A stretch of DNA of 64,000 nt, from the IMG/VR virus record IMGVR_UViG_3300027985_000843, positions 307,740 through 371,739 of that record; one strand, 5' to 3'. Positions 1 through 64,000 of the stretch are shown here, piece after piece. Source of the DNA: a virus. Within the stretch, counting starts at the first letter, position 1; each line of letters starts with the position of its first letter. Made by a program: the position numbers and the translations under genes. The notes under the pieces were generated by a model. The model was not told the origin of the DNA. It did not search any database and saw only the letters and a list, made by a program, of their open reading frames with translations.

Positions 1-462
1 CTTCATTGCGTTGGTCAGGACCTCTCGGAACTCGCTGTCCTTGCGAATCTTGTCGATCAAGAGCAGACGAGTGGCCTCGTTCTCGACGATCTGGTTCACA
101 AGCGCAGTCACGCGATCCTTGTCGGACTCCTTGATTGCTGTCCGGGCCTCACTCTTCGACCACTCCTCGACATCCCCTCGAAACTGTCCGTTGTTTCGAA
201 CATCGTCTACGAACTTGGCCTGAACCTCTCGGTCGTTGACGACTTCCCGAGCCCATTTCTTGACGAGGTCCTCCGATTTGAAGGCCGCGCCTCCGATGAC
301 GATGCACAGGAGAACGAACACGTAAGCAGAGCTTCGCTGAAAGCTCTGCTGCAACCGGTCGAGCCACGATCTGGGAGGCTCGGCAGGGGGCCTGTCAGAT
401 GGCCTTGGGGGCGGTATTACCGGCACCTTGGGGGCGGCGGGTATCTCGATTGAGTCGGTCAT
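1..462 (-). CDS. Membrane-anchored protein of unknown function (partial)
   Basis: The frame is open from ATG at 462 to the window edge (154 codons), so the C-terminus is missing. It has a proline-rich N-terminus (residues 8-30), one hydrophobic segment at about residues 46-61, then a charged, probably helical region rich in Lys, Glu and Asp. This suggests a single-pass membrane protein with a soluble C-terminal domain. It is divergent from the next gene. No family recognised. Confidence 0.7.
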   Translation of the reverse strand, partial: MTDSIEIPAAPKVPVIPPPRPSDRPPAEPPRSWLDRLQQSFQRSSAYVFVLLCIVIGGAAFKSEDLVKKWAREVVNDREVQAKFVDDVRNNGQFRGDVEEWSKSEARTAIKESDKDRVTALVNQIVENEATRLLLIDKIRKDSEFREVLTNAMK

Positions 463-509
463 ACAGATCGGGCCGCACAAGAAGATCCACTTGTGAAACG
501 GCCTTATCG

Positions 510-779
510 ATGAGCGATAGAACCCTAGCGAATCGCGTTGTGGATCGCTTCCTCGGTAAAGGAAAGGTTGTGATCCCTACGCCGGGCCTGAGCATGCGGG
601 GTGTGGGGAAGCGCGTGCGTAACGGACAACCCGAATACTACTGTCTTCTCGACAATGGAGGAGCCCTTGTAAGCCCTTCCCGAGAGGGCTTTCGATTCAC
701 CCTCCAGTGCAATTCCGTACCTTCTGCCCGCGCCCTTGAGCTAATCAACAAGCTGGATCTGTTCCACCTGTCGAGCTAG
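510..779 (+). CDS. Hypothetical protein, 89 aa
   Basis: I start at the ATG at 510 (MSDRTLANRV), because the upstream in-frame extension overlaps the divergent gene and reads like shadow sequence. It is a small basic protein with no recognised motif. Its last codons overlap tail to tail with the SWIM gene on the other strand. No P1 or P2 element is visible. Confidence 0.55.
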   Translation: MSDRTLANRVVDRFLGKGKVVIPTPGLSMRGVGKRVRNGQPEYYCLLDNGGALVSPSREGFRFTLQCNSVPSARALELINKLDLFHLSS

Positions 780-1050
780 TCTTCTCGTGCATGGTTACCG
801 CGAGCCGATGCTTGCAACGACTTGCGCGGTCTTTGCAGGTACAAGTGGACTTGCGGGCTTGCCGGAAAACACGGATGGTGTACCAGTTGTCGGGGTTCGT
901 CTCGGATCGCACCTTGTAGACATCCGGGTCCGACGTGGGGTCCACGCGTAGGAAGATCGCCCTCTCCAGGCGAGTTTTCAGCTTCGGGTGCATCTTCGAC
1001 CATTTTCGCATCCATTCGAGCTTGGCCTGGAAGCGATCGTATGAGACCAT
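745..1050 (-). CDS. SWIM-type zinc finger protein, 101 aa
   Basis: A SWIM zinc-finger signature CxC...CxH is visible: C70, C72, C79 and H81, following an IRVF strand typical of the family. SWIM domains bind DNA or protein partners and often occur beside nucleases or ATPases; here the finger stands alone. Start ATG at 1050 is fixed by a minus-strand P1 promoter with the standard 5-nt gap (leaderless). It overlaps the preceding plus gene at the 3' ends. Confidence 0.8.
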   Translation of the reverse strand: MVSYDRFQAKLEWMRKWSKMHPKLKTRLERAIFLRVDPTSDPDVYKVRSETNPDNWYTIRVFRQARKSTCTCKDRASRCKHRLAVTMHEKTSSTGGTDPAC

Positions 1051-1094
1051 GCATGTACTACGACCGCTGTCGCCGATGGTTCGGTTCTCTGCTA

Positions 1095-1237
1095 ATCTTT
1101 GGGCTACCCGTAGAGGGAGGCCAATCCCTCCCCGCACCCGAGCGCGGGGTCATTGCAGGGAGAGCGTTTGGTCAGCCTCTCCCGAAAGGCTCGGGAGACC
1201 AAGGGCCGCCTTCGGGCGGTCCTTCTTTTTTCCGAAC
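1095..1237 (+). ncRNA. Candidate structured RNA ending in an intrinsic terminator
   Basis: About 215 bases between genes hold no convincing ORF but several hairpins on the plus strand. These are a GGGAGG/CCTCCC stem near 1120, a nested stem at about 1170-1215 (TTGGTC/GACCAA around CTCCCGA/TCGGGAG), and GGCCGCC-TTCG-GGCGGTCC followed by a run of T at 1225-1232, a good rho-independent terminator. The sequence shows the structures; that it is an independent RNA is inference. The terminator could instead simply insulate the P1 promoter immediately downstream. Confidence 0.4.
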
Positions 1238-1265
1238 TCTTCCCGAGCCCCGACGTAGTAGGGGC

Positions 1266-1505
1266 ATGAGCATCCAGTGGAACAAGCCGGTCGGGGACGA
1301 ATGGGGTGAGGGTCTGGTTCGCACGAGCAAATGCGGCCGATACCGCATCATCAAGCGGCAAGTGTGTGCCTACTTCAATGGCTGCTACCGCCCCTCCTAC
1401 GAGCTGGAAGTGACGCGGAATGGTGAGACGGAGAAGCATGACGAGCTGGACACTCTCCGGGACGCGAAGGAATGGGCCAAACAGGACGCCGAAGACAACG
1501 GCTGA
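1266..1505 (+). CDS. Hypothetical protein, 79 aa
   Basis: A P1 promoter at 1232-1260 places the transcription start on the ATG at 1266 (leaderless). It encodes a small acidic protein (MSIQWNKPVG...) with two Cys, a central Tyr/Arg-rich strand region and an acidic C-terminus. The family is unknown. It is probably cotranscribed with the next gene 12 nt downstream. Confidence 0.75.
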   Translation: MSIQWNKPVGDEWGEGLVRTSKCGRYRIIKRQVCAYFNGCYRPSYELEVTRNGETEKHDELDTLRDAKEWAKQDAEDNG

Positions 1506-1517
1506 AGGGACACGACC

Positions 1518-1868
1518 ATGAACGCCACCTACTCCAACCAAGAAAACCTGACCGACTGGGACCTCATCGTTGCGTGCCTTTCCCCCACGAAGGGCACCAT
1601 CACGATCCACACTGCTGCCGACAGGCAAGCTCGCCTCCTGTGCGATGGGATGGGCAAGCTCTCTGTGGCGGACCTCCCGGCCGACCTCTACCCTCTGTAT
1701 GACTGGTCGCACGTCCGCGACTCGTCCGAAGCAGCCGTGACCGAGTGTGCCAAGTTCCTTCGACAGTACCTCCGCCTGTCCGACTTGGCCCTCAAGGCCA
1801 ATGACGCCCTGAGCCGGGGCGACACGGCCACCTACAATGAAGCCTTGGAAGCTTTGAAGGCATCCTGA
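1518..1868 (+). CDS. Hypothetical protein, 116 aa
   Basis: Starts at ATG 1518, preceded by a weak AAGGGA ribosome site, 12 nt after the previous stop, so it is likely in the same P1 transcript. Soluble protein, probably helical in its second half (leucine/alanine-rich). No domain recognised. Confidence 0.7.
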   Translation: MNATYSNQENLTDWDLIVACLSPTKGTITIHTAADRQARLLCDGMGKLSVADLPADLYPLYDWSHVRDSSEAAVTECAKFLRQYLRLSDLALKANDALSRGDTATYNEALEALKAS

Positions 1869-1907
1869 TTTCTCCGAACCTTCGTCGACCTGTGTCGTAG
1901 TAAGACC

Positions 1908-2108
1908 ATGAAGAAGCCTCAGACCTCAGAGCAGCCCCGACCCATCACCGCTTTCAACCGTGACAATGAACTCGTTTACATCAAGGAGTCCATGGATAGC
2001 CTGAATCAAAAGAGCCCCGACAGCTTCGTCAAGTGCAGCTACAAGCTTCGCGGGGGGTGCACGTTCACCACCCAAAAACGGCTTCTCCGAGACATCTGCG
2101 AAGGCTGA
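1908..2108 (+). CDS. Hypothetical protein, 66 aa
   Basis: P1 promoter at 1874-1902 with 5 nt to ATG at 1908 (leaderless). Small basic protein with no recognised motif. The next gene has a nearly identical promoter, so the two were probably placed side by side by duplication of the P1 cassette. Confidence 0.7.
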   Translation: MKKPQTSEQPRPITAFNRDNELVYIKESMDSLNQKSPDSFVKCSYKLRGGCTFTTQKRLLRDICEG

Positions 2109-2151
2109 CACTTTTCTCCGAACCTTCGTCGACTTACATCGTAGTAAGACC

Positions 2152-2301
2152 ATGAACACTCCCCGTAACATCATCATGGCTGCTGTGGCGGCCAACGACC
2201 CTACCCGCTTTCACTCTCGCACCGTCCAGCCCACCAAGGGCAAGGGACGCAAGTCCCGCCCCCGCAGCTCCAACAGAAGCCGCCGTGAGTGGGGTGTCTG
2301 A
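2152..2301 (+). CDS. Small basic protein, 49 aa
   Basis: P1 promoter at 2118-2146 and leaderless ATG at 2152. The second half is very rich in Arg, Ser and Lys (KGKGRKSRPRSSNRSRR), suggesting nucleic-acid binding. A similar Arg/Thr-rich small protein behind a near-identical promoter lies at 60941-61129. Function unknown. Confidence 0.65.
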   Translation: MNTPRNIIMAAVAANDPTRFHSRTVQPTKGKGRKSRPRSSNRSRREWGV

Positions 2302-2339
2302 TTTTGGTAGCGGTCGGTCTCTCAGTGGTGTATCTAGTC

Positions 2340-2408
2340 TGCATAACACCACTGGTGAACGCCGACTGCCGTCTAGCCCCCCCCCCAACAGCAGTCGGCG
2401 TTTCTTTT
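2340..2408 (+). terminator. P2-like start followed by paired hairpins and terminator
   Basis: A P2-type element (TGGTGTATCTAG) overlaps a CAGTGGTGT/ACACCACTG inverted repeat. A strong hairpin follows, with ACGCCGACTGC/GCAGTCGGCGT arms, a C-rich loop and a T-rich tail (TTTCTTTTCC): an intrinsic terminator. The arrangement could produce a very short RNA of about 50-60 nt; otherwise it only terminates the upstream transcript. Confidence 0.6.
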
Positions 2409-2422
2409 CCATGGTGTAGGTC

Positions 2423-2647
2423 ATGTGGCACATTGAAGTGTGGTCGAAGACACTCCACAAGTGGGTGGAGGTAGGGACCGACGAAGACTCGACTTTCGTC
2501 GAGGAAGGGATCCAGTCCCTCGCGGTCGTGCATCATACGGCTCGGGCGTGGCGAGAGTCCGGAGAGGGCTGGACGGGCATGCAAGCCAGCCTGTACCGAG
2601 GATTCTGTCGATGGACGGGATCCGGCGGCCTTGTTCGGTGTATCTAG
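2423..2647 (+). CDS. Hypothetical protein, 74 aa
   Basis: Start at ATG 2423, directly after a weak P2-like GGTGTAGGT. The Trp-rich sequence (MWHIEVWSK...) looks like a short beta-hairpin protein. Its last codons contain the P2 promoter of the next gene. A second in-frame-shifted ORF (2440-2664) overlaps it; I prefer this one for its start context. Confidence 0.55.
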   Translation: MWHIEVWSKTLHKWVEVGTDEDSTFVEEGIQSLAVVHHTARAWRESGEGWTGMQASLYRGFCRWTGSGGLVRCI

Positions 2648-2653
2648 TTGTTC

Positions 2654-2989
2654 ATGTCCCGTGAACAGGCTCGATCCTTGATCAAGGCCCTTGGCCTACC
2701 TGTGGCAGACGCTTCCGTCGAAGATCTTGAGGAAGCCCTGTCAGATGAACCCACGTCGAGGTTCGCGCTCTTTGACCCCGATCGTCTCATATCCGAGGAA
2801 ATGAGCCCCGGGGGAATCATCCTACCTGGGAAGGAGTTGTCATGCTCATTCAAATCTCCACGCCTCGCCCCTTGTTCGACCACTCCAGACACCCTGAATA
2901 CGTCCACATCCATACAATCGCCAAGACAGGGGTGTCAGAAGGTCAGGTGCTATTCACCGGCCCAACCGACCCAGAACACGGGACGGTAG
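2654..2989 (+). CDS. Hypothetical protein, 111 aa, long overlap with next gene
   Basis: P2 (CGGTGTATCTAG) precedes the ATG at 2654. The first ~60 residues look like a genuine acidic helical protein. The last ~50 residues are read out of frame through the start of the next gene and look like shadow sequence. Either the overlap of about 150 nt is real or a frameshift has removed an earlier stop. Confidence 0.45.
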   Translation: MSREQARSLIKALGLPVADASVEDLEEALSDEPTSRFALFDPDRLISEEMSPGGIILPGKELSCSFKSPRLAPCSTTPDTLNTSTSIQSPRQGCQKVRCYSPAQPTQNTGR

Positions 2990-3513
2990 GGACACGGAAC
3001 CTCGAACCTTACATGAGGGTTCCCATCGACGGTGAAGAGGGCTTCGAAGCTCTCATCTACGTGCTGCCCTTCTGGGAGTTGTTCAAGGAGGGGAAGAATC
3101 GATCCATGCACGACGGGGAGATTGTAAGGTCCGCTCCCATTGCCCTCGTCCGATACTGCACGGCAGGCTTCAAGGTGACGGCCCATTCGGCCTTCCGAAC
3201 CGGCCCTCAGGAGTATCAAGGACGAGCTGTTGGGTTCACCATCATGACGGCCGCCACCGGCGGAGGCGTTCTGCGCCTTGCCGATTGGCCGGTTGATGTT
3301 GCCAACCCGACCTTCGACCCGTGGGCCCTGCATCCCGCCGCCCTCACGACGGGGCAGCAGCAGGACCTGTCGGTCGTGTACAACCGAACCCACCGGCTCT
3401 CGCGTGGTGGAGCTGCCGATCTCCGAGCCCAACGCATCGCCTCCGTCGAGGCCAGCATGGCAAAGGAAGGTCGGGCTCTACCGAGTAACCGGGCACTTCC
3501 AGAGAAAACATGA
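2842..3513 (+). CDS. Hypothetical protein, 223 aa
   Basis: ATG at 2842 has a good GGAAGGAG ribosome site. Residues 1-175 look like a well-folded alpha/beta protein. After about position 3395 the C-terminus becomes low quality, while the +1 frame reads more convincingly, so a recent frameshift is possible near there. It overlaps the RNA-ligase gene by 4 nt (ATGA). Family unknown. Confidence 0.55.
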   Translation: MLIQISTPRPLFDHSRHPEYVHIHTIAKTGVSEGQVLFTGPTDPEHGTVGTRNLEPYMRVPIDGEEGFEALIYVLPFWELFKEGKNRSMHDGEIVRSAPIALVRYCTAGFKVTAHSAFRTGPQEYQGRAVGFTIMTAATGGGVLRLADWPVDVANPTFDPWALHPAALTTGQQQDLSVVYNRTHRLSRGGAADLRAQRIASVEASMAKEGRALPSNRALPEKT

Positions 3514-4109
3514 AATCATACCCATCCATTACATCCACCGTTACTTACGATACGAAGGTTCACGTCTTCAACAAGATCGACGGTTCCCAGATTCGGGCAG
3601 AGTGGTCCCGTAAGCGCGGCTTCTACAAGCTGGGGTCCAGGAGGCAGCTCATTGACGAGGACACCGTTCTAGGGGCCGCCAAGGGGCTGCTAGAGGTATC
3701 CTTCGTCGAACCCCTCGGCCGGATCTTCACCGACAAGAAGTTGGAGCGAGCTGTGTGCTTCTTCGAGATCTCGGGGGACCAGTCCTTCGCGGGCCGACAT
3801 GTCCCCGGGGATCCCCTCAGGCTCACTCTGTTCGACGTGGCGCCCTACAAGAAGGGCATCATGCTCCCCGAGGATTTCCTGGACGTCTTCGGGCACTTGA
3901 ATGTCCCGGCCTGCATCTTCAAAGGAATGCTCACCGAGGATTTCGTCGAAGACATCCGATCCAGCACCACCCTCGACGAGGGTGTTGTGTGCAAGGGGTC
4001 GCATCGCAATAACCAGGTTCTCATGTTCAAGATCAAGACCCGGGCGTGGATTCGCAAGTTGCGGGCCTTGTGTGGTGAAGATGAAGCCCGGTTCAAGGAG
4101 CTGTTGTGA
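3510..4109 (+). CDS. ATP-dependent RNA ligase-like nucleotidyltransferase, 199 aa
   Basis: The covalent nucleotidyltransferase motifs are visible in order. Motif I is KIDGS at residues 22-26, with K22 the expected AMP-lysine. A motif III-like FFEISG lies at 84-89, motif IV EGVVCK at 157-162, and motif V KIK at 174-176. Spacing fits the small RNA ligases (Rnl2/DRB0094-like). The family joins RNA nicks or ends; phages use such enzymes to repair tRNAs cut by host anticodon nucleases. At 199 aa it is essentially the catalytic core. It sits in an overlapping run (ATGA upstream, GTGA downstream). Confidence 0.8.
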   Translation: MKSYPSITSTVTYDTKVHVFNKIDGSQIRAEWSRKRGFYKLGSRRQLIDEDTVLGAAKGLLEVSFVEPLGRIFTDKKLERAVCFFEISGDQSFAGRHVPGDPLRLTLFDVAPYKKGIMLPEDFLDVFGHLNVPACIFKGMLTEDFVEDIRSSTTLDEGVVCKGSHRNNQVLMFKIKTRAWIRKLRALCGEDEARFKELL

Positions 4110-4276
4110 CATGGCCGAAGGAAGCCGCTGACCTCATTGCCCTTCTTGTTGGGCAGCTTGCTGACGTGCCCGTTCAGAACAATCACGCGGGCGCCGCCCC
4201 CGTCGTCGACATCGTCGAGGATGGTCGTGTAGGTCGTGTAGTCAGCCGTATGGGCTTCCTAGTCAACCCTGGCTAA
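4106..4276 (+). CDS. Small hypothetical protein, 56 aa
   Basis: GTG start at 4106 overlaps the RNA-ligase stop as GTGA, so translation is probably coupled. It encodes a short alanine/valine-rich protein (VTWPKEAADLIALL...). No motif recognised. Confidence 0.6.
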   Translation: MTWPKEAADLIALLVGQLADVPVQNNHAGAAPVVDIVEDGRVGRVVSRMGFLVNPG

Positions 4277-4300
4277 TCCTCTTGTCACTTCCCATCGGTG

Positions 4301-5308
4301 ATGTTCACCGATAAAGAAGCTGCCACTCTTCGGGCGCGTCTGCTCGTAGCAATGTCCACGGGAGAAGCCAAGGACATCTTGGACTTTCCGCCCCACGCCA
4401 ACCCGTCTCCAGAAGAAGTTCGGAAGAGGCTACGGACCAAGGTCAAGGAACTGCGGGTTCACCCTGACCAAGGTGGCGGAGCCCACTCCCCAAAGATGGT
4501 CGAGTTGTCTGTGGCCGCTGACATCCTCCAGGGACGTCGGATCAACGACCTCACCGAGGTGCAGCCCGAAGACGAAGAGCTTCGGAAGCGTCGTGAAGCT
4601 GCTCAGCGAATCAAGACGCTTCAGGACAAGGCCACCAACGGTATGAAGCTCATCCAGAATGCCTACGTCCTGCAACTCCGGTTTCCCGGCAGAATCAGCC
4701 TTCGGGACTACCTGGTCGATGACTTCGTGGACGGCCTAGGCGATCTGCAAGATGCCGCTGACGAGGCCCTTGAGGGGGAACTGGAGCCTCGGGACGAGCG
4801 CGTGTGGAAAGAGGTCAGCAAGCTTTCGCACGACCTCGTGGGCCGAACCAGCCGCCTCGCGTCCAAGTACAAGGCCCTCTTGAAGGATGTCGAGTCCTTC
4901 CAGAAGAGCCCAAAGCTGGCGGACCTCAAAGCCCTCATGAAGCAAGCCGAAAAATACCGCGAGATGTTCCTCGATTTCCGAATGGCTGCGAGTCGAGTGT
5001 CCGGCCTGCTCGGAACCACCGAGACAGTGCCGATGGATGCCTACGACGCGTACTTCGACAAGTTCAACATCATCGACGCCTTCTCTACGCAGTTCAAGCA
5101 GATCAACTTCGATGTGCGCCGGTCTGGTGACATGGTGCTCGAAGCCATCGAGGCCGCCAAGGCTGAGGCCGACGAGTTCAAGGTCCAAACCCCGAAGCCC
5201 GAACAGTGGGTCGTCCCGGACGACTTCGACAAGCTCGTCTCTACCCTCACCGGCTACAAGGCCGCGTCCTCCAGAATGGTCGCGGCGCACTTCCTCCGAA
5301 ACATCTGA
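4301..5308 (+). CDS. J-domain (DnaJ-like) protein, 335 aa
   Basis: The N-terminus carries a diverged J-domain: a helix, then the diagnostic HPD at residues 54-56 followed by QGGG and a third helix. J-domains stimulate Hsp70 (DnaK) ATPase. The remaining ~250 residues lack the Gly/Phe and zinc-finger regions of classical DnaJ and look helical or coiled-coil. It is probably a phage adaptor recruiting host DnaK to a specific target (inference). A GTG at 4298 is an alternative start. Confidence 0.75.
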   Translation: MFTDKEAATLRARLLVAMSTGEAKDILDFPPHANPSPEEVRKRLRTKVKELRVHPDQGGGAHSPKMVELSVAADILQGRRINDLTEVQPEDEELRKRREAAQRIKTLQDKATNGMKLIQNAYVLQLRFPGRISLRDYLVDDFVDGLGDLQDAADEALEGELEPRDERVWKEVSKLSHDLVGRTSRLASKYKALLKDVESFQKSPKLADLKALMKQAEKYREMFLDFRMAASRVSGLLGTTETVPMDAYDAYFDKFNIIDAFSTQFKQINFDVRRSGDMVLEAIEAAKAEADEFKVQTPKPEQWVVPDDFDKLVSTLTGYKAASSRMVAAHFLRNI

Positions 5309-5317
5309 GAGGCCACC

Positions 5318-6022
5318 ATGCAGCTACGTGACGGAACCACAGTTCAGGATGGGCGTCTTGCACGTCTCCAGCAGTTCGACGAGCGCAGCCGGAAGTTCCC
5401 CATCCGCAAAACGGTGGGAGCCAAGCCCCTTCGCAGCTTCACCTGGAAGTGCGACAAGTGGCTCGACCAGGGGACAGATGGCGCGTGCGTCGGCTTCTCT
5501 TGGACCCATGAGCTGATCGCCCGCCCTGCCGTGGTGTCGGGCGTGGCCGCCGCATTCGCCAAAGAGAAGGTCTACTGGGAAGCCCAGAAGATCGACCCGT
5601 GGCCGGGTGGGTCCTATCCTGGGGCGAGTCCCGTCTACGAAGGGACCAGCGTCCTCGCAGGTGCCAAAGTCATCCAGAAGATGGGCTATATCGAGGAGTA
5701 CCGGTGGGCTTTCAGCGTGCAAGAGCTGGCCCTGGCCGTCGGCTACTGCGGGCCGGCCGTACTCGGCATCCCTTGGTACGAGGGGATGTTCAATTTTCTC
5801 AGTTGTGGGCACATCCACATCAGCGGCCAAGTCGCGGGCGGGCACGCCATCCTCTGCAATGGCGTGAACGTGAAAGACAGAACGTTCAAGCTTCACAACT
5901 CGTGGGGCAAGGGCTGGGGCAACAGCGGGGAAGCCCTCGTCTCGTGGGATGAGATGGACAGGCTTCTGCATGAGGGTGGGGAAGCCTGTATCCCCGTCGG
6001 CCGCACCCGAATCCTCAAGTAG
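5318..6022 (+). CDS. Papain-like (C1A) cysteine protease, 234 aa
   Basis: C1A peptidase landmarks are in order: oxyanion Gln51, catalytic Cys57 in GACVGFSW, His176 in GGHAILCNG, and Asn194 in LHNSWGKGWG, the classic NSWG motif. There is no signal peptide or long pro-region, so it should act in the cytoplasm, perhaps on host proteins or in particle maturation. It starts 10 nt after the J-domain gene and is likely cotranscribed. Confidence 0.85.
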   Translation: MQLRDGTTVQDGRLARLQQFDERSRKFPIRKTVGAKPLRSFTWKCDKWLDQGTDGACVGFSWTHELIARPAVVSGVAAAFAKEKVYWEAQKIDPWPGGSYPGASPVYEGTSVLAGAKVIQKMGYIEEYRWAFSVQELALAVGYCGPAVLGIPWYEGMFNFLSCGHIHISGQVAGGHAILCNGVNVKDRTFKLHNSWGKGWGNSGEALVSWDEMDRLLHEGGEACIPVGRTRILK

Positions 6023-6058
6023 CTCCGAACTTCTCCCGCCCAGGGGCGTAGTAGGGGC

Positions 6059-6235
6059 ATGTATACTCACAAAGAAGCCCTAGCCGAGAAGAAACGTCGG
6101 AAGTTACCTCACAAGGTCCTGAAGAAGGTCAAGCACGACCCTCTCTGTCTTGTCTCCGACGGTCTACTCACCCCGGCACACGAGTGCACTTGCGGTAGCA
6201 AGGAGCACACCTACTACCTCCAGCTCGGCAAATAA
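6059..6235 (+). CDS. Small zinc-binding-like protein, 58 aa
   Basis: P1 promoter at 6025-6053, leaderless ATG at 6059. The N-terminus is strongly basic (EKKRRKLPHKVLKKVKH). Three Cys with a nearby His (DPLC...HECTCG...H) could bind zinc. Unknown function; nucleic-acid binding is plausible. Confidence 0.7.
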   Translation: MYTHKEALAEKKRRKLPHKVLKKVKHDPLCLVSDGLLTPAHECTCGSKEHTYYLQLGK

Positions 6236-6271
6236 TCCCGAACTCTTCCCGTCGGCCGGCGTAGTAGGGGC

Positions 6272-6571
6272 ATGGAGCCTGAACTACAGTCCGTCGAAGC
6301 CTTCGTTGAATATCTCCTGGAAGATGAGCGGGACAGCTTCACCTTCGAGGAAGCCACAGAGCTGGCCGAAGCCCTCGGGTTGTCGGTTCCGACTCCTGTC
6401 ATCCGTGAGCTGAAGAGCTACGGGCTGACCATGGTCCCCCGCACGCCCGAAAAACGCGTGCGGGGGTTCCACTCCAACAACCATGACCGGTGGTACGGGC
6501 CCGGGGCCTGCCGCACGCATGGTGGCTCGGGATGGGAACAGATCACCGGTATCGCAGGGCAGGAGGGGTGA
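6272..6571 (+). CDS. Hypothetical protein, 99 aa
   Basis: P1 promoter at 6238-6266, leaderless ATG. The N-terminal half is acidic and helical; the C-terminal part (RVRGFHSNNHDRWYGPGACRTHGGSGWEQ) is His/Gly-rich. The latter resembles short motifs common in phage proteins of unknown function. The stop overlaps the next ATG. Confidence 0.7.
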   Translation: MEPELQSVEAFVEYLLEDERDSFTFEEATELAEALGLSVPTPVIRELKSYGLTMVPRTPEKRVRGFHSNNHDRWYGPGACRTHGGSGWEQITGIAGQEG

Positions 6572-6867
6572 TGGCTCGCAAACCGACTCAGAGGCAGCTT
6601 CTTGACATCCTCGCAAGCCGACGGGCCGGATGTGTCAAGATTCTCAAGAGCCGCTCCACGGGGCAGTACGTTGGCCTGTACCGGTCAGCCGAGTCGGGTA
6701 TCGAAGTCGACCCCGACTACCCCTGGACGACGGTCTGTGAGGACCATGGTGGGGTGGTGAAGGCATTGCTCATGTCTTGTGCAGCTCCGCTTCTTTCCAG
6801 TCAGTGGGCTCGGGCTTGCTCTGCGAGTAGTGCTGGTCGTAAGCAGATTCGACCATCTCCAAAGTGA
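6571..6867 (+). CDS. Hypothetical protein, 98 aa
   Basis: ATG overlaps the previous stop (TGATG). Residues 1-65 look like a real basic protein. The last ~33 residues overlap, tail to tail, the minus-strand gene at 6770-7018 and are Ser/Ala-rich. Family unknown. Confidence 0.55.
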   Translation: MARKPTQRQLLDILASRRAGCVKILKSRSTGQYVGLYRSAESGIEVDPDYPWTTVCEDHGGVVKALLMSCAAPLLSSQWARACSASSAGRKQIRPSPK

Positions 6868-7018
6868 TGTCGGGGTTGTCCAGCTTGCAGTTGCCGTAGA
6901 CCCAGCTCACCCTTTGCCGGCGAAGAAGCTCCGCTCGCTTCTCAGGAGACAGTTTCGACTCTGTCACCTTCATCTTGTTCGCCAGCTCGACCATCTCATC
7001 CCAATTCATTTTCGGCAT
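6770..7018 (-). CDS. Hypothetical protein, 82 aa
   Basis: A minus-strand P2 promoter (GGTGTATGAT, 6 nt, ATG) fixes the start at 7018. This promoter is the left half of a divergent pair around TACACCGGTGTA. Predicted helical, charged protein. No motif recognised. Confidence 0.7.
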   Translation of the reverse strand: MPKMNWDEMVELANKMKVTESKLSPEKRAELLRRQRVSWVYGNCKLDNPDITLEMVESAYDQHYSQSKPEPTDWKEAELHKT

Positions 7019-7050
7019 GCCCTCATCATACACCGGTGTAGGGTAGATGC
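7019..7050. promoter_or_regulatory. Divergent P2 promoter pair sharing a palindrome
   Basis: The palindrome TACACCGGTGTA gives a P2 -10 (TATGAT on the minus strand, TAGGGT on the plus strand) in each direction. The two leaderless start codons lie about 30 bp apart. One protein bound at the palindrome could control both genes. Confidence 0.7.
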
Positions 7051-7377
7051 ATGGCAAAGCTGAGCAAAAGCGTTCTGGAAGAGGGCCGTGCGCACGTTCG
7101 AAGCCGGGACCTGAAAAGCCTCCGGTTGTGGCAGGACACCAATATTCCCGCATGGAGACGTTCCTCCGTAGAGCAGCACTTCGAGAGGGCCTACGAGAAG
7201 GACAGCTCGGGAACACTGGCTCTGAAGCTTTTTGACAGGGTCTACACTGACATCGACCCTGTCGAAGAGAACGCCAAGGCTGTGCTCTCACTGGTCACCC
7301 TCGCCGTTAAACTAGTCGTCGTGCTCGTGCTTCTCGTTGGAGCGATCGGCGGGATCGTGTATCTTTTCCAGCTATGA
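7051..7377 (+). CDS. C-terminally membrane-anchored protein, 108 aa
   Basis: P2 promoter (CGGTGTAGGGT) puts the start at ATG 7051. The N-terminal 75 residues are charged and helical. A C-terminal hydrophobic segment (about residues 79-106) should anchor it in the membrane with its bulk in the cytoplasm. Tail-anchored topology; function unknown. Confidence 0.75.
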   Translation: MAKLSKSVLEEGRAHVRSRDLKSLRLWQDTNIPAWRRSSVEQHFERAYEKDSSGTLALKLFDRVYTDIDPVEENAKAVLSLVTLAVKLVVVLVLLVGAIGGIVYLFQL

Positions 7378-7790
7378 GAGTCACACTGTACTGGCCCGAA
7401 TGCACCCTGTACCACAAGGGTAGCCCAGCAGAAGTCTTCTGGGACGCTCCCGCCCGCACCGTCTTCTGGGTGGAGGCCACCATCCAAGAGGTAGAGACGT
7501 CCATCCGACCTCACATGACATCCGGTCTTGAGGAGTACGAGAGGATACGGGATCTCCCCCTGGAAGTCAGGGAAGATCACATGTTCGATGATCGTCTGTG
7601 CTTCCTCGTGAGTCAGAACCTCGACTTCGTAGGCTGGTGCTTCCGGATCTACCCCTACTCCGCCATGTGGGGCCGGGACGGGAGCCCGTTCAAAGCTATC
7701 GGCCCGTGGCCGAAGGACGGAGGGTTCCCGCCGGCAGGTGTTCAGATTTCCTCCCTCGAAGCCTTGCGGAACTTCATCCCGCCTGCGTGA
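7374..7790 (+). CDS. Hypothetical protein, 138 aa
   Basis: Overlaps the upstream gene by ATGA, so translation is coupled to the membrane protein. Trp/Tyr-rich soluble protein with several aromatic strands. No family recognised. Confidence 0.7.
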   Translation: MRVTLYWPECTLYHKGSPAEVFWDAPARTVFWVEATIQEVETSIRPHMTSGLEEYERIRDLPLEVREDHMFDDRLCFLVSQNLDFVGWCFRIYPYSAMWGRDGSPFKAIGPWPKDGGFPPAGVQISSLEALRNFIPPA

Positions 7791-7813
7791 TCTTCTTGTA
7801 TTCTCGTTGAGAC

Positions 7814-9070
7814 ATGAGTCTCTTCAAGACTGCGGCAGACCTCATCGCAGAAGGCAAGTCATCGGAAGCGTTCGATCTCATCCTCAAGGGCGAGGTCGTC
7901 GAAGACTCCCGGGACTTTATCGCCAACCAGCTGGGACGCGATGTCCCCTGGTGGGACCGAGCAGACATCCAGCCAGCTGGATCTCGGATGAGCACGGAGC
8001 CGGACTCCTGGATCGGTCACTCCCTACTCAAGAAGGCCATCGAGGGCGGCCCGCCTGTCCACAACAGTGAGTGGGCTGGTCAGCTCGTGGTGCCGGGCAA
8101 GCACCTGGTACAGGCGTGCGAGAAGGTGCTCGGCCTCCGACCCGTGTGGGTCCGGGGCAGCTCCATCCTGTTCGCCTCCGAAGAGACCATGCTCAAGATC
8201 TGGTTCACTGGTCGGGATAAGAATGCCTCGGCCGAGATGGTGACCTCGTCGGCGAAGTTGATGAAACACGCCTCCCAGCTCTTCGACAGATGCCTCACTC
8301 ATGAGAGTGCCAAGAAGGGACACGTCTTCACCCTCGTGGCAACCATGCACGGTTACCGTGTCGCTCAACTCGGCACGGCAGGCAATCCTATCGAGCGTGG
8401 GAACTACAGCCCGGAGACCCTCAAGGCGTACGATCACATTGCCCAGGAACTCAACGCGGAGGACCCTGACGGCCGCTTGAGCATCCTCGCGGGTGAGCCC
8501 GGGACCGGAAAGACCTACCTCATCCGAAGCCTTCTCGGAGAGTGTCCCAAGGCCGCCTTCATCGTGGTACCGCCCCAGATGGTCGAGAACCTCGGTTCCC
8601 CCGAGATGCTCCCAGCCCTGGTCAACGCCCGCGACATGATGGACGGCCCCATGGTTCTCATCCTGGAGGACGGCGACTCTTGTCTCGTGGCTCGAAAGAA
8701 GCTTGGGGAGACAGCAGCAGACAAGACAAGCAACATGAACGCCATCAGCTCCCTACTCAACCTCGGGGACGGCATCCTTGGTTCGGTGCTCGACCTGCGC
8801 ATCGTGGCGACCACGAATGCGGAGGAGATCGACCTGGACCCGGCCATCCAACGTCCAGGCCGCTTGAGCATCTACGCCAAGGTCGATGCCCTGCCGCCCA
8901 ACGTCGCGGCCGCCGCCTTGTCCCGCCTCACGGGCCAGAAGGTTGCCTTCGACAAGTCTGCAACCATTGCAGAAGTCTACAAGCGGGCTCGGGAGATGGG
9001 TTGGAAACCGGACACCAAGAAGAAGAAGGCTGAGAAGCAGAAGCAGCTCCGCCTCGACATTCTCACTTGA
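7814..9070 (+). CDS. AAA+ ATPase, 418 aa
   Basis: Residues 215-355 form an AAA+ module. Walker A is GEPGTGKT (227-234), Walker B VLILED (281-286), sensor-1 is in IVATTN (N335), and QRPGR (346-350) resembles the arginine-finger region. The layout resembles the classic AAA clade (ClpX/FtsH/BCS1-type) more than a replication loader. The ~210-residue N-terminal domain is unrecognised and probably binds the substrate. The C-terminus is Lys-rich. A plausible role is remodelling a protein or nucleoprotein complex. A TGTATTCT element lies just upstream. Confidence 0.85.
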   Translation: MSLFKTAADLIAEGKSSEAFDLILKGEVVEDSRDFIANQLGRDVPWWDRADIQPAGSRMSTEPDSWIGHSLLKKAIEGGPPVHNSEWAGQLVVPGKHLVQACEKVLGLRPVWVRGSSILFASEETMLKIWFTGRDKNASAEMVTSSAKLMKHASQLFDRCLTHESAKKGHVFTLVATMHGYRVAQLGTAGNPIERGNYSPETLKAYDHIAQELNAEDPDGRLSILAGEPGTGKTYLIRSLLGECPKAAFIVVPPQMVENLGSPEMLPALVNARDMMDGPMVLILEDGDSCLVARKKLGETAADKTSNMNAISSLLNLGDGILGSVLDLRIVATTNAEEIDLDPAIQRPGRLSIYAKVDALPPNVAAAALSRLTGQKVAFDKSATIAEVYKRAREMGWKPDTKKKKAEKQKQLRLDILT

Positions 9071-9461
9071 TCGATGACTCGGGGAGCTTAGCGACGAGGA
9101 AGCTCCCGCCCCTCTGCCACGCCCGCTTCTCCAATCGGAACTTGAGCCCACGCTTCTTCATCGTGTCGATGACGTCCTTCATCGCAGCGTAGGCTTCCGG
9201 GTTCACGACGTCCGACAGTTTCGCCCCCGCGTCCATCATGTCGCGGGCGGTGTCGATGTCGTACTGGAGGTAATCGGAGGGGTCGATGTTGAAGGCGAAC
9301 ACCCGGGTTTGGGTGTTGAAATACCGGCGGCCCCGAGGGTACTTCTTGTGGGCTGCGTGAGCCCTCGGGCCGAGCCACTTCATGAGCTGGTCGAACTCTC
9401 GATCGGACAGCTCGCGAGCTTCCAGGTACCTGTTGACAACCCTCTCTGTGGACTCACTCAT
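9063..9461 (-). CDS. Hypothetical protein, 132 aa
   Basis: ATG at 9461 with a GAGGG ribosome site. A minus-strand P1 promoter lies about 30 nt further upstream, so this mRNA has a short leader, unlike most P1 genes. Soluble, basic C-terminus. It converges with the AAA+ gene with an 8-nt overlap. Family unknown. Confidence 0.65.
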   Translation of the reverse strand: MSESTERVVNRYLEARELSDREFDQLMKWLGPRAHAAHKKYPRGRRYFNTQTRVFAFNIDPSDYLQYDIDTARDMMDAGAKLSDVVNPEAYAAMKDVIDTMKKRGLKFRLEKRAWQRGGSFLVAKLPESSIK

Positions 9462-9521
9462 GACTACCCTCGCGGACAAGAACTTCTGTTGGTACTACGT
9501 CTCGGCGAGGGTCTGGTTCGG

Positions 9522-9905
9522 CTATTTCTCGTTCCGTACCTCGATGCCGGGTAGGGAGTTCACCCAAGCCTTGAGATCCTTGAGGTCGTCGAAGACCTGG
9601 ATCCCCAGCTTTTTGGCAAGCTCAACCTCTGCCCGCGTGCCCGACGACTTCTCCCAGCCCTTCAGGAGCATGATGGCGTCACATCTGGACATCATTTCCA
9701 GGGTGCCGGCAAGCCAGAAGCTGTCCGGCATCTCCCCGTCGTAGAAGGCTGTATTTGCATGCGGGATAAGTGGCATGACCCCCAACTTCGCCACCTGAAG
9801 CCCTAAGATTCGAGCATTGAAGATGTTACGGGCCACCTTCCAGGGGGTCTTGGCTCTGTAGGGGCCTGCAACGTACACGATTTTCATTCGGTTGATTCGT
9901 TCCAT
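9522..9905 (-). CDS. DUF4406 / nucleoside 2-deoxyribosyltransferase-like protein, 127 aa
   Basis: The sequence starts with a VYVAGPYRA strand-loop, then NxxxA, a PLIPH segment, a D in CDAIMLLKGWEKSSGTRAEVELAKKLG. This pattern is typical of the DUF4406/deoxyribosyltransferase fold (nucleotide-sugar exchange or nucleotide sensing). The catalytic Glu candidate is in RAEVELA. A minus-strand P2 (CGGTGTAGATT) fixes the start. Role could be nucleotide salvage or base modification (inference). Confidence 0.7.
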   Translation of the reverse strand: MERINRMKIVYVAGPYRAKTPWKVARNIFNARILGLQVAKLGVMPLIPHANTAFYDGEMPDSFWLAGTLEMMSRCDAIMLLKGWEKSSGTRAEVELAKKLGIQVFDDLKDLKAWVNSLPGIEVRNEK

Positions 9906-9941
9906 GTCCAGAATCTACACCGATTCGGTGTATGACTCAGC

Positions 9942-10508
9942 ATGACCACCGGAGAACCCTACCGGGACCCACCTCTCAGTGGGACAACGACACAGCAAGA
10001 ATTCGAAGTGTTCATGCGGGATCAGGAGATCGACTGCATCGCTCGATACCAGCTCTGTCGAAAGACAGCCGCCTATTGGAAGGACTACTCCCAAAAAGGC
10101 CGCGACCGATCGTTTTTCTATGCCGCCCTCGCCATTGTCGCGACCCCTCTCATCATCTTGGGCACGGCCTATCAGTACGGCGACAACAGGCTGTTCGAGG
10201 GTATCCTAACCCTCGTCCTCTTGGCTCTCGGCGCATTCATCCTTGCACAGATCATCGCCTACTACCGCTACTGGATGCACCGGGATGCGCACGCGGACCA
10301 CACCGTGAGGGCGGCCAAGTACAAATGCCTGGCAAGTACGGCGGCCTTTCAACTGGGCTTCGTCAATCACAGGATGTCCGACAGTGATCGAGAAGATGAG
10401 GTGATCTCCTTCCTCAAGGACAAGGAAGCTCTCGATCGTGACTGCAACCCGAGCCTCGCAACTCTGGTAGACGAAAAGAACAGCGTACTGCGACTGCTTA
10501 CCAAGTAA
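9942..10508 (+). CDS. Two-TM membrane protein, SLATT-like architecture, 188 aa
   Basis: P2 promoter (CGGTGTATGAC) gives ATG 9942. An N-terminal helical region is followed by two close transmembrane segments (about residues 57-76 and 85-105) and a C-terminal cytoplasmic helical region. This resembles the SLATT/DUF4231 two-TM effectors found beside nucleotide-sensing defence proteins. The assignment rests on architecture only; a structural or exclusion-type phage membrane protein is the alternative. Confidence 0.6.
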   Translation: MTTGEPYRDPPLSGTTTQQEFEVFMRDQEIDCIARYQLCRKTAAYWKDYSQKGRDRSFFYAALAIVATPLIILGTAYQYGDNRLFEGILTLVLLALGAFILAQIIAYYRYWMHRDAHADHTVRAAKYKCLASTAAFQLGFVNHRMSDSDREDEVISFLKDKEALDRDCNPSLATLVDEKNSVLRLLTK

Positions 10509-10525
10509 CCGGTGTAGGTAGGAAC

Positions 10526-10852
10526 ATGGTAGACGACAAGGAAATGGACGAACCGACGGCGACCTTCGTCGCCTCTCCTGAGTGTGTGAGCGAGGCCCTG
10601 GAGACGTTCAAGACAGGGCGTAAGCCGGACTTCACGGTCACAAGGGCGTACCTGTCCGAGGCTTGGAACCACGAGAAATCCAAGGGCTTCGAGATCTCGT
10701 GGGAGACAGTGAGTGCCGGGTTCGGGTCAATCACGGTTGCCGTCGACCAAGAGACCGGGAAAGTTCGGTGCGACACGGAGTCCATGAGCAAGCGCTTCGT
10801 CAAGGAAGTGTTCGCCAAGTTCGTGGACGACCTGCCGGAGAGTACCACGTGA
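10526..10852 (+). CDS. Hypothetical protein, 108 aa
   Basis: P2-type element (CCGGTGTAGGTA) directly precedes ATG 10526. Acidic soluble protein with a Val/Thr-rich middle. No motif recognised. Stop overlaps the next start as GTGA. Confidence 0.65.
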   Translation: MVDDKEMDEPTATFVASPECVSEALETFKTGRKPDFTVTRAYLSEAWNHEKSKGFEISWETVSAGFGSITVAVDQETGKVRCDTESMSKRFVKEVFAKFVDDLPESTT

Positions 10853-11133
10853 AGCTCACGGACCTGCAACTCCTGAGGATCTTGCTGAGCATGCCGCCCG
10901 GCAAGCTCAAGAACAGAAGCGCCTTCCAAGCGATGTACGACAGCCTTGCCACGGGCGAGATCGTATCGCTGTTCCCCAAACAGCGGGCATGGGCAGAGCG
11001 TGTCTACAAGGAAAACAACCTCGATAAGCGGCCTCTTACCTTCCGACAGAAGGTCGAAGTCCAGGACAAGAACAAGGGCTCGGGCAAGATCCTAGACTTC
11101 GGCCCGCTCCCCATGAAACCCCCAGGGAAGTAG
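10849..11133 (+). CDS. Hypothetical basic protein, 94 aa
   Basis: GTG start overlapping the upstream stop (GTGA). Lys/Arg-rich helical protein with a C-terminal PLPMKPPGK tail. Translation is probably coupled to the upstream gene. Function unknown. Confidence 0.65.
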   Translation: MKLTDLQLLRILLSMPPGKLKNRSAFQAMYDSLATGEIVSLFPKQRAWAERVYKENNLDKRPLTFRQKVEVQDKNKGSGKILDFGPLPMKPPGK

Positions 11134-11136
11134 ACC

Positions 11137-11766
11137 ATGGCAAGTAAATACGTGAGCAAGTGGATCTGGAGAAGCTCAAATACGCATCCGGTCGAACGCC
11201 GGAACGTCATCATTGCGGACAACAAAGCCTACGTCCAGCCGAACAAGCATGACGCGAAGAAGGCCGAGATCGTCGACATGGTCCGGGTCTTCGACACCAA
11301 GGAAGAGGCCATCGCGGCCGCCGCGCTCGGGGGTCGCGTCGTCTGGACCTTCACGGACACCGGACCCCGTTGGGGTAGGCCCGAGGTGGACAAGATCGAA
11401 GTCTTCCGAGTGAAGATCTCCGAACTGCTCTACTCCTACGGAAACGTGTCTGCCGTCCGCATCGACGCCAAAGGCAACCGTCTGGGTGATGGGTTCATGA
11501 TTCCCCGGGAGCGTTGTTTCGGCACGGAAGCTGCGGCCCGCAAGGCCCTGGCCGAGAAGCTTTCCGAGTGGCGGCAGGACTTCGAGAAGGAACTGAGGAA
11601 CATCACGGCTCACGTGGAACTCGTGCGTAATGCGGTGAAGGCCGTCGAGCGTGCAGGCACCAAGGTTCCTGAGTACAAGTCGCTCCTCCGTCGGCAGAAG
11701 GACCGCCGGAACCGCGAACAAAAGAAGCGCGAAGCCCGACGAGCGGAACTTCGAAAGCACAGCTAG
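11137..11766 (+). CDS. Hypothetical protein with basic coiled-coil C-terminus, 209 aa
   Basis: Starts 3 nt after the previous stop. The N-terminal ~110 residues look like an alpha/beta domain. Residues ~135-209 form a long, very basic helix (LLRRQKDRRNREQKKREARRAEL), suggesting RNA or DNA binding. Family not recognised. Confidence 0.7.
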   Translation: MASKYVSKWIWRSSNTHPVERRNVIIADNKAYVQPNKHDAKKAEIVDMVRVFDTKEEAIAAAALGGRVVWTFTDTGPRWGRPEVDKIEVFRVKISELLYSYGNVSAVRIDAKGNRLGDGFMIPRERCFGTEAAARKALAEKLSEWRQDFEKELRNITAHVELVRNAVKAVERAGTKVPEYKSLLRRQKDRRNREQKKREARRAELRKHS

Positions 11767-11776
11767 CCTTCTGAGC

Positions 11777-12187
11777 ATGCCACTTCAGGTCTGGACTGCT
11801 CGCATTTCGTGTCGAGACCCTGACTCGCTCAACATCACGCGCAAGTCAGGGAATGCAGTCTTTGCACCCTCGTGGGCCCTCTTGGGGCCGGCCCTCGCCC
11901 GTCGCCGCGAAGGGGCAGCACTCACCGACGACGAGTGGAAGCTCGCCTACGCCGCACCCTACCTCCAGGAAATGACACGGAGCCACAAGATCCACCGCTC
12001 CGTGTGGGATCACCTACTCAAGCAGGACCGAGTAGTTCTCACCTGCTACTGCACCAACCCCAAGCGTTGTCATCGTACCCTTCTCGGGCTCTTCCTCCAA
12101 CAGAGGTTGGGGGCCGTGTTCCATGGTGAACTCGACCCTGATGCGGAGTTGCGAGACGTGTTCGACGCAATGCAGAAACTCGAATGA
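11777..12187 (+). CDS. DUF488-like protein, 136 aa
   Basis: The diagnostic stretch is VVLTCYCTNPKRCHR (about residues 89-103): the Cys-containing strand and CHR motif seen at the C-terminal end of DUF488 proteins. Biochemistry of the family is unclear. Start at ATG 11777 avoids overlap with the upstream gene. Overlaps the next gene by ATGA. Confidence 0.65.
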   Translation: MPLQVWTARISCRDPDSLNITRKSGNAVFAPSWALLGPALARRREGAALTDDEWKLAYAAPYLQEMTRSHKIHRSVWDHLLKQDRVVLTCYCTNPKRCHRTLLGLFLQQRLGAVFHGELDPDAELRDVFDAMQKLE

Positions 12188-12735
12188 GGTTTACCGTGTT
12201 CCGACATCCGATCGATAGAGTGTTCGAAATCCCCGCACCCCTCACCCAAGAGCAGATAGAGAGGCAAACAGAGATCTACCAGATCTTTCTCCGGTTCGCA
12301 TCACTGCTGGACGCGACGATCTTCCACAACGAAGACAGCGACGCGTGTTTCGAGCTTCTTCGCCAAGCCAGAGACAAGGCTCTGTCCGCGTCCCGACTGA
12401 ATCGAAGCACCGTCACTATGGACGTGGTGTCGAGGCTCTTCTGGCATGTCGAGAAACAGGATCTTCTCGTCGGCCGAGTCTACTTTAATGCCATCGACTA
12501 CGCGGACGTGCGGAAGTTCGGCAGAGGCCAGCTGGATATCGAAAACAGAGCCGTGATGCTGAGGAAAGGTATTCAGGGTACGCTGTTCGGAGCCCAGGTC
12601 CGGACCAGCCGACGCATTCCCCCTGGTTACGCCCTTCTTGTGCCCATGGATGATCGGGAAGAGAGCTTCGAGAAGGACCCCGACTTCGATTCAGAGAAGG
12701 GGCCCGAAGAGAAGGATCTAATTCAGATCAGATAA
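12184..12735 (+). CDS. Hypothetical protein, 183 aa
   Basis: Coupled to the upstream gene by ATGA. The central sequence (VYFNAIDYADVRKFGRGQLDIENRAVMLRKGIQGTLFG, given here only as a location, residues ~99-136) is followed by VRTSRRIPPGYALLVP, which looks like a compact beta domain. The C-terminus is acidic. No confident family. Confidence 0.65.
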   Translation: MRFTVFRHPIDRVFEIPAPLTQEQIERQTEIYQIFLRFASLLDATIFHNEDSDACFELLRQARDKALSASRLNRSTVTMDVVSRLFWHVEKQDLLVGRVYFNAIDYADVRKFGRGQLDIENRAVMLRKGIQGTLFGAQVRTSRRIPPGYALLVPMDDREESFEKDPDFDSEKGPEEKDLIQIR

Positions 12736-12783
12736 CTCCGAACTCCACCTGGTCGGGGACGTAATAGGACAAAGGAACCGAGC

Positions 12784-13497
12784 ATGAGCCGCAACCGAAA
12801 GAAGCCGTCCCTGGGGGCGGCAATGATCATCTACCTCATCAGCTTCCTGATCTCAGGCAGTGTCATTGCCCTCACGCACTGGGTGAGTCCCGGACTCATC
12901 CCCCTGACCACGAGCGACATCTGGAGCTATCACAATACCGGCTTCGGAGAATGGATGCTCACGGCCTTGCCCCTTCTCGGGTGGGGGTTCGGGGCCTCGC
13001 TCATTTCTGGCCTGATCAACGGGTCCGACCCCTATGTGAGCGGCGGTGAGATCCTCGTGAAGGGGGCTACTATCAGTGCCTTCGCTGGAATCTTCGAGGA
13101 GTTGGCTCACCGGTGGCTTTCGTTCCTCGGGGCCTTTGGTGTTCTTGCCGTCACGAACTACCTTCTGGGAGGCTTCGTGTTCGGGACAGGTCTGCCTGAG
13201 TGGCTTCACAACAATGTGTGGGGCCATCTCGCGGACTGGACCACCTTCGGGATGCTGCACGACTGGATCTATCATCCGGGCGGGTGGCTCGTAGGCGCAG
13301 CCATGCTCTACAGCAACGCCGTCTTCCGCGACGGTCACAAGTATCAGGGGTGGTTCGGCTACATCAACTCGTGGTTTATCGGGATGTACCTGTTTTACAT
13401 CATGTTTCACCACGGGCTCCTAGCCGCCATTCTCGTGCACTTTGCCTACGACATGGTCATTTTCACGGTGCGTGCGCTTTTAGCCGGCCGATCTTAA
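12784..13497 (+). CDS. CPBP-family intramembrane metalloprotease-like protein, 237 aa
   Basis: Multi-pass membrane protein with the three CPBP (CAAX/ABI) motifs. These are EExxxR at E105-E106-R110, FxxxH ending at H159, and HxxxD at H219. The family cleaves membrane substrates, and some bacterial members protect against bacteriocins or phage. A P1-like promoter with CGTAATA lies 18 nt upstream and leaves a short leader containing AAAGGAA. This is therefore one of the few P1 genes with a ribosome site. Confidence 0.8.
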   Translation: MSRNRKKPSLGAAMIIYLISFLISGSVIALTHWVSPGLIPLTTSDIWSYHNTGFGEWMLTALPLLGWGFGASLISGLINGSDPYVSGGEILVKGATISAFAGIFEELAHRWLSFLGAFGVLAVTNYLLGGFVFGTGLPEWLHNNVWGHLADWTTFGMLHDWIYHPGGWLVGAAMLYSNAVFRDGHKYQGWFGYINSWFIGMYLFYIMFHHGLLAAILVHFAYDMVIFTVRALLAGRS

Positions 13498-13718
13498 CGC
13501 CTGCGCAGTCGCTCTCGGCGGCCGCCTGCGGGGCGCTTCTTTCGCTTTTGCGGGTGTTCCTTGTACCATCGGCCGATGGCACTGGCGAGGCAATGCCTTT
13601 CGTCCGGCAGGCCGGCCCACGTCGACGTACGAATGCCCAACGACTTCGCCAGTCGGCGAAGGTTCTCGACACGGGCATCCATCAGAGTGTCGTAAGGTAT
13701 GGCGGGGCTAGGTTTCAT
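13494..13718 (-). CDS. Hypothetical basic protein, 74 aa
   Basis: Start overlaps the end of the upstream minus-strand gene (ATG at 13718 inside its last codons), suggesting coupled translation. Arg/Lys-rich C-terminal half, probably nucleic-acid binding. No family. Confidence 0.6.
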   Translation of the reverse strand: MKPSPAIPYDTLMDARVENLRRLAKSLGIRTSTWAGLPDERHCLASAIGRWYKEHPQKRKKRPAGGRRERLRRR

Positions 13719-14403
13719 CCTTGAGGCGTTTGATCATGGCCGGAACGCCGGAAAAGTCAATGCGGCTGAACTTGATGTAGTCGTGCCGCTCTACCTTCAC
13801 GCACTGGTCCCCCATCAGCTTGTTCCAGGTTTCCACGCATTGTTCGAACTCTTCGACCATCGCGTGACCCAGCACCTTGAGGACCTGTTCCTTCTGCGAG
13901 GCGACTTCCTTCTCGGCTGATTCTGTGTTCAGACCGCCGAGGATCATGACGCGGATGTGGTTCTTCGTGTTGTGCCACAAGGAATCCGCGAAGCTCTTCA
14001 GCTCGGTCTCGATCAGGATGGATGCCGCTGACTCGTACGCTTTTCGCTTCGTCAGATAAGGCCCCTGGAGGCCGCCGGCATTCACGAACCATGGACCGAG
14101 ATCTTCCTTCGTCTTGTGACCTCGGAACTCCTCCCACGGGCCCAGACAGCCACAGACCTTGCACTTGTTGTGCAGTGTGCTGCGTTCCCCCACGAACACG
14201 ACATCCTCGCTTCCGCAGGTTGGGCAGCCATAGGGGAGCGCCGCCTCCTCACTGAACTCGGGTTCGGGGTCGGGCCCGCAGTCCTCACAGGGATAGCTCT
14301 GCTGGATCTGCTGAGTCTGCACAGGACAGTCTTCGTGCCCGTACTTGCACCCGTGAATCGCACAGCAGTGCCCTTGGTGAACGAGAGGGTTGGAGTTGGT
14401 CAT
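13708..14403 (-). CDS. Zinc-ribbon protein, 231 aa
   Basis: The N-terminal third contains many Cys pairs: CCAIHGCKYGHEDC, CEDC, then CPTCGSEDV...CKVCG at about residues 60-85. This is a likely zinc ribbon. The rest is helical, with a C-terminal domain ending in MIKRLKDET. Probably binds nucleic acid or protein. Start overlaps the previous stop (TGATG). Confidence 0.7.
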   Translation of the reverse strand: MTNSNPLVHQGHCCAIHGCKYGHEDCPVQTQQIQQSYPCEDCGPDPEPEFSEEAALPYGCPTCGSEDVVFVGERSTLHNKCKVCGCLGPWEEFRGHKTKEDLGPWFVNAGGLQGPYLTKRKAYESAASILIETELKSFADSLWHNTKNHIRVMILGGLNTESAEKEVASQKEQVLKVLGHAMVEEFEQCVETWNKLMGDQCVKVERHDYIKFSRIDFSGVPAMIKRLKDET

Positions 14404-14741
14404 CACACGCTCTTCCGGATGAAGGCAACGGGACCTTCCCCGCCACAGTGGGTGAACTGAGCGACCTTGCCGTCGTGAAGCTTGACGTCGTCGAAGCAGG
14501 TGAAGCCCCCGTCGGCCCCGTCTTCGTTGCCGTCATCGTAGGGCTTGCCGTCCTTCATCTTGAAGCCGTAGCTTAGGAAGAACTTGTGGACAGCCATCAC
14601 GGCTTCCCTGTAGGTAGGGCGGGAAGCGATGGTGCCGTCCGCTGAATGGTCGTGCTTCATGACCGCAACGAAAGGCTTGGTCAGAGGAGTCTTTTCCATG
14701 CCCTCGCCGGACGCGACTATGACGGGTTTTTTCTTTGCCAT
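14403..14741 (-). CDS. Hypothetical protein, 112 aa
   Basis: Minus-strand P2 (CGGTGTATGGT, 7 nt, ATG) fixes the start at 14741. It is the left half of a divergent P2 pair. The Gly/Asp-rich central part (DDGNEDGADGG) may bind metal. First gene of a three-gene minus-strand operon with overlapping starts. Confidence 0.7.
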   Translation of the reverse strand: MAKKKPVIVASGEGMEKTPLTKPFVAVMKHDHSADGTIASRPTYREAVMAVHKFFLSYGFKMKDGKPYDDGNEDGADGGFTCFDDVKLHDGKVAQFTHCGGEGPVAFIRKSV

Positions 14742-14774
14742 GCTCTCCACCATACACCGGTGTATGGTCGTTCC
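14742..14774. promoter_or_regulatory. Divergent P2 promoter pair
   Basis: The palindrome ATACACCGGTGTAT gives identical -10 TATGGT hexamers on both strands, each 6-7 nt from a leaderless ATG (14741 minus, 14775 plus). It is the most symmetrical copy in the window. Confidence 0.75.
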
Positions 14775-15332
14775 ATGAACACCGCAACGCCTTACAACGT
14801 CCTGTACTACGGTCAGTGGGGGCAGCCCGGGCACTACCTACTCGACGAATACGGCAGGACCGTCCGTATGGCTGTTCAGAAGAGCCTGCTGCCCTGGACA
14901 GAAGGGCAATACTACAGCCTACCGCCGGGCTTTCGTAGGAGTGGGTACGACATCATCGAAGCTCCACAAGGCCACGCATCCCTGCATCGCAAGGGTGGCT
15001 GGACGGCCCTAGCCTTCTGGGATCGCTCGGGCGACCATCGGGGGAATTCGATGAGCTGCTTCTTCGTCCGGGGCGAGCACACCTTCGACGAAGTGGTCCA
15101 GATCACGAAGGAGCGGCTCCCTTCCCTTTGGAAGCGGTTCCCTTTCGAGGTCATCTGCAAGGAGGACCAGGGCATCCTCAACCCCGACCACCTGTCCTTG
15201 GAGGAGAAGGCTGCCGACTATGCTCGGGTCACCGACATGCTCAGGCAAGTCATCGAAGATCGAGACAAATGGCGGCAGCGGGCCAAGGATCTTGAGGCTG
15301 ACCTCAAGCATGCAGAAAAATGCCGAACTTGA
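14775..15332 (+). CDS. Hypothetical protein, 185 aa
   Basis: P2 promoter, leaderless ATG at 14775. The N-terminal ~140 residues are aromatic-rich and globular. The last 40 residues form a charged coiled-coil (ARVTDMLRQVIEDRDKWRQRAKDLE). Function unknown. Confidence 0.7.
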   Translation: MNTATPYNVLYYGQWGQPGHYLLDEYGRTVRMAVQKSLLPWTEGQYYSLPPGFRRSGYDIIEAPQGHASLHRKGGWTALAFWDRSGDHRGNSMSCFFVRGEHTFDEVVQITKERLPSLWKRFPFEVICKEDQGILNPDHLSLEEKAADYARVTDMLRQVIEDRDKWRQRAKDLEADLKHAEKCRT

Positions 15333-15356
15333 TCAGTCGGCAGGCGTAGTACGGGC

Positions 15357-15707
15357 ATGAAGACCCTGACCACCGAAGACCTCGCCAACTGGGAAGCCGT
15401 CTCCGCCGTCGCTTGGAAAGAATGCGACGACCGAAAGCTCACGAAGGTCGAGAAGATCGCCGTGACTATCAAGGCTCTCCGTGATGACCCCGACGCCTTC
15501 CGCGTCAGAGAGCTTCTCGTCCCCATGTCCCAGCGAGAAGTCTGTGCTGTCCTTCGGACCCACATGGTCCTCATCAACTCGGTGCTCGGGACCACCTACC
15601 GCTACGTGGGGGCGAGCTACGCCCCCTCCGGGCGGGGAGCCTTCGGTCGGCTCGGGGGCGGCCATCGGGGTCACTACAGCGAGCCGTGCCTGCTCAGCTA
15701 CACGTGA
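15357..15707 (+). CDS. Paralog family A protein, 116 aa
   Basis: P1 promoter at 15323-15351 lies partly inside the previous gene; leaderless ATG at 15357. It is helical and ends in a conserved tail (SGRGAFGRLGGGHRGHYSEP). It is paralogous to the protein at 21362-21733, which has the same tail and the same P1 arrangement. Function unknown. Confidence 0.75.
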   Translation: MKTLTTEDLANWEAVSAVAWKECDDRKLTKVEKIAVTIKALRDDPDAFRVRELLVPMSQREVCAVLRTHMVLINSVLGTTYRYVGASYAPSGRGAFGRLGGGHRGHYSEPCLLSYT

Positions 15708-15714
15708 GGTGTCT

Positions 15715-15936
15715 GTGAAGATCGAACTCAGTGTCAAGAACGTGCAAGTCCTCGTCAACCTCCCCGGAACGGACGAGGTGCACATCAATCTGAGCGGCCC
15801 CAGCCCCTTCCCTGCCATGGGATACGATGGCGTGGCAACGATCAAGACCCAGAAGGGCGAAGGAGTTCGGTGGTGCCGGGAAGTCCTCGGGGTCGAGCCC
15901 TCGGTGGTCGACTGCAACCCGGGCATCGTGAGTTGA
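15715..15936 (+). CDS. Hypothetical protein, 73 aa
   Basis: GTG at 15715 with GAGG just upstream. Beta-strand rich sequence (VKIELSVKNVQVLVNLPGTD...). Probably cotranscribed with the preceding paralog A gene. No family. Confidence 0.6.
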   Translation: MKIELSVKNVQVLVNLPGTDEVHINLSGPSPFPAMGYDGVATIKTQKGEGVRWCREVLGVEPSVVDCNPGIVS

Positions 15937-16012
15937 CTTTCCCGACAACCCCAGTACAATCACCACAACTGCTGACGGTGGATGGCCGTGGCCCCAACTG
16001 TGGGAGATCCCC

Positions 16013-16426
16013 ATGCAAAACATCCGCGTCAAACGCTTCAATAATGGCCCTTCTGAGTACAACGTCCACGTCCTGACGGGTGGGGTGGTCGAGCCAGAGG
16101 ACCGGTCGTGGCTTCTTTTCATCCACGAGGATGGCAGTCCGCCCACCTTGTGGCTCCGCACGAAGGTCGAGATGTGCCCCAACCACGTAGAAGACACCTA
16201 CGTGATGGCAACCGCCGTGCTGAACGATGAGGGGCAGGAAGTCACCCCCGCCAGCCTCTACCGGGTTGGGCTCCGCGTCCTCGGAACCAGTCTGTCCGCT
16301 GAGACACGCAACTGGTTGGAAGGTGAAACACCAGATGAGTCCCTCTTGGAGTTGCGGGAAGCTGCCCGAAAAATGGCCTCCCTGAACTTCGGCGGCACCA
16401 ATACCAAGGTCATGCTCGACACCTAA
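16013..16426 (+). CDS. Hypothetical protein, 137 aa
   Basis: ATG at 16013 with GGGAG 7 nt upstream. This gene uses an ordinary ribosome site, with a possible promoter near AGTACAAT at about 15950. Soluble protein with an N-terminal beta region and helical C-terminus. No family. Confidence 0.65.
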   Translation: MQNIRVKRFNNGPSEYNVHVLTGGVVEPEDRSWLLFIHEDGSPPTLWLRTKVEMCPNHVEDTYVMATAVLNDEGQEVTPASLYRVGLRVLGTSLSAETRNWLEGETPDESLLELREAARKMASLNFGGTNTKVMLDT

Positions 16427-16483
16427 TCGGTGTATCTACGTCGAAAGCTCCGAACTCTTTCGAAGCTCTGACGTAGTACGGAC

Positions 16484-16717
16484 ATGAGCAACCCCTACCA
16501 TATCGCACTCGTTGTCGGAGCCGCTGTCGCCGCCCTTCAGGCGGACCCGGACTTCGGTCACATCGCCACCGTCCACACCAACGCGGACCCCGGGGTATGG
16601 CTCAAGACGGGCGAGGACGTCCATTGCTTCGTGTGCGCCCAAGACAACCTGGGTAACTTCTCCTGCGTGACGCAGGAGGGCTACGTACGCCAGTACCTGG
16701 CGAGTGAGGTGGACTGA
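16484..16717 (+). CDS. Hypothetical protein, 77 aa
   Basis: P1 promoter at 16450-16478, preceded by a P2 element at about 16428-16437, so two promoters are stacked. Leaderless ATG at 16484. Ala/Val-rich small protein with two Cys. The stop overlaps the next ATG. Confidence 0.7.
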   Translation: MSNPYHIALVVGAAVAALQADPDFGHIATVHTNADPGVWLKTGEDVHCFVCAQDNLGNFSCVTQEGYVRQYLASEVD

Positions 16718-17103
16718 TGTCAATCGCGGAGACCATCCGGAAAATCCACAAGGACAACCCGACCACCAAGGTGGTGATCGTCTGCGAACCCGGGGAGATG
16801 AACTGGGAAAAGAAGACTCGCGGGCCTGGCAAGATCGAGGTCCAGCTACGGTTGGACTCGAACCGGGGCTTCTACTCAGAAGAGATATCCTTGCGCGGTA
16901 GCGACGAAAGGATCTCTGCTGTGATCCACAAGCTGTATCTCCGGGCGGTCAAGGGCGCCCTGGAATCCAGCAAGAGTGAACTGAAGAACCTGGTAGAGAA
17001 AGCCATTGCCGCCAAGAAGGCCGTCAAGGCTGCCGACCACGAGGTGGCCGAACAACAACGCATGATCGAAAAGACAGAGGCTCTGCTGACGAACGGAGGG
17101 TGA
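16717..17103 (+). CDS. Hypothetical coiled-coil protein, 128 aa
   Basis: Starts within the upstream stop (TGATG). N-terminal beta domain (~75 residues), then a long Ala/Lys/Glu helix (residues 80-125) likely to form a coiled coil. Function unknown. Confidence 0.65.
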   Translation: MSIAETIRKIHKDNPTTKVVIVCEPGEMNWEKKTRGPGKIEVQLRLDSNRGFYSEEISLRGSDERISAVIHKLYLRAVKGALESSKSELKNLVEKAIAAKKAVKAADHEVAEQQRMIEKTEALLTNGG

Positions 17104-17104
17104 T

Positions 17105-17227
17105 ATGGGCAAAAAGTACATCGTTGAAGAGGTTGAGAGTGGTAGCGGTTGGGGGTGCTTGTCGGTCATCGGACTGATCACAGTGGTGGGCTTCGTTCTG
17201 CTGCTCTGCGCTGCCATGGCAAAATGA
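17105..17227 (+). CDS. Small membrane protein, 40 aa
   Basis: Immediately follows the previous stop. After a charged/Gly-rich N-terminus comes one transmembrane helix (about residues 17-37), ending in AMAK. The stop overlaps the next start as ATGA. Confidence 0.6.
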   Translation: MGKKYIVEEVESGSGWGCLSVIGLITVVGFVLLLCAAMAK

Positions 17228-17601
17228 GTCGACGCGATCTGTCTCAACTCCGAAGGGCCCTCCCCACCTATCGGTTCTACGAGGACGACCGCTACGGATT
17301 CTGCGTCCTCGCCCCACACAATAGCCTGGAGAGTGTCCCTCGTGAGTTGAGGCTGGGGGCCGATGTCGTTCTCGGCCTGATCCGAGACACAGTGGTAGTT
17401 CTAAGGGATCAGCGCTGTCGTGCCGGCGGCACTCAGACGCTGCGCCTGTTCCAGGTGATTGCGGGGCTCGTCCCGGATGGTATCTACGACAGTCGGACGG
17501 TCGAACAGATCCGTGTGCTCCTGGAGGCTCATATCCGGGAGTGCCCCACGGTGTCGTCTTCGTGGGCCCGACTCAAAAATGGCCCCGACTTCGACTTCTG
17601 A
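17224..17601 (+). CDS. Paralog family B protein with PGBD-like tail, 125 aa
   Basis: Coupled to the upstream membrane peptide (ATGA). The N-terminal motif (LPTYRFYEDDRYGFCVL) matches the next gene (HPQYRFYYDKLYLLVVV), so they are paralogs. The C-terminal region (VIAGLVPDGIYDSRTVEQI) looks like a short peptidoglycan-binding-domain repeat. The link to cell wall is inference. Confidence 0.65.
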   Translation: MSRRDLSQLRRALPTYRFYEDDRYGFCVLAPHNSLESVPRELRLGADVVLGLIRDTVVVLRDQRCRAGGTQTLRLFQVIAGLVPDGIYDSRTVEQIRVLLEAHIRECPTVSSSWARLKNGPDFDF

Positions 17602-17621
17602 ATCCGGTGTATGGTCCAGAC

Positions 17622-18116
17622 ATGGACGACACCCAAGACAAGACCCTCGACTGTATCAAGCGTCTACGCAGCCTCACCGTCCCCGGTAAGAACCTGCCCG
17701 GGAAAGAGGTCAAGAAAGCCCTCTCGGATCTTCAGGGGCTGCATCCCCAATACCGGTTCTACTACGACAAGCTCTACCTGCTCGTTGTCGTTGGCCCCCC
17801 TGATTGTCGACTGACTTTGCCGCCGTACCTCTACAATCAAGCCGATCTTGTGCTGGTTGTCCAAGAGGACGCTGCCAAGTTCCGGTGCGACATTCTGAAG
17901 GACAGAGACGGTGTCATTGAGACCGTCGGCCAGCGCTACCGCGTCATGCAGGCGGCCTTCGGTCTGCCTCCGACCGGCCGACTCGACGACGCATCCCTTG
18001 CCGCCATGGCCGGCGTGGTCGAGGGCGCCCCGAAGTTGACAGAGGAGGAGATCGAGGCTCTCCTGGAGGACCGGCGGAACCGCTACGGGCGGAATCTCAA
18101 AAATCTCAAGGGTTGA
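17622..18116 (+). CDS. Paralog family B protein with PGBD-like tail, 164 aa
   Basis: P2 promoter (CCGGTGTATGGT), leaderless ATG at 17622. Shares the YRFYYDKLY core and a C-terminal QAAFGLPPTGRLDDASLAAM segment resembling peptidoglycan-binding repeats with its upstream neighbour. The C-terminus is basic. Having its own promoter suggests separate expression of the two paralogs. Confidence 0.65.
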   Translation: MDDTQDKTLDCIKRLRSLTVPGKNLPGKEVKKALSDLQGLHPQYRFYYDKLYLLVVVGPPDCRLTLPPYLYNQADLVLVVQEDAAKFRCDILKDRDGVIETVGQRYRVMQAAFGLPPTGRLDDASLAAMAGVVEGAPKLTEEEIEALLEDRRNRYGRNLKNLKG

Positions 18117-18117
18117 T

Positions 18118-18152
18118 CCGAACTCTTGCTCGGTCCCGTCGTAGTACGGGCA
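18118..18152 (+). promoter_or_regulatory. P1 promoter pointing into an antisense gene
   Basis: A complete P1 element (CCGAAC at 18119, CGTAGTA at 18141) reads rightwards, but the expected start position is ATC rather than ATG. The DNA downstream is the minus-strand gene 18153-18422. It probably makes RNA antisense to that gene or a long leader for the plus gene at 18470. Confidence 0.6.
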
Positions 18153-18422
18153 TCAATGGACCGGATTGCACATGCCCTGGGCCCACAGGGCTCCTCGGAT
18201 GAAGTTCAGGTGTCCGTCACACCGTCCGAGGTTGCCTGGGCCGCCCTCGCGGATCTCTCGGCGAATTTCCCCGCACACCCACAGCAGGTGGCCTGCGGTT
18301 TCCTTTTCCGAGAGGGGAGGCCCGTCCAGTCGGCGGGCTGTGACGGTCTCTCGTCGAAGATCAGACTCGTAGGCGTCAACGACTTCGAGAATTCTGCTTT
18401 CGATGTAGGTCACGTCGGGCAT
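18153..18422 (-). CDS. Hypothetical protein, 89 aa
   Basis: Minus-strand P2 (CGGTGTATGGT) fixes the start at 18422, as half of a divergent pair. Helical, charged protein (IESRILEVVDAYESDLRRETVTARRLDG region). A plus-strand ORF covers the same DNA behind a P1 element, but its composition looks like shadow coding. Confidence 0.65.
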   Translation of the reverse strand: MPDVTYIESRILEVVDAYESDLRRETVTARRLDGPPLSEKETAGHLLWVCGEIRREIREGGPGNLGRCDGHLNFIRGALWAQGMCNPVH

Positions 18423-18469
18423 AGGCCCACCATACACCGGTGTATCCTCCCAGGAAAGGAGTTCCAACG

Positions 18470-18796
18470 ATGAGCGTTCTCGGCATTCTTCCCACAGGTG
18501 TCCTCCACAACCAGGAGACAGATAGGTACCATCCCATCGCCTTCCACCACTCTCCGCCGCCGTCGGGCGACCTGCCGAATGGTACCGGCCGGTACCGATC
18601 CGTTGGTCATCATACGAATGGCTTCGACACGAAAGCCGAAGCCGATGCATGGATCGAAAAGACTGAGAACATGTCCCCGATCAACAGCGTGTGGGAGTGG
18701 GACGGCAAGGGTTCCCCCGCTATGGTCATCTGGCTCAAGTGCGACACGAGCGTCCATTTCGAGGAAGCATGCAGCGAGAAATCAAAATCCTCTTGA
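18470..18796 (+). CDS. Hypothetical protein, 108 aa
   Basis: P2 (CGGTGTATCCT) lies 34 nt upstream, leaving a leader with a strong GGAAAGGAG ribosome site: a P2 transcript with a leader. Small soluble protein, aromatic-rich. Family unknown. Confidence 0.7.
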   Translation: MSVLGILPTGVLHNQETDRYHPIAFHHSPPPSGDLPNGTGRYRSVGHHTNGFDTKAEADAWIEKTENMSPINSVWEWDGKGSPAMVIWLKCDTSVHFEEACSEKSKSS

Positions 18797-19305
18797 ATCA
18801 CTCGGACTTCGAAGTGTCCAAGACGAACCGGACCGACGCCGGCCAGTGGTTCGTGATGACGAGCCCCGACTACCACTTAGGGGACCGTCTTCAGGCGGAA
18901 GCCTCAAAGGTGAGGGCGCCGAACCGAGAAGGCGTGTTGACGCTGGTCTTCGAGAATCTGGACGGCACCCGCTGGGCTGACCACGAGGATCTGCTGATTC
19001 CGGCCGACGAATTCTGGGCCACTACCTACAAGTACAAGGGCGAGGAGCGCCCCGTCAATGCCAACCGCAAGAGCTGGACCTTCTCTCGGGGTTGGATCAA
19101 GTGCAAGGTGAGTGCGGCCAAGAAGCACTATCCCGAGATTTTCGTTGTTCCCACAGTGGATGAGATCCTACACAACGTCAGCATCCTCAGGCCGAGCCCA
19201 GTTCAGCGAGCACTGGCAAAGCTGCACGACGCCTTCGGCTACCCTCGCATTGCTCGTGTCACCTTCGACGTCCTCATGGAGCATGTCTCATGCAGTGCAA
19301 GCTAA
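18769..19305 (+). CDS. Hypothetical protein, 178 aa
   Basis: ATG at 18769 overlaps the previous gene by 28 nt and has GAGGAAG upstream. Soluble alpha/beta protein with no recognised family. The next gene overlaps its 3' end. Confidence 0.65.
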   Translation: MQREIKILLNHSDFEVSKTNRTDAGQWFVMTSPDYHLGDRLQAEASKVRAPNREGVLTLVFENLDGTRWADHEDLLIPADEFWATTYKYKGEERPVNANRKSWTFSRGWIKCKVSAAKKHYPEIFVVPTVDEILHNVSILRPSPVQRALAKLHDAFGYPRIARVTFDVLMEHVSCSAS

Positions 19306-19577
19306 CTCATCGATACGACAGCACTTTTGCAAGCCTCCCGGACGACCAGGGAGGTGAGGGCCGCCACAAGTGTGCCGGCTGTGCCTACGCGAAGGGCTAT
19401 CAGCAGGGCCTTGCGCTCCAAAGCACCATGATCCTTGACCTCCGGAAGCTTCCAGATTCCCAGGCGGGGTCCGTTCGGCACAAGAGTCCTCACGCAGCCT
19501 TCGCTCTGGGCTATCTTCACGGAGTCATGGCCCGGTATGGAACGAAAGATCCGAACCTATCTGTCACTCGAACGTAG
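19290..19577 (+). CDS. Hypothetical protein with CAGCAYAKGY motif, 95 aa
   Basis: Two related half-repeats: RHKCAGCAYAKGYQQG near residue 25 and RHKSPHAAFALGYLHG near residue 63, each after a Q/G-rich turn. Similar segments occur in predicted HNH-type restriction proteins, but no HNH core is present here. Overlaps the upstream gene by 16 nt. Confidence 0.6.
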   Translation: MQCKLTHRYDSTFASLPDDQGGEGRHKCAGCAYAKGYQQGLALQSTMILDLRKLPDSQAGSVRHKSPHAAFALGYLHGVMARYGTKDPNLSVTRT

Positions 19578-19584
19578 TATCAAC

Positions 19585-20061
19585 ATGGAACCTCGCTACG
19601 AACACCGCTGTGAGACTTGCGTCTTCCTTGGGCACCACGAAGACAAGGACCTGTATTGGTGCGCATCGAAGTCGAACCGCAGGCTGGACTCCATTATCGC
19701 TCGCCTGTCGAGCGAGCCTTCTGACTACCTGAGCAGTCACCCGCCTGGGGCCTTCGCCGGCCCGCCCCTGCCGCAATCCTGGTACGTCGCCGCCCTCAAG
19801 GCGGCCGAAGCCAAGGGCCTGTACGACCCCAAGGTGCAAGGATGGGTCCAGGACAGGGGTTGCATCGCCTGCGGCCATAAGTGGGTCGCAGAGTACCCTT
19901 ACGGGTCCACAGAGCAGTCTCCTGAGAAGTGCCCGGAGTGCGGGAGCTTCAAGACCTACCACGACAACGAATGCCAGTGGTGCGACGGCACTGGGTTCAC
20001 CCCCACTGGTATCATGTGCCACACCTGCCATGGCTCGGGAGAGAAGGCCAGGCGTGCCTAA
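19585..20061 (+). CDS. Zinc-ribbon / DnaJ-type zinc finger protein, 158 aa
   Basis: P1 promoter (CCGAAC at 19551, CGTAGTA at 19573) gives leaderless ATG 19585. Cys pairs occur at CETC near the N-terminus, CIACGH...CPECGS, then CQWCDGTGF...CHTCHGSG; the last pair is the CxxCxGxG type found in DnaJ. Likely binds two or more zinc ions; partner unknown. Confidence 0.75.
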   Translation: MEPRYEHRCETCVFLGHHEDKDLYWCASKSNRRLDSIIARLSSEPSDYLSSHPPGAFAGPPLPQSWYVAALKAAEAKGLYDPKVQGWVQDRGCIACGHKWVAEYPYGSTEQSPEKCPECGSFKTYHDNECQWCDGTGFTPTGIMCHTCHGSGEKARRA

Positions 20062-20566
20062 GTTTGTAGACATACCTCAGCTCCCGTCGGCCGCCTACCA
20101 GGTGGATGTTCCGTGGGGTTACCTTCGAAGGCATCTCGAATGCGGCGTCGAGATCAATCTCACCCCGGACTATCAGCGAGGACATATATGGTCCACGAAG
20201 AAGCGGGCAGCCTTCGTCGAGTATGGGCTCATGGGAGGCGAAGCGGCCCGTACCATTGTCACCAATTGCCCGGGATGGATGGCTGACTTCAGGGGGCCCT
20301 ACGAGCTGGTGGACGGCCTCCAGCGAGTCACGAGCGTGCTCATGTTCTTGGACAACAAGTTCAAGGTGTTCGGACACTACTTCCAAGACTTCGAGGACAG
20401 CAAGCTCTTCAGGTCACGATCCCGGCCGTTCTTCAGTTGGCAGGTCTTGAGCCTGCCGACTCGCAAAGAGGTCTTGAACCTCTACCTCCTGCTCAACAGC
20501 GGAGGAGTCGTGCACAGCCCCAAAGAGATTGCTCGGGTCAAATCTCTGTTGGCCGACGAGAAATAA
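20054..20566 (+). CDS. DUF262 (GmrSD N-terminal / ParB-fold) protein, 170 aa
   Basis: Family motifs are clear: LTPDYQRGHIWSTKKR (about residues 31-46), LVDGLQRVTSVLMF, and LLLNSGGVVHSPKEIARV. DUF262 supplies the NTP-dependent part of type IV GmrSD-like modification-dependent restriction enzymes, but here it stands alone without the DUF1524 HNH nuclease half. GTG at 20054 has AAGG upstream; ATG 20030 is an alternative. It could interfere with, or act as, a restriction or anti-restriction factor. Confidence 0.8.
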   Translation: MPKFVDIPQLPSAAYQVDVPWGYLRRHLECGVEINLTPDYQRGHIWSTKKRAAFVEYGLMGGEAARTIVTNCPGWMADFRGPYELVDGLQRVTSVLMFLDNKFKVFGHYFQDFEDSKLFRSRSRPFFSWQVLSLPTRKEVLNLYLLLNSGGVVHSPKEIARVKSLLADEK

Positions 20567-20600
20567 CCGAACTGGTTGAGCTGGCCGTCGTAGTACAGGC

Positions 20601-20833
20601 ATGAAGAAGCTCAACTGGAAAGCCTCGGACCTCAACGACAAGAAGATCAGATTCTATCACGCGTCCTTCGGTAAGACGCAGCTTCACATGAGCTTCTTCG
20701 CCGGCAAGGAGAAGAGCCTAGGTGGGAGATCAACTCGGACAGCCGGACCATCTGCTCGGCTCCGACCCGCAAGGAAGCTGAGGAGAAACTGGCTCAGGCG
20801 ATTGCGAACACCTGGGGCTTCATGGCTCTGTAG
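20601..20833 (+). pseudogene. Frameshifted small gene
   Basis: P1 promoter at 20567-20595 and leaderless ATG 20601. The first ~38 codons read MKKLNWKASDLNDKKIRFYH... and end near GKEK. The natural continuation is in another frame, from about 20723 (RWEINSDSRTICSAPTRKEAEEKLAQAI, residues listed only to locate it), stopping at 20833 just before the next ribosome site. A single-base change or programmed slippage near 20715-20725 would join them. No classic slippery heptamer is visible. Confidence 0.55.
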
Positions 20834-20845
20834 GAGGAACGGATC

Positions 20846-21094
20846 ATGCTACGCGGAACCCCGACTGAAGCTTTGGTGATGCGGCACAAGACCTCCGGTC
20901 GAGAAGCCAGCCCCTACGGCTCGGCCCCTTGGACGGGAGCCCAGGGCGACACGGAAGCCGACTGGGAAATGGTCCAGGTGGGATGGACGGTTCGCTGGAA
21001 CGACGGAACCATCGGCCTTCGGGTGCGGCCTCCCATGGCCTCCCAAGAGGAGGTCGAAACTTTTCTCCGAACCACTGGCCGATTGGAGGCGTAG
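20846..21094 (+). CDS. Hypothetical protein, 82 aa
   Basis: ATG 20846 has an excellent AGGAGGA ribosome site. It follows the second-frame stop of the frameshifted gene by 12 nt, as in an operon. Contains a Trp-rich strand region (DWEMVQVGWTVRWND). Unknown function. Confidence 0.65.
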   Translation: MLRGTPTEALVMRHKTSGREASPYGSAPWTGAQGDTEADWEMVQVGWTVRWNDGTIGLRVRPPMASQEEVETFLRTTGRLEA

Positions 21095-21101
21095 TACAGT
21101 C

Positions 21102-21314
21102 ATGGAAACAACGCTAGACCGAGTGGAATTCGTTCAACGTAGGATCGCTGAGAGGCTGGAGATTGCCAAGACGCTTCGGGAGCGGGCAGCAGGTCTTAAT
21201 GAAACTGATCCCGAGTCGGCTGAAGACTATCGCCGTCGAGCAGACGACGCGGAGTCTGTAGCTCTGGGTCAGAGGTCTGTTCTTTTGACTCTGTTCCCCC
21301 ACCTGGATCTATAG
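21102..21314 (+). CDS. Hypothetical helical protein, 70 aa
   Basis: P1 promoter at 21068-21096, which begins inside the previous gene; leaderless ATG. Charged helical protein rich in Arg and Glu, likely coiled-coil. Function unknown. Confidence 0.7.
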   Translation: METTLDRVEFVQRRIAERLEIAKTLRERAAGLNETDPESAEDYRRRADDAESVALGQRSVLLTLFPHLDL

Positions 21315-21361
21315 CCCAACGATTTTTCCGAACTCTTTCGGCCGGCCGTCGTAGTACGAGC

Positions 21362-21733
21362 ATGACGACCTCAACTGAGAACACCGCCTCCTGGAAGCAA
21401 CTGGCCGAACAAGCGTGGGACGCTTGTGAGGACAGAGAGTTGACGGTTGACGAAAAGGTGGCCCTGGTGGCGGAAGCCATCACCATCCAGTACCTGGAAA
21501 AGAAGGGCTACCGTAGCCTGGATTTCGCTTACCTGTCTTCCTGCTCTTGCCTCTCCGTCCGAGAGATGTCGGCCATCTGCCGCCATCATCTGGACAAGGT
21601 GGCTGCTCACCTCGGTGGCATCGCCCTCTCCTACCGCAAGGGCGAGTATGAGGGCAGCGGGCGCGGCGCCTTCGGTCGACTCAGTGGCGGCCGCCGAGCC
21701 CATTACAGCAAGCCTGGCCTGGTCATCGGTTGA
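21362..21733 (+). CDS. Paralog family A protein, 123 aa
   Basis: P1 promoter at 21328-21356, leaderless. The C-terminal GRGAFGRLSGGRRAHYSKPG tail and overall helical layout match the protein at 15357-15707. The N-terminal halves are more diverged. The conserved basic, Gly-rich tail may bind nucleic acid. Confidence 0.75.
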   Translation: MTTSTENTASWKQLAEQAWDACEDRELTVDEKVALVAEAITIQYLEKKGYRSLDFAYLSSCSCLSVREMSAICRHHLDKVAAHLGGIALSYRKGEYEGSGRGAFGRLSGGRRAHYSKPGLVIG

Positions 21734-21773
21734 TTTCTCCGAACTCGCACCCTCCGAAGAGCGTAGTACGACC

Positions 21774-21989
21774 ATGAACACCACGACCACGATGAACTAC
21801 GAATCCGCTGCCCGCCAAGTCCGACAGGCAGCCCGCACCGCAGCGTATCACACGGACGTCCGATTCACCTACGCAGACGTGGCCGCCATGTGCGTTCCTG
21901 GCCTCTCGCCCCGCTTCATCTGCGAACAGGCAGAGCTGGCCGGCTTCCCCTGCTGGACCTCAGCCCCCGACGAAGCCTGGAACCCCTGA
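21774..21989 (+). CDS. Hypothetical protein, 71 aa
   Basis: P1 promoter at 21740-21768, leaderless ATG 21774. Small protein with a helix-turn-helix-like middle (YADVAAMCVPGLSPRFICEQAELAG). No confident family. Confidence 0.65.
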   Translation: MNTTTTMNYESAARQVRQAARTAAYHTDVRFTYADVAAMCVPGLSPRFICEQAELAGFPCWTSAPDEAWNP

Positions 21990-22001
21990 AATGCTGGCTG
22001 G

Positions 22002-22187
22002 CTACAAGGTCCTATGATCTCGCCGTCGAGCCTCCCACCCACTCAAGACCACGCCACCCTTTTCGACACAGCAGCTCCGAAGGGGCTCCGCCCCCAAGCC
22101 ACTCCGTGTAGCGGCGAACACCAAGAGGTTGCCGTCCAACTTCTCCAGTTCTTCGATCAGCTCGCGCACCGTTAGTTGTTGCTTCAT
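22002..22187 (-). CDS. Hypothetical protein, 61 aa
   Basis: ATG at 22187. The start (MKQQLTVRELIEELEKLDGNLLVFAA) is typical of a small phage protein family whose function is unknown. No P1 or P2 is evident; ATCTATCGT just upstream may be a weak -10. Confidence 0.55.
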   Translation of the reverse strand: MKQQLTVRELIEELEKLDGNLLVFAATRSGLGAEPLRSCCVEKGGVVLSGWEARRRDHRTL

Positions 22188-22254
22188 ACGATAGATGGAG
22201 CCCGAGCCACCGAGAATGGAAGCCGGAATCGACTGCCCGGTGTATCTTGCCCCC

Positions 22255-22860
22255 ATGAGCCGACTACCTCGCATGGGGAACGAACCCCTTCCCACCAACG
22301 AGAACATCCGTCGTAACTTCCGGTGTTCTCTTGGGTGGCACGACACCGAAGAAGTATCCGAAAGGCACGTCGCCGTCGACCCGCCCCCGCCAGATCACCC
22401 ACCCTACCCGTCTCACAACCACATTCATGTCAAGCGGCACAAGACCGTGTACCCTGTCGTGGGCTTCAACGAGACGATTTTTCGGTGCCGTCGGTGCAAC
22501 GAGAAGTGGATACAGCGAAGGGCAGTGCACGGAAACGCGGAGACGCGCACCTGGTGGGACACCATCCAGCTCCCCATCAATGGGATCGAGCTGCCGGAGA
22601 TTGTACTTCCTCCGTATGCCGTCGACTTGCTCACGTGGCACAGCGTTGACAACACCACCGCTAACATCCCGTTCCTCACCCCTCTGTTGGTCGTCGACCA
22701 TAACGGCTACCTCGATCTGTACCTTTTCAACGGCGAGTGTCAGTGGCTTCGGTATCGGAAAGGTGGCCGTGTGACGCCGCCCACCCACTGGATGCGCCCC
22801 CCAGACGTCTTCGTCAGCCACGACCCGAGCGAAGGACCTCCGGAGCCCGACAATGTCTGA
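22255..22860 (+). CDS. Hypothetical protein with zinc-binding pair, 201 aa
   Basis: P2 (CCGGTGTATCTT, 6 nt, ATG). An N-terminal Pro/His-rich region is followed by FRCRRCNEKW (a Cys pair). The C-terminal half has aromatic strands (LYLFNGECQWLRYRKGG). The region THWMRPPD also occurs as THWMPLPE in the protein at 25635, hinting at a shared short module. Overlaps the next gene by 8 nt. Confidence 0.65.
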   Translation: MSRLPRMGNEPLPTNENIRRNFRCSLGWHDTEEVSERHVAVDPPPPDHPPYPSHNHIHVKRHKTVYPVVGFNETIFRCRRCNEKWIQRRAVHGNAETRTWWDTIQLPINGIELPEIVLPPYAVDLLTWHSVDNTTANIPFLTPLLVVDHNGYLDLYLFNGECQWLRYRKGGRVTPPTHWMRPPDVFVSHDPSEGPPEPDNV

Positions 22861-23212
22861 TCTGTACTCTGCGGCCGACAGGCTGAACGAATTGATCAAA
22901 CGAGCCGAGCATATCTTCGGAACCATTGGTGTGTCTGGAGATATTTGGCTGACGTTCACCGCCACTGTCAGTGGTCGACTGGCCTTCAAGAAAGTCCGTC
23001 ACGAGTGGAAACTCATGTGGATCGTCGGTGACAATGAGTCCCCCTTGACCAACACAAGCCTGGAACTACGCCTGTTCACCGTAGGCTATCTGCCGAATCT
23101 GTATGAAACAATCATACGTAACCGGCAGAACATCACGAAGGACATCGAGGGAGCCAACGCCTCCTTGGAAGCCTTCCTGGACCGCATCGAGGAATCCAGC
23201 AGTGTTCACTGA
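22853..23212 (+). CDS. Hypothetical protein, 119 aa
   Basis: ATG 22853 lies in the last codons of the previous gene. A mixed alpha/beta N-terminal part is followed by a C-terminal helix (NRQNITKDIEGANASLEAFLDRI). No family recognised. Confidence 0.65.
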   Translation: MSDLYSAADRLNELIKRAEHIFGTIGVSGDIWLTFTATVSGRLAFKKVRHEWKLMWIVGDNESPLTNTSLELRLFTVGYLPNLYETIIRNRQNITKDIEGANASLEAFLDRIEESSSVH

Positions 23213-23801
23213 TTTCAAGCCCACCAAGCCGGTCGAATACCGTCAGATCCTAGAGGGTAACTTGCCGGCCGGAGTCACATCCGAACCCATGCATGACTTC
23301 AATGGGCTGATCGAGGGGAGCACCCGCCTCATCGGGTTCGGGGCAACACTCATTGCTCAACGGATCGACCTCCCCGGCCTGGGAGACCTCGTCCAGTTCG
23401 AGCCCGCCGACCAGCTGGAGTCAGACAAGCGAAGGAACCGCTTGCTGCAAGCCCTCGCCGATCACTTCAGGACGGAGATCCGGAACGTGAGCGGGGACAC
23501 GGTTTTCCAGCATGTCACCTGGGAGGACGTCTACATCCTCGGGTTCTACGATGCCAGTGGGCGGGGTTACTTCACCAGTTGGACTGGTGATGCGCCCGTC
23601 ATCCACGTCGTTGTCACAGGGTGTCGCCACACCATCCGCGACCCCTTCCCCTTCTTGGCAACGCACGTGCCCTCGGGAGCGGGGATTCATTCCATTCCGC
23701 CCGGATGGGATGAGAAAGACTACGCGGAGGAACTGGGAGGTGTCCGGGCCTTTGGCTGGTACCTCCCCGGAACTGTGCGCCGTACACAGTCTCGGGGCTA
23801 G
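23202..23801 (+). CDS. Hypothetical protein, 199 aa
   Basis: GTG 23202 overlaps the previous gene and has GAGGA upstream. Soluble alpha/beta protein with a Gly/aromatic-rich centre. No family. It converges with the zinc-ribbon gene on the other strand. Confidence 0.65.
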   Translation: MFTDFKPTKPVEYRQILEGNLPAGVTSEPMHDFNGLIEGSTRLIGFGATLIAQRIDLPGLGDLVQFEPADQLESDKRRNRLLQALADHFRTEIRNVSGDTVFQHVTWEDVYILGFYDASGRGYFTSWTGDAPVIHVVVTGCRHTIRDPFPFLATHVPSGAGIHSIPPGWDEKDYAEELGGVRAFGWYLPGTVRRTQSRG

Positions 23802-24025
23802 TTGGGCTTGGGCTTGACGTACCCGCACACGGGGCAGGTATCTACGAAGACCCCATTCCCTAGGAAGGGGTGCAGCGTCGCTTCGCAAAGCGGTTTGGTG
23901 GGCGGCCTTCGAGCCGCTGCCCGAATCCTGCCCACCATCACACGGGACATGCAACTCATGCACATGTGAACACCTTCTTTGGTCACCAGAACCTTTTTCG
24001 TCTCACCACATTTTTCGCAGGCCAT
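23798..24025 (-). CDS. Small zinc-ribbon protein, 75 aa
   Basis: Minus-strand P2 (CGGTGTATGGT, 6 nt, ATG at 24025). CEKCGE near the N-terminus, CMSC, and CPVCGY at the C-terminus give three Cys pairs, so zinc binding is likely. A Lys/Arg-rich middle is consistent with nucleic-acid binding. Confidence 0.7.
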   Translation of the reverse strand: MACEKCGETKKVLVTKEGVHMCMSCMSRVMVGRIRAAARRPPTKPLCEATLHPFLGNGVFVDTCPVCGYVKPKPN

Positions 24026-24051
24026 ACTCGAACCATACACCGGAGGCAGTC

Positions 24052-24318
24052 ATGCCAGTTTGGGTAGTTTTGCATGAAACCGCTCGCGTGGGCGACACGA
24101 TTCAGATCAGGGACAACCCGCCCAGGTGGGTCGCAGAGGTCGAGATGAAGGTACCTATCGGCACTCAGTTGCTCAACCGAGACATCCGCAGGGACAATCT
24201 TCGATGGCCCTTCCTCAATCCAACACCACTGTTGCCGGAGGTTCCCCTCTGCCACGCGCGTCTTGTGGCTAGCCCGCCAAACCCTGTCGGTGTATGTTGG
24301 GCGTGTGACGCCAGCTAG
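24052..24318 (+). CDS. Hypothetical protein, 88 aa
   Basis: ATG 24052 with a GGAGG ribosome site. It lies opposite a long minus-strand open frame that I reject. Beta-rich small protein ending CHARLVASPPNPVGVCWACD. Its 3' end contains the P2 promoter of the next gene. Confidence 0.6.
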   Translation: MPVWVVLHETARVGDTIQIRDNPPRWVAEVEMKVPIGTQLLNRDIRRDNLRWPFLNPTPLLPEVPLCHARLVASPPNPVGVCWACDAS

Positions 24319-24327
24319 GAGCAAGCC

Positions 24328-24516
24328 GTGCCAACCCTCTTCTGTGTTGACTGCTACGCCCACAACGACAAGCCGCTCATTGTCGAATCTCCCGACGATA
24401 AGCTCACGATCAAGTGCGACCGAACCTGTGATGGAGACGGCCCTGTCACGGACGAAGACGGGCTGAGGAAAATCCGACGAGACAAGAATCCAAAGAAGAC
24501 AACGGCGCCGGTGTAG
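24328..24516 (+). CDS. Hypothetical Cys-containing protein, 62 aa
   Basis: GTG 24328 with AGGAG upstream, behind a P2 element (CGGTGTATGTT) that leaves a ~25-nt leader. CxxC near the N-terminus and a second pair around CDRTC suggest a zinc knuckle. Basic C-terminus. Its last codons form the next P2 promoter. Confidence 0.6.
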   Translation: MPTLFCVDCYAHNDKPLIVESPDDKLTIKCDRTCDGDGPVTDEDGLRKIRRDKNPKKTTAPV

Positions 24517-24525
24517 GGTTCCCTC

Positions 24526-25392
24526 ATGGGAACCTTCAACGCCACCTGCTGTGTGTCCAGTCTGCCAATCCTCGAAGGCGAGCCCGCCGTAGAGATTCTC
24601 CTCCTGCCCGGCAGGACTCACCCACACAAGGAAGCTTGCTTTCCCACCCTCGGAAGCTACTCTGGGTCCAGTCACGGTCCCGGGTCCTTCTACCGCCCAT
24701 TCCTGTGGCCCATCCACGGGATCTATGGAAGTGCCGGCTCTCTGTTCGCTGAGTACGAGGACGACCCCCAGCCCACGGTAGCAGTTCCCGAGCTGTTCGA
24801 GCGTCTCCTGTTTCAGTCGCTGAGGCACACCGCCGAGATGATTCCGGAAGGGGACTCGCCCGAGTATGTCCAGTGCGAGCCTATGTCGCTGAACGAGCTG
24901 CTCAAGCGAAGGGCCTACTTCCACCATCCTGTCAAGATCGACACCTCGTTCGGGTGGATGCCCCTGTACTCAACTCTCGTTCGCAAGGACATCTGGGACG
25001 CCCTCCAGGGCCTCGCTTTCGAAGAGATCCATGAAGGGGCTGAGGAGTACCTCCGCGACATGAAGAAGCCGGCGGGTCTGGCAGAAGCTCTCAGTCGAAC
25101 GGCGTCGCTGGAGGGGTGGGACAACATGTTCTGCCATGTGTTGTATCCGTACGGGATAGTGGGCATCGACAGGCACCTGCTGGAAGTGCCCCTGCAAGAC
25201 GCCCAGAAGGTCGTTGCTGCCCTCGTCGAGCTGCTCCACGTCGACGCACACATGGACTTGCTCCGGAAGCACTGGGGGCCCATGACGGGGGCGGGGAGCC
25301 AAGATGACGAGTTCGACGCCCACGTCCGGTTTGCCGACATCGTTCGGAAGATTGCGGTCACCAAGCGTGACGAATTGTCCGAACGATACTGA
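24526..25392 (+). CDS. Hypothetical protein, 288 aa
   Basis: P2 (CCGGTGTAGGGT, 6 nt, ATG). One of the larger unknown proteins: an N-terminal beta-rich part with an early CC pair, then helical segments from about residue 80. No recognisable motif. The C-terminal codons contain the next P1 promoter. Confidence 0.7.
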   Translation: MGTFNATCCVSSLPILEGEPAVEILLLPGRTHPHKEACFPTLGSYSGSSHGPGSFYRPFLWPIHGIYGSAGSLFAEYEDDPQPTVAVPELFERLLFQSLRHTAEMIPEGDSPEYVQCEPMSLNELLKRRAYFHHPVKIDTSFGWMPLYSTLVRKDIWDALQGLAFEEIHEGAEEYLRDMKKPAGLAEALSRTASLEGWDNMFCHVLYPYGIVGIDRHLLEVPLQDAQKVVAALVELLHVDAHMDLLRKHWGPMTGAGSQDDEFDAHVRFADIVRKIAVTKRDELSERY

Positions 25393-25412
25393 CCGACCAG
25401 CGTAGTAGAGCT

Positions 25413-25613
25413 ATGGATATCGAGAAGCTAGCGTCCAGGCCGAACGTCCAGGCCGAAGCTGTCGTAAACTTCCTGTCGTCCCTCGAAGGGCTCACCTACC
25501 AAGAGGCCGTCGCGAACTGCGAGTGCGACGCCCAGTCCTACGGGTGGAATCACGAGACCTCTGGGGCCATCCGGGAAGGGCTCGTCCAGCACTACTTCCG
25601 CGACAATCGCTGA
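25413..25613 (+). CDS. Hypothetical protein, 66 aa
   Basis: P1 promoter at 25379-25407 overlaps the end of the upstream gene; leaderless ATG 25413. Small helical acidic protein. Unknown function. Confidence 0.7.
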   Translation: MDIEKLASRPNVQAEAVVNFLSSLEGLTYQEAVANCECDAQSYGWNHETSGAIREGLVQHYFRDNR

Positions 25614-25634
25614 GTCCGGTGTATGGTCCAGGCC

Positions 25635-26822
25635 ATGACTAAGTGGATCAGCACCAAGGACAAGGACAAGCTACCCGAACCAGGAACGGGCGTTCTCGCC
25701 CTCATAGACGGAGTCCCCACGACCATGAAGTGGGACGGCATTCAATGGGTACGGGAAGGGGGCTTCCCCTCTCCCCCCACTCACTGGATGCCTCTGCCCG
25801 AGCTACCGAAAGGGGTGGTTGGCAAGTACCCGAAGACTCCGAAGGTCAAGAAGCCTCCCAGGGCCAAGGCTACATTTCTGCTGGTGTTTCAGGCCGTTCT
25901 CGCTGCGTCGGCCGAGGGGCCGTCTACTATCTCTGGCATCGATCGGTACCTCACTCGTAAGGGCGTCAATCTGTCGTCAGCAAGTCGCATCCTCAAAACA
26001 CTGCATCAATGCAACATTCTCTCGGAGAGCGAGAGCCGCTACGCCGTCGCCCCCGAGGCACGCTTCGTCTACGAATGGCTTGAGGGCTTGACCCGCCCCC
26101 TCTCCCTAGAAGCCATTCGGCGGGCAGGAGAGGCCCAATACGGCTCTCGAAAGATGGACATCATCATCATCGCTCTGCACGAGGCCGGGATACTCCAGTA
26201 CGTCGAGCACGACAGCAATGAAATCAAGGGATTTTTGATCAACGGGGTGGAACCGACCTTCCAAGACGAGGCTGGAGCCGAAACGATCGAGCCCCTGATC
26301 TTCAAAATCCTCACCACGAGGAAACTCACTCAGAAAGAAGCGATCGTCCGATTCGTGCACGTAGGGAGCGGAGCTTCGTTCGTGTCAGTCCTGAGCTACT
26401 GCGACGGGTTGATCGACAAGGGCATCGTCGCTCGGGATGACTTCGGACAGTGGCGGTGGGTCGGGAAGCCTTCCAGGGTCCGGGAGGGTGCGGACACGCC
26501 GCCCATGTGGCGGGTAGAATCAGTTCTCGCCCCTGAGCCTGCTCTTGAGCCACCCGCCCCGGATATCTCTGAATCGTGGAAGGCCGCCATTCAAAGCGTC
26601 CACCCCAACGACCTGTTCGTGATCTTCCGCTACCCAACGAACGGCCACATTTCTCGTATCCAGCGCATCCCGGGGGACACTCCCGTGTCCAAGCTGTCGG
26701 TCGAGTCGCGATCCGAATACATGACCGGCTACCAAGTCAGGTTCATGTTGTATTCCACCGCAGAAGCCCTAGGGCACGTCTTCCGAACTCCTGGCGCGGA
26801 ATTCGATCTGCATACGCCCTGA
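25635..26822 (+). CDS. Protein with tandem winged-helix-like domains, 395 aa
   Basis: P2 (CCGGTGTATGGT, 7 nt, ATG). Residues 1-70 contain a small Trp-rich domain (KWISTKDKDKLPEPG) of the DUF551-like kind. Residues 80-290 hold about three winged-helix-like units (for example SGIDRYLTRKGVNLSSASRILKTL and TQKEAIVRFVHVGSGASFVSVL). The C-terminal 100 residues are a separate domain. Likely a DNA-binding regulator; targets unknown. Confidence 0.65.
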   Translation: MTKWISTKDKDKLPEPGTGVLALIDGVPTTMKWDGIQWVREGGFPSPPTHWMPLPELPKGVVGKYPKTPKVKKPPRAKATFLLVFQAVLAASAEGPSTISGIDRYLTRKGVNLSSASRILKTLHQCNILSESESRYAVAPEARFVYEWLEGLTRPLSLEAIRRAGEAQYGSRKMDIIIIALHEAGILQYVEHDSNEIKGFLINGVEPTFQDEAGAETIEPLIFKILTTRKLTQKEAIVRFVHVGSGASFVSVLSYCDGLIDKGIVARDDFGQWRWVGKPSRVREGADTPPMWRVESVLAPEPALEPPAPDISESWKAAIQSVHPNDLFVIFRYPTNGHISRIQRIPGDTPVSKLSVESRSEYMTGYQVRFMLYSTAEALGHVFRTPGAEFDLHTP

Positions 26823-26841
26823 CCGGTGTATGGTCCAGGCC

Positions 26842-27204
26842 ATGAAGCAATTCAGCCTTGAGTTGTTCGCCAACGCCTTCACGCTCGTGGAAGCCCAGGA
26901 GAGCTTCGTGCACATCGTCATGGGGCACCCTCAGAGCCTCAAGGCCATGGTTGCGATCATCAGCGCCATCCAGAAGGATGCCGTGAAACATAGGACCGTG
27001 TGGGACGCCCTCATCGTCGAGAACGAAAGCATGCGTCGCGGCGTTCTTCATCTGAGGTCGAGCATCTACAGCCGCCCCAAAGTAGCATCCCTCGCAGTGC
27101 CGGGCCCGGTCATCGAGGCGAGCCTTCAGCAGCTGACCAAACTGCCGGTAAGGCTGGACGAACACCCCGGGAGTCATTGGACCCTCAAGGTAGACTTCAA
27201 TTGA
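26842..27204 (+). CDS. Hypothetical protein, 120 aa
   Basis: P2 (CCGGTGTATGGT), leaderless ATG 26842, with the same promoter spacer as the previous gene. Helical soluble protein. Stop overlaps the next TTG start (TTGA). Confidence 0.7.
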   Translation: MKQFSLELFANAFTLVEAQESFVHIVMGHPQSLKAMVAIISAIQKDAVKHRTVWDALIVENESMRRGVLHLRSSIYSRPKVASLAVPGPVIEASLQQLTKLPVRLDEHPGSHWTLKVDFN

Positions 27205-27599
27205 CGCTGATTGTTAACGGCCACCCCGCTTCTCTGACCGAGTGGCTTGCAACGCAGCACTCTGACCCCAAGGTTCAAGTTGCGGCCGGCTGGATGATTA
27301 TCGAAACAAGGCTACGGCACATGATCAAACCAGGCAGCATCTATCAGCATTTCAAGGGCGAATACTACTACGTCGTCGGTCTGGCAAAGCACAGCGAGAC
27401 GGGCGAGGTCATGGTTGTCTACCGGCACTCAGGACAAGCTGACGTGGAGAACGAAGACGGCACTCTGCGAAAAGTCTTCGTGAAACCCGGCCCCTACCAC
27501 GAGACATGGGTCCGCCCCCTGTCCATGTGGGCTGAACCCACCGACCGGTGGCCTGATGGCATCACTCGGCCACGGTTCGTCCTTGTCGAGGAGCCATGA
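27201..27599 (+). CDS. DUF1653-domain protein, 132 aa
   Basis: The signature YQHFKGEYYYVVGLAKHSETGEVMVVYRHS...VRPLSMW (residues ~48-112, shown here as separated parts: YQHFKGEYYYVVG, then MVVYRHS, then VRPLSMW) matches DUF1653. This small beta domain is common in phages, of unknown function. The start is a TTG overlapping the previous stop. The N-terminal 45 residues are an added helical region. Confidence 0.75.
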   Translation: MTLIVNGHPASLTEWLATQHSDPKVQVAAGWMIIETRLRHMIKPGSIYQHFKGEYYYVVGLAKHSETGEVMVVYRHSGQADVENEDGTLRKVFVKPGPYHETWVRPLSMWAEPTDRWPDGITRPRFVLVEEP

Positions 27600-27712
27600 G
27601 GGAATCGCTCAAGAACTTCGCATACCTCCTCGCACTGGGGGCTATCGTCCTCGTGTCAGCAGCCCTTGCCCTGCTACTGCACCGTGGGTGCGTACAGTTC
27701 ATGTTGTCGTGA
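27596..27712 (+). CDS. Small membrane peptide, 38 aa
   Basis: Coupled to the DUF1653 gene by ATGA. One transmembrane helix (about residues 9-28), rich in Leu and Ala. No other motif. It may be a holin-like or regulatory peptide, but nothing shows this. Confidence 0.55.
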   Translation: MRESLKNFAYLLALGAIVLVSAALALLLHRGCVQFMLS

Positions 27713-27783
27713 ACCGAATCTTTGCCCCCTACATTCCATTGACGTGTGGCTTGACCCCCAGCCCTACCAGGAGGACGTTCAAC

Positions 27784-28140
27784 GTGAGCAAGGAGCCAAA
27801 GAAGCCCAAGGGAGCTATGGCCGAAGCCCGCAAGCGACACCTCAACCAGCAAGCCGCTTCCGATGCCCTCAAGAGGCTCAGGGAAGGGTTGGAGGTCGAC
27901 GTGACTGCCTTCGGCATCGACCGCAAGCTTGCCACCTTCCACGTAAGGCCCATCGAGCACGGAGAAGACCCGGCCTTGTGGGAGCCCTTCCCCGGTCAGC
28001 TTGTGCTGTGCGTGTGTGGGCGCCGCCTCCGCGTCATGCATTATGTCTGGAAGGATGGCTTCAACGTGGCGGATTGTCGTGACGTCATACGACTCCCGGA
28101 AGAGCAGATCTACGGGGTCGTGGACGACAAGAACCGCTGA
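27784..28140 (+). CDS. Hypothetical protein, 118 aa
   Basis: GTG 27784 with AGGAGG eight nt upstream. Basic N-terminal helix (KEPKKPKGAMAEARKRHLNQQ), then a beta-rich domain with CVCGRRLRV, a possible half zinc site. Overlaps the convergent DUF5661 gene by 31 nt. Confidence 0.65.
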   Translation: MSKEPKKPKGAMAEARKRHLNQQAASDALKRLREGLEVDVTAFGIDRKLATFHVRPIEHGEDPALWEPFPGQLVLCVCGRRLRVMHYVWKDGFNVADCRDVIRLPEEQIYGVVDDKNR

Positions 28141-28547
28141 ACCACCCGGTGTGCCTTCTTGGCTTCCAGGTCGGACTCCATCTTGTCCAACGCCTCGTAA
28201 TACTTGGGCGACTCGGCCAAGTGATCCAAGACGATCTTCTCAGCCAGCTCACGATCCTTCGTATGCTCCAACTCGACCTTGATCCCCTTCTCGATGGTCT
28301 CTTTGGGGAAGTCCTTGGCCGAGACCCCTTCTTTCTCCGCCCGGCCGCCAGGATTGACCTTGGACCGCTCGTTCATGGCCCACAGAGAAGCGTAGGCATA
28401 GATCTCGCTCTCCAGGACATGGGCATCCAAACCCAGATCCTCCGCGAGCTTGTGCACCTTCGAATCGTCGATGGGCTTGCCCTTGGCGTCGGCAAGAAGG
28501 TCAATGACCTTCTTTCGTCCCTCGTCCGTGAGCTTGGCAGTCTTCAT
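28110..28547 (-). CDS. DUF5661-like protein, 145 aa
   Basis: The C-terminal part contains KGIKVELEHTKDRELAEKI, DHLAESPKYYEAL and KME, the pattern of DUF5661: a short helical domain seen in phage and bacterial proteins, function unknown. The N-terminal half is another helical region. ATG 28547 chosen; no clear P1 or P2. Confidence 0.65.
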   Translation of the reverse strand: MKTAKLTDEGRKKVIDLLADAKGKPIDDSKVHKLAEDLGLDAHVLESEIYAYASLWAMNERSKVNPGGRAEKEGVSAKDFPKETIEKGIKVELEHTKDRELAEKIVLDHLAESPKYYEALDKMESDLEAKKAHRVVQRFLSSTTP

Positions 28548-28661
28548 ATCCAACCCAAGCAACAAGAAGATCTGGTGTACCTTTCCGGGTAGTCGTCCGT
28601 TCTGCGATCGAAAGAGTGAGCACTTCCGTACCCGATGGCCGTATTCTAATGCGAGGTCGAC

Positions 28662-29021
28662 ATGAAATTATGCCAAAACCACTGGGATGAGCTGGTACAA
28701 GCCATCAAGGACAGGGGTCTATCCAAGCTCAACTCCACCACCTCCAAGGAAGCCATGCGTCGAATGGTCGACTCTGTGGGCGAGCAGGCCATTACGGCGA
28801 GCAACTTCGACCCCCTGATCAACGCCAACATGGCTATCTGGAGCAACTCCATCGAAGTCGTTGGCTTGGAAATCCTACAGCTTGAAGGCTGCCCCGTGTG
28901 CTTCCTGATCGAAAACTGCGGGTGCGGGAGCGACGACTGCGAATACCGCAAGTGGGTGGGGTACGCAGCCGATGACCAAGTGGTCGAAGCAAAGAAGCAC
29001 GGCTTCGTAGGCGACAGGTGA
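28662..29021 (+). CDS. Hypothetical Cys-rich protein, 119 aa
   Basis: ATG 28662 with GCGAGG upstream and a TATTCT about 20 nt away. Helical N-terminal 75 residues, then a Cys cluster (CPVCFLIENCGCGSDDC) that probably binds zinc. Overlaps the next gene (GTGA). Confidence 0.65.
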   Translation: MKLCQNHWDELVQAIKDRGLSKLNSTTSKEAMRRMVDSVGEQAITASNFDPLINANMAIWSNSIEVVGLEILQLEGCPVCFLIENCGCGSDDCEYRKWVGYAADDQVVEAKKHGFVGDR

Positions 29022-29356
29022 CCTCTCCTTACCGAATTCCGGCCGGTCCCTCTCAGCCCGTCAGGAAGGTACATGAGAGGCCCGTCGAGGCCGCGAGGTA
29101 CCGAAACGCCTCCGAGATGTTTGAGTCGATTCTGGGGGCCGTACGGCGGCACGGTGGGCCGGTTTTGACTTGGACCGACTCTCGCCTGTGGGGACTGTTC
29201 TACGATATGCCCCACGCAAGGCTCAGATGGGCCATCGCTCCACACGACATGGCCCGCAGCTGTCCCGAACACCTCCGACCCTATCTCAAGACCGACGGGG
29301 GGTTAGCCCGCATCGCGGCTGCACTTTCATGCGGAACCGACCGCCCTGGTGTATAA
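29018..29356 (+). CDS. Hypothetical protein, 112 aa
   Basis: GTG start overlapping the upstream stop. Arg/Pro-rich N-terminus and a Trp-containing centre. The stop lies inside the P2 promoter of the next gene. No family. Confidence 0.6.
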   Translation: MTSPYRIPAGPSQPVRKVHERPVEAARYRNASEMFESILGAVRRHGGPVLTWTDSRLWGLFYDMPHARLRWAIAPHDMARSCPEHLRPYLKTDGGLARIAAALSCGTDRPGV

Positions 29357-29363
29357 TGGGGGC
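29341..29363 (+). promoter_or_regulatory. P2 promoter with perfect TATAAT
   Basis: TGGTGTATAAT followed by 6 nt and ATG. This copy shows that the variable TATNNT in P2 is the -10 hexamer, and so that transcripts should begin at or within a base of the start codon. Confidence 0.75.
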
Positions 29364-29864
29364 ATGAACCGTCGAGACTTCTCGAAAGCCCTCGTGGCCG
29401 CCCCCGTCATCGCCACCACTTCCCAGACGGCCTTCGCCTTCATGGAGAAGCCTGTGAAGACGGCCCCGCCCGAGCCTCCTCTTGAGCCCCCTTCCAGCTG
29501 CACCATCATCGTCAATCCGAGAGATGGCAAATTCGCTACGGAATTTGAGATATGCGTCGAGCAGGCGTTCAAAAACTTGCAGCCGGAAGACGTCGACGGC
29601 CCAATCTACTTTGATCCCAGAACCATGTACAACAAGCCGTGGCTCATGGTTCCGGGGCTCAAGGACAACACCCTCACTACACCCCCGGATGTCATCTTCA
29701 GACAGCGTCGATTCGACATCATCGATCGAGCCGTGGACCTGCGCCTCTCCCAGTACGGCAAGGTCGTGGGCTTTCGCCCGACGGACATCAATGAGTGGCA
29801 TGCCCGCCGGAAGGCCGCCCGCCAGTTTCTGCTGCGTGTCCTCGTCACGTTCCGAATGAGGTAA
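29364..29864 (+). CDS. Exported protein with Tat-type signal, 166 aa
   Basis: The N-terminus MNRRDFSKALVAAPVIATT...AFA has a twin-arginine RRDFSK motif, a hydrophobic core and a plausible AxA cleavage site near residue 25. This is unusual for a phage protein and implies export of a folded product. The mature part is soluble, Pro-rich at first, with no recognised family. Controlled by the TATAAT-containing P2. Confidence 0.65.
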   Translation: MNRRDFSKALVAAPVIATTSQTAFAFMEKPVKTAPPEPPLEPPSSCTIIVNPRDGKFATEFEICVEQAFKNLQPEDVDGPIYFDPRTMYNKPWLMVPGLKDNTLTTPPDVIFRQRRFDIIDRAVDLRLSQYGKVVGFRPTDINEWHARRKAARQFLLRVLVTFRMR

Positions 29865-29867
29865 CCC

Positions 29868-30200
29868 GTGTTCTACGGACCAGTGCTCCCCGAATTCAGG
29901 CACATCAAGTGCGGGCAATACAAGAACCCGGTCAGGATGTTCAAAGACATCCTGGTGGCCGTCGTAGCGACCGAGGGCGAACATCCCGTCTTGTGTTGCG
30001 ACGACCCTACCAACAAGCTCATGGGCTTCACCACGTACGCGATTCGAGACGGCATGCAGTACGAGTGGAAGTGGTTCATCCACATCAATGACTTCGTTCG
30101 ATACTCCCGGTACAACGCGGAACTCTGCAAGAAGTTACTCAGCTGTGAAGACCGGGTTGAAATCGCCGCCACCCTCTCGAAAGGCCAGATGCCCTCATGA
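29868..30200 (+). CDS. Hypothetical protein, 110 aa
   Basis: GTG start 29868, four nt after the exported protein, presumably in the same transcript. Aromatic-rich alpha/beta protein with VLCCDDP. Overlaps the next gene by ATGA. Confidence 0.65.
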   Translation: MFYGPVLPEFRHIKCGQYKNPVRMFKDILVAVVATEGEHPVLCCDDPTNKLMGFTTYAIRDGMQYEWKWFIHINDFVRYSRYNAELCKKLLSCEDRVEIAATLSKGQMPS

Positions 30201-30766
30201 GCGACAACCTCCGCACCGACCCTCTCATACAGCAGGCCGTCGAAGAGACGAACCGATGGTTTAATCACAAGCGGGCCCGTCTCATGGTCCACGGCACCGT
30301 AAAAGAGAAGGCCGACCTCCAACGGCTTATCGATGGTATGGGCCCTGATGAGAGGATGCGGTTCCTACGTGATGTCCAGTTCGTCAAGGACGCTCACCAG
30401 CGGAAGCTCCGCAAGCGGCCATACTGCAATGGTCTCGAAGGGCTCGACCCCGAGTGCAGGGAGCTTGCTGAGGCTCTCAACGATCAGCCGGGAGTCGTGA
30501 CCATCGGGTCTTGCTCCGGCCACGGGAAGCGGAACTTCTTCATCAGCTTCAAGATTGCGCCCGACATGAACGAAGACTATGCCTCCGACCTCGCTCGCCT
30601 CCTGTCTGGCCTAGAGGATGACCCCTCCTTCCGCCAAAGCTGGAGGATCGAGGCCAATTACACAAATGGTGTCTGGTTTGCTCTCCTTGGCCCCAAGGGA
30701 GCCTCGGGCGACGGCCTAGCCAAAACCCTCCGTCGACGAGATCAAGACGCTTCTGAGGGCACGTAG
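30197..30766 (+). CDS. Hypothetical protein, 189 aa
   Basis: ATGA-coupled. Contains VVTIGSCSGHGKRNFFISFKI (about residues 97-117). The CSGH motif after a beta strand recalls the TYW3-like and related small alpha/beta folds, but evidence is thin. The C-terminus is basic. Confidence 0.6.
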   Translation: MSDNLRTDPLIQQAVEETNRWFNHKRARLMVHGTVKEKADLQRLIDGMGPDERMRFLRDVQFVKDAHQRKLRKRPYCNGLEGLDPECRELAEALNDQPGVVTIGSCSGHGKRNFFISFKIAPDMNEDYASDLARLLSGLEDDPSFRQSWRIEANYTNGVWFALLGPKGASGDGLAKTLRRRDQDASEGT

Positions 30767-30784
30767 CGGTGTATGCTCCCATCC

Positions 30785-30967
30785 ATGAGCAGGGAATTCA
30801 TCAACGGTCAGATCGCTGAGAAGGCAAAGATCGCATCTCAGCTCATCACTGAAGTTCTGGCCGAGATGCCAGACGAGTTCCTCGAAGACCACCAGAAGAA
30901 CCTCAGCGAGGGGTGCGGCTCCCTTCAGCTCATCCACCACCTCCTCCGGCAACAGGACAAGAAGTGA
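30785..30967 (+). CDS. Hypothetical helical protein, 60 aa
   Basis: P2 (CGGTGTATGCT, 7 nt, ATG). Acidic helical protein ending in Gln/Lys. Stop overlaps the next GTG. No motif. Confidence 0.65.
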   Translation: MSREFINGQIAEKAKIASQLITEVLAEMPDEFLEDHQKNLSEGCGSLQLIHHLLRQQDKK

Positions 30968-31173
30968 GCCAAGACCTGAACCTCGCGGTCGTTCGGAAAG
31001 CTGCTCCAGCCCTGCTGAAGGGCCTGCGCCTCGCCACGTCTTACGCAGCAACCGCCGACGAACGCCTGTATCTTCAAAGCCTCACCTGTCAAGTCCAGAC
31101 ATTCATCGACACGCCCGAACCGACGTACGCCAAAGTCACCGTGCTCGCTCGTGACGGAGTCCCGGAAAAGTAA
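30964..31173 (+). CDS. Hypothetical protein, 69 aa
   Basis: GTG start overlapping the previous stop (GTGA). Helical N-terminal part and a short C-terminal strand region. Its stop overlaps the next ATG. Confidence 0.6.
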   Translation: MSQDLNLAVVRKAAPALLKGLRLATSYAATADERLYLQSLTCQVQTFIDTPEPTYAKVTVLARDGVPEK

Positions 31174-31772
31174 TGCACTCGCGACCATCCCATTGCTTCG
31201 ACTGCGACAGCAACACCACCCTCTACTCCGTCCATGACCACGTGTGGCTCAAAGCGTGGCCCGACTACCAAGAGGACAAAGCTCGGGTCGTGACTCGCTA
31301 CGGGGAGTACATTGTGGACGCGTACGAGGGTACGAAGCGCCACCCAATGAACTGCCTGTGCCTCTGTTTCGATTGCCTGGAGAAGCGCCTGGGCCGCCCC
31401 CTCACCATCGACGACTTCGACGGCACCCGAGCCAATGACGGCATCCGGTTCGGCCACAGCCTCGCTCAAATCAATAGGGGACGCCCCCTGAAGGTCATTC
31501 CCCTGGAAGATCTGCCGAAGGCTGCCTACAAAATCCTGCTCCTGCACAACTGTGAGTTCGCTATCGACGAGGAACTGACCTTCCTCCAAGGCGACGAGGT
31601 CGACTCTCTCTGGTTCATCAACCACGACTACCCCGACGCCAAGATCGCCCAGCGATGGGATGGGGCCGAGTGGTGCGCCACGGACTACGACGTCCTGGTT
31701 CGGTCCCTGCCAAAGACTACGCTGGAACTGCGCCATCTACACCACCCACTCCTCGACGAGGCGGAGACATGA
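31173..31772 (+). CDS. Paralog family C Cys-rich protein, 199 aa
   Basis: The N-terminal ~95 residues match the protein at 46423-46947: HCFDCDS, WPDYQE(D/E)KA, HPMNCLCLC, CLEKRLGRPLT. The Cys pairs probably form a zinc site. The C-terminal half (from ~110) differs between the paralogs, so a shared N-terminal module is joined to variable C-termini. Function unknown. Confidence 0.75.
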   Translation: MHSRPSHCFDCDSNTTLYSVHDHVWLKAWPDYQEDKARVVTRYGEYIVDAYEGTKRHPMNCLCLCFDCLEKRLGRPLTIDDFDGTRANDGIRFGHSLAQINRGRPLKVIPLEDLPKAAYKILLLHNCEFAIDEELTFLQGDEVDSLWFINHDYPDAKIAQRWDGAEWCATDYDVLVRSLPKTTLELRHLHHPLLDEAET

Positions 31773-32245
31773 AAGCCCACTACATAGCCTTCCCTCGGTT
31801 CAACAGCATCACCAGCAAACGCCGAACCGTCATACACATTCCGTACCTCCAGGACCCCATTCTTCGGGCCCAGAACCCCAAGCCAGGCGATTGGATCCTT
31901 CCTTCTAACGCCGACGCTGACGTCAACGCCCGGAAGATCGGCCCCTTCATGCGGGTCACCACCTCCGAGGTCGGCTTGCTCACCGACTTCCTGAAGCGAC
32001 GCGACGAACTGGAACGGCTTGATACGACGCTTCCGAAGTATCTGGACTCATGGCGGAAGGCCCACGGCGATTACTACAACACCCCTGCTATCCGCCTCGA
32101 AGTCGAATACCCCGGCATGCCCACCGACGAAGAAACCGTCGAAGAGCTGTGCAAGCAACTGCACTTCGTGGATGCCATAAAGCTCCAAGAAGACGCGCGT
32201 GTCCTGAGGGAGATTGAGGCCGTCGTCGCAGGTGGGGCGCCATGA
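31769..32245 (+). CDS. Hypothetical protein, 158 aa
   Basis: ATGA overlap with the previous gene. Alpha/beta soluble protein. Residues 90-158 are acidic and helical. No motif. The next gene also overlaps (ATGA). Confidence 0.65.
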   Translation: MKAHYIAFPRFNSITSKRRTVIHIPYLQDPILRAQNPKPGDWILPSNADADVNARKIGPFMRVTTSEVGLLTDFLKRRDELERLDTTLPKYLDSWRKAHGDYYNTPAIRLEVEYPGMPTDEETVEELCKQLHFVDAIKLQEDARVLREIEAVVAGGAP

Positions 32246-32499
32246 CAGCCTGCAAGCATTCGTGGGAACTGTACGGCAACCATCCGCCTGGTGAGGACCG
32301 GGAGCGCTTCTGGAAGTGCGTCTCGTGTGGCATCATCGGCTATCGGTGCGGGAGCAGGAGCACCCGCACGATCAAGTGCCACGTCAAGGGCTGCAACAAC
32401 CTCGCAGTCAACCGGATGTGGGGCCGGGACTACGCCGGCCGCCTCAAGTGGGTCTGCCAAAAGCATAGTGACAGCAACGATCTGGTGGTTACGCCTTGA
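32242..32499 (+). CDS. Zinc-binding protein, 85 aa
   Basis: Cys/His pairs CKHSWE, CVSCG, CHVKGC and CQKH make a likely two-site zinc protein. Basic in the middle (CGSRSTRTIKCHVKGC). Nucleic-acid or protein binding is plausible. Overlaps the C39-like gene as TTGA. Confidence 0.65.
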   Translation: MTACKHSWELYGNHPPGEDRERFWKCVSCGIIGYRCGSRSTRTIKCHVKGCNNLAVNRMWGRDYAGRLKWVCQKHSDSNDLVVTP

Positions 32500-32960
32500 A
32501 ACACGTTCAACAGCCGAGGGATTCTTCCTTGTGTGGGCACGCTGTGCTCGCCATGGTCTTAGGCTTGTCTCTCGACGAAGCTTGCGATCGTATGGGCCAC
32601 CGCCACGGCACCCGGACACGTGAGCTGGTCAAAGCCCTCGGGCCTGCTGCCCTCGACACCAGCCTCACCCGCATCTCCCGTCGCCACCCTATGCCCCACA
32701 CTTGTGTCCTCAAGGTTCGCTGGAACGGATCGCACCGATCGCACTTCGTCCTCAAGGTGGACTCCGACATCCACGACCCCGTTCTGACTGGTCCTGTGAC
32801 CCTCGAAGGCTGGTCGCAGGTGCTCAAGGAGTCCGGCCGGGTTACGAGTTTCTTGCCGGTTCGGCGCGTAACCGAGTGGGATATCTACTTCCAAAGTCTC
32901 GCAGACAAGGTCCGCACCAGGGCGGAAATCAAGGATCTCGTTGAATCTGTCCTACTATAG
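32496..32960 (+). CDS. C39-like cysteine peptidase, 154 aa
   Basis: The N-terminus SSLCGHAVLAMVLGLSLDEACDRMGHRHGTRTRELVKAL has the Q-x(6)-C-G start and helix pattern of peptidase C39 (quoted as location only, residues 10-49; key residue C13). The later SHFVLKVDSDIHDP gives the His and Asp. C39 peptidases cut double-glycine leaders; standalone phage copies are not characterised. TTG start coupled to the previous stop. Confidence 0.65.
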   Translation: MKHVQQPRDSSLCGHAVLAMVLGLSLDEACDRMGHRHGTRTRELVKALGPAALDTSLTRISRRHPMPHTCVLKVRWNGSHRSHFVLKVDSDIHDPVLTGPVTLEGWSQVLKESGRVTSFLPVRRVTEWDIYFQSLADKVRTRAEIKDLVESVLL

Positions 32961-32967
32961 GTCCAAC

Positions 32968-33273
32968 ATGGCACGCAAACTCACATACTGCTCATTCGCC
33001 AACGAAACCAAGTGTCTTGGAGTCCTCATCTTGGAAGGCTCCCTGGACCCCGTGGAGGCGGCTAAAATCGCGCGTGCGAAGAATCTGACTCCGGAAGGTC
33101 GAGGGCAGCTCATAGCCATGCCCTGCACAGAGACGGATTCAGATGTGCCACCCAAGTTGTTCGAGGCCATGTGGGAGAATCGCGACAAGCTCCTCACTGG
33201 TTACGAGGCCCGAGAACTGTTCGACGCAAGGACCGTCGAGGAACTCGACGCGGAGTCAGACGATCTGGCCTAG
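32968..33273 (+). CDS. Hypothetical protein, 101 aa
   Basis: A promoter-like TACTATAGGT lies in the last codons of the previous gene, with 6 nt to ATG 32968. Soluble helical protein with two Cys. No family. Confidence 0.65.
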   Translation: MARKLTYCSFANETKCLGVLILEGSLDPVEAAKIARAKNLTPEGRGQLIAMPCTETDSDVPPKLFEAMWENRDKLLTGYEARELFDARTVEELDAESDDLA

Positions 33274-33291
33274 CTGGTGTAAGATCCCCGT

Positions 33292-33513
33292 ATGAGCGCA
33301 TACAGGGAACAGCCCTACAACGAACACGAAAAGGTCTGGGACGCTTTCATCTGCAAGCGGATAGGCCACAGAATCCAAGGTAACCGGTGCCTCCGGTGCG
33401 GGGCCGCCGGCATCATGCTCATTCGGCCTCACCGATTCCCCATGCTTGAAAGTGAGAGTGTCGCCGACGTCAGGGCCATCGAAGACGCCGCCACGTTCGA
33501 GAACCTCCCATGA
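33292..33513 (+). CDS. Small zinc-knuckle-like protein, 73 aa
   Basis: P2 variant (TGGTGTAAGAT, 6 nt, ATG). CLRCGAAG is a single Cys pair; an earlier C and H could complete a site. Overlaps the phosphoesterase gene by ATGA. Confidence 0.65.
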   Translation: MSAYREQPYNEHEKVWDAFICKRIGHRIQGNRCLRCGAAGIMLIRPHRFPMLESESVADVRAIEDAATFENLP

Positions 33514-34130
33514 AAGTCGTCTGCCTGTCCGATACACACGGCTGCCACCGCCGAATCTACGTGCCCCCAGGGGATGTGCTCATTCACGCGGGGGACTTTA
33601 CCTGTTCGAACAGCTACGAGGATCTCATCGACCTTGACGAGTGGTTTGCCGACCTTCCCCACCCCTTCAAAATCCAGGTCGCCGGGAACCACGACCGTTG
33701 CTTCGAGAACCGCCCCTGGTGGTCCCTCAACAACCTCACGTCCGCCATCTACCTCCAGGACCAGGCTCACGTGATCGGCGGGGTCAAGTTCTACGGGTCC
33801 CCCTGGCAACCGCACTTCTGCGATTGGGCGTTCAACCTCGAACGAGGCCAGCCCTTGCGGGAGAAGTGGCAGCTCATCCCCGACGACGTGGACGTGCTCA
33901 TCACGCACACGCCTCCTGCGAACATGCTCGACACCAACTCGAAGAACAACCGGATGGGCTGCGAGGACCTGCGGGAAGCCGTTCGTCGAGTCCGCCCCAA
34001 GTTCCACGTCTTCGGCCACAATCACGAAGGCTACGGAACCGGTACGGACGGCACCACGACCTTCATCAACGCGTCCATCTGTACCGCCTTCTACAGCCCA
34101 ACCAACGATCCCATCGTCTTCGAGATATGA
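33510..34130 (+). CDS. Calcineurin-like metallophosphoesterase, 206 aa
   Basis: All family motifs are visible: SDTHG (7-11), GDF (28-30), GNHD (59-62), THTPP (~137-141) and GHNHEG (~170-175). The family uses two metal ions to hydrolyse phosphomonoesters or phosphodiesters. Small members of this type (MPPED/YfcE-like) act on nucleotides or RNA termini. It may process nucleotides or RNA ends in infection, perhaps alongside the RNA ligase (inference). Confidence 0.85.
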   Translation: MKVVCLSDTHGCHRRIYVPPGDVLIHAGDFTCSNSYEDLIDLDEWFADLPHPFKIQVAGNHDRCFENRPWWSLNNLTSAIYLQDQAHVIGGVKFYGSPWQPHFCDWAFNLERGQPLREKWQLIPDDVDVLITHTPPANMLDTNSKNNRMGCEDLREAVRRVRPKFHVFGHNHEGYGTGTDGTTTFINASICTAFYSPTNDPIVFEI

Positions 34131-34414
34131 ACCTGCTGGTTGTCATCGTCCGCGAGGGCGTCGCTGAAGTGACCGAGTTCGAGGACGATGACACCGCCCG
34201 GACCTTCTTCGACGAACACGCCCAGCAGTGGACCGAGTCCTTTCTGTGCCGCGTGCTCGCCGGCCCAGGTCGGCCTGTCGACGCCACGGAAGCTCGCCTG
34301 AGACTGATGCAGGGTGTCTGGAATGCGGCCCTGGAAGAGGCCGCCAAGGCGGTAGACGAGGCCGATCGGCCGACCATCCTCGGGCTGAGGCGCGGTCAAC
34401 GAATCTCGCGCTGA
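34127..34414 (+). CDS. Hypothetical protein, 95 aa
   Basis: ATGA-coupled to the phosphoesterase. Helical, Ala/Glu/Arg-rich soluble protein. Converges with the minus-strand gene at 34396. No motif. Confidence 0.65.
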   Translation: MNLLVVIVREGVAEVTEFEDDDTARTFFDEHAQQWTESFLCRVLAGPGRPVDATEARLRLMQGVWNAALEEAAKAVDEADRPTILGLRRGQRISR

Positions 34415-34620
34415 TAGCTCTCCAGGATGACGTAGATTTCAAGAGCCTCCAGAGCCACCTCCCACGTAGGGCGTTCATCCTCCGCTGCCTCCGCCAGGCA
34501 GATGGCATTGTGAACGTACGCCTTCACGTCTTCCTTGCAGCATCCCATACGAACTGCCGCATGAAGGCGGGCTCGGTACTCTTCTCTGTGAAGTTGAAGC
34601 TGCTGGGCATCGGTAGTCAT
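34396..34620 (-). CDS. Hypothetical helical protein, 74 aa
   Basis: Minus-strand P1 promoter (CCGAAC, 16 nt, CGTAGTA), leaderless ATG at 34620. Charged helical protein with CC in the centre. This P1 faces a plus-strand P2 only ~20 bp away. Confidence 0.7.
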   Translation of the reverse strand: MTTDAQQLQLHREEYRARLHAAVRMGCCKEDVKAYVHNAICLAEAAEDERPTWEVALEALEIYVILESYQREIR

Positions 34621-34678
34621 GCTCGTACTACGGTGGTCAGGGACCAAGGTTCGGACAAATCGGTGTATGGTCGAAGGT
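34621..34678. promoter_or_regulatory. Divergent P1 (minus) and P2 (plus) promoters
   Basis: The P1 for the minus gene (start 34620) and the P2 CGGTGTATGGT for the plus gene (start 34679) lie back to back within 58 bp. The two promoter classes can therefore share one intergenic space and may compete. Confidence 0.7.
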
Positions 34679-35107
34679 ATGGAAACCAAAAACCCGCTCG
34701 ATCCGCCCCTGTATGTAGTTTGCGACGCCAACGGCGAGTGCAAAGGGATCTTCACCGACGGAGACGAGGCCGGCAAGTGCGCCGATTACCATGGGGCCAA
34801 CGTCTCCGAGCACTTCTTCACTCTCAACCGATTCACCTCTCCAGACATGGTGCTGCTCCAACCTACGCGCGTCGACACTTCGATGGCTATCCGGGACGCT
34901 CTGCTCGAACACGTCCAGGCCGATATCCGCGAGCCCCCGAGCTGCATCCCAACCAACATCGTCAAGGAGAGCCACCCGCAATGGGACAACGGCGATATCG
35001 TGTCCGTCTGGGAAGCTCTCGTTGACAACCAGGTAGTCCACCAAATCACAAACGGCGAGGGCTGGTACGTCAACCCGAACCGACCTGTTTCCCCCTGGGC
35101 GCCATGA
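34679..35107 (+). CDS. Hypothetical protein, 142 aa
   Basis: P2 (CGGTGTATGGT, 7 nt, ATG). Alpha/beta soluble protein with an N-terminal LYVVCDANGECKGIF strand pair. No family recognised. Overlaps the next gene by ATGA. Confidence 0.7.
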   Translation: METKNPLDPPLYVVCDANGECKGIFTDGDEAGKCADYHGANVSEHFFTLNRFTSPDMVLLQPTRVDTSMAIRDALLEHVQADIREPPSCIPTNIVKESHPQWDNGDIVSVWEALVDNQVVHQITNGEGWYVNPNRPVSPWAP

Positions 35108-35775
35108 GCAACCTTCTACCCATCCTGCAAAGGGTCGAGCCGTACGGAGAGGGAGACAGGATCCCCTACCAAGTCCCGAACGATCCCGACGGCGGCGCTT
35201 TCATCATCGGTGAGGAGGGGGACAACATCCTGCATGTTCAGAAGCCCAAGACAGTCCTCATCCCTCGAATCGAGATTGCCGTCCCGACGGGAGCCCCCGA
35301 AGCTGTCCGGAAGAACCAGTATGGCCGGACCGTCAACAACTACATCGAGCAACTTCTATGGGCTGCCGTCCTCCAACGGACGATCACTCGACCGGACGGG
35401 ACCGACTTTCTGACCAGCGTCCCAGAAAGCCGGGTGCTCGTGGCCTTGCGTCTCCAGCTCAAGCCCTCGGACAACCTCATGTGGCTTCTTGCCAACACGC
35501 AACGCGCCCTTGATGCTGCCGCTCGGATCGCCACCGAGTTCCGGGCCTCGATGTCAGGCCCCATGGAAGTCATGCAGATCACCGGCACCCTTCGAGGTCG
35601 TTCCGACCCCAAACCCCGAGACATCATCATCGGTACCACCAACCCCGTCGGCTACTACCTCGAACCGAATCAGCCCTGCACGGTCAAGGGCGAATTGGAG
35701 CACGAAGTCCATGACGGACACGGCTGGCTCCTGTACCCAGGCAAGGTGGCGGCCATCGAACTCGTCTCGGTGTAA
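35104..35775 (+). CDS. Hypothetical protein, 223 aa
   Basis: ATGA-coupled. Mixed alpha/beta protein with a central helical part and a C-terminal beta region ending AAIELVSV. The stop codon overlaps the P2 promoter of the next gene. No family. Confidence 0.7.
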   Translation: MSNLLPILQRVEPYGEGDRIPYQVPNDPDGGAFIIGEEGDNILHVQKPKTVLIPRIEIAVPTGAPEAVRKNQYGRTVNNYIEQLLWAAVLQRTITRPDGTDFLTSVPESRVLVALRLQLKPSDNLMWLLANTQRALDAAARIATEFRASMSGPMEVMQITGTLRGRSDPKPRDIIIGTTNPVGYYLEPNQPCTVKGELEHEVHDGHGWLLYPGKVAAIELVSV

Positions 35776-35784
35776 AGTCTTCGC

Positions 35785-36048
35785 ATGAACAAGGACCTCG
35801 AAGACCTTTTCAATCAGGACATCGACACCAATGACATCTTGGACGGTGTCGCCCGAAAAGTCCTATCCCTCCCGGGAGGGGCCCGCCTCGCTGCCGAGAC
35901 AGCGACCAACTATCTCAAGCAGGTGATGGCTGATGGCCCGGAAGACAGCACCACGATCACCCTGCCCCGCCGGACCATCAACCGCCTCGTCATTGTCCTC
36001 GAAGGTTTGGCCTTGTACGCCGACGACAGGCCGAAAGGCGAGGCGTAG
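35785..36048 (+). CDS. Hypothetical acidic protein, 87 aa
   Basis: P2 variant (TCGGTGTAAAGT, 6 nt, ATG). Asp/Glu-rich helical protein. No motif. The 75 nt after it hold only the next P1 promoter. Confidence 0.7.
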   Translation: MNKDLEDLFNQDIDTNDILDGVARKVLSLPGGARLAAETATNYLKQVMADGPEDSTTITLPRRTINRLVIVLEGLALYADDRPKGEA

Positions 36049-36123
36049 AATCCAGTAGCACTGAATCTCCGGCTGACGGTCAGAAAATTCCGAACCCTTG
36101 TCCGTGCCTGACGTAGTACAGAC

Positions 36124-37545
36124 ATGGTCACAGAATCAGACCTCCTAATCCACGGGCTCTCGAAAGCTTCCAGCGAAGCCTACACGAAAAGCTGGAAAGA
36201 GTTCGAGACCTGGTGCCAGGCGAACGGCAGATCAGCCCTCCCGGCCTCTGTCGAGACCATGGTGGAGTTCATCAAGAGCCACGAAGAGAAGTGGTCCGCT
36301 TCCACCCTGAGCCGAGCTGCGGCCGCCATCGCCAAGATCCACGTCCTGTACGGGGCCAGGTCCCCTGTCCAAGACGAGGCCAAGTTCATCCTCAAGAGCT
36401 TGGAAGCACAGCAGGAGCCCAACAGCAAAAAGGCCCTCACGAAAGACGAGTTCGAGACACTAGTTAGGCACACGAGCGGGCAGTCCCTCAAAGACATGCG
36501 GGACAAGGCTATGCTCCTGTTGGGCGTCTACACGGGCATGCCCATCGATACCCTGGTGGCCCTGCAAACAGAGCACATTGTCGAAGACAACGGCCGTTGG
36601 ACCATCGAGGTCGACGACTACCGGGTCGACTTCGACTTTGCTGTTGAACCCATCCCAAGCTTGTCCGCTTGGCTGAACTTCGCGAACATCGAAAAAGGCT
36701 ACGTTTTCCGCAATGTTCGGAAGAATGATACGCTGGGAGAGGGCAGCATCGGCTCGCGCCAGGTCAACCGCCTGCTCAAGAACCTTGCCACCAAAGCGGG
36801 GCTCGACGCCAAGGGCATCTCCTACGATTCGCTTCGTCGGAGCTTCCAGAATTCGGTCGGGCAGAAGATCGCCGTGGTCGTCCAAAAAACGGTTCGGCCC
36901 CGGACCTCTCCCAGCCTCCAGCGAGCCCTCTCCGACCTGGTCGAAGTGAAGGCTCAGGAAAAGCAGCTCCTCCAGGACTGGGTCGAAGCCTCCGAACGTG
37001 CTGAGGCCCTAAGCAAAGAGCTGAACCTCGTCACGGCACAGCTCCAGCAGATCCGTCAGGCCACCCAGGCCCACACGGTCACTGCGGACAGCAGCACACA
37101 AGACCTTCTCCGGTCCCTACTCTCCGGCTCGAAAACCCCCGAGGAGTGCCTTCAGCTCCTCGCCACGGCCTATCCCGAACGGATTGTGGTGCTGCCCTCA
37201 GCCGTGGCCTCTGCCCAGAAGGCACGCGCCTTCCGCTTCACAGACAAGCTGTTGCAGCTCTTCGATAAGCTCGCAACCGTCTACTTCGAGGCCCTGGCCT
37301 CAGGGAAGGGAGATACCGGCGCATACGCCTACATGGGGTGGAGCTATGCCGCCAACGACAGCTTCGGAAGCGCGTCCGCCAAGAAGCGGCGGGTCTTCGA
37401 ATACAAGGGCCAAGACATCCTCATGGAGAAGCACCTGCGGATCGGTCAGAAGCCCTCCCCCTCCGAAACCATCCGCGTCCACTTCGAGTGGATCGCCCCC
37501 GAGAAAAAGATCGTCATCGGCTGGTGCGGCCGCCACCTGGAGTAA
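36124..37545 (+). CDS. Integrase-fold protein lacking tyrosine-recombinase catalytic residues, fused to a C-terminal domain, 473 aa
   Basis: Residues 10-85 resemble the SAM-like core-binding domain of tyrosine recombinases (SEAYTKSWKEFETWCQANG). The region DMRDKAMLLLGVYTGMPIDTL aligns with box I, but the catalytic Arg is replaced (TGMPID for TGxRxxE). ISYDSLRRSFQNS aligns with box II, keeping one Arg but not the His residues. No nucleophilic Tyr is evident. A coiled coil (~275-320) and a ~120-residue C-terminal domain follow. It probably binds DNA without recombining it. P1 promoter at 36090-36118, leaderless. Confidence 0.65.
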   Translation: MVTESDLLIHGLSKASSEAYTKSWKEFETWCQANGRSALPASVETMVEFIKSHEEKWSASTLSRAAAAIAKIHVLYGARSPVQDEAKFILKSLEAQQEPNSKKALTKDEFETLVRHTSGQSLKDMRDKAMLLLGVYTGMPIDTLVALQTEHIVEDNGRWTIEVDDYRVDFDFAVEPIPSLSAWLNFANIEKGYVFRNVRKNDTLGEGSIGSRQVNRLLKNLATKAGLDAKGISYDSLRRSFQNSVGQKIAVVVQKTVRPRTSPSLQRALSDLVEVKAQEKQLLQDWVEASERAEALSKELNLVTAQLQQIRQATQAHTVTADSSTQDLLRSLLSGSKTPEECLQLLATAYPERIVVLPSAVASAQKARAFRFTDKLLQLFDKLATVYFEALASGKGDTGAYAYMGWSYAANDSFGSASAKKRRVFEYKGQDILMEKHLRIGQKPSPSETIRVHFEWIAPEKKIVIGWCGRHLE

Positions 37546-37549
37546 ATCC

Positions 37550-38137
37550 ATGTACAACGAATTCGACTCCCTTGTTGAACAACTCCGCGACATGCAGCGG
37601 AACTCGAAACTCACCCTGGCCGTCGATGTTGGCCGGCTCATAGTCGATAGGATCTTCGGCGGGGACTACAGCATCCTCAAGCAGAACGGACACGACCATG
37701 TGAGCTTCCGAAAGCTCGCGGCCCACCCCAAGCTGCCGTTCTCGAAGTCCACCCTGTGGCGGTATGTTGGCGTGAGCGAGCTGGCCCAGAACTTCCCCTG
37801 GGTCATGCAGGCCAACGCCCTGACCACCGCCCACCTCATTGCCGTGCTGGGACTCCCGACCTCCGAACAGAAGCGCTTTCTCCGGGACTCCCTGAAGAAC
37901 CGCTGGACAGCCAAGGATCTACGAAAGCAGATAGGGAAGCCCATCGTTCCCAGGGCCAACCCTGTGGACGTGTTCCTTCAGAAGCTCGAACGTGCCCAGT
38001 CCGAACTGCCCCAAGACATGACCGACCTCGACCGGCAGCGAGTGATGAAGGCGCTTCAGAACACAGGAGACTGGTGCTACCGAAGCCTCGCCTCCCTCTC
38101 TGTCCTCTCTGAACAGAAGCAAGCTGCCAACACCTGA
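37550..38137 (+). CDS. HTH protein, ParB/DUF1016-like, 195 aa
   Basis: Starts 4 nt after the integrase-like gene. The N-terminal helix bundle (LTLAVDVGRLIVDRIFGGDYSIL) and the region KSTLWRYVGVSELAQNF followed by LTTAHLIAVLGLPTSEQKRFLRD resemble ParB-type HTH/DUF1016 organisation. It may work with its neighbour as a DNA-binding pair, for example in partition or repression (inference). Confidence 0.6.
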   Translation: MYNEFDSLVEQLRDMQRNSKLTLAVDVGRLIVDRIFGGDYSILKQNGHDHVSFRKLAAHPKLPFSKSTLWRYVGVSELAQNFPWVMQANALTTAHLIAVLGLPTSEQKRFLRDSLKNRWTAKDLRKQIGKPIVPRANPVDVFLQKLERAQSELPQDMTDLDRQRVMKALQNTGDWCYRSLASLSVLSEQKQAANT

Positions 38138-38215
38138 CTGTGGTATAGTTCGGAGCCATCATGTTCTACGGAAGCCCCGCCATCAGCCTTTCAAGTACCC
38201 AACCTTGGAGGCTGC

Positions 38216-38413
38216 ATGCACGTCAATCATCGACGGAAGAATCATCCCCCCTGCGTCTCTCACGTGTGGCCTAGCGCCAAAGAGGCTCGCAAGATGCTCC
38301 ATCGTGCCTGCCGACGTACCGAGAAGCTCCGACTCCGCTTGGGAAAACCCCAAGCCCACCTCACCTCCCGCAAGTGCCCCTGCTGCGGCTTCTACCAATT
38401 CCTGCTGTCCTAG
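38216..38413 (+). CDS. Small basic zinc-type protein, 65 aa
   Basis: ATG 38216 has GGAGG upstream. A TATAGT promoter at about 38143 precedes a ~70-nt leader. Strongly basic (ARKMLHRACRRTEKLRLRLGKP) with a CPCCGFY end, typical of small nucleic-acid binding phage proteins. A 36-codon ORF at 38161 may be a leader peptide. Confidence 0.6.
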   Translation: MHVNHRRKNHPPCVSHVWPSAKEARKMLHRACRRTEKLRLRLGKPQAHLTSRKCPCCGFYQFLLS

Positions 38414-38461
38414 CTCGGTGTATGATCCAGCCTCAACCTGGAACACACCTCAAGGAACATC

Positions 38462-38905
38462 ATGAACACCAGCGTAGAAAGCATCCGTGAAGCGGAAGAC
38501 CTTCGAATCCTCAAGGTCGTAGACAGTGAAGTCCCGGCAGAGGCACAGGCGCCCGAACCCGATCCCATCCGCAAGTTCTGGGCGCACGACCCACCCTCTG
38601 ACAACGGTGTCAAGGGACACCCGCGCACCCTCATTGCCTTCACCGTCAAGGACAACAACGTCACCTACGCCGCCGTCACTTGGAACCCCGTCGAGAAGTT
38701 CGACCGACACCATGCCATGCGCCGCGTCCTCGGCCGCCTCAACTGCCCCAAGCGACAGCGTAACATTCCCCTCGTCGCCAGCCTCGGTGCCCACAAGACC
38801 ATCCTCAAGGACATCCTCGCGCGAGATCTCCAGAACCGCCGCACCGACACCTACCGTTTCCGGGCCTGCAACTACACCCAGGGGCACCAGAAGTTCGCCG
38901 TATGA
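38462..38905 (+). CDS. Hypothetical protein, 147 aa
   Basis: P2 (TCGGTGTATGAT) lies ~45 nt upstream and leaves a leader with AAGGAA before ATG 38462. Central beta region and basic helical C-terminus (HHAMRRVLGRLNCPKRQR). No family. Overlaps the next gene (ATGA). Confidence 0.65.
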   Translation: MNTSVESIREAEDLRILKVVDSEVPAEAQAPEPDPIRKFWAHDPPSDNGVKGHPRTLIAFTVKDNNVTYAAVTWNPVEKFDRHHAMRRVLGRLNCPKRQRNIPLVASLGAHKTILKDILARDLQNRRTDTYRFRACNYTQGHQKFAV

Positions 38906-39114
38906 CGGACTTCCGCCCATTCCCCTGCACGGCCTGCGGAGCCACCGTGAGCCTCGCCGCCGGCAAGGGGCGTACGCGCCTCATGGCCCCCGGAGTCGAA
39001 AGCCCCATCCCGGAGGACTTCCTCTTGCCCACGTGCGAGGAGTGCGGGGAGATCTTCTATTCCCCTGAGTTTTCAGAGCCCTTGGACCAGCTCATCAAAC
39101 AAAAGGCCCCCTAG
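38902..39114 (+). CDS. Zinc-ribbon protein, 70 aa
   Basis: Two Cys pairs (CTACGA near residue 9 and CEECGE near residue 46) form a zinc ribbon, followed by YSPEFSEPLDQLI. The C-terminal segment is duplicated as a fragment at about 52090-52154. Function unknown. Confidence 0.7.
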   Translation: MTDFRPFPCTACGATVSLAAGKGRTRLMAPGVESPIPEDFLLPTCEECGEIFYSPEFSEPLDQLIKQKAP

Positions 39115-39223
39115 CCGTTTGTAGGGAGCCTCTGCGAAACGCAACACGACAAGCATACACCGACAATTCGACCGAGCGGGCGATTATTTGTCTCAGACAA
39201 GTCCGCTGGCCCGTTTGTAGAGC

Positions 39224-39379
39224 ATGAAGCCCTTGATCATGTTCTCGCTTGTCGTTCTTCTGCTCGCCATCTCCGCTTGGGCCGCCATCTCCGGATGGGG
39301 TATGCCCGGCCTGTTCTACGGCTGGGTATCCGCCTTCAGCCTGCTTACGGCTGAAAGAGTCCTCCGGTCCGTCTCCTGA
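39224..39379 (+). CDS. Small two-TM membrane protein, 51 aa
   Basis: ATG 39224. Two hydrophobic stretches (about residues 3-19 and 23-41) separated by a Gly turn: a holin-like or small membrane protein layout, role unknown. Upstream, the 10-mer CCGTTTGTAG occurs twice (39115 and 39210) in a gene-free stretch and may be a control site. Confidence 0.6.
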   Translation: MKPLIMFSLVVLLLAISAWAAISGWGMPGLFYGWVSAFSLLTAERVLRSVS

Positions 39380-39398
39380 GGCGGTGTATGGTCCGAGT

Positions 39399-39587
39399 AT
39401 GCCTAACTCGGACTTCTGCATCACGTTCAAGGACGGTCAGCCTGTTGCCGCCAAGAGGCTCCCTGACGGGGTCTCCTACGGCATCAGGCACTACAACGAT
39501 GCCATCGCGGTCGTCATCTCAGCCACGAGCCTTCTAGCCGCCGTCACCGAGGCCACAAGCCTATTGTCTGATGGGGACAACCCGTGA
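39399..39587 (+). CDS. Hypothetical protein, 62 aa
   Basis: P2 (GCGGTGTATGGT, 6 nt, ATG). Short beta-alpha protein. Overlaps the next gene as GTGA. No motif. Confidence 0.65.
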   Translation: MPNSDFCITFKDGQPVAAKRLPDGVSYGIRHYNDAIAVVISATSLLAAVTEATSLLSDGDNP

Positions 39588-39847
39588 GCACGAACGATGA
39601 GCCCCTCCCCGACTTTCGAAACGGCATGTATGTGCGCGTAGAGCGGGTAACATCCGGCACATGGTCCGCTCACCTGATGAAGCCTGTGGGCATGTTCAGG
39701 AAGAGCAAGATCGTCCGTTCGGTCCACGGAACATCTGATGTCAATGCCGCTCAAGCCATGCTCGCCTCCCTCAGGGAAGAGGTGTCCGAGCCTACCATGA
39801 TCCGCGTCATTGCCAGCCAACCCTATACAGCCCTCATCGAACCATGA
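39584..39847 (+). CDS. Hypothetical protein, 87 aa
   Basis: GTG overlapping the upstream stop. Beta-rich N-terminus and helical centre. The stop overlaps a 15-codon ORF (39845-39892) that leads into the next gene. Confidence 0.6.
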   Translation: MSTNDEPLPDFRNGMYVRVERVTSGTWSAHLMKPVGMFRKSKIVRSVHGTSDVNAAQAMLASLREEVSEPTMIRVIASQPYTALIEP

Positions 39848-39895
39848 GCCTTGACCAAGACCACCTCATCATCGTCCTACGCTGGGAGTAACGCC

Positions 39896-40135
39896 ATGCA
39901 CACCACAAGCGGCCTCGCCAAAGATGGAACCGAATTCCACCTCCACCACAACAGCGACTTCTCAGGCAATGCATCCCTCGTCCTGCACCAACCAGGTACC
40001 AGCCACTCCAACGATAAACGAATTGAACTCCCAGGAGAGGTCGTCAAAGCCCTCGCCATGCTCATCGCCGCCGATGTCATCCGAACCGCCGTCCAAGAAG
40101 CTGTCGAACTCGCCATCAAGAACACAGTACGATGA
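39896..40135 (+). CDS. Hypothetical protein, 79 aa
   Basis: I choose ATG 39896, preceded by GGGAG; a TTG at 39851 would add 15 low-complexity residues. Small alpha/beta protein with a C-terminal helix. A 15-codon ORF just before it may couple translation. Confidence 0.55.
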   Translation: MHTTSGLAKDGTEFHLHHNSDFSGNASLVLHQPGTSHSNDKRIELPGEVVKALAMLIAADVIRTAVQEAVELAIKNTVR

Positions 40136-40299
40136 CCCTCGTCTTCCTCGCCCTTCTGCTGATCGCCATCGTCGCAGTCACGTGCCACGTGCTGTATCAC
40201 ATCGGCTTCGAACGCGGGCACGCCGCCGGCTGCCAGTTCATCATCGAACGTGATGAAGCCATTCGAGCAAACGAAGTACGACAGAACCGAAAGTCCTAG
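40132..40299 (+). CDS. Small membrane-anchored protein, 55 aa
   Basis: ATGA-coupled. N-terminal transmembrane helix (residues 2-22), then a charged tail containing GFERGHAAGCQFIIERDEAIR. Type III-like topology with the tail in the cytoplasm. Role unknown. Confidence 0.65.
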   Translation: MTLVFLALLLIAIVAVTCHVLYHIGFERGHAAGCQFIIERDEAIRANEVRQNRKS

Positions 40300-40302
40300 A
40301 CT

Positions 40303-40488
40303 ATGGTCCTCAAGGTCTCCTGCAAACACGAACTCATTCTCCAAGAGGAATCCTTCACGTGGTGCCGGTCCTGCGGCGCCATCAAGATCAAGGGCCGGTG
40401 GCGCCACCCCCACCGCAACCAAACGAAGGGCCAGGACTTCGCGTGCTTCGTCGACCGGGGTATCCCCCTGTCCAAGCACAGTGTATGA
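40303..40488 (+). CDS. Small zinc-type protein, 61 aa
   Basis: Starts 3 nt after the upstream stop. CKHE...CRSCGA resembles the start of the zinc protein at 32242. Basic middle. The stop lies within the P2 promoter of the following gene. Confidence 0.6.
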   Translation: MVLKVSCKHELILQEESFTWCRSCGAIKIKGRWRHPHRNQTKGQDFACFVDRGIPLSKHSV

Positions 40489-40494
40489 TCGGGC

Positions 40495-40764
40495 ATGGTC
40501 GACATCAAACGCGGAACCTTCTTCGACATAGGTCACGGCGTCACCCTCGAACCCGTCTACTTCGACGGTAGCTTGGAGGCCGTCGAATACACCCACCCGG
40601 ACAAGGAGGGCAAGCCGTGCGTCGGCTGGGTCCCCCTCAAGCCCCGAAACAAGCTCGGTTGGGACCTCCTCAACGAGGAACCGCTGACCCTGTCCCCCTC
40701 CCTGCTATGCCGCCGCTGCGGCCATCACGGATTCATCCGAAACGGCAAATGGGTGCCCGCCTGA
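40495..40764 (+). CDS. Hypothetical protein with C-terminal zinc knuckle, 89 aa
   Basis: P2 (AGTGTATGAT, 5 nt, ATG). Beta-rich, with a C-terminal CRRCGHHGFIRNGKW zinc-binding end. No family. It ends 38 nt before the CRISPR-associated operon. Confidence 0.65.
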   Translation: MVDIKRGTFFDIGHGVTLEPVYFDGSLEAVEYTHPDKEGKPCVGWVPLKPRNKLGWDLLNEEPLTLSPSLLCRRCGHHGFIRNGKWVPA

Positions 40765-40782
40765 CTGCCTCGTAAAGGCCCG

Positions 40783-40801
40783 GCCGGTGTATCTTGGTGT
40801 G
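40783..40801 (+). promoter_or_regulatory. P2 promoter of the GIY-YIG/Cas12 operon
   Basis: CCGGTGTATCTT followed by 6 nt and GTG (40802). It should start the transcript that carries both the GIY-YIG-type gene and cas12, with no other clear promoter before cas12. Confidence 0.7.
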
Positions 40802-41368
40802 GTGAGTGATACGACCAAGATCCAAAGCCATCTGGAAAAGAGGCTCAAGGCGATCCAAGGCCGCCACAACTTCAATCCTCGGGTGGGCTCTCGACAGGTC
40901 AGAGAACACCCTGAACTCCGTCAGGAGTTCGGAGCTTTCCAAGAGTTGCTCAAGCTCCTGGAGGTGCTTGATCTGGACATCGCTATCCCGTACGACCCCG
41001 CTGGACTCGACATCAGAAAAACCACCAAGGTCGAAGCGAAACCGGTGTACGTGTATTTCATGCGAGAGCAGGGTGACCCTATCTGGAAGATAGGATACTC
41101 CAGCAACCTGTACCAGAGAAAGGGCGGTGTTCAGACGGGAAACTCCAACTACGTCGGCATCGTGCACAAGATCGCATGCAAGGACGTGGAGGAAGCTCGC
41201 TCACGTGAGAAGCAACTACACCGCTACTTCGAGAAGCTCAAGACGCGTCACCACAACAGCTCCGTGAAGGGAGAGTGGTATCGAATCCGACCGTCCGAGG
41301 TCACTGCCACTGTCAAACGGCTGAAGACCGAAGGATGGGATTGGTTGAAAGCAGGACGGCCCTCTTGA
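40802..41368 (+). CDS. GIY-YIG superfamily (T5orf172/MUG113-type) protein, 188 aa
   Basis: The second half has VYVYFMREQGDPIWKIGYSSNLYQRKG, then an EARSREKQLHRYF helix and VKGEWYRI. This is the arrangement of the T5orf172/MUG113 branch of the GIY-YIG nuclease superfamily (Y-Y, K/R on the helix, E in the helix). The N-terminal ~85 residues are helical and specific. Leaderless GTG start behind P2. Its TGA directly abuts the ATG of the cas12 frame, so the two are probably co-expressed. It may be a nuclease partner, a homing-type enzyme, or unrelated cargo. Confidence 0.75.
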   Translation: MSDTTKIQSHLEKRLKAIQGRHNFNPRVGSRQVREHPELRQEFGAFQELLKLLEVLDLDIAIPYDPAGLDIRKTTKVEAKPVYVYFMREQGDPIWKIGYSSNLYQRKGGVQTGNSNYVGIVHKIACKDVEEARSREKQLHRYFEKLKTRHHNSSVKGEWYRIRPSEVTATVKRLKTEGWDWLKAGRPS

Positions 41369-43663
41369 ATGGCCGGAACAAAGGTGGCCTACGACCTATT
41401 GAACGGTAGGACCCATGCACATACGCATAACCCAGACGAGATGAACATGACGAAAAAGCAGTATTCGACAGCCCGCAAAGTGTCCAAGACACCCACCAGG
41501 AACTTCGTGTACGGAGTGGGCAACAAGGGTGAACAGCCCTTCCCCAAAGATATCATCCAGGACCAGTTGTGGAAGGCCCACGACTACAAGGCAACTGTGC
41601 TGTGGAACCATTGCCTGAGGGTCGACGAAGAGACCGCAATCCTGTGTGAGGTCGAACCCCGCCTGACGGAGCTGGACCAGCAAGCCAAAGAGCTGTCCGC
41701 TGAAATCAAAACCATGCGGACCGAACTGAACATCCCCAAGGGGTGTCGGGACGACTCCCCCGAGAGTGCAGCCATCAAGGCACTCACAATCCAGCGAAGC
41801 AGCATCTACGAGGAGATGTCGACGCTCCGTAAGGCGGCATTCAAGACGATCGAAGGCCCCCAGAAAGAATTCGATGAGGCGCTGGGGCAAGCCCTCTTGA
41901 AGATGGCCGCCGAACGTGATCCCAGCTTCGCCCCTCTCCTCGACGGGTGTCCCAAGGACGAAGACCCCGACGAGTTCAAGAAGAAGGTGACTCGGGCAAT
42001 CAACACCATCGGCCCGCGTAACCCCGAACGGGTTGCCTTGGTCAAACGCATGACTGACGAGATGCTCTCCAGTGACGCGGTTCCCGACTTGATGAAGCGG
42101 CTCAAGGAGGTCGAACGGCGCTGCCACGAGAAGAACACCTTGGCACGCAATAACTCCGGGTGCTTCTCCGGGACCTATCAAGCCGTCGACAGCGCCGTCA
42201 AAGACGCCATCCGGAAGTCCTACCGCCCCAGGATCCCCAAGTACGAGCACACGGGCAAGATCGGCATCCAGCTGACCAAGGGGATCAACACCAAGGGCGA
42301 GGTCGTCAAGGGGCTGCCCGTCTCCAGTGTGTTCGACACCCGCCAGAAGTTCTCCCTCGAACTGCTCCCGAACCACAAGGTCTACGGAGCTGCTGGCAAG
42401 AAGATAAAAGTGATGGCCCGGGCTCGAATCCGAGTCAAGCGAAACGTCTGCGTGGAAGCTCTCGTTGTCCTGCACCGACCCTTGCCTGAAGACGGATTGA
42501 TCAAGTGGGCCTACCTGGAGGTCAAAAAGGACGGCCTCCGAACCCGCTACGAACTCCGGCTGGTTATCGAGTTCACTCCCCAGCCCAAGCCCCGAACCAA
42601 CAGTAAGCTGCCCCTGCTCGCCATCAACCTCGGGTACCGATCCATGGATGATGGCACCATCCGACTCGCTACCACTTGGGACGGCGAGAATATCGGAGGC
42701 ATCACCCTGCCCGCCCACATCAAAGAAGACGAGGACCTCTCACGCCGGCTCGAAAGCTACGCGGGGAAGCACTTCACGTACGTCAAGAAAGAGCTGTCGA
42801 AGTGGAAGGGCAAGAACAAGAAGGACCTGCCAGAAGACCTGAAGGACTTCCTCCAGTTCAGCGGGCAGTGGCGTGCTCATGGTAAGCTCGCAAAGGCTAC
42901 TCGCATGATGGTCAATGCCTTCGTCCCGGAAGCCAGGGAGACCATCAAGCGACTGTGGCACGAGTGGCGCGTGGAACGTCTCAGTACAGGGGAAGGTGTC
43001 TTCCGTGTGCCCCGGAAGGGCAGCTGCCGCAAGGACTGGGAAAAGGAGGACCTGTTCGACAGCTGGCCCTTCCTGGAGGCTTGGTTCCAGAAGCATGGAG
43101 TCCGAAGCCGCGACGCCCGCTTTGCCCTGTACCTGGAATGGTGGCGCATCAAGGACGATCACCTCATCGGCCTGTCCAAGCACCTCCGAACCAGGTACAA
43201 GCTCAGGATCCGGGAAATCATTCGGATGCAAGTGGCCCGGTGGCGAGAATCCTACGAAGTCGTTGCCAGCAACGAGTGGGATATGCGGAAGACGGCCAAG
43301 AAGCCGAAGCCCGAGAACGACACCCGCACCCACCAAGAAAAGGCCGCCAACAGCGTCCGGCAGATCAGCGGGCCCGGTGCCGTAACTGCCTCTCTCAAGG
43401 AGTCCTTCAAGGGCCGTCTCATCAAGACCAACTCCAAGGACATCTCGAAGACGCACTTCGGGTGCAACGGAGAAGGCGTCGGTGTCGACGTGGACCGCTA
43501 CTGCGGCAAGTGTGGGAGGACCTACGACCAAGACGTCAACGCGGTCCTCCACACCTGGAAGGCCGCCAACGAAGTCCTCAACGGCCCGTCTGACCCATCC
43601 GAGGACAAGCCCCAGAAAGGTCCCGCGAAACGCTCGAAGCGAAGGTCCAACCTCGAAACATGA
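41369..43663 (+). CDS. cas12: Compact type V effector, Cas12-like (CasPhi/Cas-lambda size class), 764 aa
   Basis: A CRISPR array of 36-nt repeats follows 238 bp downstream on the same strand, and no other cas gene is present. The C-terminal half shows a split RuvC. The RuvC-I strand LLAINLGYR has Asn at 420 where Asp is expected. RuvC-II is the Glu in ASNEWDM (E636). RuvC-III is YDQDVNA (D722). A zinc-knuckle CGKCG (C712, C715) precedes it, as in TnpB and Cas12. The tail is Lys/Arg-rich. At 764 aa it is in the range of virus-encoded hypercompact Cas12 proteins. The first 15 codons coincide with a diverged CRISPR repeat, so translation may really start at ATG 41441 or 41447. The exact subtype cannot be decided by eye. 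Confidence 0.85.
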   Translation: MAGTKVAYDLLNGRTHAHTHNPDEMNMTKKQYSTARKVSKTPTRNFVYGVGNKGEQPFPKDIIQDQLWKAHDYKATVLWNHCLRVDEETAILCEVEPRLTELDQQAKELSAEIKTMRTELNIPKGCRDDSPESAAIKALTIQRSSIYEEMSTLRKAAFKTIEGPQKEFDEALGQALLKMAAERDPSFAPLLDGCPKDEDPDEFKKKVTRAINTIGPRNPERVALVKRMTDEMLSSDAVPDLMKRLKEVERRCHEKNTLARNNSGCFSGTYQAVDSAVKDAIRKSYRPRIPKYEHTGKIGIQLTKGINTKGEVVKGLPVSSVFDTRQKFSLELLPNHKVYGAAGKKIKVMARARIRVKRNVCVEALVVLHRPLPEDGLIKWAYLEVKKDGLRTRYELRLVIEFTPQPKPRTNSKLPLLAINLGYRSMDDGTIRLATTWDGENIGGITLPAHIKEDEDLSRRLESYAGKHFTYVKKELSKWKGKNKKDLPEDLKDFLQFSGQWRAHGKLAKATRMMVNAFVPEARETIKRLWHEWRVERLSTGEGVFRVPRKGSCRKDWEKEDLFDSWPFLEAWFQKHGVRSRDARFALYLEWWRIKDDHLIGLSKHLRTRYKLRIREIIRMQVARWRESYEVVASNEWDMRKTAKKPKPENDTRTHQEKAANSVRQISGPGAVTASLKESFKGRLIKTNSKDISKTHFGCNGEGVGVDVDRYCGKCGRTYDQDVNAVLHTWKAANEVLNGPSDPSEDKPQKGPAKRSKRRSNLET
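41377..41412 (+). repeat. Diverged CRISPR repeat at the 5' end of cas12
   Basis: 31 of 36 positions match the array consensus, in the same orientation. Two of the five changes, C14 to T and G32 to A, fall on opposite sides of the predicted repeat stem and convert a C-G pair into a U-A pair, keeping the hairpin. About 28 nt of spacer-like sequence follow before ATG 41441. It is read as KVAYDLLNGRT if cas12 starts at 41369. Confidence 0.85.
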
Positions 43664-43901
43664 CGTCGGCGAAGATACTTGCGCCGAACTTGCCACGCTC
43701 GGTGTAAGTATCACGAGCGGTCGAGTGCTCCGGAAAATTCGGGGACCTCTCGCACAGCTCCCAGGTGTTTGAAAACCCACGATTTCTCTGCCTCCGAGAA
43801 GGCTCAGTGGCGTGCTGGACATGCTCAACACTTGAACGAAATAAGAGGCTCTCGCAGACCCCGGTCTAAGTGACCGTATTTAGGGGTATTCTGCGATACC
43901 T
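43664..43901 (+). promoter_or_regulatory. CRISPR leader region
   Basis: No convincing gene. A CCGAAC with a nearby GGTGTAAGTA lies at about 43682-43708. A TATTCT at 43887-43892 is placed so that transcription would begin about 3 nt before the first repeat. No anti-repeat (tracrRNA-like) sequence was noticed here. Confidence 0.55.
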
Positions 43902-45175
43902 CTCAAAGGTGGCCCACGACCTATTGAATGGTGGGACATGCCTTCATCACCCCATTGCTGGCCTGGGCCGCACGCTCAAAGGTGGCCCACGACCTATTGA
44001 ATGGTGGGACCAGCAGGTGGGCCTCAGTGAGATGACGGCCCAAAGCATCTCAAAGGTGGCCCACGACCTATTGAATGGTGGGACGTTCCCGTTGCGGTAT
44101 GGCGGGATTGGCTTGAGCACTCAAAGGTGGCCCACGACCTATTGAATGGTGGGACGACCGGGTCAACGAACCTCAATCCTCAAAGGTGGTCCACGACCTA
44201 TTGAATGGTGGGACGAGTAGCCGTCCTGCTTGAGCACCCGAACTGCTCCTCTCAAAGGTGGCCCACGACCTATTGAATGGTGGGACTGGACGCCGACCTC
44301 ACCCTGCTCGCCGGGCGGCATCCTCAAAGGTGACCCACGACCTATTGAATGGTGGGGCTCATAGAACTGGCTCGTACGACCACCATACTCCCACCTCAAA
44401 GGTGACCCACGACCTATTGAATGGTGGGGCCAGAACTCAATCGGCCAAAGAAGCGCACGACGAAGAACTCAAAGGTGACCCACGACCTATTGAATGGTGG
44501 GGCGTGTAAACGCGTGCACTGACTCCTCCCGCGTCGGGCGCTCAAAGGTGACCCACGACCTATTGAATGGTGGGACAGGCGCACAATCCGGGATAGCTCA
44601 AAGGTGGCCTACGACATATCGAATGGTGGGACCTCAGCTCGCTGAGACCAAAGGTGGCCCACGACCTATTGAATGGTGGGACGACACGCTCCCGCTCACG
44701 GTCGTAGCCGTACTCCCCACCTCAAAGGTGGCCCACGACCTATTGAATGGTGGGACAGAAGTAACCCGATCTCACCTTCTTGGTCGGGCCGACTCAAAGG
44801 TGGCCCACGACCTATTGAATGGTGGGACGGTGATGAAGCCCCACGACCATGCTCTCAAAGGTGACCCACGACCTATTGAATGGTGGGGCAGTTGACTCAT
44901 CATCGGGAGTAGGGCCCCGCCTCAAAGGTGGCCCACAGCCTATTGAATGGTGGGACTACCGGCAGCCTTCCATGGGTTTCCCGCCCGTCACCTCAAAGGT
45001 GGCCCACGACCTATTGAATGGTGGGACGCGGTCCTCCTGGAGCCCCACACTTCGTGGGCACTATCGCTCAAAGGTGGCCCACGACCTATTGAATGGTGGG
45101 ACATCCTGCACCCCGAGGCCATCCAATGGCTACGTGATGCTCAAAGGTGGCCCACGACCTATTGAATGGTGGGAC
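43902..45175 (+). CRISPR. CRISPR array, 19 repeats, 18 spacers
   Basis: Repeats are 36 nt: they begin CTCAAAGGTGGCCCACGACC and end TATTGAATGGTGGGAC. Starts: 43902, 43975, 44049, 44120, 44179, 44251, 44323, 44395, 44468, 44541, 44597, 44647, 44721, 44793, 44854, 44921, 44992, 45067, 45140. Spacers are 37, 38, 35, 23, 36, 36, 36, 37, 37, 20, 14, 38, 36, 25, 31, 35, 39 and 37 nt. A stem of positions 12-16 with 30-34 (CCCAC/GTGGG) near the 3' end fits a type V crRNA handle. Repeats 7, 8, 9 and 15 carry A11 with G35 instead of G11 with A35; repeat 10 has only A11; repeat 11 is degenerate. Both end repeats match the consensus. Confidence 0.98.
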
Positions 45176-45216
45176 CCGAAGTAAATCAGCCTCTCGTATC
45201 GGTGTAGAGTCCCCTC

Positions 45217-45654
45217 ATGTCCAACGCCACCGACTTCGCCAAAGTCTTCCTGTCCGCCCTGTCCAAGGCCGTCGAACACAACAGCAACGCTGTCCGGGTA
45301 ATCGCTGAGACCCTCGGTGTCCCCCATCGACCCGAACTCGAAAAGGATGGACCACGAGGCCCGCGCATCAGGACCTTCTACGAGAACGGCCGCCTCAAAA
45401 GCTCTCGTGTCGGCGAACTGCTCCCGGGCTCCGTCGACAACTCTCCAGACACCTACAACAGCGTCAACGAAGCCCTCGCCCTCATGAAGAACGACACGCT
45501 CACCGGCATGTACTTCCACGCCCCGAGCCTCAACCTCGTGCTTATGACCCTCTCAGGTAAGAAGATCGGCATCCGCATGATCGACCTCCGAGGCCGCACC
45601 CCCTATCTCATCCAAGAACTCAAGAGCATGTCCGAGGCTCGTATGCTCTCGTAG
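45217..45654 (+). CDS. Hypothetical protein, 145 aa
   Basis: P2 variant (TCGGTGTAGAGT, 6 nt, ATG) 30 bp after the CRISPR array. Helical N-terminal half and a beta-rich C-terminal half. No family; nothing marks it as CRISPR-associated apart from its position. Confidence 0.7.
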   Translation: MSNATDFAKVFLSALSKAVEHNSNAVRVIAETLGVPHRPELEKDGPRGPRIRTFYENGRLKSSRVGELLPGSVDNSPDTYNSVNEALALMKNDTLTGMYFHAPSLNLVLMTLSGKKIGIRMIDLRGRTPYLIQELKSMSEARMLS

Positions 45655-45666
45655 TCAGAGGTCAAG

Positions 45667-45861
45667 ATGCGAATCAGCTATTTCACCCACGAAAATCTCA
45701 CCATCGAGGCCAGAATCCAGATCCTGAAAGACTCCATCGCCTTTCTGGATAACCGGTGGCCCAACGGCGCAATCGCCGTGCAGCTCCGAGACCGGAAGCT
45801 CAAACAGCTCCGGCACCTGGAAGCTTCGATACAGGGAGATCAAGATGCAACTGTGGATTGA
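45667..45861 (+). CDS. Hypothetical protein, 64 aa
   Basis: Starts 12 nt after the previous stop, with AGAGG upstream. Helical, basic. Overlaps the next gene by 17 nt. Function unknown. Confidence 0.6.
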   Translation: MRISYFTHENLTIEARIQILKDSIAFLDNRWPNGAIAVQLRDRKLKQLRHLEASIQGDQDATVD

Positions 45862-46423
45862 ACACGTACAGACCCTGTGGATCCTCCAACAAGACCGGGA
45901 CGGCCTCCTCGTTGTCCTCCCGCCCAACGCGAAAGTCGTGGGCTCGGTAGATGGCAACGAAGGGACGCTGACCCCCCTGAAGGCCATCCCCACGGAAGTG
46001 CAGAAAGAAGTCCGGTCCGTTCCAAACGTGTCCGTCTACGAACTGACCCCCGACAACGCCCGCACACACAAGCACCTCTTCCTCCCCGCCGAGAACACCA
46101 TGTACTGGTGGATCATGCTCGACCCCAAGAAAGAGCACTTCGACATCGCCATCTCCATCGACGTGGTGAGCAAGGTCCGACAAGTCAGCGTCATCGCGCG
46201 GCCCGACAGGGACCCGAACGACCGCCAAATCACCCTGTTCCGACCGCCCCCCACGTGGACAGTAACCCGGCCGAAGTCCCGCCAAGAAGCCCTGGAGCGC
46301 CGCCCGAGTTACGACCGGGGCCGCCGGGACGGGGAGGCGGGCAAGTCCCCTACCGACGCCACCGATGAATACCTCGCCGGCTACACCTCCGGCCGCAAAC
46401 AATTCCTAGAAAGTCATACCTGA
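45845..46423 (+). CDS. Hypothetical protein, 192 aa
   Basis: ATG 45845 with GGGAG upstream. Beta-rich N-terminal ~145 residues, and a C-terminal helical module (YDRGRRDGEAGKSPTDATDEYLAGY),  a short motif common at phage protein C-termini. The stop overlaps the next ATG. Confidence 0.65.
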   Translation: MQLWIEHVQTLWILQQDRDGLLVVLPPNAKVVGSVDGNEGTLTPLKAIPTEVQKEVRSVPNVSVYELTPDNARTHKHLFLPAENTMYWWIMLDPKKEHFDIAISIDVVSKVRQVSVIARPDRDPNDRQITLFRPPPTWTVTRPKSRQEALERRPSYDRGRRDGEAGKSPTDATDEYLAGYTSGRKQFLESHT

Positions 46424-46947
46424 TGCATTCCAAAGCTTTTCACTGCTTCGACTGCGACAGTCGGGACGCGTTCCTGTACTTCGTTCACGATGACATCTGG
46501 GCCCAAGCATGGCCCGATTACCAAGAGGAGAAGGCCAAGGCCGTAGAGCGCAACGGCAAGTACCTCATCGTCAACGGTGTAAAGCGCAGCCATCCGATGA
46601 ACTGCCTGTGCCTCTGCATCCCCTGTCTGGAGAAGCGCCTCGGACGGCCCCTCACCCTCAACGACTTTGATGACTCCTCTGCCAATGATCCTGTCCGCTT
46701 TGGCTTCAGCCTCCGAACCGGCGTGCCCATGGAACCCCGTCCCAAACCTGACCTCTCGGCCTTCACCCTCAAGATCAAGAATGGCGACACCTTGATTCAC
46801 CTAGGAACCGGAACCATCTTCGAAGTCGTCGACTGCAAAGGCGCCCTCTCACCCGTCGCCGTATCCAAGGGTGTTCTCCTGCCCGAAATCCACAATGGCT
46901 GCCTCTCCAACAAGGAGTTCAAACCCAAGCCGGAGGTGACCCCGTGA
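46423..46947 (+). CDS. Paralog family C Cys-rich protein, 174 aa
   Basis: The N-terminal half is paralogous to 31173-31772 (HCFDCDS, WPDYQEEKAKA, HPMNCLCLC, CLEKRLGRPLT). The C-terminal part (IKNGDTLIHLGTGTIFEVVDCKG) looks like a small beta-barrel of its own and is not shared. Predicted zinc-binding; function unknown. Confidence 0.75.
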   Translation: MHSKAFHCFDCDSRDAFLYFVHDDIWAQAWPDYQEEKAKAVERNGKYLIVNGVKRSHPMNCLCLCIPCLEKRLGRPLTLNDFDDSSANDPVRFGFSLRTGVPMEPRPKPDLSAFTLKIKNGDTLIHLGTGTIFEVVDCKGALSPVAVSKGVLLPEIHNGCLSNKEFKPKPEVTP

Positions 46948-47282
46948 TCCTCGGAACCATCCTGACTCAGTCCGACCTCGTCCAACACTACGTCGACGTC
47001 TTCAACCGAAACGAGCCCGAGGCCAAAGGCAAGTTCGAAGACGTCGAGAAGGCCGCCGACAAAGCCAGCGAAGACCTATTCAACGAGGTCCCCGAACTGG
47101 CAGAACGAATCATGGCCTCTGCCATGATTCTCACCCTCAACATCTCCCTCATCACGTATTGCCGCCCCTACACTTGCGGGTACCTCGTCGAACTCACCTC
47201 CGATAAGGCCGTCGTTCTCGTCCACGACACTGTGTGGGTCGGAACCCCCGCCGAATACCTTCTCACCTGGCAAGTGAACTGA
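46944..47282 (+). CDS. Hypothetical protein, 112 aa
   Basis: GTG start coupled to the previous stop. Acidic helical N-terminal half, then a beta-rich C-terminal half with two Cys. No family recognised. Confidence 0.65.
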   Translation: MILGTILTQSDLVQHYVDVFNRNEPEAKGKFEDVEKAADKASEDLFNEVPELAERIMASAMILTLNISLITYCRPYTCGYLVELTSDKAVVLVHDTVWVGTPAEYLLTWQVN

Positions 47283-47346
47283 GACACCGCCTGGCAAAAA
47301 ACACCCGGGTCTCCGAACTCCTAGCCACCGCCGTCGTAGTACCACC

Positions 47347-47622
47347 ATGGAACCAACTCAAGATCCTACCGACGCCTACTTCCAAACCATCTCCCTCGAT
47401 ACGTCCAACTACATCGGCCATACGGACGACACCGATGGTGTCGAACCCGACAAGGCTGTCCGCTACGTCCACGAATACGATTCCAACGCCACCGTTGTCG
47501 TCCTCTGGTACGCCTACGCCGGGCGTGCCTGCATCATCACCAACGGTGGTGACAAGTGGACCGACGCCGATGACCCCGAAGATGCCCTCTTCCGGTACTG
47601 CTCCGGCACGATGGTCGAGTAG
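47347..47622 (+). CDS. Hypothetical protein, 91 aa
   Basis: P1 promoter at 47313-47341, leaderless ATG. Acidic protein, Asp/Thr-rich N-terminus, then a beta-hairpin region. No motif. Confidence 0.7.
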   Translation: MEPTQDPTDAYFQTISLDTSNYIGHTDDTDGVEPDKAVRYVHEYDSNATVVVLWYAYAGRACIITNGGDKWTDADDPEDALFRYCSGTMVE

Positions 47623-47644
47623 CCCCCGGTGTATGTTCCCACCC

Positions 47645-47938
47645 ATGGGAACACGGCCATCCTACCGAATCTACGACTGCTGCATCTGCGGCGAAGACTC
47701 CCGAGCCTATGGAGCCCGAGAGCCCAAGCCCACCTACCCCTACTGCCACACCCACCTCATCATCGCCTTCCGACAAGAAGTCCTCGATGCCCTCACCGAA
47801 CTGGGCAAGCCCTCGACCTTCGTCGACGTGCAACACCACATCCACACCCCCTTCTCCTTCACCGTTCAAGCAGCCCTCGGCTGGCTTCACCAAAACGGCT
47901 TCGTCGACGTACAAGGCAACCTGTGGTCCGTCGTGTAG
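47645..47938 (+). CDS. Zinc and winged-helix-like protein, 97 aa
   Basis: P2 (CCGGTGTATGTT, 7 nt, ATG). CCICGED...YCHTH near the N-terminus is a possible zinc site. The C-terminal part (FTVQAALGWLHQNGFVDVQGNLW) is winged-helix-like. A small DNA-binding regulator is likely. Confidence 0.65.
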   Translation: MGTRPSYRIYDCCICGEDSRAYGAREPKPTYPYCHTHLIIAFRQEVLDALTELGKPSTFVDVQHHIHTPFSFTVQAALGWLHQNGFVDVQGNLWSVV

Positions 47939-47963
47939 ACGGTGCTGGTGTATGTTCCCTCCC

Positions 47964-48692
47964 ATGGGAATACACATCCTCGAAGGCACCAAGGTCAACG
48001 ACGGCCCCGACGCCGGTACCGCCGCCGTTCTGTACTGCTCAACGTATCTCGTCGCCCTGCCCATGATGTTCGACAACGCAGAGGAAGCCCAACGCTTCCT
48101 CGACTGGTTCGGACAAGACCCCCGCAAAGACGAATCCACCGCCTGGAAAGAATGGGAACGCTGGGTTGCCGCTGGCAAACCCGAAAAGGGCAAACCCACA
48201 AGGATCACGAAACGCCCCAACCTGCTCGACCCGCCCGTCATCGAGGCCGTCGTCAAGAAGCTCCTCCCCCAAGTCACCCTGTGGCTCGAAGAGGATATCG
48301 ATTCCATCGACCCCACCACCGACCTCACCAAAGCCATCGAAAACGCCTTCGCTTGGGACGGCTACCGCATCGCCCGAGCCCTCTCCGACCTCGGCTGGGA
48401 ACCCGACGACAGTCTCGTCAACACCCTTTCCCTATCCATCCACGAAGCCTACCTCGCCCGTGACGAAATCACCCGCCAATGGGTCGCCTCCGAAGGCATC
48501 AAGCCCACATACAAGGTCGGGGACACCGTCACCTACAAGGGCAACATCTGCGAAGTCACCAAGGTCGACGAACAACTCGCCCGCTACCTCCTCTTCTGCG
48601 AAGCCCTCGGCCACGTCCATTGCGGCCTCGGTACCCACGGCACCTACGCCAACTTCGAAGATGTCTCAGACGGTGTAGAATCCAAGGCATGA
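47964..48692 (+). CDS. Hypothetical protein, 242 aa
   Basis: P2 (TGGTGTATGTT, 7 nt, ATG), almost identical to the previous promoter. Helical protein with a C-terminal KVGDTVTYKGNICEVTKVDE segment that reads as a small SH3-like barrel. The last codons contain the next P2. No confident family. Confidence 0.65.
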   Translation: MGIHILEGTKVNDGPDAGTAAVLYCSTYLVALPMMFDNAEEAQRFLDWFGQDPRKDESTAWKEWERWVAAGKPEKGKPTRITKRPNLLDPPVIEAVVKKLLPQVTLWLEEDIDSIDPTTDLTKAIENAFAWDGYRIARALSDLGWEPDDSLVNTLSLSIHEAYLARDEITRQWVASEGIKPTYKVGDTVTYKGNICEVTKVDEQLARYLLFCEALGHVHCGLGTHGTYANFEDVSDGVESKA

Positions 48693-49165
48693 TCATCGAC
48701 ATCACGTCCAACCCACCTTCCGAACTCAAAGACCCGCCCTTCACCCCAACCTACTCCCTGTGGGTCCACTCCAACCTCGGAGTGCTCGGGAGCCAAGACC
48801 AGGTCCCCTACAACAAGGAACGCATGATCTCACGGATCTCGTCACCAGGGACCTACGAGGTCATCGAATCAGACATTGTCCTCGATGTCTCCGAAAACGA
48901 CGGCAGCACCCACATCCGAGTCCTCAAGAACGGGGCTGAACTCGCCACCTTCCAAAGCGCACCTCTACCTCGCAAGCCTGAGCCCTCCAAGAACCCCCTC
49001 TCCGGCCCCGTCGAAGACCCCATCGAAGCCCAAGGCTGGTTCACCGTCTACGCCGCCGTGTACTGCCACAACTTCGTGAAGGACTACACCACCACCGCCA
49101 GGGAAGAAGCAGCCGCCGCCATCGCCGACAAGGCCCTGACCCTCTTCCGCCAACGGACCCGCTAG
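48689..49165 (+). CDS. Hypothetical protein, 158 aa
   Basis: P2 variant (ACGGTGTAGAAT, 7 nt, ATG) lies inside the previous gene's end. Beta-rich N-terminal ~100 residues, then a helical Ala-rich C-terminus. No family. Confidence 0.65.
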   Translation: MIIDITSNPPSELKDPPFTPTYSLWVHSNLGVLGSQDQVPYNKERMISRISSPGTYEVIESDIVLDVSENDGSTHIRVLKNGAELATFQSAPLPRKPEPSKNPLSGPVEDPIEAQGWFTVYAAVYCHNFVKDYTTTAREEAAAAIADKALTLFRQRTR

Positions 49166-49167
49166 CG

Positions 49168-49482
49168 ATGACCCCCAAAGAAGCCAAGGCCGACTTCCAA
49201 CGCCTCGTCTCTGCCCACGAAGCCGAGCTGTTCGAGTGGAAACTCAAGTACGCCGCCCTCTCCGACCACGACCGGGGCCGCCTAGCCTTCTTCCTCGACG
49301 TCCCAGGCTTCCCTCCCAAGCCCATCCACCCAAGCTACACCCACAAGGCCGGTACCCCCCACCCGCACATGGTCCACGAACAAGCCAAGCTCGGACTCGT
49401 CTGGGTCAAAGGCTACGGGTGGATGGACAAGACCTTCCGCGATGACATCATCGAGTGGCTCCTAGAAGAATCTCAGTCCTAG
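49168..49482 (+). CDS. Hypothetical protein, 104 aa
   Basis: Starts 2 nt after the previous stop, likely by re-initiation. His/Pro-rich middle (HPSYTHKAGTPHPHMVHEQ) and a helical C-terminus. Converges with the minus gene by 4 nt. Confidence 0.65.
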   Translation: MTPKEAKADFQRLVSAHEAELFEWKLKYAALSDHDRGRLAFFLDVPGFPPKPIHPSYTHKAGTPHPHMVHEQAKLGLVWVKGYGWMDKTFRDDIIEWLLEESQS

Positions 49483-50432
49483 CTGCTCCACTCAAGGTCG
49501 CCTACCCGAACCAGAGCTGGTATGGACTCCAGCTCAACAGGCTCCAGCTCAACAGGCTCGACATTGTCCACGAATTCAAGAAGCGCCATAGGCACCGGCT
49601 GCAACATACCGGCATACACGACCATCGCTAGATCCGACTCCTCGATCCGAGCTACAATCACCCCCTGCCCCTGCTCCAGTAGCACGCCCGCTCGCTGATA
49701 ACCCTCTCGCAAGAAGGCCACCATCACCGGCTGATCCGGCTGAACCGTTGAGTACAACCGGCAAGCAGGAATGAACACATTGAAACCGTCCGATGTGACG
49801 ACCTGCGCCGATAACCACCCGTCACGCGTTCGAGCAGCTGACACAGGGCGAACTTGATCAACCGTTGGAAAGTTCCCTCCCGGATCCCCATCCAAGTCCA
49901 CGTTCGACCAAAAGGGCGTCGCACTCATCCAGTATGTCGGCAACGCATTCATTATCGGCCGAACATGCTCCGGTTGTACCACCACCCGCGACCCGTCCGG
50001 CAAGCCCACATACAAGCGTCGACTGAGAATGGTCACTGGAGTCCCACTCAGAACATGCCCCGGGGGAATCCCAGCATCAACATCATCCTCCCAATAAGGG
50101 ACCGGGCCACCATCCTCACGGACCATCACCGCGTCCGCCACAGATATCCTTTCCAGCTCCTCATTCACAACCACGGAACTCGCCGGGAAGGTGTCGATGA
50201 ACCGCCGGTCCGTGATGAGTATCCGCGACGTCTCGTCGATCAACATGATGAGCCGTGTCGGCCGATCACTCTCGATCGGATCAGGAATGCCCCTCTGACC
50301 TTCATGCATCACCACCATCGTCACGTCCGGCAGCGGCACTTCCACCCCCAACACGTGCGGATGGTTGATCAACGCAGACAACACCCCTGGCGACAGAACG
50401 TCCGCCACAAGCCAGACAACATGGTAAGGCAT
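49479..50432 (-). CDS. Hypothetical beta-rich protein, 317 aa
   Basis: Minus-strand P2 (CCGGTGTATGTT, 6 nt, ATG 50432) fixes the start. The open frame continues far upstream, but that part is antisense to the HNH gene. It is Val/Pro-rich with alternating strands and no Cys cluster; it ends in a duplicated VELEPVELE stretch. No family. Confidence 0.7.
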   Translation of the reverse strand: MPYHVVWLVADVLSPGVLSALINHPHVLGVEVPLPDVTMVVMHEGQRGIPDPIESDRPTRLIMLIDETSRILITDRRFIDTFPASSVVVNEELERISVADAVMVREDGGPVPYWEDDVDAGIPPGHVLSGTPVTILSRRLYVGLPDGSRVVVQPEHVRPIMNALPTYWMSATPFWSNVDLDGDPGGNFPTVDQVRPVSAARTRDGWLSAQVVTSDGFNVFIPACRLYSTVQPDQPVMVAFLREGYQRAGVLLEQGQGVIVARIEESDLAMVVYAGMLQPVPMALLEFVDNVEPVELEPVELESIPALVRVGDLEWSS

Positions 50433-50501
50433 CCCAAGAACATACACCGGCCAAAAGGGCCACCTCGGGGGCATAGAGCCCAACCGGTGTATGGTTGAGG
50501 C

Positions 50502-51401
50502 GTGATGGACGACGACCTCGAAGACTTCCTCTCCGACATAACCCCCAAGCCCAGACCCGAGCCCCCTCCCGTCGAGTCCACTGACGACCCCCTCGAAGAC
50601 TTCCTGCCTCCTCCCAAACCAGAAGTCCCCACCACCCTCACGCCAGAGCTGCAAGCCCAACGCGTCCTCGCTGAAGCCCCGAGCGCCAACCCCGCCTACG
50701 TCCACACCCTCGTGAGCAGATCGTCCGATGCCTTCATCGACGCGCTTCTCGACCCCACCCTGTCCAAACGAGCAAAACGAATACGCAACCTCATCCTCCA
50801 ACAAGGGGGATGGTTCGCATACAGTCAGCTGAAAGAGACCTACGCCTGCCACCGCCGAGCCAAACGAGACCTGGTCGAGAAAGGTATCACCCTCTCGGAA
50901 ACGAAAGTCCGAGGCGACACTATCTTCGAACTCGACCCGCACGCCTTCCAACGCCAACGCGAGGGCCGCCTTCCCCTCACCCCCACCGAACTCGATGAGC
51001 TGAGGGCAAGGTACAACTCCAAGTGCGTCCTGTGCCATACACCCCACCACCAACGCCACCTCGAAGCCGACCACCGCGTCCCCTTCGAAGTCGCCGGCAA
51101 CTCCCTGCACGAGCTGCATGGCATCGACGCATTCCAACCCCTGTGCGGAGCCTGCAACACGAAGAAGCAACGCGCCTGCATCGAATGCTCAAACAGACTC
51201 CCGGACGTCTGCCAAGACTGCTTCTGGGCCAACCCACAAACGTACGCCCACGTCGCCACCATCCCCGAACGACGTCTCGAAGTGGTCGTCCACAACACCA
51301 CCCTCATCAAGTTCCTAGACAGCCTTCTACCTAAGCTCCAAGTCGAAGGCCAAACACCAGGAGAAGCTCTGCTCCATCTCCTCCTCAAAGGTGCCGGGTG
51401 A
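50502..51401 (+). CDS. HNH endonuclease-domain protein, 299 aa
   Basis: P2 (CCGGTGTATGGT, 6 nt) leads to GTG 50502 (leaderless), with an ATG next. Residues ~1-50 carry acidic/Pro-rich repeats (DDLEDFL, DDPLEDFLPPP). The centre is helical. The HNH core is CVLCHTPHHQRHLEADHRVP...CGACNTKKQRACIEC (about 175-230), with the ADH histidine pair and zinc Cys. Such enzymes nick or cut DNA, as homing or defence nucleases. Confidence 0.8.
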   Translation: MMDDDLEDFLSDITPKPRPEPPPVESTDDPLEDFLPPPKPEVPTTLTPELQAQRVLAEAPSANPAYVHTLVSRSSDAFIDALLDPTLSKRAKRIRNLILQQGGWFAYSQLKETYACHRRAKRDLVEKGITLSETKVRGDTIFELDPHAFQRQREGRLPLTPTELDELRARYNSKCVLCHTPHHQRHLEADHRVPFEVAGNSLHELHGIDAFQPLCGACNTKKQRACIECSNRLPDVCQDCFWANPQTYAHVATIPERRLEVVVHNTTLIKFLDSLLPKLQVEGQTPGEALLHLLLKGAG

Positions 51402-51527
51402 CCCGGACTAAGGCACTTGTGTGCACACGCTTAATGAAAACCCGCACCGAGCCAAATCCCGGTGCCACGGGAGAGATCCCAACCTGCGTGCCACCGGCAC
51501 AGCACAGGGCGTCGTACGCCCAGAAGG
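51402..51527 (+). other. Short region without a clear gene
   Basis: Between the HNH gene and the next, an overlapping GTG frame (51398-51643) is open but Ser/Arg/Pro-rich and runs out of frame into the following gene. I do not accept it. A G/C-rich inverted repeat (GGTGCCAC...GTGCCACC) is present near 51458-51496. Confidence 0.4.
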
Positions 51528-51971
51528 ATGAACATGTCCCACATATTGCAACTGCAAAGATCTCAAGGCCCTCTCGCGGTTCAACGTACATCCTCCAGAT
51601 TTCCGGGTGGGGCCGTAATTGCTCGCGGTCTTCTCATGGGTGAAGACCTAGCCACTCTCTGGGGTGTTCGTAACCCGGATGAATTCGACCCCTTCGCCTG
51701 GGCCAAGACAGGCACCGACCCAATTGACGAGTATCTGAGGAGACATACCTGGTCCGACGAATTCAAGACAGCCATGAAGTGGGCTGCCGAAGGGGCCCCT
51801 CCAGAGCTACATGGGCCGGGTATGGATGTTGATGGTATACGGGAAAAGTGGCCTAGAGCCCTGTTGGTTGCTGCTCACGGGTATGACCGGTTCATGCGGG
51901 CCAGGTGGACCGATCAGAACTGGGAGATCTTCGATCCAGCTCCCCTTTTGACTCCAAAGCGCTCTAGCTAG
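51528..51971 (+). CDS. Hypothetical protein, 147 aa
   Basis: ATG 51528 has AGAAGG upstream; the more protein-like sequence begins at MGEDLATLWGV (51636), so the true start may be there. Trp/Asp-rich, helical. No family. It opens a stretch with lower GC than the rest. Confidence 0.5.
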   Translation: MNMSHILQLQRSQGPLAVQRTSSRFPGGAVIARGLLMGEDLATLWGVRNPDEFDPFAWAKTGTDPIDEYLRRHTWSDEFKTAMKWAAEGAPPELHGPGMDVDGIREKWPRALLVAAHGYDRFMRARWTDQNWEIFDPAPLLTPKRSS

Positions 51972-52036
51972 CCCCACGCCCCTTCGCGCCACCATCGACA
52001 CCGCCCACTCTCACACGAACGGTGTATGGTACCAGT

Positions 52037-52154
52037 ATGACAAAACCATGCATCCAAGAGAATGTTCTTGTCACCCCCCCATCAAGCCCAAGGGTGCGGG
52101 GAGGTCTACTCCCCCGAGTTTTCAGAACCCTTCAACAAACTCTTGGAACCATGA
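52037..52154 (+). pseudogene. Frameshifted fragment of a zinc-ribbon gene
   Basis: P2 (ACGGTGTATGGT) and leaderless ATG 52037 begin MTKPCIQENVLVTP. After a run of C at 52073-52080, the other frame gives CGEVYSPEFSEPFNKLLEP and a stop (52152-52154). This matches the C-terminus of the gene at 38902-39114 (CGEIFYSPEFSEPLDQLI). A one-base change in the C run would restore a short zinc-ribbon paralog. Confidence 0.6.
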
Positions 52155-53683
52155 AAATCTCCTGGCAGATGCTCTGGCTACGGGAAGCCCCCATCCGAGA
52201 CGTCCACGTCACCTCTCGCATCTGGCTCCCCCACAAGGGCTGGTCGCTCCCAACACACCCGCCTGACCACTCCACCCTCACCCTCTGCCCCGTCCGACTC
52301 GACGACGCCAAACGGTGGATCCAATACCGGGCCGACAAGCTCGAAACCGCAAAAGGCGTCCTCTGGGCTCTCGTCCGCGACCCACGCGAAGGCGATGGCA
52401 CCCACATCAACATCGCCCTCGCCTGGCTTCCAGAAGGCTACACCATGTCCGGGGGCGAGGACGACAACCCACCCCACCCGAGGCTCGACTTCCACGAGGT
52501 CCACGATCCAAAAAGTGAGATTGAAGAGTTCCTTGCTGACTTTTCTGACCCCAATACAGCAGAGGTTCCCCTCGTTGTCCCCAGAAAATGGAAGCCAAAG
52601 AAGCCTCTGCAAGAGCATAACCCTACGGCTGCCTCTCAATGGCACCCTACAAAAAACGGAACAATCACACCTCAAGATGTAGGAGTGGGATCCAAGTACA
52701 ATGCCTGGTGGGTGTGTCCTGAAGGGCATACTCACCAGGCACCCGTTTTCCAGAAGGCCCGTGCTGGTGAGCCCGGCTCACACAGACCCTACTCCAACGG
52801 GTGCCCAACATGTCACAAGATACGACGCTCATTAGGTTGGGGGCCCGGCAAAAACTGCCTGGCAGCTAGAAAACCAGAAGTGGCCGAAGACTGGCACCCT
52901 GACAACAAGCTCCGATCGGATGAAGTGGGTTGGTCTTCTCAGGCAGTTGCCAAGTGGCGTTGTAAAACCTGCAAGCACGTGTGGGAAGCCAGCATCTTCT
53001 CAAGGTGCTGGCCCTCAAGAGCAGAGCTTAGCTGCCCCGTGTGTGTACAAAAGTTGGCGGAAAACGGAGATCCGCACGCTAAACGAAGGGCGGGGACGAC
53101 GCCCTCGCTAGCTGAGAGCCTGCCTGGGCTTGCGAAACTTTGGCATCCCACAAAGAATGGCAGCTTGACCCCTGATGATGTCACAGAGCACACCACCAAG
53201 GTAATTTGGTGGATCTGTTCCGAGGGTCATGAGTGGGAGGCTCCTGTGAAGCTCAATCGGCAGCGGTGTTTACAGTGCCGTCAAGAGAAGTCTGTAAGAA
53301 AAGCTGAAAAGGTGCGAACCGCCAACCGATTGAAGAAACAACGATGGGAACCTCTTCTGCCGTATTGGGATGATCAGAACGGCCCCGTGCCCTGGACTAC
53401 ACGCCCAAGTGTCCTAAAAAGTGTGACCTGGAGCTGTCCTGAGGGTCATGTGTGGGAAGCCACCGGGCGGCTCATGTCGAGAAAACCATTGTGCCCATAC
53501 TGTTACTTCCTCAAGCACCTGAAGAACGAATGGCAAGGCTCCGGCCTCCCCGACCTGTCCAAAAGTTACTGGTGGAGGTGCTCCTGCGGGGTCGTCTGGA
53601 AAGCTTCCTTGGCCGTCAGGGTAGGGATGAGCATGGACTACGATCATGGCCCCCCTAACTGCCCGTACTGTTCTCAGCTCTAA
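52151..53683 (+). CDS. DUF4379-type repeated zinc-ribbon protein, 510 aa
   Basis: From residue ~155, repeats follow the pattern W-HP-(T/D)-KN...P-D-V...WW-C-GH-W-(A/V)...C-x2-C, as in ASQWHPTKNGTITPQDV and LAKLWHPTKNGSLTPDDV. These are the treble-clef zinc ribbons of DUF4379, found in predicted nucleases and DNA-binding proteins. The N-terminal ~140 residues are a different domain. ATG overlaps the fragment upstream (ATGA). Base composition from ~52500 differs from neighbours, suggesting acquisition. Confidence 0.75.
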   Translation: MKISWQMLWLREAPIRDVHVTSRIWLPHKGWSLPTHPPDHSTLTLCPVRLDDAKRWIQYRADKLETAKGVLWALVRDPREGDGTHINIALAWLPEGYTMSGGEDDNPPHPRLDFHEVHDPKSEIEEFLADFSDPNTAEVPLVVPRKWKPKKPLQEHNPTAASQWHPTKNGTITPQDVGVGSKYNAWWVCPEGHTHQAPVFQKARAGEPGSHRPYSNGCPTCHKIRRSLGWGPGKNCLAARKPEVAEDWHPDNKLRSDEVGWSSQAVAKWRCKTCKHVWEASIFSRCWPSRAELSCPVCVQKLAENGDPHAKRRAGTTPSLAESLPGLAKLWHPTKNGSLTPDDVTEHTTKVIWWICSEGHEWEAPVKLNRQRCLQCRQEKSVRKAEKVRTANRLKKQRWEPLLPYWDDQNGPVPWTTRPSVLKSVTWSCPEGHVWEATGRLMSRKPLCPYCYFLKHLKNEWQGSGLPDLSKSYWWRCSCGVVWKASLAVRVGMSMDYDHGPPNCPYCSQL

Positions 53684-54584
53684 ATCCAGGTAGAAATTCG
53701 AGAAAGTCTTCCATCTCTCGTGCACACTCCTTGGGTGTAGCTTGTTGGTCAAGAGCTTGACTCACCGTCCAGCCCAACTTCAGACGGCTTCGGATCCTAT
53801 TTACTGGGATCTGAAGGTGCTCGGACCACTCGACCAGTGTGAGCGTCTTGCCTCCGTACGAAAGACGTGTGTTCCCCCTGTTGTTCCTTGCTTGCTGCTC
53901 CAATGTAGCCCATCGACAATTATCCGGTTCATAGTTCCCGTCATTATTGACTCGGTCTAGGCTAAGTCCCTTGTGACAGGGACCCATGTCTTTCAAGAAG
54001 GCTAAAAAACTCTCCACCCATCGGTCACAGACAGTGATTCCCCTGCCCCCGTAATCGTCCCACGCCGGATGTCTTGGATTGGTGCATCGTGAAATCATGG
54101 CTTGCCACGCTAAATACGTAGGCGTCCCAGACATGCCGTGCTGTTCCCTCAGCTTCTCAGACTTTTGCCGACCCCTCTGTTGCCCTTTTGGCCTAATTCT
54201 CGGGTCGAGTACCTCTTCGATAGCCCACCCTGCCTTCAGTCGGTTGTATATGTTGTGCCTCTTCATTCCCAACCGTTCCGCCCACTCAGGTACCGACAAC
54301 GTCACCCCACCCAACGTCAACCGGACCGTCTTCCGCGTGTTTCTCGCCTGTTGCTCCCTCGTAGCCCACCGACAATTGCCCGGCTCGTAGTTCCCGTCCG
54401 GGTCAATCCGGTCAAGTGACCACCCTTTTCCTGGACGCCGCCCCATATCTTCCAGGAAGTTGTCGAAAACCTCCCATCGCTCACACACCCGGATCCCACG
54501 CCCACCGTAGTCCGGATGGTCGTTCCGGCATCGGGTGAGCATCGAATGCCACACGTGATATTCAGGCAGGTTTGATGACGCCAT
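53655..54584 (-). CDS. Tandem-duplicated phage HNH-like/homing protein, 309 aa
   Basis: Two copies of the same ~140-residue unit. Each has YGGRGI(R/T)VC(E/D)RW, a (S)LDR(I/V)...GNYEP(G/D)NCRWAT core with EQQARN, and then an HTH-like segment (LSVPEWAERLGM / LTLVEWSEHLQI, with GW(A/T)). The unit resembles phage-borne HNH/NUMOD-type homing proteins that bind DNA. Minus-strand P2 (CCGGTGTATGTT, 6 nt, ATG 54584). It converges with the DUF4379 gene. Confidence 0.7.
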   Translation of the reverse strand: MASSNLPEYHVWHSMLTRCRNDHPDYGGRGIRVCERWEVFDNFLEDMGRRPGKGWSLDRIDPDGNYEPGNCRWATREQQARNTRKTVRLTLGGVTLSVPEWAERLGMKRHNIYNRLKAGWAIEEVLDPRIRPKGQQRGRQKSEKLREQHGMSGTPTYLAWQAMISRCTNPRHPAWDDYGGRGITVCDRWVESFLAFLKDMGPCHKGLSLDRVNNDGNYEPDNCRWATLEQQARNNRGNTRLSYGGKTLTLVEWSEHLQIPVNRIRSRLKLGWTVSQALDQQATPKECAREMEDFLEFLPGFRAENSTGS

Positions 54585-54616
54585 GCCTAGAACATACACC
54601 GGACGACCCTGTGGAC

Positions 54617-54654
54617 GAACAAGCAGGGGCCGCCAAGGCGGCCCCTGCTTGTTC
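54617..54654. terminator. 38-bp near-perfect palindrome, bidirectional terminator
   Basis: 18-bp arms (GAACAAGCAGGGGCCGCC) around AA. It gives a very stable hairpin on either strand, with GTTC at one end. It separates the HNH-like gene from the noncoding right-hand region, and is probably a terminator or, less likely, a protein-binding palindrome. Confidence 0.65.
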
Positions 54655-54927
54655 CCTGCCCCCTCCTGCCCATCTGACCGCCCGAAGAGAGGCAGCATCG
54701 CCCTGCCGAAGAGAGGCAGCATCGCCCTGCCGTGGCCCGAAGGGCCGAGGGCGTGGCAAAAACACGGGCGGGAGAGGGTTTGGGATTATCGGGGCGTTTT
54801 TCGGCCAAAAAATGACCGGGGCGGGATTTTGGATTTTTGACTTTTCGAACCACAGAGCGCAATACGTACCCTAAACACGCCCCGTAGCCCTCTTTGTCAA
54901 TCTCAAAGTCATAATACGTCGGTTCTG
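54655..54927. other. Noncoding region with tandem 24-bp duplication
   Basis: A 24-bp unit starting CCGAAGAGAGGCAGC is present twice head to tail (54682-54705 and 54706-54729). A GGCCCGAAGGGCC hairpin follows at about 54733. The rest, to ~54925, includes AT-rich stretches and no supported gene. The content is unexplained. Confidence 0.5.
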
Positions 54928-55125
54928 CTACGGCGGTAATTCAGCCCCCTCCGGAGGTCCGCCCCGGCCAGTGACCTGGCCTCGAACCCAACACCCCGAC
55001 CCCCGTCCATCTCGTACGCCCTCACGGTAAGCGCGTAGCTCACGCCCACGAGCCCACCACCCCAGGGCAACGCCCGCGAGGGCGGCCGCCAAAGGTGTGA
55101 GAAGGGGGACGATTTGTCCGAACAT
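54928..55125 (-). CDS. Small membrane protein, 65 aa (tentative)
   Basis: ATG 55125. Hydrophobic segment at about residues 4-24 (IVPLLTPLAAALAGVALGWW), then a basic soluble tail. It reads as a small membrane-anchored protein. It overlaps a plus-strand P1 promoter (55118-55147), so the start region is used in both directions. No own promoter recognised. Confidence 0.45.
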   Translation of the reverse strand: MFGQIVPLLTPLAAALAGVALGWWARGRELRAYREGVRDGRGSGCWVRGQVTGRGGPPEGAELPP

Positions 55126-55147
55126 GCGAGCCACCGCGAGCGTAGTA
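55118..55147 (+). promoter_or_regulatory. P1 promoter of the first GTGTGGCGGGTGGG transcript
   Basis: CCGAAC (55118), 17 nt, then CGTAGTA (55141-55147); the gap is one longer than usual. Five nt later GTG begins the conserved GTGTGGCGGGTGGG seen at three sites. Confidence 0.6.
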
Positions 55148-55150
55148 AGG

Positions 55151-55245
55151 GTGTGGCGGGTGGGAGCCCCCTCCCACAGGGAGGCCGGGAGGATCGAGCC
55201 TCCCACCCGCACACCTACACCTCGACACAAGGAGATTGTTCGAGC
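55151..55245 (+). ncRNA. GTGTGGCGGGTGGG-family transcript, copy 1
   Basis: Begins 4-5 nt after the P1 -10. The conserved 5' GTGTGGCGGGTGGGA pairs almost perfectly with TCCCACCCGCACAC about 55 nt later, giving a long stem enclosing a smaller CCTCCC/GGGAGG hairpin. A leaderless GTG-start peptide beginning VAGG is the alternative, since all three family members allow it, but the frames diverge at once. Confidence 0.45.
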
Positions 55246-55263
55246 GTATGCCCAGGGCCTGAG

Positions 55264-55457
55264 CCATGCCCCTGGGCAGGGGGCGTAGCCCGAGGCCCTG
55301 GGCAGGGGGCGTAGCCCGAGGCCCTGGGCAGGGGGCGTAGCCCGAGGCCCTGGGCAGGGGGCGTAGCCCGAGGCCCTGGGCAGGGGGCGTAGCCCAGGGG
55401 GCGTAGCCCGAGGCCCTGGGCAGGGGGCGTAGCCCGAGGCCCTGGGCAGGGGCACCG
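55264..55457. repeat. 26-bp G/C-rich minisatellite
   Basis: The unit GAGGCCCTGGGCAGGGGGCG + TAGCCC is present in five perfect copies (55292-55395 and 55410-55435), with partial copies at both ends and a 14-nt truncated unit at 55396-55409. Repeats on one strand can be read as an open frame, but this is a by-product of the period and composition. The G-runs could form quadruplexes. Confidence 0.9.
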
Positions 55458-55512
55458 CCTCGGGCATGGCAGGGGGGCGTATGCCCCCCTGCCCAGGGGC
55501 GTGGACAAAGAA

Positions 55513-55544
55513 AGGCCCCTGCCCATGTCCCTGGGCAGGGGCCT
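55513..55544. terminator. Hairpin terminator
   Basis: AGGCCCCTGCCC pairs perfectly with GGGCAGGGGCCT around an 8-nt loop. It lies at the end of the minisatellite region and probably stops transcription from either side. From 55545 to 55745 I see no supported gene except a possible 24-codon hydrophobic ORF on the minus strand ending near 55548. Confidence 0.6.
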
Positions 55545-55745
55545 AGAATCCCTCGGCAACCACCAGCCCTGCTATGCACCAAGCCAGAGCTGGCGGAGGT
55601 ACGGGCAGCACCCTCATCTCGACTGCCGGCCCCATTGCCGGCGTAGTGCCGAAGCGTGGTACTTTTCGCACCTTGCGGACTGGGCCTCTTTCACACAGCC
55701 CAGCAGGCCCCGCCGTGCCAGAATTCTATTCGTCCCGGAGAACGT

Positions 55746-56063
55746 TCACGACCCTAGGGCCTCAAGGGCTTCGGGGGTCGGCACGTAGCCGCGTAGCTCC
55801 CGACTGCCCTCATAATAGACCCTGTCCACGAGGCCCTGCTTCGCGAGCTTCGACAGGTACCCGCCCGCGAGCAAGTTCCGCTTCGGGTTGTTCGCGGGGA
55901 TGGGGCGGGATGTCTCCTCCGGCCACATGACCCGGCCGAATACCGCCGCCTTCACGGGGCGTCCCTGGCCGATCCGGACCAGGATCTTGATCGCCTTGAG
56001 GGCTGTGGGCGTCATGCTTCCTCCGTGTCTCGCGAACTTCCCGATGGTGGTGTTGGTATTCAT
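55746..56063 (-). CDS. Winged-helix protein, 105 aa
   Basis: Minus-strand P1 (CCGAAC, 16 nt, CGTAGTA, 5 nt, ATG). The sequence TALKAIKILVRIGQG...LLAGGYLSKLAKQGLVDRVYYEG...GYVPTPEALEAL is a typical winged-helix DNA-binding domain. Likely a transcription regulator. Confidence 0.7.
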   Translation of the reverse strand: MNTNTTIGKFARHGGSMTPTALKAIKILVRIGQGRPVKAAVFGRVMWPEETSRPIPANNPKRNLLAGGYLSKLAKQGLVDRVYYEGSRELRGYVPTPEALEALGS

Positions 56064-56098
56064 GACCGTACTACGCTCCCCGAACATCCAAGTTCGGA

Positions 56099-56335
56099 TT
56101 AAACTTCGTCTCGAAGGATGTTCACGAGAAGCGTGGGGTCATCGGCCGCGCCATCGAAGTTGCAGAGGCAGGCCGTCCACCGAAGGGGTGGCTCGCCAGG
56201 AAACGGTGAGGGGGACTCGACGTCGACCACCCACCCTCCAGGGATATAGCGGGGCTCATCCGTGGTCGTGACGACCCCGGAATGGTTCACCTTGTACTTG
56301 AGGCCCTTCTTGACCTCGCCGTGGCTCATGCTCAT
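56099..56335 (-). CDS. Hypothetical protein, 78 aa
   Basis: Minus-strand P1, leaderless ATG 56335. Beta-rich small protein with two Cys (ACLCNF). The ATG overlaps the last codon of the upstream gene, whose 3' end contains this promoter. Unknown. Confidence 0.7.
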   Translation of the reverse strand: MSMSHGEVKKGLKYKVNHSGVVTTTDEPRYIPGGWVVDVESPSPFPGEPPLRWTACLCNFDGAADDPTLLVNILRDEV

Positions 56336-56607
56336 GCACGTACTACGCTCGCCACCGGGAGGAGTTCGGAACCCTCTTCCATTTTGGCGGCTTCCACCAC
56401 ACGGTCCCAGAAGAGCATGTTGATCACGTCAACCACGAGGCGGATGATCGCGCCGTTCCAACGAATCGAACACTTCACGATGTCTGCGTCCAAGAAGGGT
56501 TGCAGCCGCTCGGCGATCCATTGGTCGATCGCTATCAGGACCTCGTTCAGCGGCTCGGGGAAGTCCACGATCAGACTGTTCGAACGCACCTCGACGAAGC
56601 GACCCAT
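56332..56607 (-). CDS. Hypothetical protein, 91 aa
   Basis: ATG 56607 directly follows the stop of the upstream gene. Alpha/beta fold with hydrophobic helices (LNEVLIAIDQWIAERL). Its 3' part includes the P1 promoter of the next gene. No family. Confidence 0.65.
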   Translation of the reverse strand: MGRFVEVRSNSLIVDFPEPLNEVLIAIDQWIAERLQPFLDADIVKCSIRWNGAIIRLVVDVINMLFWDRVVEAAKMEEGSELLPVASVVRA

Positions 56608-56931
56608 CTAGCTGTCCTCCTCGACACACGATCCCCCGACGTGCGTCGCGTAGACATTGGCTGCTCGGATGATCGCATTGATCTTGGTGGTCCCCTGCCG
56701 GAACCATTTGCGGCGTGTCTTGCGGTCGGACAGAGACACGAAGCTCGTTCGACTCACGTCCCCCACAGACATTCGCCGCTGCCGCATGAGCCGTCGCGTC
56801 GATGCTCGATACATCTCCGCGCAGCTGTCGCACAACGGCCAGATTAATCCTCCCCCGCTCACAAAGAACACAGCGGCTTGCCCCCCGCATCGTGCTCGAT
56901 GAGCGTTCCCCCTGAACACACAATCGATCAT
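56608..56931 (-). CDS. Zinc-type protein, 107 aa
   Basis: P2-like start (CGGTATACGATCC, ATG 56931). CVFRGNAHRARCGGQ and LCDSC suggest a zinc site of the HNH-adjacent kind, followed by a very basic region (RRLMRQRRM, RKTRRKWFRQG). Probably binds nucleic acid. Confidence 0.6.
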   Translation of the reverse strand: MIDCVFRGNAHRARCGGQAAVFFVSGGGLIWPLCDSCAEMYRASTRRLMRQRRMSVGDVSRTSFVSLSDRKTRRKWFRQGTTKINAIIRAANVYATHVGGSCVEEDS

Positions 56932-57050
56932 GTCCGGATCGTATACCGGCCCGGTCGGGGATCAAGCACAAATCCTACTGGATTGCGTTTTCGTGCAGGG
57001 CGAAATGACTTAAATATGCAGGCATTCTCCCTCCTCGCGTGTCCCGACGA

Positions 57051-57214
57051 ATTATCCGAACTTCCGGGCGCGGGAGATCGTAGTAAGGGTGTGGCGGGTG
57101 GGGACCGGCCCCGATCCGGGCCTCATGGAAGATCGAAGCCCCCGGAACCGTCCCGATCCGAGGGCCTACCTCCGTAGTGAGGCCCTGTGAGGGTACGCCC
57201 CGGGCCCGGGGCGT
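57051..57214 (+). ncRNA. GTGTGGCGGGTGGG-family transcript, copy 2, with terminator
   Basis: A P1 promoter (CCGAAC at 57056, CGTAGTA at 57079) is followed after 5 nt by GTGTGGCGGGTGGGG. The region ends with the perfect 20-bp palindrome 57195-57214 (ACGCCCCGGG/CCCGGGGCGT), a likely terminator. A 28-codon GTG frame is possible. No other gene occupies 56932-57241. Confidence 0.5.
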
Positions 57215-57241
57215 GTCAACTATACCGAATGTTCTCGATGA

Positions 57242-58258
57242 TCATGGCTCCTCCGGGTACTTCGCTCGTACCTTCTCCAGCAGCTTCTGAAGCGCCTCCG
57301 TCACCTTCACCTCAGGGATGCTCGTCGCCCTCACACCGGTCAGGATGATGATCCAGTCGGCCGGGAGGGGGTCCGGCTCGGGCTCCGAAGGGTTCAGCTC
57401 TTCTCGGATGGCCTGCTCGACGGCCTCATCGTGGGCCATGTACCGCTCGAAGTCCTCGTCCGATTCCCGGGCCGGTGCCGGCCCCTTCTCGGCCAGGTCC
57501 GCGAGGGCGTTGGCCGCCAACTTGGTCGCCTTCGGGATCTCATACTCGTTGACCGGACTCACCCCAAGACCCGCCCGGATGTCCGCGAGGGGGTCGCCAC
57601 TCGTCTCCTCGTAGGCCGACAAGCCATCCAAGTCCTCCCGGAAGATGTCGTCCGAGCCCGAGAGGGTGTCGTCCTCCTCTTCTTCCTCGTCTTCGTCCTC
57701 GTCGGGGTCCTTGTGCTCCATCCACCGCTCGAAGTCCTCATCCGACTCCCGCTTGGGGGGCGGGACGGGGTCCGGACCCATCACAACCATCGGCTGGTGG
57801 ACCGGAATCGACAGGTCGGGGGTGGCGTCGTGTCGTTTCAGCCCCTCTGAGGGCCCGTTTTCGGGGGTTTCGGGGGTCGAAACGACATCGGGACTGCCGC
57901 CAGGCACCTCTTCCCCAGCCGTGTCGATGACTTGGGGGTCGGGGGTCAAAACGGACATTTTGTCCGTTTTGGGGCGAGGGGGACTGAGAAGTTTTTTGGC
58001 CTCCGCCAGGTTGGAGGCATCAGCCAGTCGAGGATTGTCCTTCTGGGAGTATACCCACATGTATCTTCGGGCACTTCGTGGTTCGATACCAAGCTTCTCA
58101 AGCCAGGGACCAAACTCCCCGTGCTTGAGGGCCTTCTTCTGCTCAGTGAGAAGCTCCCCGATACGGATGAAGTCCGGAAGGGACTTCCGGAAGACTTGGC
58201 CCACCTTCTCGATGAGCTGTAGAACCTCTTCAGAATGGTCTACGACTAGGTCAGTCAT
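57242..58258 (-). CDS. DUF3102-like protein with acidic middle, 338 aa
   Basis: The N-terminal ~95 residues (GQVFRKSLPDFIRIGELLTEQKKALKHGEFGPWLEKLGIEPRSARRYMWV, shown as location 20-69) match DUF3102: a helical DNA-binding-type domain of phages and plasmids. An acidic spacer (DPDEDEDEEEEEDDT) and two copies of ESDEDFER(W/Y)M follow. ATG 58258 has GGAGG upstream and overlaps the nuclease gene. Confidence 0.7.
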   Translation of the reverse strand: MTDLVVDHSEEVLQLIEKVGQVFRKSLPDFIRIGELLTEQKKALKHGEFGPWLEKLGIEPRSARRYMWVYSQKDNPRLADASNLAEAKKLLSPPRPKTDKMSVLTPDPQVIDTAGEEVPGGSPDVVSTPETPENGPSEGLKRHDATPDLSIPVHQPMVVMGPDPVPPPKRESDEDFERWMEHKDPDEDEDEEEEEDDTLSGSDDIFREDLDGLSAYEETSGDPLADIRAGLGVSPVNEYEIPKATKLAANALADLAEKGPAPARESDEDFERYMAHDEAVEQAIREELNPSEPEPDPLPADWIIILTGVRATSIPEVKVTEALQKLLEKVRAKYPEEP

Positions 58259-58677
58259 ACTGCCTCCATGATCTCGGCCACTTCGTGATCCCAACGAGTG
58301 TCTTCCAGGGCCTCCCCATCCTTGAAGACGATGAGGGCAACCCCGGCATCCTTGAGAGCGTCGCGGTAGGTGGGGTTCGCCTCCCAGTCCAACACAACAC
58401 AAGGCTTCCGTTTCAAGGCGGTTGCGTAGAGAACCGCTTGGCCTACGGCTGAGAACGAGCTACGACACCCAGTTTTCAGCTCATACACCCACGTCTTGTC
58501 CACTACATCAGCTCGTCCAACCGAGCATCTGACCTGCTCCTGGCATGGGCCCAACCACGCCACGAAAGCCTTCTGCATGACTCGTTCTCGGGACTTGTAG
58601 GTGGGTCGTAAGAAGACTCGGGCGAGCCGCATCTCCGTGAGAAGCCGTCTTATCTCTTGGGCTGGTTCGTCAGTCAT
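58255..58677 (-). CDS. PD-(D/E)XK nuclease-like protein, 140 aa
   Basis: Active-site pattern D57 (GRADVV), then E66-L-K68 (VYELKTG), and Q80 in AVGQAVLYATAL: a complete PD-(D/E)XK motif set with the downstream Gln typical of RecB/Cas4/Hjc-like folds. It lacks the four-Cys iron-sulfur site of Cas4. Minus-strand P2 (CCGGTGTATGTT, 7 nt, ATG 58677). It may be an endonuclease or recombination enzyme. Confidence 0.75.
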   Translation of the reverse strand: MTDEPAQEIRRLLTEMRLARVFLRPTYKSRERVMQKAFVAWLGPCQEQVRCSVGRADVVDKTWVYELKTGCRSSFSAVGQAVLYATALKRKPCVVLDWEANPTYRDALKDAGVALIVFKDGEALEDTRWDHEVAEIMEAV

Positions 58678-58704
58678 GCCCCCGAACATACACCGGGCCG
58701 AACG

Positions 58705-58736
58705 CCGAAGGCCGGCGTCTTTTCACCGGCCTTCGG
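58705..58736. terminator. Hairpin terminator
   Basis: CCGAAGGCCGG pairs perfectly with CCGGCCTTCGG around a 10-nt loop. It lies between the structured RNA upstream (minus strand) and the P2 promoter of the nuclease gene, so it likely ends that RNA. Confidence 0.65.
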
Positions 58737-58963
58737 ACTCGCTCAAACCGAACTGGGCTCTTCGGCCCATGGGGTGAGCGTACCTACAAGAACCCGCTCG
58801 TGTAGCCGTAGGGTGGACTGCTCACAAGGTCTGCTGTTGAGCGATTGAGCCCATTGGCGGGCTCCGTTACCGGCCGGAGGGACGTCACCTCCGGTTGAGC
58901 CAGGGCAACGAACCACTCCCAGGCAATGAGAACGGGCAAGTAGTTCGTTGCAACCCAGAACAC
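58737..58963 (-). ncRNA. P2-driven structured RNA (candidate)
   Basis: A minus-strand P2 (TTGGTGTATCCT) at about 58967-58980 places the start near 58963. The ~225 nt that follow contain strong stems in order: GCAACGAAC/GTTCGTTGC, CCGGAGG/CCTCCGG, GAGCCC/GGGCTC, then the terminator at 58705-58736. A GTG frame of 59 codons (VFWVATNYLPVLIAW...) also starts exactly at the leaderless position, so a small membrane protein is the alternative. Confidence 0.55.
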
Positions 58964-59005
58964 GGTACTAGGATACACCAACCAGACTCAGATGGGGGCG
59001 AAAAC

Positions 59006-59320
59006 TCAGATCTTCCCCTCGTCGACGAGTGTCAAGAGGGTCTCAGCTACCCGCCACATGGGCAGCGTGGTCGTACCCGTCGGGGCCAGCTGGTCTCCCT
59101 CCCCCTCCTCCCGGAGATAGTTGTTGTACTTGCCCAAGAACTCGGCCACCTCTTCGTCCGTGAGGTCGTCGATGAACCCTAGGTCTGTTGCTCCCTCGCT
59201 CGACAAGTCCTTTTCCTTGGGCGCCGCGTGCTTCAAGAGCATGTTGCAGCCCTCCGCGTTCAACATGTCGCAAGCCACGACCAACACACGGCACAGCAGC
59301 TTCCTCTCAGCGCTCGTCAT
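59006..59320 (-). CDS. Hypothetical protein, 104 aa
   Basis: ATG 59320 overlaps the upstream stop (ATGA). Helical, acidic soluble protein with two Cys. Last gene of a four-gene minus-strand operon starting at 59798. No family. Confidence 0.65.
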   Translation of the reverse strand: MTSAERKLLCRVLVVACDMLNAEGCNMLLKHAAPKEKDLSSEGATDLGFIDDLTDEEVAEFLGKYNNYLREEGEGDQLAPTGTTTLPMWRVAETLLTLVDEGKI

Positions 59321-59559
59321 GGGAACTTCTCCCTCTTGGTCACCACGAAGCCGTGACCGGCGTCATAGTGGGCCTTCACCCGCTTGACCGGCTTGTGAAG
59401 GATGTGCCTCTCCGACCGAATGATGTCGGTCAGCTCCCTCTCCAGGCCGGCGTCTACGGGCCGCACAAGCTCCCGGAGGGACTGAATCGACAGGGTGTAG
59501 GTATCGAGCACCGGCCAGCCCAGGGCGGCGGCCACCCGCTCTCGTAGCTCCTCAGGCAC
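59317..59559 (-). CDS. Hypothetical protein, 80 aa
   Basis: GTG 59559 with an excellent GGAGGAA ribosome site. Helical basic protein. Its start overlaps the end of the membrane peptide upstream. The good SD sites in this operon contrast with the leaderless genes elsewhere. Confidence 0.65.
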   Translation of the reverse strand: MPEELRERVAAALGWPVLDTYTLSIQSLRELVRPVDAGLERELTDIIRSERHILHKPVKRVKAHYDAGHGFVVTKREKFP

Positions 59560-59641
59560 GATTCCTCCAATCCAGCCACACGCGAACGGCGACGGCCGCA
59601 AAGAACCCTACGGTGAAGCTGATGACGATGCCGGGGTACAT
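59552..59641 (-). CDS. Membrane peptide, 29 aa
   Basis: ATG 59641 with GGAGG upstream. One transmembrane helix (residues 3-22) with a basic end (WRNRA). Placed between genes with SD-coupled spacing; role unknown. Confidence 0.6.
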   Translation of the reverse strand: MYPGIVISFTVGFFAAVAVRVWLDWRNRA

Positions 59642-59642
59642 G

Positions 59643-59798
59643 TCAGCCCTCCTCGAACATTTCGAACTGCTCGTCCCAGTCGCTATACCCCATCTCCATG
59701 GGAAACTCTTCCGGGTTGATGGGGTGGCTCTCTCGCCACCACTTCTCAAATCGTGCCAGATCCTCACGCTTCTTGTTGAGGAATTCATCCAAAGGCAT
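59643..59798 (-). CDS. Small acidic protein, 51 aa
   Basis: ATG 59798 with a perfect AAAGGAGG site 8 nt upstream. Glu/Trp/Phe-rich helical peptide. First gene of the SD-type operon; its transcript would begin in the structured region upstream. Confidence 0.65.
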   Translation of the reverse strand: MPLDEFLNKKREDLARFEKWWRESHPINPEEFPMEMGYSDWDEQFEMFEEG

Positions 59799-59829
59799 GT
59801 TCCAGCCCTCCTTTAACGGCCTAAGGCGG

Positions 59830-60079
59830 GCACCCCCCAGGGTCCCGCCTCCCGTCCCCAGTTCCCTTGCCGTACCAACCTACCGGGGCGAGGTTGGGGT
59901 CACCGGCTGACACTATCTCAAGGCTGAAATCCTCCTTCCGTGTCGGTTGGCCGTCCTGTGACGGGTTCCTGTCAGCCCCCTGTCCCTTGTCTTACTTCGG
60001 CCGTGCGGGGGTCACGGCCAGGGTTTTACGCTCTCAAGGGCAGCCTCCTCTCAGGTTTGGTTCCTATGCCAAGCCCCCT
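59830..60079 (-). ncRNA. Structured noncoding region / possible leader RNA
   Basis: 250 bases without a supported gene. Minus-strand hairpins include AGGCGGG/CCCGCCT (59831-59858), CAACCTCGCCCCGGTAGGTTG near 59880 and GCCGTG/CACGGC near 60005. It lies between a P1 gene and an SD-type operon, so it could be a structured 5' leader (riboswitch-like) or a separate RNA. No known RNA family recognised. Confidence 0.4.
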
Positions 60080-60334
60080 TCACTTGCAGGGGTCGGGGTT
60101 GCCGTACTCCGCCGCGACGGTGCGGGGACTGTCGAGCCCCGCAGCTTCCAGGACGTCACACGCTGCCGACAGCGTCTCTTTGCAGCCCGAAAGCTGCGCC
60201 TTCAAGAAGGCAACCTGGGTCTCCAGGTCTTGGATGCGAAGAGCCTGGTCCAGCTCCTTGCGGGTCGGGCGGTCGACCGAGGGGCTTCGAAGCTGCGGCA
60301 TGGCGGGGTCTCTGTCTGCGGTGTTGGTGTTCAT
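60080..60334 (-). CDS. Hypothetical protein, 84 aa
   Basis: Minus-strand P1, leaderless ATG 60334. Helical, with a heptad-like stretch (LRIQDLETQVAFLKAQLSGCKETL). The promoter spacer and first codons (MNTN...) are almost identical to those of the next P1 gene upstream, showing recent duplication of the promoter cassette. Confidence 0.7.
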   Translation of the reverse strand: MNTNTADRDPAMPQLRSPSVDRPTRKELDQALRIQDLETQVAFLKAQLSGCKETLSAACDVLEAAGLDSPRTVAAEYGNPDPCK

Positions 60335-60378
60335 GTCTCTACTACGCTCCCCGAAGGCCAAGGTTCGGAAAAATCGTC

Positions 60379-60618
60379 TCACTCGTCTTCGCACTCAGCT
60401 CGTTCCGTGAGGATGTCGTCCACCAGGGACTCGAAGGCTTCCTTGCTGTCGACGTCTTCGACGTACTCATCGTTGTCGTCCCAGCATTCCAGCCGGGTGC
60501 CACCTTCGTAGTCCTCGTGCTCTTCCGAGTAGGTGACCTTCAGAAGGGCGAAGCCTTCGTAGCGGGCGACGGTCACGTGGGCGATGTAGGCGGGGTGCTC
60601 GGTGATGTTGGTGTTCAT
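60379..60618 (-). CDS. Hypothetical acidic protein, 79 aa
   Basis: Minus-strand P1 with CGTAATA, leaderless ATG 60618. Strongly acidic (EEHEDYEGG, DDNDEYVEDVDSKE), beta then helix. Size and charge are of the DNA-mimic or anti-restriction type, but this is only a suggestion. Confidence 0.7.
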   Translation of the reverse strand: MNTNITEHPAYIAHVTVARYEGFALLKVTYSEEHEDYEGGTRLECWDDNDEYVEDVDSKEAFESLVDDILTERAECEDE

Positions 60619-60660
60619 GTCTCTATTACGCTCCCCGAAGGCCAAGGTTCGGTGAAAAGT

Positions 60661-60951
60661 TCACTTCTCGCAGCGGTGTCGGTCGAACCGCTTGCTGTCG
60701 ACGCTGACTTCGCATCCACAGCCGGGGCAAACCAAGAAGAGGCTGCCCTCTCGCACCACCGCAGTGGTCCCCAGCTGCTCACTGCCCACCTTCATGTTGC
60801 GAGCCGTCTTCGAGCCCGGGACCATACTGTAGACGTCAGCAGCTCGAATGCTCTCGCGGGAGCGAATCTGCATTGCCCACCCCCGGATTCTCGCCACGAC
60901 CTCTTTCCAGGTCTTGGCTGACATGTCTTGGGCACCCATGTCAGTTGACAT
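60661..60951 (-). CDS. Zinc-finger protein, 96 aa
   Basis: Start ATG 60951 lies within the end of the upstream gene (alternative ATG 60939). Helical N-terminus, then a C-terminal CPGCGCEVSVDSKRFDRHRC zinc finger (C-x2-C...H-x-C). Likely nucleic-acid binding. Confidence 0.65.
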   Translation of the reverse strand: MSTDMGAQDMSAKTWKEVVARIRGWAMQIRSRESIRAADVYSMVPGSKTARNMKVGSEQLGTTAVVREGSLFLVCPGCGCEVSVDSKRFDRHRCEK

Positions 60952-61129
60952 CCCCAGCACCAACGCGGTTGGCGGCCCACTCGAAGTTGCCGCAGCGGAC
61001 CGCACGGTTGTTGGCGTGACGCTCGCGGCGGCGAGCAGTGACCTTGATGCCCCGGAGGGTGGCCTCACCGTCAACGGTGCGGCGGGTGGCCTTACGAGCT
61101 GCGCGGGTGGTGGTCATCTTGGCGTTCAT
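60941..61129 (-). CDS. Small basic protein, 62 aa
   Basis: Minus-strand P1, leaderless ATG 61129. Very Arg/Thr/Ala-rich (TTRAARKATRRTVDGEATLR), probably nucleic-acid binding; similar in style to the 49-aa protein at 2152. Overlaps the zinc-finger gene by 11 nt. Confidence 0.7.
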   Translation of the reverse strand: MNAKMTTTRAARKATRRTVDGEATLRGIKVTARRRERHANNRAVRCGNFEWAANRVGAGDVN

Positions 61130-61171
61130 GGTCTTACTACGCTCCCCGGAGGTGATGGTTCGGAAGAAAGA

Positions 61172-61450
61172 TCAGACCGTGAGGACTTGCTTCGCGTAGC
61201 TCTTCGCGGCCTTGAGGGTCGCCCTCGCGTCCCCACCCTTGGGCACGCTGAACTCTCGGTCCTTGTCATCGATGCCGAAGAAGCGAACCTCGTAGCTGCC
61301 TGCGCGGTACTCGTGAATCGAGCCACCAACGTCGACCACGTGCTTGATCAGCTCCCCAACCGACTCCCCATCGACCAGGACTTCGCACGACTGGTCGTCA
61401 TGCCAGAGACCCGAGATCGATTCCATCTTGCTGAAGGTGACCTTGCTCAT
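61172..61450 (-). CDS. Hypothetical protein, 92 aa
   Basis: Minus-strand P1, leaderless ATG 61450. Beta-rich N-terminal two-thirds and a C-terminal helix. Single-domain soluble protein; family unknown. Confidence 0.7.
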   Translation of the reverse strand: MSKVTFSKMESISGLWHDDQSCEVLVDGESVGELIKHVVDVGGSIHEYRAGSYEVRFFGIDDKDREFSVPKGGDARATLKAAKSYAKQVLTV

Positions 61451-61495
61451 GCCCGTACTACGATCAGGGCGAGGGAAGGTTCGGAAGAAAATGGT

Positions 61496-61804
61496 TCACC
61501 AAACTCGGTCGGGCTCGTAGTCGTACCCACGAGGGGCCGGCTCGGCCTCAGGCTCCTCTTCCGGCCCTCGGTCACACAGGATGATGGCTTCCGCCATCTC
61601 ATAGCCGACGTCATCGGCCAGCTCGTCCAGGGCCTCGTCACGGTCCTCGATCTTCTGGACGGCCTGGGCCGCCGCGTGGACCCGGCGAGCCTCTCTGAGG
61701 GCCCTCTGCGCCCCGCGAACGGCCTCTTCGGCCATCTCCAGGGCGATCTCCGCGTCTTCGATTGCGGTGTAGGTGTCGTAGGTCCAGGGTTTTGAAGTTG
61801 CCAT
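61496..61804 (-). CDS. Coiled-coil protein, 102 aa
   Basis: Minus-strand P1, leaderless ATG 61804. Long Ala/Glu/Arg helix (residues 15-75), likely coiled coil, and an acidic Pro-rich tail. No family. Confidence 0.7.
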   Translation of the reverse strand: MATSKPWTYDTYTAIEDAEIALEMAEEAVRGAQRALREARRVHAAAQAVQKIEDRDEALDELADDVGYEMAEAIILCDRGPEEEPEAEPAPRGYDYEPDRVW

Positions 61805-61844
61805 GTCCCTACTACGCTCCCCAGCCTCAAAGGTTCGGAACAAA

Positions 61845-62018
61845 TCAGCCCTCGACCTCAAGACGGTCAAGGATCGCAAGCATGGCCTTCAGATTCGTCC
61901 GCATGGTCCCGTGAACATCCCGGGAAGGTGGCTCCCCGATCACGGCCTGCACATCCGCTTGCAGCCCCTCAAGGCACCGCACGAGGATGGCCTCTTCCTT
62001 CGCTGTTGGTTCTCGCAT
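61845..62018 (-). CDS. Small helical protein, 57 aa
   Basis: ATG 62018 with a strong GGAGG ribosome site 5 nt upstream. It starts only 11 nt after the 3' end of the tmRNA-like RNA, so both could come from one transcript. MREPTAKEEAILVRCLEGL...; no family. Confidence 0.65.
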   Translation of the reverse strand: MREPTAKEEAILVRCLEGLQADVQAVIGEPPSRDVHGTMRTNLKAMLAILDRLEVEG

Positions 62019-62028
62019 CTCGCCTCCT

Positions 62029-62159
62029 TGGTGGAGCTGACCGGAATCGAACCGGCTTCCCCGTTCACGGTCTGCCTAAAGGCCCTTCTCGGGCCATCCA
62101 GGTCCCCCCGGCCCTGGCCTAGCTTTCGCTCGAACGGGAGGTGCCATACCTCCAGCCCC
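62029..62159 (-). ncRNA. tmRNA/tRNA-Ala-like RNA, about 131 nt
   Basis: The ends form a complete acceptor: 5' GGGGCTG with 3' CAGCTCC, then A and an encoded CCA. The G3-U70 pair is the alanyl-tRNA synthetase identity element. The T-arm is canonical (GCCGG-TTCGATT-CCGGT). A D-like hairpin GGT-ATGGC-ACC follows the acceptor. In place of an anticodon arm, a helix (CCCGTTC/GAACGGG) encloses ~65 nt with further hairpins (GGCCC-GAGAA-GGGCC). This is the plan of tmRNA, but far shorter, and no usual tag peptide is seen. It lies 3 nt after a P1-driven gene. Confidence 0.75.
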
Positions 62160-62162
62160 GAA

Positions 62163-62429
62163 TCACACCCTGCTGAAGTCCACCACCTGGGTCATGGCCT
62201 TGATCGTCTGCGCATAGGTCGTCGAAGCAATCCAGATGGCAAGGTCGTAGCTCCCAGGGGTTCTGTCCTTCGGAAACGTCTCCTGGAAGCACTGCCACAG
62301 GCCCATCCCCCACTCGGGGTCAGGATCCTCACCCCGATGCACGGCAAGCTGAACCTGCTCGCGGGCCGCGTCGATAGCCCAGGTGATGATTGCTTCGTTG
62401 CTCTTGCCGATTTCGTTCAAGGTTGCCAT
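62163..62429 (-). CDS. Hypothetical protein, 88 aa
   Basis: Minus-strand P1, leaderless ATG 62429. Helical, Trp/Ile-rich. Ends 3 nt before the tmRNA-like RNA, whose transcript probably starts at this P1. No family. Confidence 0.7.
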   Translation of the reverse strand: MATLNEIGKSNEAIITWAIDAAREQVQLAVHRGEDPDPEWGMGLWQCFQETFPKDRTPGSYDLAIWIASTTYAQTIKAMTQVVDFSRV

Positions 62430-62451
62430 GCCCGTACTACGATCCCCGGCC

Positions 62452-62829
62452 TCAAGAGTTCGGAGAATTCTTTCCCCTGGCCTTCCGCTGCCGCTCCGCC
62501 TCCCGCTCCAGGGCGGGGTACTTCCCTGGAGGAAGCCCGCACAGGCCGGCAAGCTCCGGCCCCATGTCCCGAGCCAGTTGCCGCCGCTCCCGCCTCACGG
62601 CCTCTTGCTCCCGCCGCTCTGCCTCCTCCCTACGGGCCCTCAAGATGTCCCGTAGCCTCCCTATGTCTGTCCTCACCTTGAACAGGATGAGACCCTCACC
62701 ACGGCCCTCCAGGAAGGCTTCCCCGGCCAGGGACTCAGCCACCATCGCTTCCAAGGTCGCGTCGTCGATGAGCCTCACGTCCCCTCGATCAAACGCATCC
62801 CATGCTGCTCGCATTGTCGAACGTTCCAT
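62452..62829 (-). CDS. Coiled-coil basic protein, 125 aa
   Basis: ATG 62829 with GGAGG upstream, one nt after the previous stop. Long Arg/Glu helix (IGRLRDILRARREEAERREQ, residues ~56-75). Its end overlaps the -35 of the next P1. Function unknown. Confidence 0.65.
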   Translation of the reverse strand: MERSTMRAAWDAFDRGDVRLIDDATLEAMVAESLAGEAFLEGRGEGLILFKVRTDIGRLRDILRARREEAERREQEAVRRERRQLARDMGPELAGLCGLPPGKYPALEREAERQRKARGKNSPNS

Positions 62830-62830
62830 G

Positions 62831-63019
62831 TCACGCCTCCTCCCGAAGCATCTCCTCCAGGATCGAATCCGCCAGCTCTATCTGAGCCTTGTAATCCTCG
62901 ACAGTCAGCCCAAGGCGGTCTGCCTCCTCCTGCCACCACTCCTCAGGCGAGGACGAGGACAGGGGAACCAACGTCCGCGAACGGCCAATGTACGGCCTAC
63001 CAGCCGGTGTCGTTCTCAC
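62831..63019 (-). CDS. Hypothetical protein, 62 aa
   Basis: GTG 63019 with GGAGG upstream, inside the end of the upstream gene. N-terminal basic beta part (VRTTPAGRPYIGRSRT), then an acidic helix (EEWWQEEADRLGLTVEDYKAQ), a common phage small-protein layout. Unknown. Confidence 0.6.
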   Translation of the reverse strand: MRTTPAGRPYIGRSRTLVPLSSSSPEEWWQEEADRLGLTVEDYKAQIELADSILEEMLREEA

Positions 63020-63209
63020 AGCTCCGCCTCCTATTGTCCGGGCCCTTCTCGGCCAGCGTGGTGCCATCCTCGCCTCTCCAGATGACTCTGCCAACGGTCA
63101 GCGTCAATCGCTGCCCACTCGCCTTGGTCACCGTGACTGTCTGGCCCTCGACCAGGTCCGTTCCACGAAGGCCCCAGTTCCCGTTCTTCAACTTGGCGAA
63201 GGTTGTCAT
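62997..63209 (-). CDS. Small beta-barrel-like protein, 70 aa
   Basis: Minus-strand P1, leaderless ATG 63209. KLKNGNWGLRG...GQTVTVTKASGQRLTLTVGRVIW looks like a short SH3/OB-type barrel found in phage DNA-binding proteins. The tail is basic. It starts 47 nt downstream of the structured RNA terminator. Confidence 0.7.
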   Translation of the reverse strand: MTTFAKLKNGNWGLRGTDLVEGQTVTVTKASGQRLTLTVGRVIWRGEDGTTLAEKGPDNRRRSCENDTGW

Positions 63210-63255
63210 GCTCGTACTACGACCCCCGCCCCCCAAGGTTCGGAACAAAAGCGAA

Positions 63256-63465
63256 ACGGCCCGAGGGCTGGTCCTCCCTCAGGCCGTCTCAGAACAGAGC
63301 CACGCAGGGACCAGCTGCGCGGTATCCAGACGGCTACCTCGGCCAGTCTATCGGCCCGGGACTCTAACCCAAGAGGCTAGCTCGTCAGCGTCAGACCTAC
63401 GTCAGGTCTGGGAGGGCTCGCACCTCCCCGGCCACCATTGGCCGTCTCTGCTCTCCCCCCTACTA
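63256..63465 (-). ncRNA. P1-driven structured RNA, about 210 nt
   Basis: A minus-strand P1 (CCGAAC at about 63489-63484, CGTAGTA at 63471-63465) has no gene behind it: the first ATG gives only 13 codons. Stems follow in order: GGAGG/CCTCC, AGACCT/AGGTCT, and the terminator ACGGCC..GAGGG/CCCTC..GGCCGT (63256-63287), followed on the minus strand by TTTCGCTTTTGTT. A GGGTTAGAGTCCC segment resembles a T-arm but no full tRNA can be folded. Confidence 0.6.
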
Positions 63466-63490
63466 CGTCCGCCAAGCCCAGATGTTCGGA

Positions 63491-63557
63491 TCAAAGATCC
63501 CAGGCCAGGCCCCGGGCCGAAGAGCCCCTGGCCCCGCCGGGGACTCCCACCCGCCAC
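63491..63557 (-). ncRNA. GTGTGGCGGGTGGG-family transcript, copy 3
   Basis: Minus-strand P1 (CCGAAC near 63591, GTAGTA at 63568-63563), then 5 nt and GTGTGGCGGGTGGGAG, identical in its first 15-16 nt to copy 1. G/C hairpins follow (CCCCGGCGGGG and GGCCCGGGGCC types), ending near the next P1 promoter, which lies immediately downstream. Confidence 0.5.
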
Positions 63558-63609
63558 ACCCGTACTACGACCCCGCCTCACCAGAAGTTCGGAAAAATCT
63601 CACGCACCC

Positions 63610-63880
63610 CACCACAAAAATTCCACGGGGCTCGCACACCCACCCACGCCCCCGTACATGGCCCGGGCCGGTGGATTCCAGTGAGGGCGGAGCGAGGGGG
63701 CCCGATTTGGCAATCGTGCTGCGCCTTTGAGCGTAAGTGTACGGAAATATTGAGGAATTCCCGGGCAATGGCTGGGGGGCGTGAAAACGTTTGCAATCCG
63801 GCCCCCCTTCCCGGCCCTTGCCCTTGAATTTGCCTGGCCTTGAACACGGCCTGTCGGCCACGTTCGAGGCCGAGCAGCCA
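63610..63880. other. Region without recognised genes
   Basis: I see no supported CDS on either strand. Short open frames are Arg/Pro-rich and lack promoters or ribosome sites. It contains G/C-rich inverted repeats and one A/T-richer stretch near 63735-63760. Content unexplained. Confidence 0.4.
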
Positions 63881-63883
63881 TCA

Positions 63884-63907
63884 AACTACTCAATTAATTG
63901 AGTAGTT
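63884..63907. promoter_or_regulatory. 24-bp perfect palindrome, AT-rich
   Basis: AACTACTCAATT followed by its exact reverse complement, in an otherwise G/C-rich sequence and ~100 bp upstream of the last gene. A dimeric repressor operator or partition-type site is more likely than a terminator (no T-tract immediately after). Confidence 0.6.
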
Positions 63908-63984
63908 CTGGCCGTTTTTACCTACATTCCCCCACCTTTGATTCCGATAAGTGGGAGGGGTGTGTGTGGTGTATGGTTGGGGGT

Positions 63985-64000
63985 ATGTCGACGGTGAGGG
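63985..64000 (+). CDS. Start of a gene cut by the window edge
   Basis: P2 (TGGTGTATGGT, 7 nt) leads to ATG 63985 (MSTVR...). Only five codons are visible. Confidence 0.55.

Follow-up and report, generated by a model that had tools for sequence, protein, structure and literature searches.

A G3·U70 pair in the acceptor is sufficient for recognition by alanyl-tRNA synthetase (AlaRS), and the bacterial Y RNA YrlA consists of a tRNA-like module plus extra stems. The tRNA arrays of phages are usually read as serving codon supply or as standing in for tRNAs that defence systems have destroyed. Phage tRNAs have been reported (PMC11555353), and also proposed (PMC10264068), to counter defences that attack tRNAs. 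DS6A is the only phage with a TLD-only tmRNA named in the literature that we found (PMC4131195, PMC11915505), and its RNA, like the CDS-less tmRNAs of plastids and mitochondria, has an alanine-type G3·U70 acceptor and a T arm but no tag frame. The tRNA-Other of Bacillus cereus (PMC3399842) and the peptidoglycan-dedicated tRNAs are tRNA-shaped molecules that are thought to act outside decoding.

We compared with these systems a 131-nt tRNA-like RNA gene near the end of a 371,739-bp virus record, of which bases 307,740-371,739, the whole stretch of 64,000 nucleotides analyzed here, are referred to as the window. The gene lies on the minus strand, from its 5′ end at 62159 to the CCA of its 3′ end at 62029, and its elements read, from 5′ to 3′, GGGGCTG-GA-GGT-ATGGC-ACC-TCCCGTTCG-(insert)-TGAACGGGG-AA-GCCGG-TTCGATT-CCGGT-CAGCTCC-A-CCA. 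The acceptor is of 7 bp, with G3 in the 5′ strand GGGGCTG (62153-62159) and U70 in the 3′ strand CAGCTCC, which is followed by the discriminator A73 and a genome-encoded CCA (together 62029-62039). The T arm GCCGG-TTCGATT-CCGGT (62040-62056) precedes the latter strand. The D arm is reduced to a hairpin, GGT-ATGGC-ACC (62140-62150; extended form GGAGGT/ACCTCC), and U8 and a normal D-loop are missing. In the place of the anticodon stem, the fold has a helix between TCCCGTTCG (62131-62139) and TGAACGGGG (62059-62067), that is CCCGTTC/GAACGGG with a flanking U·G and G·U to make 9 bp, which encloses about 60 nt of hairpins: a GNRA-type hairpin, AGCGAAAGCT (62121-62130), and two more that are GC-rich, CCAGG..CCTGG and GGCCC..GGGCC (62068-62120). 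Every one of the tRNA-like parts named in a preliminary description of this DNA (the GGGGCTG/CAGCTCC acceptor, G3-U70, T arm, and encoded CCA) is present on the minus strand, and the sequence bears out its account of a ~131-nt RNA with a helix and hairpins in place of the anticodon arm. The 17-codon frame from GCG to TAG, which it had judged unlike a tag, starts at 62129 and reads AKARPGPGGPGWPEKGL up to the stop, and is indeed not degron-like.

The alanine identity proposed there is also seen, in G3·U70, A73, CCA, and a 3′ end of tRNA-Ala type. These features, the acceptor, and the T arm are as in tRNA-Ala; the acceptor is identical to that of the phage's own tRNA-Ala(GGC), and the only exact match to the 3′ 28 nt in 84,980 genomes is the tRNA-Ala(CGC) of an Opitutales metagenome-assembled genome (L226). 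The RNA differs from tRNA-Ala in having no anticodon loop, a reduced D arm, no U8, and the ~60-nt hairpin insert. Compared with the DS6A type, which is known here by description, it is similarly phage-borne but has neither the TCGAC D-loop nor GGAC, its D arm is a hairpin, its length is 131 rather than ~65-80 nt, and its phage also has a full tmRNA. The tRNA-Other and the peptidoglycan-dedicated tRNAs, likewise tRNA-shaped, retain an anticodon within a tRNA body, whereas here the anticodon arm has been replaced. The combination of a tRNA-like module with extra stems is shared with YrlA. The YrlA model gave no match to the 131-nt RNA and no TROVE (Ro60) gene was found in the phage, and a Ro60/YrlA ribonucleoprotein is not supported.

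The total folding energy of the RNA is unremarkable for its composition (z −1.32), and since the sequence is GC-rich, the significance lies in the arrangement and not in the energy. The tRNA-like fold, at −59.8 kcal/mol, is within 0.9 kcal/mol of the minimum free energy (MFE) of −60.7, and ensemble pair probabilities are about 0.95 for the acceptor (0.68 for its last pair), 0.53-0.61 for the T arm, and 0.45-0.67 for the helix. A structural descriptor specifying a 5-bp T arm, a 7-bp acceptor, a D hairpin of at least 3 bp, and a helix of at least 7 bp, with which about 150 kb (about 40%) of the phage record was scanned, matched once on both strands of the window (2 × 64 kb), at the 131-nt element. 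Ten Markov-shuffled windows gave one match in total, which was weaker and had neither the 9-bp helix nor CCA. With the 3′ half given, a fraction of 4e-4 of random 163-mers supplies the rest of the architecture, with a helix of at least 9 bp. The architecture is confirmed as non-random, and the earlier reading as an RNA gene is supported.

This RNA is missed by ARAGORN and, at gathering cut-offs, by Rfam. It had been called tmRNA-like, which holds for the acceptor and T arm but is not a tmRNA-specific likeness. In covariance-model searches, which the preliminary description had proposed for tmRNA and tRNA, the tmRNA model RF00023 gave 29.2 bits, under its curated cut-off of 47, and the canonical tRNA model RF00005 gave no match at this place at E≤10. 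Because the phage's own tRNA-Ala, tRNA-Cys, and tRNA-Ala genes score alike with RF00023 (30.4, 26.1, and 21.9 bits), we attribute the score to what the RNA and tmRNA have in common, an acceptor and T arm of alanine type. Where a tmRNA has its hallmarks, GGxxTCGAC in the D-loop and GGAC ahead of the T stem, the RNA has GGTATGGCACC and GGAA instead; a search for a resume codon or tag frame yielded the AKARPGPGGPGWPEKGL frame alone, and ARAGORN reports no tmRNA. An intron-containing tRNA was also considered and rejected, as ARAGORN with introns allowed gives no match at the 131-nt RNA. A model (R1) built from genuine miniature tmRNAs of ~78 nt scored the window RNA at 29.4 bits, in an alignment that used a spurious 5′ end and left the real one unaligned, compared with 51-89 bits for its own ~78-nt family, 44-64 for forms of 102-139 nt, and 18.6-23.1 for tRNA-Ala. 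Membership of the tmRNA family is not specifically supported by these sequence comparisons.

A highly derived TLD-only mini-tmRNA, tag-less like that of DS6A, which would bind SmpB and inhibit or replace host trans-translation, is nevertheless a reading to be weighed. The size class matches mini-tmRNAs of 114-139 nt in viral contigs, the R1 score is about 6 bits over that of the best tRNA-Ala, and in a by-eye alignment GGTAT-GGCAC and GGAA resemble GGTAT-CGAC and GGAC at the expected places, a likeness that was spotted post hoc. Inhibition of tmRNA in E. coli by a TLD-only RNA like that of DS6A has been reported (PMC11915505, PMC4131195). We consider this reading unlikely, given that RF00023 places the RNA no higher than an ordinary tRNA-Ala, that R1 places it far under genuine minis and aligns the wrong 5′ end, that TCGAC and GGAC are lacking, and that the acceptor and T arm are identical to those of tRNA-Ala. 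Moreover, the phage has a full tmRNA, and a search of the phage for smpB found none.

Our tentative preference is for a non-decoding tRNA-Ala mimic, likely charged with alanine, that would serve as a decoy or carrier. The RNA would be excised from a two-ORF transcript, with its 5′ end presumably produced by RNase P, and the retained acceptor/T-arm half would be recognized by AlaRS and EF-Tu. With the anticodon arm traded for a helix with hairpins, it would most likely be alanine-charged without decoding, and as a decoy or carrier it could occupy a host factor that handles tRNA, be it AlaRS, EF-Tu, SmpB, or a tRNA-attacking defence enzyme. We infer transcription, processing, charging, and the decoy role from the sequence. 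A decoy or carrier is favored because an RNA without an anticodon would need a partner to reach the ribosome, and of the outcomes suggested earlier, a decoy or a new aminoacylated RNA fits best, ahead of a ribosome-rescue mimic. The tRNA-Ala mimic is supported by an architecture unlikely to arise by chance, by the alanine determinants, by the exact fit between two genes, and by the recurrence of non-decoding tRNA-like RNAs. Against it, the predicted ensemble contains the T arm as drawn at a frequency of only about 60%, and the missing U8 and normal D-loop may weaken handling by EF-Tu and AlaRS. The phage's own full tmRNA sits oddly with a decoy of trans-translation in particular.

The phage is a jumbo phage with more than 40 tRNA genes, almost all of which lie at 247-276 kb, in an array that also holds an ordinary 366-nt tmRNA with the tag ANDNSAMPVAA. 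The 131-nt RNA lies about 93-94 kb beyond the end of this array, amid small genes that carry promoter-like repeats of their own. The repeat, CCGAAC-N17-CGTAGTA-nnnn-ATG, precedes many genes of the window on both strands and ends 4-5 nt before the ATG, with further copies at 60332-60369 (minus) and 21306-21374 (plus); its sequence and placement suggest a non-sigma70 promoter of near-leaderless mRNAs. One copy (CCGAAC..CGTAGTA..CATG; 62427-62464, minus) starts a two-ORF unit and the next (61802-61839, minus) closes it, and because the unit is bounded by the two copies, the RNA would be released from a two-ORF transcript. The upstream ORF of 88 aa (62163-62429, minus), for which one search found no homologue and another gave one doubtful 19-residue match, ends in a stop codon that lies 3 nt from the start of the RNA; the downstream ORF of 57 aa (61845-62018, minus) has an AGGAGG that directly abuts the CCA, and the RNA exactly fills the gap between the two. 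Elsewhere in the window, at 55251-55478, there are 26-bp tandem repeats, CAGGGGGCGTAGCCCGAGGCCCTGGG.

This setting would also suit a cis-acting tRNA-like processing or regulatory element, in which RNase P and 3′ cleavage split the ORFs and unmask the downstream ribosome-binding site. The RNA follows one stop codon by 3 nt and adjoins the AGGAGG of the next ORF, and the Shine-Dalgarno core is mostly paired in the predicted precursor (unpaired probabilities of four of its bases, 0.02-0.21) and less so in the free leader (0.47-0.64 for these four). As the predicted pairing masks part of the Shine-Dalgarno sequence more in the precursor, some probability attaches to a cis-acting role, but we regard it as distinctly improbable: a processing signal needs neither an encoded CCA nor G3·U70, other genes of the region use the promoter-like repeats instead, and the Shine-Dalgarno pairing is a prediction from a single sequence.

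Another tRNA-like gene of the phage, L009:17454-17542 (minus), is a degenerate tRNA-Trp with a 16-nt insert in the anticodon loop. The insert carries AGCGTAAGCT, which is near-identical to AGCGAAAGCT of the 131-nt RNA and occupies the same place; the shared AGCGNAAGCT hairpin, also spotted post hoc, occurs only three times in the 150 kb examined. The odd tRNA-Trp, with its near-identical hairpin, favors the view that the 131-nt RNA is a decaying tRNA-Ala gene with an insertion and without function. We give this view little credence and rank it behind the cis-acting element, since the acceptor, T arm, and long helix are perfectly paired, the CCA is retained, the RNA fits compactly between its neighboring genes, and an analogous RNA exists in another phage genome, G003, described below. 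At the opposite end of the record there is a tRNA with a UUA anticodon, of the ochre suppressor type (G000:C1:1355-1430, plus; L227), and because of its presence we checked the real stop usage of the phage. The stretches checked show no sign of TAA recoding; reading through TAA lengthens ORFs only slightly, and for this reason we claim no recoding.

The preliminary description had pointed to homologues in related phages as a check, and here no sequence homologue was found by patterns, blastn, or neighbors, although the architecture recurs. A blastn search of the phage collection with the 131-nt RNA returned 3′ ends only. Pattern scans of IMG/VR for this size class gave miniature tmRNAs, permuted tmRNAs, and artefacts of adjacent tRNAs, with no clear orthologue; the scans of viruses and genomes relied on fixed patterns, which near relatives of the window may escape. 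Searching by protein, we found relatives in 2 contigs through the terminase and in 21 through a cysteine protease, none through a 764-aa protein, and no terminase match in the genome collection; blastn of the RNA in the 23 related contigs again returned tRNA-type 3′ ends only.

G003 (138 kb), which has the homologous protease in common with the phage and contains a tRNA array and a full tmRNA, also carries an unannotated RNA of 131 nt (L229:11863-11993), 2 nt upstream of a tRNA-Asp. This RNA has the acceptor GGGACTC/GAGTTCC with G3·U70, ACCA, and a T arm; its D stem is short, and a long rod takes the place of the anticodon arm. Folded as a tRNA-like structure, it comes to within 0.1 kcal/mol of the MFE. 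We regard it as an analogue and not a homologue, because beyond the T arm and CCA there is no convincing sequence likeness to the window RNA. A further CCA-bearing tRNA-like RNA, of 132 nt, lies in G007 (L228:9901, minus). Within the array of the phage itself there are another five unannotated expanded tRNA-like RNAs (L010:250-1641, minus; 265.2-266.6 kb): one, with G3·U70 and CCA, measures 111 nt, and the other four 139-140 nt. These four have in common a variable-region domain of ~70 nt that ends in CTTACAAGC before the T arm, with changes on both sides at 16 of its 36 predicted pairs (from four sequences only); the window RNA is without this domain. A similar ACAAGC-T-arm arrangement occurs in G007 (L228) and in a 340-kb contig (L214).

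The remaining reading, in which a tyrosine recombinase left behind an attP-type tRNA 3′ end, is hardly credible: an integrase-like protein is encoded in the window (36124-37542) and the mycobacteriophages Marshawn and Shandong1 have similar 3′ ends beside integrases, but here the integrase gene is about 24.5 kb off, and an attP would not need the D hairpin, central helix, and 5′ acceptor strand that the RNA also has. As for the tRNA-Ala mimic, it is possible, if doubtful, that the window RNA belongs to a class of expanded non-decoding tRNA-like RNAs in some jumbo phages, some of them with alanine identity, which would be charged by the host and serve as decoys or carriers in taking over or protecting the translation apparatus. 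If so, non-decoding tRNA-shaped RNAs missed by ARAGORN and Rfam would point to another use of tRNA mimicry by phages.

The scans also returned genuine tmRNAs of several kinds. TLD-only tmRNAs of ~78 nt are present in L017 and at least 115 other IMG/VR viral contigs within L081-L199, for example at L116:5218-5294 and L127:2851-2928, with the pattern GGGGnTG..TCGAC-stem-AARRCC..GG-stem-GGAC-T arm; those with the acceptor present comprise at least 79 distinct sequences. For 25 contigs that carry TLD-only mini-tmRNAs or slightly longer ones, no tmRNA other than the mini exceeded the cut-off, and no smpB was found in these 25. A family of mini-tmRNAs of 133-134 nt (L015, L024, L025, L027, and L035), above the Rfam tmRNA cut-off where tested, has a conserved AGTARYGATAACTGCCCAYGG, which, read from AGT, could encode a short tag beginning S-S/N-D-N-C-P. 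The Mycobacterium phage SirSheldon has a full-length tmRNA (L038:1129-1531, 98.4 bits) and a GOLLD RNA clustered with tRNAs, neither of which is in the annotation of the record. Finally, four viral contigs (L011, L016, L021, and L026) carry permuted tmRNA genes, and such two-piece tmRNAs have already been reported in phages (PMC9004378).
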